A stretch of DNA of 21,600 nucleotides, from positions 1-21,600 of IMG/VR virus record IMGVR_UViG_3300035682_000217; one strand, 5' to 3'. The notes under the pieces are model-generated. The model was not told the origin of the DNA. It did not search any database and saw nothing but the letters and a program-made list of their open reading frames with translations. This stretch comes from a virus. Numbering within the stretch: position 1 is the stretch's first letter; every line of letters starts with the position of its first letter. A program made the translations under genes and the position numbers. Below, piece by piece: positions 1 to 21,600 of the stretch.

Positions 1-293
1 AAACGCTGTAAAAGACCCTCCAGTACACATACGGTTTTCCCGTCCAATCCAAATAAAACTTTAATTAGGAAACGGCTTCGGAATAAAAAGGGGGGAGGGA
101 TAGTAGTACTATGGGGGTGTACCTCGGGGTGGATATATAAGAGTGGAGGGGTATAGATTGGGTCGCTCCCACAGGCGTAGTCGCATGCACCCTATGCTAG
201 ATAAGAAACACTTAAAAGGATTAAGAATGTTAAGTACCTGATGTATAAGTAATTAGTATTGCCAAAAGGGGGTACAGACTGTACCTAGGTTAG
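1..293. other. Left-end region without a supportable gene
   Basis: No convincing complete gene is seen. A plus-strand frame is open from base 2 to a TAA at 62-64 and could be the tail of an upstream gene; a minus-strand frame starting at an ATG at 30-28 could equally run out of the window to the left. Too little sequence is available to choose. Bases about 90-175 are unusually G-rich on the plus strand and contain a small palindrome (atagtactat). No tRNA T-loop signature was found. The right end holds the 15-bp palindrome listed separately. Confidence 0.4.
271..285. promoter_or_regulatory. 15-bp palindrome, possible operator
   Basis: The sequence ggtacag-a-ctgtacc is a perfect 7-bp inverted repeat around a single central base. 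It lies 28 bases upstream of the TATCTTTG box and about 55 bases before the chosen HNH start. A compact, perfectly symmetric DNA site in front of a gene cluster suggests a dimeric repressor or activator site. As an RNA it would make a poor hairpin because the loop is one base. The function is inference. Confidence 0.35.
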
Positions 294-312
294 GTGGTAA
301 CAAGAAAACGCA

Positions 313-320
313 TATCTTTG
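313..320 (+). promoter_or_regulatory. Possible -7 promoter element (TATCTTTG)
   Basis: TATCTTTG matches the Bacteroidetes TAnnTTTG -7 consensus. Transcription would start near 327, giving a leader of about 12 bases before the ATG at 339. No TTG is seen at the usual distance upstream (only ttagg), so this is a weak candidate. If real, it drives the three coupled genes HNH, winged-helix and phosphoesterase, and it excludes the GTG at 294 as the start of the first. Confidence 0.3.
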
Positions 321-338
321 CTTGTAAAATGTATTATT

Positions 339-644
339 ATGATGACAAAAAATGGTATAGACCTTAGTGTTTGTGCTTATTGTAAGACCACGTTAGATGA
401 CTACTCAAGAACTGTAGACCATCTATATCCTAAGAGTCGTGGCGGTAAGTTGAGCAATAACAATAAGGTTCCTTGTTGCGGTCAGTGTAACAAGATGAAG
501 GGCGACATGAATGTTGTTGAGTTTAGCAGGGCGTTAAGCGGATTGATTTTCTATGAGCATAGTCGCCATAAGGAAAGCCTTTCTCATCTGAAGAAGGTGA
601 AGCTTAATGTTGATGGTATTATCGAGAAACGAAAGGGAGAATAA
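339..644 (+). CDS. HNH endonuclease
   Basis: A small HNH-family nuclease, 101 aa from the ATG at 339. Two zinc-type cysteine pairs (CAYC at residues 12-15 and C46/C47..C50) flank the catalytic segment TVDHLYPKSRGG, with the core Asp27-His28 and a conserved Asn near 42. Members of this family nick or cut DNA with a single metal ion, and phage copies act in packaging, homing or host DNA attack; which applies here cannot be told. The frame is open back to a GTG at 294. I chose 339 because a TATCTTTG box lies at 313-320 and the extra 15 residues do not resemble the family. The stop overlaps the next start (TAATG), so the two genes are translationally coupled. Confidence 0.8.
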   Translation: MMTKNGIDLSVCAYCKTTLDDYSRTVDHLYPKSRGGKLSNNNKVPCCGQCNKMKGDMNVVEFSRALSGLIFYEHSRHKESLSHLKKVKLNVDGIIEKRKGE

Positions 645-1195
645 TGGAAAATCATATCGTGTATGATTTGGTCTTGATGGAGGCCGATAGAATTGCGTAT
701 TACCGTAGGAGGACCCTTGACTTATATTACAAAGATGCGCAGGGTAACTTCGTGACTATAGGTGAAGCGTACAGCGACGAGGCGGACGAGCTAGTAGGAA
801 TGTTGCTTAAGAAGAAGAAGATGAGGTACTGCCTTGCCTTCATAGACACCTTTGATTTGCAAGATGAGTTAAAGCCGTCGGCATTCAGGACGTTGAGGTT
901 CTTTGTTAAAGCCATGGGCTACGGAAATCATTTAAAGAAGTATGGTATCAGGGATATCGTGAATGCGATGGGACTGAAGACTGACTATGTTATTAGTAGC
1001 ATCAAACAATTATGTGAGAAAGATATCCTTAGATTTACAGTCGAAAAAGGTAGGAGAGATTACATGGTTAATCCAACTGTGTTCTACAAAGGAACGATGA
1101 AAAAGATGTTCTACTCTACAAAAGAATTTAACAACATGCCCAAGAGGGACTATGAGCTAAATGTTATTGACGAAAAACCCCTAAACATTTTTTAA
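644..1195 (+). CDS. Winged-helix DNA-binding protein, RepL-like
   Basis: A 183-aa protein. The N-terminal 70 residues are not recognised. Residues about 78-155 look like a winged helix: an initial helix (FRTLRFFVKAMGYG), a turn (IRDIVNAMGL), a recognition helix (DYVISSIKQLCEKDIL) and a wing ending in YMVNPTVFYKG. The Val-Asn-Pro-x-x-Phe-x-x-Gly ending resembles plasmid RepL initiators and related phage proteins, so a role in replication initiation or transcription control is plausible but inferred. The start ATG overlaps the HNH stop by one base and its own stop overlaps the next ATG in the same TAATG way, so the three genes form a coupled operon. The C-terminus is basic. Confidence 0.6.
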   Translation: MENHIVYDLVLMEADRIAYYRRRTLDLYYKDAQGNFVTIGEAYSDEADELVGMLLKKKKMRYCLAFIDTFDLQDELKPSAFRTLRFFVKAMGYGNHLKKYGIRDIVNAMGLKTDYVISSIKQLCEKDILRFTVEKGRRDYMVNPTVFYKGTMKKMFYSTKEFNNMPKRDYELNVIDEKPLNIF

Positions 1196-2079
1196 TGGAA
1201 TTAACTAGACACAGCAGAAACGTGCATCAGCTACATTTGATTGGAAAGACCATTCAGGTTGCGATGCTATCAGACTTACACTGGGACAACCCGCATTGCG
1301 ACAGAGACCTACTTAAGCGACACCTTGACTACTGCCTTGAAAAAGAAATCCCCGTGATGCTTAATGGCGACACCTTCTGCTTGATGCAAGGGCGTGGTGA
1401 TAGACGTTCAAACAAGAGCGACATCAGACCAGAACACAACAACGCTAGATACCTAGACTCCGTTATTGAGACGGCAGTTGATTGGTTTGAACCTTATGCA
1501 AGCATAATAACTGTTGTTGGATATGGTAATCATGAGACTGGCATTATCAAGTGGCAGGAGACAGATGTGATACAGCGATTCGTTGACTTGCTTAACTACA
1601 AGACGGGGGCAAGTATCTACACTGGCGGATACGGCGGATGGCTTATCATTAGTCAATCACCAAACGAAGGCAGCACTGCAACCCTATCCACCAAGGTTAA
1701 ATACTACCACGGTTCGGGCGGCGGCGGTGTCGTTACCAAGGGGGCTATTAATATGACCCGTGCACTTGAGACATATGAAAATATGGACGTATTCTCCATG
1801 GGACATATCCACGAAAACTCTTCTCGTAACGATGTGCGTGAAACTATTGAGAATCACTCTAAAACAGGATATAACATCAAGCACAAGAACATACACTTGA
1901 TGCTTACTGGTACATACAAAGAAGAATACGGAGAAGGCTCCCACGGATGGCACGTCGAAAGAGGTGCGCCACCAAAGCCGTTAGGGGGGAGAATCCTTGA
2001 GATACATTCCGTTAGAAGTAAAGTTGATGGAGTAGATACATTATCAAAAATAATTGACAGTAGGAAGTTTCCAATTTAA
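1195..2079 (+). CDS. Calcineurin-like metallophosphoesterase
   Basis: A 294-aa member of the calcineurin-like metallophosphoesterase superfamily, with the full set of metal-binding motifs in order: SDLH (Asp27, His29), NGD (Asp59), GNHE (Asn112, His113, Glu114), a YHG histidine (His172) and GHIH (His204, His206). These coordinate a di-metal centre that hydrolyses phosphomono- or diesters. The substrate is not evident; relatives include SbcD/Mre11-type nucleases, cyclic-nucleotide phosphodiesterases and protein phosphatases. There is no signal peptide, so it should act in the cytoplasm. It is the last gene of the coupled set, and a TATATTTG box follows its stop by three bases. In phages such enzymes are found with DNA-processing genes, which agrees with the HNH neighbour. 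Confidence 0.85.
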   Translation: MELTRHSRNVHQLHLIGKTIQVAMLSDLHWDNPHCDRDLLKRHLDYCLEKEIPVMLNGDTFCLMQGRGDRRSNKSDIRPEHNNARYLDSVIETAVDWFEPYASIITVVGYGNHETGIIKWQETDVIQRFVDLLNYKTGASIYTGGYGGWLIISQSPNEGSTATLSTKVKYYHGSGGGGVVTKGAINMTRALETYENMDVFSMGHIHENSSRNDVRETIENHSKTGYNIKHKNIHLMLTGTYKEEYGEGSHGWHVERGAPPKPLGGRILEIHSVRSKVDGVDTLSKIIDSRKFPI

Positions 2080-2082
2080 TTG

Positions 2083-2090
2083 TATATTTG
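2083..2090 (+). promoter_or_regulatory. Promoter -7 element TATATTTG, first copy
   Basis: TATATTTG is a perfect Bacteroidetes TAnnTTTG element directly after the phosphoesterase stop. A TTG at 2054-2056 lies 26 bp upstream, somewhat farther than usual. Transcription would start near 2097. Because a strong terminator stands at 2150-2177, transcripts from here should be only about 75-80 nt unless they read through. Confidence 0.5.
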
Positions 2091-2096
2091 TACCAC

Positions 2097-2176
2097 ATCA
2101 TTTTGCTTGTTCTCATAATGTTGGTTTTAGGTTTTCATGTTTGTTTAGTGCCTCACTTCGGTGGGGCATTTTTCTT
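2097..2176 (+). ncRNA. Candidate short RNA between promoter and terminator
   Basis: The stretch from the expected start point of the 2083 promoter to the T-run of the 2150 terminator contains no convincing gene. It would give an approximately 80-nt RNA ending in a UUCG-capped hairpin. It could be a stand-alone small RNA, or simply a leader that is conditionally terminated ahead of the 153-aa gene. The boundaries are inferred from promoter and terminator positions only. Confidence 0.3.
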
Positions 2177-2177
2177 T
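2150..2177 (+). terminator. Intrinsic terminator, UUCG tetraloop
   Basis: gcctcac-ttcg-gtggggc forms a 7-bp stem (one G-T pair) with a stable UUCG tetraloop, followed by a T-rich run. The same 18-base hairpin occurs again at 2679-2696. It sits between the two TATATTTG boxes and in front of the 153-aa gene, so it insulates that gene from upstream transcription. Confidence 0.7.
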
Positions 2178-2178
2178 C

Positions 2179-2186
2179 TATATTTG
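2179..2186 (+). promoter_or_regulatory. Promoter -7 element TATATTTG, second copy
   Basis: A second perfect TATATTTG, immediately downstream of the terminator. Transcription would start near 2193, leaving a leader of about 18 bases that ends in a run of nine A residues before the ATG at 2211, a typical Bacteroidetes initiation context. No exact TTG is seen about 20 bp upstream; the terminator stem occupies that place. Confidence 0.5.
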
Positions 2187-2210
2187 CTACTTACTAACTA
2201 ATAAAAAAAA

Positions 2211-2672
2211 ATGGAAAAATTTTTAAGCATTCCTATTGCAAGGGGTGGACACAAATTAATCTCTGCGAATGATATTTGCACAATCGAAGACAATCAAGAT
2301 GAGTCTTGCGTGTATGTAATGTACAAAAACGCCCAGTCTATTGTGAAGATTTATTATATGCAACAAGCGACTGAAGCTATTCCTGGAGATGAGGTCAAAA
2401 ACCTCGATTCGGTAGCGGAGCCTGGAAAAGCTTTTGATGGAGACAAAGAATATGTGTTAACTATTTCTGAAGCTATTGAAAACGCTGTTATTGATGCGCT
2501 TCAAAAGAATCCAAATCAAGTAGTTCATACCATCCATGAATTGCCTTTGGAGATATTTGAAGTTGTATCTTATCAGTTTGAGCAAATATTAAATAAATAT
2601 AATGATGGCGGCGCCTTATATCCTGGAGACCAGGGAACACTTACTCCTGGAGAAGCTGCGGTACAAGCTTAA
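2211..2672 (+). CDS. Small conserved-type phage protein, function unknown
   Basis: A 153-aa acidic protein. The first 55 residues (starting MEKFLSIPIARGGHKLISAN) have a beta-rich pattern that I associate with short proteins common in Bacteroidetes phages, where the strands DICTIE and VYVMYKN are followed by a polar helix (SEAIENAVIDALQKN, about residues 85-100). No enzymatic motif or membrane segment is present. Three copies of a Pro-Gly-(Asp/Glu) motif occur (about residues 58, 140 and 148). It is a single-gene transcription unit: its own TATATTTG promoter and an A9 leader in front, and a strong terminator seven bases after the stop. This layout suggests a product needed in quantity or at its own time, such as a virion accessory protein, but that is inference. 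Confidence 0.6.
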   Translation: MEKFLSIPIARGGHKLISANDICTIEDNQDESCVYVMYKNAQSIVKIYYMQQATEAIPGDEVKNLDSVAEPGKAFDGDKEYVLTISEAIENAVIDALQKNPNQVVHTIHELPLEIFEVVSYQFEQILNKYNDGGALYPGDQGTLTPGEAAVQA

Positions 2673-2678
2673 AAATAT

Positions 2679-2703
2679 GCCTCACTTCGGTGGGGCTTTT
2701 TTT
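2679..2703 (+). terminator. Intrinsic terminator, duplicate of the one at 2150
   Basis: The same gcctcac-ttcg-gtggggc hairpin as at 2150-2167, here followed by seven T residues. It begins six bases after the stop of the 153-aa gene and separates it from the promoter of the MGKS/terminase operon. Confidence 0.8.
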
Positions 2704-2733
2704 ATTCAAAAAAGTTGGTAAAAATATATTCAT

Positions 2734-2741
2734 TACATTTG
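2734..2741 (+). promoter_or_regulatory. Promoter -7 element TACATTTG for the MGKS/terminase operon
   Basis: TACATTTG matches TAnnTTTG. A TTG at 2715-2717 lies 16 bp upstream, slightly short of the usual 17-23. Transcription would start near 2748, giving a leader of about ten bases before the ATG at 2758. No other promoter or terminator was found between here and the terminase end at 7961, so this probably drives the whole 5-kb operon. Confidence 0.5.
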
Positions 2742-2757
2742 TCCTAAACATTTTTAT

Positions 2758-2886
2758 ATGTTAGGAAAGATGATGGGCATTGACCCTAAGATGCTTAAGA
2801 AGGATTACAGTAGTAAGAAAGTCAAGAAAGAAAAGACTACTAAGAATCCTATACCTAAAATTAAAAAAAGTGGCAGCAAAGGATAA
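2758..2886 (+). CDS. Small lysine-rich protein, array member 1
   Basis: A 42-aa reading frame starting MLGKMMGIDPKMLKKDY and ending KKSGSKG, very rich in Lys with no hydrophobic segment. It starts about ten bases after the expected transcription start and is therefore the first gene of the operon. A longer open frame from a TTG at 2780 overlaps it in another phase, but that frame's first 30 residues look like out-of-phase translation of this gene, so I prefer this one. It overlaps the next gene by 17 bases. Function unknown; the composition suggests nucleic-acid binding. Confidence 0.5.
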   Translation: MLGKMMGIDPKMLKKDYSSKKVKKEKTTKNPIPKIKKSGSKG

Positions 2887-3040
2887 GGCATATTACGACG
2901 CTATATCCAATATGGATAAAGACATTCGCAAGAACTATGCAGATGATGCAAGAAACAATGCGAACGATAACAGGGTCTTAAAGAAAAAGATTTGGGACTT
3001 ATATACAAAGGCGAAGTTCGCCACAACTCGTAAAAAATAA
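2870..3040 (+). CDS. Small basic protein with GTG start, array member 2
   Basis: A 56-aa protein from a GTG at 2870, preceded by attaaaaaaa, which is the A-rich context expected for Bacteroidetes translation. It reads (M)AAKDKAYYDAISNMDKD onward and ends KFATTRKK: a charged, mostly helical, basic protein. The frame is open upstream to 2780, but those codons overlap the preceding gene and look non-coding; an ATG at 2912 is a shorter alternative. The stop is followed by ATC and the ATG of the next gene, in the same reading frame. Function unknown. Confidence 0.5.
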   Translation: MAAKDKAYYDAISNMDKDIRKNYADDARNNANDNRVLKKKIWDLYTKAKFATTRKK

Positions 3041-3043
3041 ATC

Positions 3044-3478
3044 ATGGGAAAAAGTAGAGGTAAAATTGATGACAATGTTCCTAAGTCGGAAGCGTTTGTT
3101 AAAAAAAGCTTAAAGGAGAAGATTGTAGGCGCTTATTCAAAAGCTCTTGGCCGCATTCAAAAAGATGGCAAAGAGAAACATGATGTTATGTCAAAGAGTA
3201 GAAAAGAAAATGCTCTTCTTGGGGGGAAGGTAAAAGTAAAAACTGTCTCTGGAGGTCTTGCTAATAAAGAGAAGGTAAAGGTTGTCACGAAGTTCAAGAA
3301 GAATGGCGAAACAGTGACTAGGTCAAAGAAAACAACTGGATTACCGTTTATGAAGCAGAGAGAATATCAAGGCTCTACAATTAACAAAGAAGGCAAGATG
3401 ACAAAAAGTTATTCTGCTATCAATCCATTAGGGGCGTTTAAGAAAAAGTCAATGATAACAAAAAATAAATACGAATAA
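3044..3478 (+). CDS. MGKS-family basic protein, array member 3
   Basis: 144 aa, of which about 33 are Lys. The N-terminus MGKSRGKIDDNVPKSEAF begins with the MGKS..GK module shared by the genes at 3662, 4144 and 4567. Residues about 25-40 (EKIVGAYSKALGRIQK) correspond to the G/EK-(I/L)-x-x-A-(F/Y)-x-K helix seen in the same relatives. The centre (about 62-100) is a Val/Lys alternating stretch that could be a beta-hairpin, and the C-terminus ends KNKYE, like the KNKY ending of the next gene. No enzymatic motif, signal peptide or membrane helix is present. It starts three bases after the previous stop (TAA-ATC-ATG). The protein is likely to bind nucleic acid, judged only by charge. Confidence 0.65.
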   Translation: MGKSRGKIDDNVPKSEAFVKKSLKEKIVGAYSKALGRIQKDGKEKHDVMSKSRKENALLGGKVKVKTVSGGLANKEKVKVVTKFKKNGETVTRSKKTTGLPFMKQREYQGSTINKEGKMTKSYSAINPLGAFKKKSMITKNKYE

Positions 3479-3481
3479 ATC

Positions 3482-3658
3482 ATGGACAACTGTAATCATT
3501 TAATTCAAAAGGGAAACCGTGTATACGGTGGCTCAGCTAACAAAGGCAAGAAGTTCGGCGCTTATGTAGAGAAGAATGTATCTGTAGATACAGACGCAAA
3601 CAAATACGGAAAAGCTTCCGGTGGAAAGAAAATTTTTAAATCAAAAAATAAATATTAA
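3482..3658 (+). CDS. Small basic protein, array member 4
   Basis: 58 aa, starting MDNCNHLIQKGNRVYGG and ending FKSKNKY. It is Gly/Lys/Asn-rich, with a single Cys at residue 4. It lacks the MGKS start but shares the KSKNK C-terminal module with the 17-codon remnant at 4085, including 19 identical bases, and KNKY with the gene at 3044. The junction pattern is the same as its neighbours: TAA-ATC-ATG in front and TAA-GTC-ATG behind, in the same reading frame. Function unknown. Confidence 0.55.
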   Translation: MDNCNHLIQKGNRVYGGSANKGKKFGAYVEKNVSVDTDANKYGKASGGKKIFKSKNKY

Positions 3659-3661
3659 GTC

Positions 3662-4081
3662 ATGGGAAAAAGTACAGGAAAAATTAACGTAAAAAAGAAG
3701 GACGTTGTTCCAACAATGACTCCAAAAAAAGCTGAAGCAATTAAGGTTAATTTGCCGTCTCAGCGAGCACAATATCAATTAATCTCACCTCAAATGTCAA
3801 TGGAACAGATTGGCAAAAGAATGTCAAAGAGTGGGCCACGCAAGAATCTTCGTGAGACAGCTGCTGTTGTAAAAGGAAAAATTCAAAAGGCATTTAAAAA
3901 AATTGGAAAAAATTCAGATAAAAAACCAAACACTCCTTCGGCTCTGCCAATAACTGAAAAACAAGCCATAAGGGCAGCTTCTGATGGAAAAGCGTCTGGT
4001 AAAGAATTTTTTACAAACGACTACTACGATTCAAGTTTGTATACAAGTAGAAAAAGGTATGCACTAAAACGTAAAAATTAA
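3662..4081 (+). CDS. MGKS-family basic protein, array member 5
   Basis: 139 aa, starting MGKSTGKINVKKKDVVPTMT. Residues about 15-80 are a close relative of residues about 39-110 of the gene at 4567: VVPTMTPK, then an MS..-Q-(I/L)-G element, then MSKSGPRKNLRETAAVVKGK and a G-K-x-Q-x-A helix. The central block is encoded by 57 bases identical in both genes. The last 50 residues (KNSDKKPNTPSALPITEKQA onward, with a YYDSSLYTSRKRY segment) are not shared. It is strongly basic with no hydrophobic segment. It lies in frame with the three preceding genes. Function unknown; duplication within the array is clear. Confidence 0.65.
   Translation: MGKSTGKINVKKKDVVPTMTPKKAEAIKVNLPSQRAQYQLISPQMSMEQIGKRMSKSGPRKNLRETAAVVKGKIQKAFKKIGKNSDKKPNTPSALPITEKQAIRAASDGKASGKEFFTNDYYDSSLYTSRKRYALKRKN
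3820..3876 (+). repeat. 57-nt perfect direct repeat, copy A
   Basis: Identical base for base to 4797-4853. It encodes MSKSGPRKNLRETAAVVKGK inside the 139-aa gene at 3662. The flanking codons differ, even where the protein is still similar. Confidence 0.9.
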
Positions 4082-4084
4082 ATT

Positions 4085-4138
4085 ATGCCACGCAAGATTA
4101 AGCCCATAGACTTCACTCTTAAATCAAAAAATAAATAG
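4085..4138 (+). pseudogene. 17-codon chimeric remnant (MPRKIKPIDFT...)
   Basis: The frame reads MPRKIKPIDFTLKSKNK and stops at TAG. Its first 33 bases match the first 33 bases of the gene at 5100 with one difference (MPRKIKPIDFT in both). Its last 19 bases before the end of the TAG region (4119-4137) are identical to 3636-3654, the C-terminal end of the gene at 3482. It is therefore best explained as the product of recombination or deletion between array members, leaving only head and tail. It may still be translated, since it follows the previous stop by three bases (TAA-ATT-ATG). Most likely non-functional, but a 17-residue peptide cannot be excluded. Confidence 0.6.
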
Positions 4139-4143
4139 AAATC

Positions 4144-4563
4144 ATGGGAATGGGAAAAAGTACAGGACTTATAGGAAAAATTCAGACCGCATTTAATAAA
4201 GCAAAAGATAATTCTGCAAATAAAAAAATGGCTAAGGTTGAATCTATCGACGACAATAAGAGATTGAATCGTATCGTTGAAAGAAGATATGTGAAGATGG
4301 ATAAGAAATATGAGCGTGCCGCTGGAAACGAAAAGAAAATGGCCAAGGTTGATAAAAAATATGGCTACAACTATGAGGGTGCAAAAGCCGCTGGTATCGT
4401 AAAGGATGAGACGGGCTACATGGGTTCCATAGGAAACGAAGGGCTTATACTTAAAGGCAAGAAGCATCCATCAATGATTAAGACTAGAAAAGTCGAAAAA
4501 CTTCTTGGAAATAAAATAGTAAGAAAAGGGGGTAATTTATATACAGTTCCAAAAAAATCATAA
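4144..4563 (+). CDS. MGKS-family basic protein, array member 7
   Basis: 139 aa. The start MGMGKSTGLIGKIQTAFNKA contains a duplicated atggga, so the conserved MGKS module actually begins at the second ATG (4150); either could initiate. GKIQTAFNKA is the shared helix module. The rest (KKMAKVESIDDNKRLNRIVE, then KKYERAAGNEKKMAKVDKKY) contains two KKMAKV elements and is probably a charged helical region, followed by a Gly-rich part ending LYTVPKKS. No catalytic motif is present. The next gene starts three bases after the stop (TAA-ATC-ATG) in the same frame. This gene is out of frame with the earlier members because five, not three, bases separate it from the remnant at 4085. Function unknown. 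Confidence 0.6.
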   Translation: MGMGKSTGLIGKIQTAFNKAKDNSANKKMAKVESIDDNKRLNRIVERRYVKMDKKYERAAGNEKKMAKVDKKYGYNYEGAKAAGIVKDETGYMGSIGNEGLILKGKKHPSMIKTRKVEKLLGNKIVRKGGNLYTVPKKS

Positions 4564-4566
4564 ATC

Positions 4567-5100
4567 ATGGGAAAAAGTAAAGAAAGAAAGTTCAATGTTC
4601 CAAGAGAAGATAAGGACTTAAAATTAAAAAAAAGAACATCTGAACCTCTTGGATACGCTAATTTGGCACTTAAGAAAAGAAAAATGGTTGTTCCAACAAT
4701 GACTCCAAAGCCAGCTCAAACGATTGAAAACTATCGCCCTTCAGAAGAAGCATCTTATGGTGGAGCTAAAAAATCTATGAGTCAGCTTGGTAGAGAAATG
4801 TCAAAGAGTGGGCCACGCAAGAATCTTCGTGAGACAGCTGCTGTTGTAAAAGGCAAATTGCAAAATGCTTACAACAAAGCTACTGGAAGAAAGACAGTAT
4901 CTATGGAGATGGATGGTAAGACATTTACGGGGACAGACAAAATGGGTATGCGACGTGGGGTTACTAAGGTTAGCAATCCAACTGCAGGGTCACGTAAAGT
5001 TGTTGATGTTTACAATGCAGGCGGTAATCTCAAGCGTCAGCGTATTGTAGATAGAGATGCTTCAGGTAAGAAGATTCAAGTTATCAAAAGAAAAGGATAA
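4567..5100 (+). CDS. MGKS-family basic protein, array member 8
   Basis: 177 aa, starting MGKSKERKFNVPREDKDLKL. Residues about 39-110 repeat the domain of the gene at 3662: VVPTMTPK, MSQLGREMSKSGPRKNLRET, AAVVKGKLQNAYNKATGRK. The C-terminal 65 residues (TVSMEMDGKTFTGTDKMGMR and on, with VVDVYNAGGNLKRQRIVDRD) look like a small beta-rich domain not present in the relative. The protein is strongly basic and ends VIKRKG. Two nucleotide repeats, of 57 and 23 bases, are shared with 3662-4081. Its stop overlaps the next start (TAATG). A nucleic-acid-binding or virion-internal role would suit the charge but is not shown. Confidence 0.65.
   Translation: MGKSKERKFNVPREDKDLKLKKRTSEPLGYANLALKKRKMVVPTMTPKPAQTIENYRPSEEASYGGAKKSMSQLGREMSKSGPRKNLRETAAVVKGKLQNAYNKATGRKTVSMEMDGKTFTGTDKMGMRRGVTKVSNPTAGSRKVVDVYNAGGNLKRQRIVDRDASGKKIQVIKRKG
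4797..4853 (+). repeat. 57-nt perfect direct repeat, copy B
   Basis: Identical to 3820-3876, lying 977 bases downstream in the 177-aa gene. A second shared stretch of 23 bases (3704-3726 and 4687-4709, coding for VVPTMTPK) lies upstream of each copy. Confidence 0.9.
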
Positions 5101-5342
5101 TGCCACGCAAAATTAAGCCCATAGACTTCACTTGCAAAGCGCCTAAGTCTTCATTCAAGGATGAGGTAAAACAGCCTTCTCCTAAGTACTCTACGGATGA
5201 GTATGTGGACTATAACCGTAAGAACAATGGATTGGCTTTCCAAGGTCGTCTCATTGACAAAAATCTTGATGCAATGTTTAAGGCCCCCGGGTCTGACATT
5301 AAATCAAATATGAATAATAGTAAAAAATCTAAAAAGAAGTAA
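5100..5342 (+). CDS. Small basic protein MPRKIKPIDFT, array member 9
   Basis: 80 aa. The first eleven residues, MPRKIKPIDFT, are duplicated in the remnant at 4085. The middle (SPKYSTDEYVDYNRKNNGLAF) is more neutral, and the tail (NNSKKSKKK) is lysine-rich. There is one Cys at residue 12. The start ATG overlaps the previous stop by one base, and the next gene starts one base after its stop, so translation is coupled. Not recognised; the lack of the MGKS module sets it apart from its neighbours, but its charge and setting are the same. Confidence 0.6.
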   Translation: MPRKIKPIDFTCKAPKSSFKDEVKQPSPKYSTDEYVDYNRKNNGLAFQGRLIDKNLDAMFKAPGSDIKSNMNNSKKSKKK

Positions 5343-5343
5343 A

Positions 5344-5877
5344 ATGGCAATGATGCAAAAAATGACACTTGGGCAAGCGGCTGGAGGCCCCGGTGGAAAG
5401 CTTAAAAAATTCATCAAAAGAAAAGTACAGGGGTACAAGATGAAGCAAGCTCAGAAAAAAATGGATAAAGTTGGTGGTGAATACAAACCAACAGGAGGAG
5501 GGGTTCCCAATGGAACACCAATGAATGAGCGTCAAGCTAATCGTCAAGAGAAAAAAGCTGTTCGTGAAATTAACCGTGGTGTAAGAAAAGACAATCGTGT
5601 TAAGAAAATGGGCGAGTCAAATAGAGCAGCAATTTCTGGAAGCACTGGAATTAAAAAGATAGATAATTACAGCACAAAGGTTAATAAATATAGCAACCCG
5701 GGCTTATACAAAGTAGTTAAAGCAGTGAGAAACATTGGTGACTCTTTCGAGCAAATGGGAATGAATATTAAAAAGAACAGAGGACGCAGACGTGCAATGG
5801 CAGATGCGGCTGGACCAACAAAACGAAACAAAGACGTTATGGTTTGTGGGGCAGGAAGCAAAGATTGTCAAAAATAA
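5344..5877 (+). CDS. Basic protein upstream of terminase, array member 10
   Basis: 177 aa, starting MAMMQKMTLGQAAGGPGGKL. A Gly-rich start is followed by a highly charged helical stretch (KFIKRKVQGYKMKQAQKKMD), a Gly/Pro linker, a second charged helix (RQANRQEKKAVREINRGVRK), a mid region and an Arg-rich KKNRGRRRAMADA segment; the C-terminus has two Cys (VCGAGSKDCQK). It lacks the MGKS module. It ends 17 bases before the chosen terminase start. The position directly before TerL is where small terminase subunits often lie, but no helix-turn-helix DNA-recognition domain is apparent, so I do not assign that role. Confidence 0.6.
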   Translation: MAMMQKMTLGQAAGGPGGKLKKFIKRKVQGYKMKQAQKKMDKVGGEYKPTGGGVPNGTPMNERQANRQEKKAVREINRGVRKDNRVKKMGESNRAAISGSTGIKKIDNYSTKVNKYSNPGLYKVVKAVRNIGDSFEQMGMNIKKNRGRRRAMADAAGPTKRNKDVMVCGAGSKDCQK

Positions 5878-5894
5878 AGACTAAAATAGACCGC

Positions 5895-7961
5895 ATGGGT
5901 TTTGATTTATTTCAAGACAATATCGGTTCAAAGGGCGTGCTTACACATGAGTGGAAGCCAAACCATGAAGAGTTTGAATATCCAAAAGAATTTGTAAATT
6001 GGATAGACAGCATTAACTCAGGATGGCAAAACAAATTAAAGTTCAAGCCCTTTGACTTATATTGCAAACAAGCAGACCTCTGGATGGAGGATAAATCTGT
6101 GATATTGGATTACGATAACGAGGAAGACCAAACCGATTGGCTCTTTACGGAAATCCAACGCTGTAAAGACAACACTCTTTACTTCTGTAATAAATACGGA
6201 TACATAAAAGAAGACCGTTCAGAGAATGGTATGCTTCAGTATAAGGCGTGGGAGGCTCAAATGGTTCTCTTATTCCTATTTGACTGCGGATACTCTATGA
6301 TGATTGGCAAGGCTCGTCAGATTGGTTTTACCACTACGATGTGTCTAGCAGGAATGAAGCGTGTAAACCTCAACAAATCGTATTTCATTAAGTTCGTTAC
6401 CCACTCAAAAGATAAGGGTATAGAAATCTTCCGTGATAAGGTAAAGTGGACATACACCAAGATTCCTGACTACATGGCTCAGGAGGTTAAGAACTGGACT
6501 GACCAAATTATGAACTTCGACAAGAAGGGGGACAGAAAAGGTCGTGATGAAGGTGGAGGCTCCCGATTCCAAGTAGATAGCCCAGCTATAGACTCAATCA
6601 ATGGTGGTTCTCCATCTGCTGTATTTGTAGATGAGATTGGTTTGTTTGAAATATTTGGCGAGATGATGCGTGAGGGTCGTCCTGCATTATTTAAGTTTAA
6701 CCCGGAAACTGGAAAGATGACTATGCAGCAGCAGTTCATCGCATGGGGTACGGGTGGTGAAATGGACAAAGGAGGTTCTGTGTTTGAGGCAGAGTTCAAG
6801 ATGTGTCTACAACAATGGAGAGAAAAGAACTATCAGTACGGAATCATACCCATATTCTTTAACGCATATGCACGAAGAGGGGTTACGGATAGTCACATTC
6901 AGAATGAAAGAAAAGCATATTTAGCATTAGAGGGTACAAAAAAGGGTGAATCTGCAAAGGTTCAGTTTCATCAGCACTACCCTATTACTATAGATGACAT
7001 GTTCATCAGAAAATCACGGACATTGTACCCAATTCACGCTTGTAATGTTCGACTAAATGAAATATATGGAAAAGATGTTCCTATTGAGTATGGATATTTT
7101 GAGCCAATCCTCGATTTATCTCAGCCAACTCCTGACCTCATTACTGATTACAAAATTACTGGAGCAAGATGGGTAAAAACTGACGCACGAGAAGACGTAT
7201 CAACATCGGCTATTATCATACACCACCCGCCACACGATGAAATATGGAAGAATCGTTGGTATCAAGGGACTGACCCCATCAACTCAGAGACAGGTCACTC
7301 CATGATGTGTAGTGCAATATGGGACGCACACACAAATAGCGTGTCTTCAGTAGTATTCCATCGTGACAGGAAGTTTAAATTCACCTATCTTCAAGTCTTA
7401 TTGCAGAGTTTGTACTACGACCAACAGAAAAGAGGTGGTGTTAAGGAGCTTGTAGAGAATAATATCGGGGATATGCACGTTGACTTCCAAGAGATGCATG
7501 GATTCAAGAATAAATTCACCGCAAATTCGCAGCTTCCTGAGTACTTACAGACCTTTGGTGGTAAATGGTTCGGAATATCAAATAAAACGAACACAGCGCC
7601 TCGTATAATGGCTAAAACGGAAGAAATGATTGATTCCTATGGAAGCAATATAGATGTTCCGTGGCTATGGGAGCAATTAAAGACGTTTGTAGAGAAAGAT
7701 TTGAAGTCAACGACCAGTCATAGGCAGACAAGATACCAAGCATCCGATTCACGATACGATTATGATGATGCCATCTTTGCAATTACCTTTGCATACATAA
7801 ATGCAATATCACATGCCAAGTATGACCCTGAGAATATCAAGGGAGAAGGCTCAGATAAGAAAGTTGTCGTAAGATTTGTCCAATGTAAAGAGACAGACTA
7901 CAGAATGAAGCGTGCTAGAGTAGATAAAGAGACTGGTAAGGTGCTTAAGATTCTTGATTAA
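5895..7961 (+). CDS. terL: Terminase large subunit (packaging ATPase-nuclease)
   Basis: 688 aa. It pumps DNA into the procapsid through the portal and cuts it. ATPase motifs: Walker-A-like GKARQIGFTT (about 138-147, the RQxGxTT variant usual for terminases), Walker B AVFVDE (242-247, with Asp246 and catalytic Glu247) and coupling motif GTGG (285-288). RNase-H-like nuclease motifs: Asp460 in YQGTDPI, Glu521 in ELVENN and Asp624/625 in DYDDAIFA. All are in the family order and spacing, so it is intact. I chose the ATG at 5895; the frame is open back to a TTG at 5844, but that stretch overlaps the preceding gene. It ends the plus-strand operon and overlaps the convergent minus-strand gene by 17 bases. 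Confidence 0.93.
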   Translation: MGFDLFQDNIGSKGVLTHEWKPNHEEFEYPKEFVNWIDSINSGWQNKLKFKPFDLYCKQADLWMEDKSVILDYDNEEDQTDWLFTEIQRCKDNTLYFCNKYGYIKEDRSENGMLQYKAWEAQMVLLFLFDCGYSMMIGKARQIGFTTTMCLAGMKRVNLNKSYFIKFVTHSKDKGIEIFRDKVKWTYTKIPDYMAQEVKNWTDQIMNFDKKGDRKGRDEGGGSRFQVDSPAIDSINGGSPSAVFVDEIGLFEIFGEMMREGRPALFKFNPETGKMTMQQQFIAWGTGGEMDKGGSVFEAEFKMCLQQWREKNYQYGIIPIFFNAYARRGVTDSHIQNERKAYLALEGTKKGESAKVQFHQHYPITIDDMFIRKSRTLYPIHACNVRLNEIYGKDVPIEYGYFEPILDLSQPTPDLITDYKITGARWVKTDAREDVSTSAIIIHHPPHDEIWKNRWYQGTDPINSETGHSMMCSAIWDAHTNSVSSVVFHRDRKFKFTYLQVLLQSLYYDQQKRGGVKELVENNIGDMHVDFQEMHGFKNKFTANSQLPEYLQTFGGKWFGISNKTNTAPRIMAKTEEMIDSYGSNIDVPWLWEQLKTFVEKDLKSTTSHRQTRYQASDSRYDYDDAIFAITFAYINAISHAKYDPENIKGEGSDKKVVVRFVQCKETDYRMKRARVDKETGKVLKILD

Positions 7962-8307
7962 AGTCTAAGAAGTACTGATTGCGCTGTACTTTGTCTTTAT
8001 TGAACCCTATGTCTTTGTGTTCCCATACAACACCGTGTCTATTGTTCTTTACCTCTTTAAATATGTGTTGATTGTTTAAGAAGTATTTGAGTTCTTTCTT
8101 TCCTAGCTTCTTAGTTGAAAGATTCTTGTACATCACACGGTTGTCTTCCCATGTTTTGTTATCGTTATACCAGTATAGGTAGTATTCTATTTTTTTCTTT
8201 TCATATTCAAATGCCGCTGTGATATAACATTTCAGTATAAAGTGATGAGTACCATTGTCAATCACTTCTACAATCTTGTTGCTAGAGTACTTAGAAGATG
8301 TAGTCAT
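7945..8307 (-). CDS. Hypothetical protein, minus-strand cluster
   Basis: 120 aa from the ATG at 8307 (context actcaaaatg). It is rich in Tyr, Trp, Lys and Asn: strands such as THHFILKCYITAAFEYEKKK and EYYLYWYNDNKTW suggest a mixed alpha/beta fold, and the C-terminal half (KKELKYFLNNQHIFKEVKNN) is basic. No family recognised. The start overlaps the nuclease gene by 17 bases, so the two are probably co-translated. The frame is open upstream to 8337, but the longer start lies deeper within the nuclease gene. Its 3' end overlaps the terminase 3' end. A CAAATATA (TATATTTG on this strand) at 8400-8407 could be an internal promoter. Confidence 0.55.
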   Translation of the reverse strand: MTTSSKYSSNKIVEVIDNGTHHFILKCYITAAFEYEKKKIEYYLYWYNDNKTWEDNRVMYKNLSTKKLGKKELKYFLNNQHIFKEVKNNRHGVVWEHKDIGFNKDKVQRNQYFLDFNQES

Positions 8308-9040
8308 TTTGAGTCGATAAATTAAGAACAAGTTCAACCTCTTCGTCTAAATCCTTAGTCTTTATGACCTTGTAGTTGTCGTTGCTATCGTTAATCCAAC
8401 AAATATATGATTTTCCAATTCTTAAATTGGTGTTTTTTTCTCTTATTTTTTTATAGACTCCTAGTTGGAGTGAATAAGTGTTGTACTCACATTCGGCAAG
8501 ATGCTCAAGCCCATTGGTCATCTTGTTCTTGTATTTACTGAACGTGTTAATCTCCTTGTTTGTCTTGTAATCCCATATCTGAAGCTCACTATCCTCAACA
8601 TTGTAGAACAACTTGTCAAGCATTCCGCACACCCTTAAATCAAGGTCGCCAACAATAAGCTCTGACTTTATTAACAATAGCTTGTTGATATAATCTTTGT
8701 AGAAATTATCAACCATCCACGTCAAATTCTGTGCTCCAGTGCTTTTATCTACATCGTAATGTTTATTTGAGAATAGTAGTTCAGCGTATTTGTGAACCTC
8801 TGTTCCTTTGGATGCTGATGCGTCCCTGATGTTCTCCCACTCTTGAATTACGTCTGCGGCGATTAATCCGTTTTTCGTTGCATATCTTGAGGCGATTATA
8901 TCGGTCTCAAATGGCTTTTTAAATTTAGAGAGAAGTGTAGTAGTGGAAGTGCATCTTAGTCCGTTGTAGAAATAAGAATGGTCTGATTCATCAAACAAAA
9001 TTCCATTGAACTTACTCAACTCAGAGAAGACTTCAAACAT
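8291..9040 (-). CDS. PD-(D/E)XK nuclease, RecB/Cas4-like exonuclease
   Basis: 249 aa. It has the RecB-type nuclease motif set: GTEVHKYAE (79-87, metal-binding His83), GMLD (139-142, Asp142), WDYKT (156-160, the D-x-K pair Asp157 and Lys159) and the Q-x-x-x-Y motif QLGVY (192-196). Residues 17-27 (DESDHSYFYNG) and 31-45 are typical of the N-terminal part of phage members. Such enzymes are magnesium-dependent exonucleases used in phage recombination, host DNA degradation or end processing; no cysteine iron-sulphur cluster is seen, unlike Cas4. The gene starts two bases after the stop of the upstream 97-aa gene and forms an operon with it on the minus strand. Confidence 0.85.
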   Translation of the reverse strand: MFEVFSELSKFNGILFDESDHSYFYNGLRCTSTTTLLSKFKKPFETDIIASRYATKNGLIAADVIQEWENIRDASASKGTEVHKYAELLFSNKHYDVDKSTGAQNLTWMVDNFYKDYINKLLLIKSELIVGDLDLRVCGMLDKLFYNVEDSELQIWDYKTNKEINTFSKYKNKMTNGLEHLAECEYNTYSLQLGVYKKIREKNTNLRIGKSYICWINDSNDNYKVIKTKDLDEEVELVLNLSTQNDYIF

Positions 9041-9042
9041 AA

Positions 9043-9336
9043 TTACAGCTCTACGGACATAAACTCTTCCATCTCCTGAAGCAATGATTCTACAGCAACC
9101 TCTGCTAGAGCGTCATCTTCTGTGTGCGGTCTGAATCTATTGGCAAGAAAGAATTTGTACTTGCAATCATCGGTAAGCTCAATCTCTGAAAATTGATAGC
9201 CCATTGCCATGTGTTGCTTGGCAAGGTACTTTGCGTTTACCACTGTGTAGATTTCTCCCTTTTCAACCCAAAGGTGCGCAGGGAAGTCTGCGGGTCTTGC
9301 GTTTGCGTTAATGCATACTACTCTAAATGTTTCCAT
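9043..9336 (-). CDS. Small phage protein with VVCIN..RP motif, unknown function
   Basis: 97 aa, starting METFRVVCINANARPADFPA, with WVEKGEIYTVVNA following. The pattern V-V-C-I-N-x(3)-R-P-x(9)-W-(x)2-K-G-x-x-Y-T-V is one I recognise from many small hypothetical proteins of Bacteroidetes phages, probably a small beta-barrel, but I know of no assigned function. The C-terminal 30 residues are acidic (AEVAVESLLQEMEEFMSVEL). The frame is open to an ATG at 9378 (14 more residues), but those residues do not fit the family start and lie across the leader hairpin. It is the first gene of the minus-strand operon, about 106 bases from the expected transcription start. Confidence 0.65.
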   Translation of the reverse strand: METFRVVCINANARPADFPAHLWVEKGEIYTVVNAKYLAKQHMAMGYQFSEIELTDDCKYKFFLANRFRPHTEDDALAEVAVESLLQEMEEFMSVEL

Positions 9337-9347
9337 GTCTTTCAAAT

Positions 9348-9392
9348 AAAAAACCCCCACCCTTCTGTGATACGGCACATAAGAGCAAGGGT
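9348..9392 (-). terminator. Attenuator-like hairpin and T-run in the minus-strand leader
   Basis: On the minus strand accctt (9392-9387) pairs with aagggt (9364-9359). This is followed directly by five G and six T residues (9358-9348), then the start codon at 9336. Inside the 22-base loop a smaller gtg/cac stem is possible. The layout is that of a terminator placed inside a leader, upstream of the gene it would control. The stem is short and the loop long, so confidence is moderate. Confidence 0.35.
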
Positions 9393-9395
9393 TAC

Positions 9396-9413
9396 TTCGT
9401 TGGGTAGAACGAA
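9396..9413 (-). promoter_or_regulatory. Leader hairpin upstream of the attenuator-like stem
   Basis: ttcgtt-gggtag-aacgaa is a perfect 6-bp inverted repeat with a 6-base loop. In the minus-strand leader it precedes the 9392-9359 stem by three bases, so the two structures lie in tandem. Either could be a protein or ribosome sensor element. Confidence 0.35.
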
Positions 9414-9448
9414 ACCTAATTTCTTTATCAGTCCGTATTCTGATGTAG

Positions 9449-9478
9449 CAAAGTTAGACACATTTTTTTAACCACCAA
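9449..9478 (-). promoter_or_regulatory. Minus-strand promoter (TTG-N19-TAACTTTG)
   Basis: Read on the minus strand, a TTG (9478-9476) and a TAACTTTG -7 box (9456-9449) are separated by exactly 19 bp, which agrees with the Bacteroidetes -33/-7 promoter. Transcription would start near 9442 and run into the 97-aa gene, the nuclease and the 120-aa gene. This is the best-formed promoter in the window. Confidence 0.65.
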
Positions 9479-9501
9479 ATTTTTAATCATTTTTTTTACG
9501 A

Positions 9502-9577
9502 GTTAAGAAAAAAAGAAAAAGTAAAAGAAAAGAAAGAAAGAAAAGTGGAGTAAAAGAAAGAAAGAAAAGAAAAAGAG
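9502..9577. repeat. Homopurine (A/G) tract with GAAA repeats
   Basis: About 75 bases that are almost only A and G on the plus strand, with GAAA-type units and a repeated block of about 20 bases (agtaaaagaaagaaagaaag and a variant with one extra A). It lies between the divergent promoters and contains no gene. Such tracts are intrinsically curved and unwind easily. Confidence 0.7.
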
Positions 9578-9587
9578 TACATATATT

Positions 9588-9620
9588 CGTATATACTACG
9601 TATATACTCTATATATACTC
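9588..9620. repeat. Three 11-bp tandem repeats (cgtatatactn)
   Basis: The units are cgtatatacta (9588-9598), cgtatatactc (9599-9609) and tatatatactc (9610-9620). They are adjacent and in exact 11-bp register, so each presents the same DNA face. Each unit contains the self-complementary gtatatac or tatatata. This is the form of an iteron-like binding array for a regulator or replication protein. Confidence 0.6.
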
Positions 9621-9677
9621 CAAAAAGAAAAAAAGAACTTCGCAAAAACATTAAAAAAAAGTATATAAAATAATGCT

Positions 9678-9685
9678 TAATTTTG
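9678..9685 (+). promoter_or_regulatory. Promoter -7 element TAATTTTG for the structural operon
   Basis: TAATTTTG matches TAnnTTTG. Transcription would start near 9692, leaving a leader of about 73 bases before the ATG at 9765. No exact TTG was found at the expected upstream distance. It is the first forward promoter after the divergent region and should drive the abundant protein at 9765. Confidence 0.45.
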
Positions 9686-9694
9686 CTTCAATCA

Positions 9695-9726
9695 ATGCAC
9701 GGTGCATGGTTATCCTTTTTTTAACC
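9695..9726 (+). promoter_or_regulatory. Inverted repeats in the 5' leader of the 276-aa gene
   Basis: Two symmetric elements follow the expected transcription start. atgcac-g-gtgcat (9695-9707) is a 13-bp palindrome, and ggtta (9708-9712) pairs with taacc (9722-9726) around a T-rich loop. The first is better as a DNA operator than as an RNA hairpin; the second could be an RNA hairpin that stabilises the message. Confidence 0.35.
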
Positions 9727-9764
9727 TACACAGACTAAAACGTCGGTGTTTAAATTATTTTATT

Positions 9765-10595
9765 ATGGCTTTTAATTACAGATTGCCTCAAATTAATGCG
9801 GATTCAGTTACGATTCTGAACACGCCATTGCCTGCAGACACGGCTCTTGCTAGCGGATTATTAACAGTTAAAGACGAAGGAAACAATCCTTCTTTGGTTG
9901 TTAAAGCTTCAGACTTGTTGAGCTTTACTTACGCACCGGCTACTGGCGGTACAGCTAACGCTCGTTCTATCGTTTTGACTGCAGTTACATTGACTGCTAA
10001 CGTAACTTATGTGTTGACTGTACACGTTCCTTACCTTATCAACTTCTTCGGAGGAGGTCAAGAAACTGGAGCTATCTACCAGACTCGTACTTACACGATT
10101 GGATTCGGAAACGGAACTACAACACCTCCAACAGTTGATGGAATTGGTGCTGCGTTTGCTGCTCAAATCAACGCTGACAACAATGCTGCTTTCACTGCGA
10201 CTTACACTAACGCAACTGACACGTTGTTGATTACTGCTGATTCTGCGTTTGGCGGTCCTTTGGAGATTACTGCTCCTCTTGGTGCTACAAACACAAACAC
10301 TACTCCTTGGGTTTCTCCAGTTGGTTCTAACGCTGAAGTAGTTAGTTACGCAGGAAACAACCCTTACGCTACTGCTGCTCTTTACGGTCGTTTCATCGTT
10401 CGTTACCGCAAAATGATTCGTCACAGCGCTGTAACAGGATTGCAAGTGATTAAACCAGTAAACGCTCTTGTTTACCTTGACCGATTCGACCCTGGAACAA
10501 TCGCTGCAACTACATTGTTGACATCAATCTTGAATGGTTCTTACGCAACTACATTCCCGACTGCCGCTGCTTATCTTGGTTGTCCAGCTGTGTAA
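9765..10595 (+). CDS. Putative abundant virion structural protein
   Basis: 276 aa, rich in Ala, Thr, Gly and Asn, predicted mostly beta-strand. Residues 67-90 (SIVLTAVTLTANVTYVLTVH) and 107-165 (TRTYTIGFGNGTTTPPTVDG, then a helix AAFAAQINADNN and strands ATYTNATDTLLITAD) resemble a repeat found in phage tail-tube and capsid-decoration proteins: a beta-hairpin, an A-A-x-x-I-N-A helix and a beta-hairpin. The C-terminal half has an RFIVRYRKMIRH segment. I chose the ATG at 9765 (context ttattatggc); an upstream ATG at 9702 would lie within the leader palindrome. Codons differ from the neighbours (AAC, TTC, TAC, GCT and CGT preferred), like the capsid gene, so it should be highly expressed. Its own promoter and terminator agree. 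Exact role unknown. Confidence 0.6.
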   Translation: MAFNYRLPQINADSVTILNTPLPADTALASGLLTVKDEGNNPSLVVKASDLLSFTYAPATGGTANARSIVLTAVTLTANVTYVLTVHVPYLINFFGGGQETGAIYQTRTYTIGFGNGTTTPPTVDGIGAAFAAQINADNNAAFTATYTNATDTLLITADSAFGGPLEITAPLGATNTNTTPWVSPVGSNAEVVSYAGNNPYATAALYGRFIVRYRKMIRHSAVTGLQVIKPVNALVYLDRFDPGTIAATTLLTSILNGSYATTFPTAAAYLGCPAV

Positions 10596-10615
10596 TAAAT
10601 TTTATTACCTTTACG

Positions 10616-10647
10616 GGGTGGGGATTAATTTCTCCACCCTTTATTTA
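10616..10647 (+). terminator. Intrinsic terminator after the 276-aa gene
   Basis: gggtgggga (10616-10624) pairs with ttctccaccc over nine pairs with one G-T, a six-base loop ttaatt, and a tttattt tail. It would release most transcripts of the abundant protein before the 187-aa and portal genes, whose codon use suggests lower expression. Confidence 0.75.
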
Positions 10648-10652
10648 AAAAT

Positions 10653-11216
10653 ATGGAAGAAAGACAAGTCGATGTAATTCTTTTCGGATTAGAAACCGAA
10701 GGTGACTTAAGACTTGAATATCCCGAATTATCTGATACGGAAGAATTCAAGAATTTAAAAGTCAAAGAAGTAAGACTCTGTTGGTTGTTGGGAAATAGAA
10801 CATCACCCATCTACAAACTGAGCAAAAGAGACAGATTAGGGAAAGCCCTTGAACTCGTGTATGGTCAGTACTATGACAGACATTCAGAAGCAAAATTACT
10901 TGCTACGGGAGAGATGCCAGACCATATTCGATTGGGAATAAAGCGAATGGAAACATTCACTCCTGAGTACAGATTGAGGGCAAAGCTTCTTAGTCAGTAC
11001 ATGTTTGAAATGCTAAACAGCATGGTCGTATTGGATGCGTCAACAATAGCATCTATGGACATAGACGAAAAAAAGAAATATACCGACCTGATGATAAAGG
11101 TTCACGAGCAACTGCCCGATATGGTAAAAAGACTTGAGACCTCTTATGGAATCAAGACTACGGACAGAAAAACGAAGAAACAAGTTATGGTCGGAATAAA
11201 CGATGTATTGAGATAG
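10653..11216 (+). CDS. Hypothetical protein directly upstream of portal
   Basis: 187 aa, mostly helical and charged. The N-terminus MEERQVDVILFGLETEGDLR leads to residues 57-75 (YKLSKRDRLGKALELVYGQY), and a long helical region follows. The C-terminus (RKTKKQVMVGINDVLR) is basic. No family recognised and no catalytic motif seen. It starts about six bases after the terminator T-run and ends one base before the portal ATG (TAG-T-ATG), so it is translationally linked to the portal. Position and size would allow a head-completion or assembly factor; a small terminase subunit is another option, but no DNA-binding helix-turn-helix is evident. Confidence 0.5.
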   Translation: MEERQVDVILFGLETEGDLRLEYPELSDTEEFKNLKVKEVRLCWLLGNRTSPIYKLSKRDRLGKALELVYGQYYDRHSEAKLLATGEMPDHIRLGIKRMETFTPEYRLRAKLLSQYMFEMLNSMVVLDASTIASMDIDEKKKYTDLMIKVHEQLPDMVKRLETSYGIKTTDRKTKKQVMVGINDVLR

Positions 11217-11217
11217 T

Positions 11218-13425
11218 ATGAGTTATATTTTCAGCACAGGAAACATCAGACCGAACAGGCTGACTTCCAAAAAAGACAAGACGTACCACAAAGACTATGC
11301 GAAGTATTGTCTGTCTGCGATGAGTAATTACATCTACCGAAGATATATAAACAAATGCCTTATCAACTGGTCTTTCTTCAAAGGGGGAGACGGTCAATGG
11401 ATTTTTGATGAGGACGTAGAAAGCTTCTTTCTTGATGAATCAGGAGACATTCGTAACCGATTAAAGTGGACTAAGAACGTAATCAAGCCAATGGTACAGC
11501 AGTACGTTGGTAACGCTATTCGATTGGTTTACGATGCTAAAGCAACTTGTATTTCCGACTTCGTAATCAACAAGCGTGAGGCTGAATTAGCTAAGCTTAA
11601 AACATATCAAAAAATTGCTGACACATATCCATTCTTTAAGGATATGATTAAGGATAACACTGGCATTCAAGATACAGAGTTTGAGACAGAGCAGATGTTC
11701 CATAACACCTTTGTTGAAGACTACGAAAAAGATATAAATAACCTCATCGAGTTTGTAGCTCAAGAGGTAAATATGGATGAATTAAAGGTTCAGATTACTC
11801 GTAATCTCGCTCTTTGTGGTGTTGGTATCTACAAGGGATATGAGGCTAACGACATCTATTGCGCAGAGGCAGTAAACCCATTGTTCTTTATTTGGGATAT
11901 GTCCGCCAAGAAGCCTGACTTACGTGATGCTGAATTTATGGGTGAATGGTACTACATGGATGCACCAGCTGTATTTGAGAGATTCCAGCACCTAACAGAC
12001 TCAGAGCGTCAGGCAATAGAGAACTATGGCAATCAGAACACTCACAATGTACATAAAATTATCAATGGTATTTACACTCAGGCAGCGGGTAAAGTTCCTG
12101 TTTATGAGGTGTATTGGAAAGACCTTGATAAGCGTGAGTATGGATGGGTACTTGATGAGTATGGGTATCCATACTACACCATGGTTAATCACCCTGATTC
12201 AAAATATACTGACAAGAACTTAATCAATCCCGCTACTGATAAGCACCAGAAAGAAATGGGTGACAAGAAGAAACATACAATCTATGTTGACATTCTTCGT
12301 TACTGCATTCTTTTGCCTCAGGAAGAGATTGGTAATGGATTGGGAGATATTATCCTTGAATACGGAATTGCTCCTTACCAAGAGAAGAATCTTTACGACC
12401 CTGCCAATGTTAGGTTCCCATACAAGTGCTACACATGGGTGTATGACCGAGGGGATATATTAACTCCGCTTGATGATGTTATTGACCCACAAAGATTCTT
12501 AAATAGAACGCTATCTGTAGTTGAATCTCAGATGGCAAATATGCGTGGAACTGGAACAGTTATCTCTAAATCTGCGGTGGATGACCGAGATGGAGAGGCT
12601 GATATCACGAGAAACATTAATGCTTCAAAGCCAATCTTTGTAGACACAGACCGTGTTGGTTCAGTGCAGAACGCTATAGGAACATATGGTACAAACATGG
12701 GTGGAGGAACCCTTCAGTTGTTCCAAGTAATCCAACAGGTACAGCAAAGTATCCAAGACGTTACAGGTGTTAACGAAGCGATGACTGGAACACAAGGGGG
12801 GAATGACGTTCTAGTAGGTGTTATTGAAGCGCAAATTCAACGTGGCTCATTGGTTCAGGAGCCTTTCTATTGGGCGCTCACATCAATACTACGTCAAGCA
12901 TATGAGCATATTGCCACAGTAGGTAAAATGATTTACCATGATAACCCACGAAGATTGGCTCAAATTGTTGGAGACAAAGGATTCCAAACAATAAACATCA
13001 CTGAAGACGACTTGTTGCAAGATTATAGAATCTTTATTAAGCGTTCCGAATCTGCAGAGCAAGGGGTAAACAACGGTAATACGCTATTGTTCACACTTCT
13101 TCAAGCTCAGATGATTGACCAAAAGATGTTTGCTGATTTATTTAATCGTTCTACACCTGACTCTATTGCAGGTGCTCTTCGTAGATTTGAAAAAGATAAA
13201 GCTCAGGCTGAATTTATGGCTCAGAAAGATGCTACAAAAGCAGAGGCGCAAGGTAATGTGATGGCATCTCAGCAGGCTGGTCAAATGGCTCAGCAACAGC
13301 AGGGTCAAGAACAAATGGCAATGCAAATGCAACAGATGGAGCATCAAGACGAAATGGAAAAAATTGCAGCTAAGGAAGGCGCAAAAACAGAAAGAGAGGT
13401 TATCAAAATAGATAGCAAGCAATAA
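11218..13425 (+). CDS. Portal protein
   Basis: 735 aa. Forms the dodecameric ring at one capsid vertex through which TerL drives the DNA. Support is mainly its length, fold pattern and position: a charged N-terminus, RNRLKWTKNVIKPMVQQYVGNAIR (about 77-100, given here in part as IKPMVQQYVGNAIR) resembling the start of the portal core in large podovirus portals, a mixed alpha/beta centre, the helical TGVNEAMTGTQGG clip/stem region near 520, and a long helical C-terminus. The last 67 residues are Gln/Met/Ala/Glu-rich and probably form the coiled-coil barrel. It is followed by an acidic scaffold-like gene and the capsid gene, the usual order. No frameshift is seen. Confidence 0.8.
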   Translation: MSYIFSTGNIRPNRLTSKKDKTYHKDYAKYCLSAMSNYIYRRYINKCLINWSFFKGGDGQWIFDEDVESFFLDESGDIRNRLKWTKNVIKPMVQQYVGNAIRLVYDAKATCISDFVINKREAELAKLKTYQKIADTYPFFKDMIKDNTGIQDTEFETEQMFHNTFVEDYEKDINNLIEFVAQEVNMDELKVQITRNLALCGVGIYKGYEANDIYCAEAVNPLFFIWDMSAKKPDLRDAEFMGEWYYMDAPAVFERFQHLTDSERQAIENYGNQNTHNVHKIINGIYTQAAGKVPVYEVYWKDLDKREYGWVLDEYGYPYYTMVNHPDSKYTDKNLINPATDKHQKEMGDKKKHTIYVDILRYCILLPQEEIGNGLGDIILEYGIAPYQEKNLYDPANVRFPYKCYTWVYDRGDILTPLDDVIDPQRFLNRTLSVVESQMANMRGTGTVISKSAVDDRDGEADITRNINASKPIFVDTDRVGSVQNAIGTYGTNMGGGTLQLFQVIQQVQQSIQDVTGVNEAMTGTQGGNDVLVGVIEAQIQRGSLVQEPFYWALTSILRQAYEHIATVGKMIYHDNPRRLAQIVGDKGFQTINITEDDLLQDYRIFIKRSESAEQGVNNGNTLLFTLLQAQMIDQKMFADLFNRSTPDSIAGALRRFEKDKAQAEFMAQKDATKAEAQGNVMASQQAGQMAQQQQGQEQMAMQMQQMEHQDEMEKIAAKEGAKTEREVIKIDSKQ

Positions 13426-13430
13426 ATGTG

Positions 13431-13438
13431 TAATTTTG
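13431..13438 (+). promoter_or_regulatory. Possible promoter -7 element TAATTTTG before scaffold/capsid
   Basis: TAATTTTG matches TAnnTTTG and lies five bases after the portal stop, 17 bases before the scaffold ATG at 13455. There is no TTG at the expected distance upstream. It could give extra transcription of scaffold and capsid genes, which must outnumber the portal. The sequence before the ATG (ttaaaaataaataagt) is A-rich, as expected for initiation. Confidence 0.4.
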
Positions 13439-13454
13439 TTAAAAATAAATAAGT

Positions 13455-14621
13455 ATGCCAAATATCTTTGAAAAAGAAGTTGAAGCTGCGTCAGGTCAAA
13501 TGGAGTACGATGACTCATTTGATGCGTCAGGATTAGACGCTGAATCGCAGGAACAACTTAGACAAGTTGAGGCTTTAGCTAGAATGGATGAGTCCTTCGC
13601 TAATTCCCAAGAGTACCAAGACTTGATGAAAAGCTTGAATTCAAGCCGTCAAGCAGCATCGAAAGATAACGATGATGATGAGGATGAGTATGATGATGAA
13701 GAGGAAGAAGTAGACCCGGAGGATATCTTTGGGGTTATGAAGACTCAGAAGCAGAAGGAAGTCCAATTAACCTTTCAGCCCACAAAGGAGATGATAGGTT
13801 TCTTAAATAATCATTATGGAATCAAAGATGCCTCTACGTTCTTTTCATCGGTAGATACTTGGAGACAGCAAGCACAGCAGGGTTCTGAAATTGAGAAGAA
13901 CTTTGATGCACTTACTGCTGACCTTCAAGCATTACCACCGGAGATTAAAACTGCTGTGGAATTGTGGGCAAATGGCGACGACCATATGGCTGCATTTGAA
14001 ATGACGGAAAGACTGGACTTCTCATCTGATTTTGCAGAGCAAGATGTTGAGAGCCTCGTTCAGCACTATTTGCCTGAAGAGTACGACGAGTTGGCTGAAG
14101 CCTATGAAAATGGTGAAATCGACGACGAAGAACTTGAAGACAAAATGATTTTGTTAGCGAAGACAACAAGACGACTGTTCTCGGGAGAGAAACAAGCGTT
14201 AGATGAAGAGCGTGAGGAGTTCCTCGAGCGTCAGAAGAATGAATTTCAGACGATGAAGAAGAGCGCACTCCTTTCCGCAGATAATCTAAGTAAGGCTTAC
14301 CCTAACTTCAGTAAATCCGAAGTATCAAAAATTCGGAGCATCTTGGTTGAGGGGAAGGTGGACAGTCTGTTTATGAAGCCCGATGGGTCGTATAACGATG
14401 ATGCTGCAGAGCTAGTCGCATATGCGGTTTATGGCAAGAAAATGTTGGATTCGGTAAGGAAAGTTGCCGAGAGGTCCGGTGAAAGTAAGGCGAATCAGAA
14501 GATAGTTGATTCAAGTCCTAAGTCAGTCAGAAAGCAGCAATCATCTGGAACGATGAATCCTGCAGGAATGGAAGGCTATGGTCACTTGAGTGGAGTATTC
14601 AAAAATGACCCTTACGCTTAA
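13455..14621 (+). CDS. Scaffold-like acidic protein
   Basis: 388 aa, strongly acidic in its first half. Residues about 71-90 are almost all Asp/Glu (DNDDDEDEYDDEEEE core). The rest is predicted helical with heptad-like stretches, e.g. 215-265 (EEYDELAEAYENGEIDDEEL onward, EEREEFLERQKNEFQTMKKS). The C-terminal 45 residues are basic and disordered (SPKSVRKQQSSG), ending HLSGVFKNDPYA. An acidic helical protein with a basic C-terminal tail, encoded between portal and major capsid protein, is the classic description of a tailed-phage scaffolding protein: the tail binds the capsid shell and the protein is lost before or during packaging. The assignment rests on composition and position. Confidence 0.7.
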   Translation: MPNIFEKEVEAASGQMEYDDSFDASGLDAESQEQLRQVEALARMDESFANSQEYQDLMKSLNSSRQAASKDNDDDEDEYDDEEEEVDPEDIFGVMKTQKQKEVQLTFQPTKEMIGFLNNHYGIKDASTFFSSVDTWRQQAQQGSEIEKNFDALTADLQALPPEIKTAVELWANGDDHMAAFEMTERLDFSSDFAEQDVESLVQHYLPEEYDELAEAYENGEIDDEELEDKMILLAKTTRRLFSGEKQALDEEREEFLERQKNEFQTMKKSALLSADNLSKAYPNFSKSEVSKIRSILVEGKVDSLFMKPDGSYNDDAAELVAYAVYGKKMLDSVRKVAERSGESKANQKIVDSSPKSVRKQQSSGTMNPAGMEGYGHLSGVFKNDPYA

Positions 14622-14650
14622 TAAATTGTAAACTAATTAATTGTTTAACT

Positions 14651-15889
14651 ATGTCATTGTACAACGACAATTCAACGAAGTTCTCGAACCAGAACATTAA
14701 CTCCGTAGGTTCAGAGTATGCTTCATTGTACGGCCACGATATTTCGTTGCTAGTACAAAAACTTACTAACCGAGCTATCTTTGATGCTGCTCCACAGCAG
14801 TTCATGGACTTGAAGCTCCTTAACATGGTTCCTGCTGAGCAAGTGAATTCTGACGAATTCTTCTATCAGGAAATGGGTTATCAGCGTGAGCCACTTGTTG
14901 CTACTGCAGCTTCTGCAGCGGTTTCTTGGCCTACTACACAAACTGTGTCTATTGCATCTGTAGATAGCATTTCTACTAACACAATCATCTCTTACCCTAA
15001 CGGTCAGAAAGGTAGTGTTACTGCTGTTGACACATCTTTGTTGCAAATCACTGTTTCTCCTTACAACGGAGATACTTTGCCAGCAGTTGCTATCGGTGAA
15101 GTTCTTGCTAACGTATCAACTGTTGACCACGATGGTTCTGAAGGTTTTGCTCAGTACTTCCGTGCTTCAACTATCGAGCGTAACAACTACATTCAGTTGT
15201 TCAACAAAGCTATCCGCTACTCAGAGGTTGAGCTTCACAAGTTGAAGAACATGGGTACAACTTCTAACTTCCTTGAAATGGAGCGTAATGCGATGTTTAA
15301 CCAACACCGTATTGACCTTTCTAACGCATTCTGGACAGGACAAAAAGGTGAAGTTATCACTCAGAATGGTACTCCTGCTAAAACAACTGGTGGTGTCTTC
15401 ACTGCTATGCTTGAGGCTGGTTCTCCAAATGCACTTGCTACGTCAGGTACATTGGTTGATGCATTCGAGGATATGATTCTTTCTTCTGAATATGGTGAGT
15501 ATGGTGCTGCTCGTATGGCGTACATGACTCCTCGTATCCACCGTATGCTTTCATTGGCTTACAAAGAAGAATTGACTCGTTACGCACCAAACGACGAAAT
15601 CGCATTGTTGAACTTGAAAGAGGTGAACATCGGTTCTTCTCGTATCGTTCTTGTTCCTTACAAGCGTTTTGAAGATGCTGCATCATTCCCTGGTTCTTTC
15701 GCTAACCGAATCTGTATCTTAGATATGAAAAATATCAAGCGTACACAGCTTTGGGGTGAGCGTTCTGGAGACACTTTGAAACTCGAAGATGGAGTTCCGA
15801 AGCGTTACGGAGATGTATGGGTTGACTGTAACATGGGAGTTAAATTCCATAACCCACTTGCTTGCGCATACATTGATATTCCAATGTAA
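14651..15889 (+). CDS. Major capsid protein
   Basis: 412 aa, of the size and composition of an HK97-fold major capsid protein. The N-terminus (MSLYNDNSTKFSNQNINSVG) is polar and probably the N-arm. Residues about 95-155 form a Thr/Ser/Val-rich beta insertion. Residues 168-215 (RASTIERNNYIQLFNKAIRY) look like the E-loop/spine helix area, and the C-terminus (DVWVDCNMGVKFHNPLACAY) like the P-domain strands that end such proteins. The codon use is strongly biased to the same set as the 276-aa gene, consistent with very high expression. It follows the scaffold and is followed at once by a strong terminator. The fold is inferred; no structure comparison was made. Confidence 0.8.
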   Translation: MSLYNDNSTKFSNQNINSVGSEYASLYGHDISLLVQKLTNRAIFDAAPQQFMDLKLLNMVPAEQVNSDEFFYQEMGYQREPLVATAASAAVSWPTTQTVSIASVDSISTNTIISYPNGQKGSVTAVDTSLLQITVSPYNGDTLPAVAIGEVLANVSTVDHDGSEGFAQYFRASTIERNNYIQLFNKAIRYSEVELHKLKNMGTTSNFLEMERNAMFNQHRIDLSNAFWTGQKGEVITQNGTPAKTTGGVFTAMLEAGSPNALATSGTLVDAFEDMILSSEYGEYGAARMAYMTPRIHRMLSLAYKEELTRYAPNDEIALLNLKEVNIGSSRIVLVPYKRFEDAASFPGSFANRICILDMKNIKRTQLWGERSGDTLKLEDGVPKRYGDVWVDCNMGVKFHNPLACAYIDIPM

Positions 15890-15908
15890 TAATAACAATC
15901 ATATAATA

Positions 15909-15940
15909 GGGGAGGGCATAAAACTCTCCCCTTTATTTTA
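15909..15940 (+). terminator. Intrinsic terminator after the capsid gene
   Basis: ggggag (15909-15914) pairs with ctcccc (15926-15931) around an 11-base loop, followed by tttatttta. It stands 20 bases after the capsid stop and 12 bases before the next start, so downstream genes must be expressed by partial read-through or by an unseen promoter. Confidence 0.75.
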
Positions 15941-15951
15941 ACATTAAGATT

Positions 15952-16761
15952 ATGCCGATTAAAAAAGAAAAAAAAGATGTGATTTCTTCAACTGAAAATT
16001 CAGTATTTGAGGAGTCACACACCGCACCACTTTTTGATGATGCGAATGAAGAAGTTGCAGTTCAAGCTAAAGCTGCAGATGTAGAACCATCTTTACCATT
16101 ATCTCTTGTTCAAAAGATGATGAAAGAAATGGAGGATAAGTTGATGAACAAATTCTCCAATCAACTTGAAAAATTCAAGACAAAAGCAGCAGCTGAAGAG
16201 CTTGATGATGACCTTGCTTATGTAGCAGAATTGCAGGAAGACTGGTTAGATGTTCCAGTTGTGTTTTTTGCCTTCTCCTTTAACTTCTCTATCCATGGCG
16301 ATAAGAAGCGTGGTGTTGAATCAGAGCCACCGACAGGAGCTGTTAAATTCCAACCTCTTATCCGTACAAAGCGTAGAGGTCAAAAAGGCATTCAAGTAAT
16401 TTCCGTATCTTCGGCAAAGGTTCAATCTAAGCAGCTTGTGCATTATCTACGAAACCATAGCCAATTTGGAATTGCGTTTTATGAGACCGTTGGTTCGGTT
16501 ATGAGCGTAGATGCTACATGGGCACATAAAATGGTTGAGGCTCAACAGTCAATAACACGACTATCTGATATTCAAGTAATTGCAAGGTCAAAACAAGAAG
16601 GAATCTCTATATCACAAAGTCCTGAGGGAATGAGAAGACAGCTTGTTGAAAGCATGGCAAAACGGTCTATTGACCAACAAGATAAAATGCTTTATGGGAA
16701 TTTGAGAAATTCAATTCTCGATAAAGACGGAAGAAGTATAACAGAAAAAACAATCGCATAA
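15952..16761 (+). CDS. Hypothetical structural-region protein after the capsid gene
   Basis: 269 aa in two parts. Residues 1-95 are polar and acidic, with a helical segment (LPLSLVQKMMKEMEDKLMNK) and probably a coiled coil up to residue 85. Residues 100-215 form a compact domain with alternating strands and helices: VPVVFFAFSFNFSIHGDKKR, a Pro-rich loop, KFQPLIRTKRRGQKGIQVIS and HYLRNHSQFGIAFYE. The last 50 residues are helical and basic. No family recognised. The domain looks conserved in style (paired Gly-Asp and Lys/Arg loops), and its place between capsid and neck genes suggests a head accessory or vertex protein. The next ATG follows the stop by two bases. Confidence 0.45.
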   Translation: MPIKKEKKDVISSTENSVFEESHTAPLFDDANEEVAVQAKAADVEPSLPLSLVQKMMKEMEDKLMNKFSNQLEKFKTKAAAEELDDDLAYVAELQEDWLDVPVVFFAFSFNFSIHGDKKRGVESEPPTGAVKFQPLIRTKRRGQKGIQVISVSSAKVQSKQLVHYLRNHSQFGIAFYETVGSVMSVDATWAHKMVEAQQSITRLSDIQVIARSKQEGISISQSPEGMRRQLVESMAKRSIDQQDKMLYGNLRNSILDKDGRSITEKTIA

Positions 16762-16763
16762 TC

Positions 16764-17522
16764 ATGATTTTGGCGCAGGATTTACGAGACCAATTAGCCT
16801 TTGCACTAGATGCTGAGGGGTCTGACCATTATAGGGACGACTTAGACTATATCCCTGCTATTAACGCAGCGGTAAAGTGGCTAACGAATATCGTAAATGC
16901 TGCATATGGCCAAAATAAATTAAGCGAAGAATTTTTTAGAGATTTAGCATACTCTGGGGTGTTTCTAACAAGTGACACCTCACGAGTATCTCTCAATGTG
17001 TTTCCAAGTGAAGTTTGGACTATATTGGCAGTTTTAGCAAACCCTACAACAAAGGCTGCGGCAGGAGTTCCTGTTCCGTTAACACCTGACACTACAAGAA
17101 GCTACTACCTTCCTAATAGGGTTCACTTATCATCATCAGATTCTTGCAAGAGACTAAACGTAGAAGAGTGGTCTTTAACATCTGAAAATCCTTTTGAAGC
17201 TGGATACCAAGGTAATCAGCTTTGCACTGCCCTTAGATTGTATGCTTATTTGTCTCCGTATAACTATAACGGAACATCTATCACAAACAAGATGCAAGAA
17301 ATTGAAGTTAGACCAACCGAAGCAAATCAAGAATTAACAGTAGTTTGGGCTAAGAAGCCATCTGTAATAACATCACTAACACAAGACATAGAATATCCTA
17401 ACAGTGTATTTCAATTACTATTTGATAAAGCTTTGAATTACATAGCATACAAACAAGGAGACCAAACAAACCTTTATACTGTTTCAAATGAAGATATTCA
17501 GCAACTAATAACTACTTTGTAA
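16764..17522 (+). CDS. Putative neck/ring (head-tail connector) protein 1
   Basis: 252 aa. An N-terminal helical part (residues about 1-60, LRDQLAFALDAEGSDHYRDD and IPAINAAVKWLTNIVNAAYG) is followed by a beta-rich middle, and the protein ends with a helix (FQLLFDKALNYIAYKQGDQT). The helix-D-Y-x-x-A-I-N-A-A-V-x-W pattern and the KAL.YIA.KQGD.T ending match what I recall of ring proteins of crAss-like podoviruses that sit under the portal. This is the first of three consecutive genes of 236-257 aa with similar layout, which could be paralogues. The stop is followed by one base and then the next ATG. Confidence 0.55.
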   Translation: MILAQDLRDQLAFALDAEGSDHYRDDLDYIPAINAAVKWLTNIVNAAYGQNKLSEEFFRDLAYSGVFLTSDTSRVSLNVFPSEVWTILAVLANPTTKAAAGVPVPLTPDTTRSYYLPNRVHLSSSDSCKRLNVEEWSLTSENPFEAGYQGNQLCTALRLYAYLSPYNYNGTSITNKMQEIEVRPTEANQELTVVWAKKPSVITSLTQDIEYPNSVFQLLFDKALNYIAYKQGDQTNLYTVSNEDIQQLITTL

Positions 17523-17523
17523 T

Positions 17524-18234
17524 ATGACATATAGATATTTAGTCTACGATTTAGACAAGAACTTTAGTCAGGCATTCGATGATGCCGACTTTACGCTGAA
17601 TCAAATCATGTACTGGGTAATGGTTGTGTCTAATAGATTGCGCACACAGCATTATTTATCAACAAAGTCTGACTTATTTGTTTCTACATTCAGTAGCGTT
17701 GCCGTGCAAACAGATGCAAACGGTAGAAAGTACATAGATTTACCGTCACAAATAATGGACTTGCCTAACAATTTAGGTGTAGTTTATATTACATATAACG
17801 TCGACACATGCAAATGCGAAGGGCCTAACTTTGCTCAAGTGTGGTTTTCACCAACAAACATTGGTTCAGTTCAACATTTGTATCTTGATGAGTATACTAA
17901 GCCAAGCGTTAAAGTACCATACTTCTATCGTGTAGGGCAATCTGTTGATGGGGTATCTGTAAATAGAATTTACTTGGTTGGTGTAGAATGTATAAAAATT
18001 GAAGACGTAGAAATAGCCATACGTTCAACATTGGACCCGCAGACCATTTGTAACCTTGATGAAGAGGTTAACTTGCCTGACGAATTGATACAAGAATTGA
18101 TGATGCAAGTCTTACAGCTAGGTAGATTTGTTATGTTGATGCCTACTGAAAACACCAACGACGGTGAAGATGGTGGAGAACTTGATAATCAAATGTACGC
18201 AAATAGAGCTATTAATTTACCTGACGCTTCATAA
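17524..18234 (+). CDS. Putative neck/ring protein 2
   Basis: 236 aa. It has an N-terminal helix (FDDADFTLNQIMYWVMVVSN), then a beta-rich body with a Cys pair (DTCKCEG, about residue 95). The C-terminal part (LDEEVNLPDELIQELMMQVL, QLGRFVMLMPTENTNDGEDG) has the 'lipid-like' pattern of a helix ending in an acidic tail found at the C-terminus of podovirus ring proteins. Position between two similar-sized neck candidates supports the assignment. The role would be to stack beneath the portal and join it to the tail hub. No enzymatic motif is present. The next gene starts 14 bases after the stop. Confidence 0.5.
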   Translation: MTYRYLVYDLDKNFSQAFDDADFTLNQIMYWVMVVSNRLRTQHYLSTKSDLFVSTFSSVAVQTDANGRKYIDLPSQIMDLPNNLGVVYITYNVDTCKCEGPNFAQVWFSPTNIGSVQHLYLDEYTKPSVKVPYFYRVGQSVDGVSVNRIYLVGVECIKIEDVEIAIRSTLDPQTICNLDEEVNLPDELIQELMMQVLQLGRFVMLMPTENTNDGEDGGELDNQMYANRAINLPDAS

Positions 18235-18248
18235 CAAACACAAGAATA

Positions 18249-19022
18249 ATGACATCTCACGACTTTGTATCAGTAGACCACTTACTTGCTGAAATCACAG
18301 CTACAGTAAACGATGTAGAATTTAGAAATGGATTCAGCAAAGGATGGTATACATCTCGTATCCAAGATGCGATGCAAGAACTATCAATAGACACGTTTTG
18401 GCAGAAGATAACTCAAGACTTTGAGATGCCTACGAGCTGTCGTATTCAGATGCCAGAGAACACGTTTAACCTTCGTGAGATTTATCTATACAATGGGACT
18501 TTATGTAATCCACAGAGAACTCAAGTAGTATACTGGAAGCGATTGTTTGATAATAGTTACGATGGAACTGGGTACACGGCAAAGGTAAAAGATGACGGTA
18601 GTAATGCTGCCGACTTGTTTCAGCCGAATCAGCGATTGATGCAGCATAACTTGCAAGGATTTTATGGCCCTAAATACTACTATAACATTAGTAGCGACGG
18701 AGTGGTCATGTTTAGCACGGAGTGTAAAGAGTTTCCATATGTACGAATGAGATTTAATGGTATGGGTGTTCCTAATGGGGAGCTTCCTATCATACCACGA
18801 TTCTTTGAACGTGCAGTTGTTGACTATGTGGAAGAGAAATTCTACAACGCAATGAAATCTCGTGACCCAAGAATGTATCGACCATTATGGATGGATGCCA
18901 CTACGAAGCTTAACGACCTAACTAACGGAAGTTGGAACAAGGCTAGAAAGAGAATTAAAGCCATGGATACCCGTGAGAAGGAGTCTATGGAAGAGTATAT
19001 CAGTTCAATGTATCATAAGTAA
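18249..19022 (+). CDS. Putative neck/ring protein 3
   Basis: 257 aa. Residues about 10-50 (LLAEITATVNDVEFRNGFSK and SRIQDAMQELSIDTFWQKIT) are helical. The middle is beta-rich (MPENTFNLREIYLYNGTLCN, VVMFSTECKEFPYVRMRFNG), and the C-terminal helix (VDYVEEKFYNAMKSRDPRMY onward, NKARKRIKAMDTREKESMEE) is long and basic. The helix, beta body and C-terminal helix pattern is shared with the two preceding genes, and I recall similar proteins as ring components in crAss-like phages. The stop overlaps the start of the next gene (TAATG). Confidence 0.55.
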   Translation: MTSHDFVSVDHLLAEITATVNDVEFRNGFSKGWYTSRIQDAMQELSIDTFWQKITQDFEMPTSCRIQMPENTFNLREIYLYNGTLCNPQRTQVVYWKRLFDNSYDGTGYTAKVKDDGSNAADLFQPNQRLMQHNLQGFYGPKYYYNISSDGVVMFSTECKEFPYVRMRFNGMGVPNGELPIIPRFFERAVVDYVEEKFYNAMKSRDPRMYRPLWMDATTKLNDLTNGSWNKARKRIKAMDTREKESMEEYISSMYHK

Positions 19023-19300
19023 TGGATAAGCCTAAAATTCTTGTTCGCTTAACCTCTCAGTTAAGAGAGAAAGGAGATAAAAATGCTTATTCAAATGCAT
19101 TAGGCATTTTACGCAAAAATGGAGTAATAGAGCCTGATTCTCTTAAGTTAACTGAAAAAGGAAAAGTAAGGGATAAAATGAGTGCGGAAGAACGTGCTAT
19201 AGAGCGTAGAGCAAAAAATTCTAACAATGACCCAGAAGACTACTCTTACGACCCAAAGACGAATCAAGCAACACTAAAATATGGCAGGAAAGTTAAATAA
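19022..19300 (+). CDS. Small basic phage protein, KILVRLTSQLREKG family
   Basis: 92 aa, starting MDKPKILVRLTSQLREKGDK. The run of K-I-x-V-R-L-T-S-Q-L-x-x-K-G, then LTEKGKVRDKMSAEERAIER and DPEDYSYDPKTNQATLKYGR, matches a family of small proteins I recognise from many marine and Bacteroidetes phages. Family function is unknown; the composition is basic and helical. It sits after the neck genes and before the large tail protein, and is coupled to the upstream gene by TAATG. A role as a virion-internal or tail-assembly protein is possible only by position. Confidence 0.65.
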   Translation: MDKPKILVRLTSQLREKGDKNAYSNALGILRKNGVIEPDSLKLTEKGKVRDKMSAEERAIERRAKNSNNDPEDYSYDPKTNQATLKYGRKVK

Positions 19301-19307
19301 GGAGTCA

Positions 19308-19619
19308 ATGCCGTGTAATAGCCCTAGACCAGCTAATGACGGCAAGCACAAACGTGTAGTAAAGGCTTGCGCTAACGGTCAAGAAAAGATTGTCCGATAC
19401 GGAGCTAAGGGATACAGCTCAAACTACAGCCCAGAGGCACGGGAACAGTATAGAAGACGACATGCAGGCGAAGGCAACTCTTCTAAGTTAACCGCAGGAT
19501 GGTGGTCGTTTCATGATTTATGGAGTAAAGGCTCTGCTGTTTATCGTGAAGGTAAATCATCGGGTAAAGGAGAACGATTTGCTAAGAAGGGAAAAGCAAT
19601 TAAAAGCGCAATGAAATGA
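19308..19619 (+). CDS. Small basic phage protein, VVKACxNG..RYGAKGY family
   Basis: 103 aa from the ATG at 19308. Core: RVVKACANGQEKIVRYGAKG, then YSPEAREQYRRRHAGEGNSS and LTAGWWSFHDLWSKG. This resembles a widespread phage family with V-K-A-C, R-F/Y-G, R-x-R-H and W motifs. A zinc site is not evident: the relatives' second Cys (after RRRH) is replaced by AGEG here. The frame is open to an ATG at 19281, which overlaps the previous gene by 20 bases; I prefer 19308 because family members start close to the M-x-C-N motif (MPCNSPRPAND). The C-terminal 30 residues are a Lys/Gly/Ser tail. The stop overlaps the next start (ATGA). Confidence 0.6.
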   Translation: MPCNSPRPANDGKHKRVVKACANGQEKIVRYGAKGYSSNYSPEAREQYRRRHAGEGNSSKLTAGWWSFHDLWSKGSAVYREGKSSGKGERFAKKGKAIKSAMK

Positions 19620-19840
19620 GAAGAAGTTTAATGGGCGTTGTAAACGCAGGGAAAGACTTAAGAAACAAGCCGACAAGTACACCTTCTCGTGGGCTTGGGG
19701 ATACTATAGCGAAATTCACTAAAGCGACAGGTATTGATAAAGTTGCTAAATTTGCAGCTAAGGCAGTGGGGGCTGAAGATTGCGGTTGTAATGGCCGAGC
19801 AGAATCTTTAAACAAATCCTTCCCATACAAAAACAAATAG
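19616..19840 (+). CDS. Small phage protein ending in CGCxGR..LNKxFPY
   Basis: 74 aa. The tail AEDCGCNGRAESLNKSFPYK is a signature I recognise from small proteins of flavobacterial phages, where a Gly/Lys helix (GLGDTIAKFTKATGIDKVAK) precedes C-G-C and N-K-x-F-P-Y. It is mostly helical and basic, with no membrane segment (an amphipathic helix at 30-50 is possible). The start at 19616 overlaps the upstream stop (ATGA); a second ATG at residue 6 is an alternative. Its stop is followed by one base and the ATG of the large tail protein. Function unknown; the location suggests a tail-assembly partner. Confidence 0.6.
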   Translation: MRRSLMGVVNAGKDLRNKPTSTPSRGLGDTIAKFTKATGIDKVAKFAAKAVGAEDCGCNGRAESLNKSFPYKNK

Positions 19841-19841
19841 A

Positions 19842-21600
19842 ATGAAGCAACAGCACCATCCTACAGACACAAGGACATACGAGAAAGGAATATCTTCTGA
19901 CACTAACAAGGAAATTCTTGGGGCAGGCGAGGAAGGTGGACATGTAGACGCATTGAATATGCGTAGTATGCCTATGGATGGTAATAATCTTACTGCTAAG
20001 AAGATAAAAGGTGAAGACCTTAACTACCCAAACATAGACAATAGGTGTTTTGTTATACCCGGTAATCTTTTAGACCAAGGCTATGTTTGTATGATGACTC
20101 AAGAAATTGACAATCATATTATTGAAATATGGGCGCATTTAAAGTTTAAATCTTACCCACCATTCATGCGTGTAGATGGTCAAATTGTGTTAATGAGTGA
20201 AAACTTTCCCGTTGACATAGACCATCCGTTACAATATCACAAGAACGAAAACTGCGTAAGTGGTGAGTTCTATGTCACAAACAACAACACGCCTCCAATG
20301 GTATTCTCGTTGAAGGACTTGATGACCCACTCTGGGATGCTACCTGATACAACCTGTGACCAAACATACTTTGATTTATTCAATATTGACAAGTACACGA
20401 TTCAATCTACGGGGATATTACATAAGCCTTCGTTTATCAAGCAGACTGCATCAGCATCAGGAACGTATGATTTAGTTATGGGAGGAACGGGGATACCAGT
20501 TGGTAGCTATTCGTATTCATACCGATACGTTACCACTCAAGGGGATAGAACTCCATTCTCTCCATTTACAGAATTGATTCCCGTTGTTAGAAACAATAGT
20601 ACATCGTTCTCTCCGTATTTTCCAAATACACGAACATTTGCTTCTGTACCTGACATAAACAGTAATACACCATACGGAAACCACATTAGAATCAAGTACG
20701 AGAACAACGCTGACTTTTCTTTCATAGAAATCAGAAGAGATTCTTGGTACACTGGAACTCCTATTGATGTGCCACCAGTGTCAGAGATAATCGGAAGTGT
20801 TCCGATTACAGCAGGATTAAATGTCATAAATGTTCTTGATAGGGCTAGCGGAACATTTGAAGGAGCAGTAATCCTTGACTTGGAAGAACAGACTAATCAG
20901 TTTAATTCTGTTGAACGCTCAAAATCTCTTCGCTACTTTAACGAAAGATTGTATTTGATGAATGTTGCATACAAGCCTAAAGACTTAGGTGGAACTATAA
21001 CATTTATTGATGACGTTGAGCCAGTGTTTCCTGTTATTCAAAAGCTGTTTAAGGCAGGACATAAAAATGTTTTCAACTCCGCATTGTATAAAAGTTACAT
21101 GCGAGGTGAGAAGCACGCATTCGCAGTAGTATTGTTTGATGAAAAACATAGTTCGACATATGCCGAGCAAATACCCGGAAATGCTTTAAACTATCAGTTT
21201 CCTAATAGACGAGAGCCACTATCAACTGAATCTCTTGGCATGTCTTATATGGGAACCGTGTACGCTCGTGATGTCGACGGAAACATGGACCAAACGCATG
21301 AGGTATTTGACCATTATGATTCAGTAAGAAGAACGTCTTTTGATGACAGCAGTGGAGATTATTTGATTTCTGTTAAGGAGAATGACCCATTCAATGTGTT
21401 GACACCAACGTCTCAAAACGATTCAGACACTACATACCAATATAGAATAGACCAACAAGTAGGACTTAATGGAACTCCAAGTGAGGACTTTAACCCTAAA
21501 GGTTATGGCTTAGACTACTACTCAATGGGCTATGCGTTTAAGGGGATTTCAGACTATCCTGAACAATGGGGGGATGGTTTTTCTGTAGTTCAGACAGACC
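19842..21600 (+). CDS. Large tail protein, gp10/tail-stabilisation-like (partial)
   Basis: At least 586 codons, cut by the window end, so only the N-terminal part is seen. The start MKQQHHPTDTRTYEKGISSD is followed by DTNKEILGAGEEGGHVDALN and MRSMPMDGNNL..KIKGED. This is the Gly-Ile-Ser/Asp-Thr-N, then 'ALN-M-R', then 'KGED' pattern I recall at the start of podovirus tail-stabilisation proteins (P22 gp10-like) in crAss-like phages. Further on, SYSYSYRYVTTQGDRTPFSP (about 220-240) looks like a beta-sandwich repeat, and YFNERLYLMN at about 365 is typical of the receptor side. No signal peptide or enzyme motif is visible. The assignment is by pattern and position. Confidence 0.65.
   Translation, partial: MKQQHHPTDTRTYEKGISSDTNKEILGAGEEGGHVDALNMRSMPMDGNNLTAKKIKGEDLNYPNIDNRCFVIPGNLLDQGYVCMMTQEIDNHIIEIWAHLKFKSYPPFMRVDGQIVLMSENFPVDIDHPLQYHKNENCVSGEFYVTNNNTPPMVFSLKDLMTHSGMLPDTTCDQTYFDLFNIDKYTIQSTGILHKPSFIKQTASASGTYDLVMGGTGIPVGSYSYSYRYVTTQGDRTPFSPFTELIPVVRNNSTSFSPYFPNTRTFASVPDINSNTPYGNHIRIKYENNADFSFIEIRRDSWYTGTPIDVPPVSEIIGSVPITAGLNVINVLDRASGTFEGAVILDLEEQTNQFNSVERSKSLRYFNERLYLMNVAYKPKDLGGTITFIDDVEPVFPVIQKLFKAGHKNVFNSALYKSYMRGEKHAFAVVLFDEKHSSTYAEQIPGNALNYQFPNRREPLSTESLGMSYMGTVYARDVDGNMDQTHEVFDHYDSVRRTSFDDSSGDYLISVKENDPFNVLTPTSQNDSDTTYQYRIDQQVGLNGTPSEDFNPKGYGLDYYSMGYAFKGISDYPEQWGDGFSVVQTD

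Follow-up and report, generated by a model that had tools for sequence, protein, structure and literature searches.

A hypervariable island of small, lysine-rich genes directly upstream of the terminase gene in uncultured viral contigs

Nine small basic ORFs and a 17-codon chimeric remnant lie in a single run up to the large terminase subunit gene (TerL) in the stretch of viral DNA analysed here (21,600 nt, hereafter the window). This island occupies positions 2758-5877 (Table 1). The nine proteins, from frames of at least 42 codons, are 42-177 aa long and contain 16-33% lysine, with a net charge of +7 to +30, a pI of 9.8-10.6 and 24-28% hydrophobic residues. An earlier note on this DNA counted ten small basic frames before the terminase; nine of these are real ORFs, co-directional with TerL, and the tenth (MPRKIKPIDFTLKSKNK) is a recombination remnant. 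Just upstream of the island are a gene for a RepL-like wHTH protein (644-1195, Pfam PF05732, E 1.3e-4) and an HNH gene.

Table 1. Features of the island and its surroundings (positions in the window).
Feature	Position	Strand	Basis or remark
Terminator-like hairpin, 5' of island	2679..2696	+	Pattern scan; second copy of repeated terminator
Candidate Bacteroidetes-type promoter element TACATTTG	2734..2741	+	Consensus match only
42-aa basic protein, module M1 (MxGIDPxLIKKAY)	2758..2886	+	M1 found in 30 distinct island proteins
56-aa basic protein, GTG 2870 (42 aa if ATG 2912)	2870..3040	+	Close-clade conservation; dN/dS 0.03-0.16 from 2912
144-aa MGKS protein	3044..3478	+	Body common to L005_5555
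58-aa basic protein MDNCNH...KNKY	3482..3658	+	Orthologues in L005 and L081; dN/dS 0.04-0.13
139-aa MGKS protein	3662..4081	+	Module M4 and unique C-terminus
Conversion-like 54-nt tract, identical to 4798-4851	3821..3874	+	54/54; flanks 28/63, 20/33
17-codon chimeric remnant (recombination scar)	4085..4138	+	5100-gene start, 3482/L081-type end
137-aa MGKS protein (139 aa from ATG 4144)	4150..4563	+	Body unique to window
177-aa MGKS protein	4567..5100	+	Modules M4 and M5 (predicted beta-meander, residues 108-176)
80-aa basic protein MPRKIKPIDF	5100..5342	+	Present in 6/6 close-clade island types; dN/dS 0.03-0.14
177-aa basic protein, C-terminal two-cysteine module M6	5344..5877	+	Predicted disordered
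Large terminase subunit (TerL), locus anchor	5895..7961	+	phrog_5989, E 6.7e-8

The bases ATGGGAAAAAGT occur exactly four times in the window, each time at the start of one of the four MGKS genes (3044, 3662, 4150 and 4567), as had been claimed for them (0 expected, 100 shuffles). The products of the same four genes carry the motif [GE]K[IL]xxA[FY]xK, which had also been pointed out and is close to absent by chance: when the nine proteins were shuffled (n=2000), it was found in a mean of 0.002 proteins and in one at most. The 3662 and 4567 products have approximately 61-77 residues in common (E 3.7e-21, 58%; module M4), in line with the 70 or so proposed, and the two KNKY endings belong to the 3044 product (KNKYE) and the 3482 product (KNKY). 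MGKS as the hallmark of a family holds for the four starts in the window, but not for the locus as a whole: it is confined to one close clade, and other relatives have M[NS][LI]K[AS]K[IL] as their start tag. At least eight modules, almost never matched by shuffled proteins, recur in varying combinations across the island proteins of the window and its relatives; among the reused parts are start tags, a basic helix, the predicted beta-meander domain and the two-cysteine C-terminus. The fusions M1+M2, M1+M6, M3+M5, M3+M8 and M4+M5 are seen, as are M4 alone and M5 alone. The description of the array as lysine-rich, built from shuffled modules and lacking a recognised family is thus supported. Many island frames are restricted to single clades, and the 4150 body and the 3662 C-terminus are singletons.

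Relatives were collected through TerL, which gave 171 matches among viral contigs, of which 80 uncultured viral contigs were kept; there were no isolates or host genomes among the TerL relatives, and a TerL search of bacterial genomes was also empty. The TerL relatives carry small lysine-rich ORFs at the same spot. The 55 complete intervals span 455-3819 bp and hold 2-10 genes with conserved position and strand, that of the window being the longest, and 209 of their 224 ORFs have a net charge of +3 or more (mean lysine content 20%). In all complete relatives the island is flanked by wHTH/metallophosphoesterase genes and TerL, and the searched stretches of the relatives' genomes contained its modules nowhere else. 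Of M1, M2 and M7, at least one is present in 44 of 45 distinct intervals, and these three are retained down to approximately 80% TerL identity. The array belongs to a hypervariable locus that all related contigs with complete intervals share.

The constant neighbourhood of TerL would fit accessory factors of packaging that remain inside the cell instead of being ejected, and there aid TerL and condense or present DNA; the small terminase might be among them, or might be the wHTH protein. The island always adjoins TerL, its proteins are basic, the 5344 gene stops 17 bp before the TerL start on the same strand, and the RepL-like wHTH and HNH genes are directly upstream, an order that is common in terminase regions. 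However, a part of the packaging machinery should be conserved with TerL, yet island gene content varies even between relatives at 90-97% TerL identity, no single module is universal, and the Pfam search gave no helix-turn-helix in the island proteins. A packaging role of this kind is therefore somewhat unlikely.

Scars where genes begin and end reveal how the variation arises. In the remnant at 4085-4138, the beginning of the 5100 gene is fused to an ending of the 3482/L081 type, with 32 nt identical to relative L081; in a second scar, in L002 (2252-2302), that relative's MPRKI gene supplies the beginning and a gene of the L005 type the end. The 3662 and 4567 genes are identical over the 54-nt tract, their flanks matching at only 28/63 and 20/33 sites, and relatives have 3-13 differing sites there. 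The two chimeric scars and the identical tract between paralogues indicate shuffling by recombination. The closest matches of the two genes (L002_2303 for 3662, L001_4668 for 4567) look as if two island types had been joined. Tandem-repeat expansion was dropped as an explanation, the copies being whole genes or modules. The island is thus very probably a rapidly recombining locus that encodes small phage proteins, strongly basic and for the most part unstructured, and in which modules are re-fused. The shuffling may be driven by a phage single-strand-annealing recombinase; an Erf-like annealing protein is encoded in a 64-kb close relative (G001, E 2.9e-30), in a gene region beyond the reach of the window.

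Scars such as 4085-4138 also show new short frames arising, and the island could in principle be a nursery of young, nearly neutral genes, where recombination fuses short frames in an A-rich region and the proteins are lysine-rich by composition alone, through AAA and AAG codons. The many clade-restricted frames would agree with this. However, dN/dS is 0.03-0.16 across the 5100, 2912 and 3482 families and 0.12-0.21 in the beta module, indicating purifying selection; M1, M2 and M7 persist over the TerL distances given above, and the beta domain is confidently predicted. The persistent island genes are therefore real proteins, and near-neutrality, very improbable for the island overall, is largely refuted for them; for the singletons it is possible.

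Pfam and PHROG searches with the nine island proteins and those of the relatives gave only chance-level or very weak matches, so the profile search that the earlier note had proposed places them in no known family. Enzymes and membrane proteins were dropped as candidates on composition and the absent Pfam match, which agrees with the reported lack of enzyme motifs and membrane helices. No match was found by tblastn of the 4567 product, the 5344 product and one M2 protein against isolate phages, where the low-complexity filter may mask lysine-rich matches, nor by a single-protein scan for viral relatives of 3662, and no paper describing an island of this kind turned up in the literature searched. 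Structure prediction, also proposed earlier, gave a helix (87-106) and six strands (108-176) for the 4567 product (pLDDT approximately 90); its C-terminal module is thus predicted to be a six-stranded beta-meander. Foldseek with this model found no match in PDB or BFVD at E 0.001 or better. The best VIA-align match was the DUF1089 protein 2h1t (Z 7.4, 58 residues, rmsd 2.5), closely followed by lipid-binding barrels and ssRNA-phage coat proteins, resemblances that we attribute to nothing more than a common sheet arrangement. Disorder is predicted for the 5344 product (mean pLDDT 51.6), whose family has no conserved stretch.

M4 and the 5344 family change faster at the protein level than TerL. 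Together with the high turnover of gene content, the small size and the absence of enzyme motifs, this would suit proteins for host takeover or counter-defence that are produced inside the infected host, left unpackaged and diversified by an arms race, and the TAnnTTTG element following the hairpin (Table 1) would make separate early transcription possible. However, such elements are just slightly more frequent in the window than expected (30 vs 22), the island shares strand and run with TerL, and uniform strong positive charge is atypical for diverse inhibitors, making this reading unlikely.

We tentatively prefer, as a possibility short of probable, a late, non-enzymatic role in which the basic proteins would bind nucleic acid and might be located inside the virion, an organisation resembling that of the T4 internal proteins. 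TerL belongs to the late class in crAss001 (PMC10136315), and the island would accordingly be made late, together with TerL. Their charge would let the proteins attach to phage DNA or to the scaffold-like protein, which is very acidic (13455-14621, net -43), and some would thereby end up in the head and enter the host along with the DNA. Recruitment may depend on the short common start tags, and the variable bodies may act on changing host targets. No S78-family prohead protease was found in seven related genomes, with a working control, so that a cleaved capsid-targeting signal is unsupported; the common start bases could also persist merely through use in recombination. A bolder version, a tag-plus-payload cargo system of an uncultivated crAss-related lineage, is decidedly doubtful: start sequences would be both capsid-recruiting tags and recombination sites, and new payload bodies would keep being fused to the tag next to the packaging motor and would then reach the next host.

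The phage appears to be distantly related to the P22/crAss portal group. Its portal matches P22_portal (E 5.7e-21), and the crAss001 portal gp20 is its sole PDB match with an E value of 0.1 or less (E 4.7e-7), a signature common to P22-like portals. In pairwise comparison TerL matches phi14:2 gp105 (E 3e-5) and crAss001 TerL (E 0.003); tblastn with TerL hit no crAss-like record. The longest relatives are contigs of 60.6-65.7 kb, which may be incomplete, and the genome is probably about 64-65 kb. Crassvirales are characterised by a conserved structural block with an IHF-like protein and a near-100-kb genome. A Bacteroidota host is only suggested, by the TAnnTTTG elements and the distant crAss relationship; a phage tRNA-Trp stretch gave no exact host match.

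Beyond the earlier note, the analysis places the array in a hypervariable locus of all complete relatives, and the scars and the conversion-like tract reveal how it is shuffled. The island proteins fall into none of the annotated families in the searched libraries, despite the numerous related viral contigs, in which the basic small-ORF island stays at one fixed place. In this lineage without isolates, the island points to rapidly changing proteins that may act on packaged DNA or be carried in the particle. Should virions carry them, the locus would list the proteins that a little-known phage group delivers, and delivery by crAss-related phages could be tested one gene at a time; otherwise, the island would remain a clear example from nature of how very short genes under selection recombine into new fusions.

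The T4 internal proteins are small, variable and injected, with common start signals, and IPI of T-even phages folds as a small alpha/beta protein (PMC9026906, PMC12373910). Like the T-even internal proteins (IPI, IPII, IPIII and relatives), those of the island are small, basic, non-enzymatic and several per phage, poorly conserved between related phages, with a short common N-terminus before divergent bodies; that they are small, basic and polymorphic between close relatives is borne out by length, charge and gene-content turnover. Unlike them, the island has no Pfam or PHROG family match, its genes lie beside TerL in one run, and its bodies are assembled anew from modules; no S78 protease was found in the seven related genomes, and the lineage is of the P22/crAss kind rather than T4-like. 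Crassviruses store cargo proteins in head and tail (crAss001 gp45, gp46 and RNA polymerase subunits; PMC10172136). The gp20-like portal, with a weak CrAss_Ring_2 match at 17524-18234 (E 6e-4, under the curated cut-off), suggests that the virion may be built like theirs. However, the known Crassvirales cargo proteins have masses of 60-277 kDa and their genes follow those of the tail, whereas the island proteins are far smaller and their genes precede TerL. Closer in position are crAss001 gp9-gp18 and phi14:2 gp106-gp116, approximately ten small genes directly upstream of TerL, but these are of mixed charge (net -9 to +13), not uniformly lysine-rich, and partly annotated (HU, 10-kDa chaperonin, zinc finger). 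In Cellulophaga phage phi14:2 the small ORFs upstream of the TerL-like gp105 are annotated as hypothetical, are not uniformly basic and show no homology to the island; many other phi14:2 proteins carry mass-spectrometry evidence as structural, which counts against a virion-internal reading. Rad52-like/Erf recombinases underlie phage mosaicism, with exchange at short or diverged homology (PMC3945230). The island resembles this in its exchanges and in the Erf-like protein of the 64-kb relative, through which the recombinase is presumably linked to it, but differs from general Erf mosaicism in that exchanges concentrate at the starts and ends of very short genes and yield fused proteins.

The small basic ORFs reported in the earlier note lie where it had placed them, between a metallophosphoesterase-like gene and the gene for the large terminase subunit (TerL), in a 21.6-kb virus record with no attached isolate or genome. 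This island holds nine real candidate genes of 42-177 codons, named here by start position, most of which abut or overlap their neighbors. All nine products are strongly basic (K 16-33%, net charge +7 to +30, pI 9.8-10.6) and contain few hydrophobic residues, in contrast to TerL, the portal, the putative scaffold and the putative capsid protein, which are acidic. The repeated start ATGGGAAAAAGT (MGKS; genes 3044, 3662, 4150 and 4567) occurs at these four starts only in the whole window, against 0 expected, and the helix motif shared by these four proteins is far above chance.

A TerL search of the viral collection gave 171 matching stretches, and the top 80 went into the comparison; bacterial genomes gave no match, and isolate phages a single partial one (~94 residues, Octadecabacter phage). 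Relatives with a complete interval carry small lysine-rich ORFs at the same place. Across 55 complete intervals of 455-3819 bp, the window's being the longest, net charge reaches +3 or more in 209 of the 224 ORFs, and lysine makes up 20% overall. Mean gene-family overlap (Jaccard) is 0.96 at TerL DNA identities of 99.5% or more, 0.59 at 90-97% and 0.23 at 75-80%. As charge is kept while overlap falls with TerL identity, the basic ORFs are constantly present but change in identity. The island is confirmed as a locus that is conserved but hypervariable, in which scars of recombination can be read, and the shuffled basic array proposed earlier emerges stronger from the comparison with relatives.

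By iterated profile searches, the island proteins could be resolved into modules M1 (MxGIDPxLIKKAY, the 2758 gene in the window), M2 (KHEKxESKK), M3 (start helix M[NS][LI]K[AS]K[IL]xxA), M4 (VPTMTP...MSKSGPRKN, a stretch common to 3662 and 4567), M5 (C-terminal domain of 4567), M6 (C-terminus of the 5344 family, with DAxGPTxRNKxVxVC..CQ), M7 (a stand-alone protein of 57-59 aa in distant relatives) and M8 (C-terminal PTLRPTSVSVS). Each matches 6-30 distinct proteins vs a mean of 0.15 or fewer in shuffled proteins, a contrast that rules out composition effects as the source of the modules; since the profiles derive from the very proteins scanned, it is not an independent test. Modules occur singly and in varying fusions, confined to the island within the genome stretches searched. 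M5 stands behind different N-termini in the close clade and behind MDKPKKLKELVSNAYNKA in distant relatives, and at least one of M1, M2 or M7 is present in 44 of 45 distinct intervals. In the AlphaFold2 model of the 4567 product (family alignment), the first half is disordered, the shared helix spans residues 87-106 and six antiparallel strands follow (108-176, pLDDT ~90); fold searches with this model gave no significant match. The 5344 protein is predicted to be mainly disordered, with low-confidence helices.

A 17-codon frame in the island begins as the 5100 gene does (21-nt exact stretch) and ends as a 3482-type gene. The 32 nt from 4119 onward match a relative (L081) exactly, and there another MGKS gene comes after that end. 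In a second chimera, in relative L002, an MPRKI gene start runs into the end of a gene of the type in relative L005, with a shared GCAAGA at the junction. Of the window genes, 3662 has its nearest counterpart in the M4-only gene of L002 and 4567 in the M4+M5 gene of relative L001. These matches are most simply explained by an unequal exchange that put two island types end to end; the record length of the window's island would follow from this too. Genes 3662 and 4567 share a 54-nt tract without a mismatch, although its flanks match at only 28/63 and 20/33 and relatives differ from it at 3-13 sites; the tract has the look of a recent intragenomic conversion. An annealing protein of the Erf type (E 2.9e-30), encoded by a 64-kb close relative (G001), may drive the shuffling; relaxed homologous recombination in phages has been tied to Erf/Rad52-like recombinases (PMC3945230).

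Pairwise dN/dS is 0.03-0.16 in the 5100, 2912 and 3482 families, 0.12-0.21 in M5, 0.22-0.40 in the 5344 family and 0.19-0.59 in M4, compared with 0.03-0.05 in TerL, figures that are rough because several dS values are near saturation. The persistent island genes are translated and kept under selection, which is looser on M4 and 5344.

Features in and around the island, with counterparts in relatives
Feature	Position	Remark
HNH endonuclease, then 183-aa RepL-like winged-helix protein	294-1195	Upstream of island, also in relatives; second protein a candidate small terminase
Larger genes in L065 (355 + 219 aa) and L068 (345 aa)		Relatives; inserted between wHTH gene and island
Metallophosphoesterase-like gene	1195-2079	
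TATATTTG elements	2083; 2179	Near 153-aa ORF
Terminator-like hairpins	2149-2178; 2678-2707	Near-identical (90%), flanking 153-aa ORF
Putative cassette	2149-2707	Looks recently inserted, with its own signals
153-aa ORF	2211-2672	Acidic-looking; not seen in close relatives' intervals
Island	2758-5877	
17-codon frame	4085-4138	Chimera
Second chimera	L002 2252-2302	
TerL	5895-7961	
Three opposite-strand genes	7945-9378	Part TerL from portal-scaffold-capsid run
412-aa product	14651-15889	Major capsid protein by position; matches PDB 9in6 chain M, named major capsid of VP1 (E 2.3e-6)
Second basic group, three small ORFs	19022-19840	After putative ring/tail genes
19281 product	19281 (start)	Matches unannotated/hypothetical proteins of roseophage SIO1, Pelagibacter phage HTVC106P and others (best E 6e-13); also phrog_220 (minor head protein and DNA pilot)
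DUF5872-like basic protein	L094 5371-5763 (G001)	E 8.9e-6, slightly below curated cut-off; at counterpart of second basic group, absent there in window
2844-aa protein	L093 7623-16157 (G001)	On strand of structural genes; no PHROG match

The portal has hits to P22_portal (E 5.7e-21) and, within the PDB, to crAss001 gp20 alone; one window protein weakly matches CrAss_Ring_2, TerL is faintly similar to phi14:2 gp105, and the longest relatives are 60.6-65.7 kb. The phage is treated as a distant crAss/P22-portal relative and is not filed in Crassvirales. Since TerL belongs to the late genes in crAss001 (PMC10136315), the island is likely expressed late.

Strong positive charge, disorder, turnover and the lack of enzyme motifs fit proteins that touch DNA or an acidic scaffold, perhaps enclosed in the head like T4 internal proteins. 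This reading is given somewhat less than even weight, because an S78 prohead protease was not found in seven related genomes. Rival readings are that the proteins are packaging helpers, takeover proteins that are not packaged or, least likely, products of a nursery of young genes. The likeness to T4 internal proteins is one of organization (PMC9026906, PMC12373910): basic proteins with high turnover and no enzyme motifs. Small ORFs also lie upstream of TerL in crAss001 and phi14:2, although these are of mixed charge, unlike the uniformly basic island. The collections searched contain no isolates of this lineage. The island is a variant of a familiar type of phage locus, the hypervariable one that carries accessory genes.
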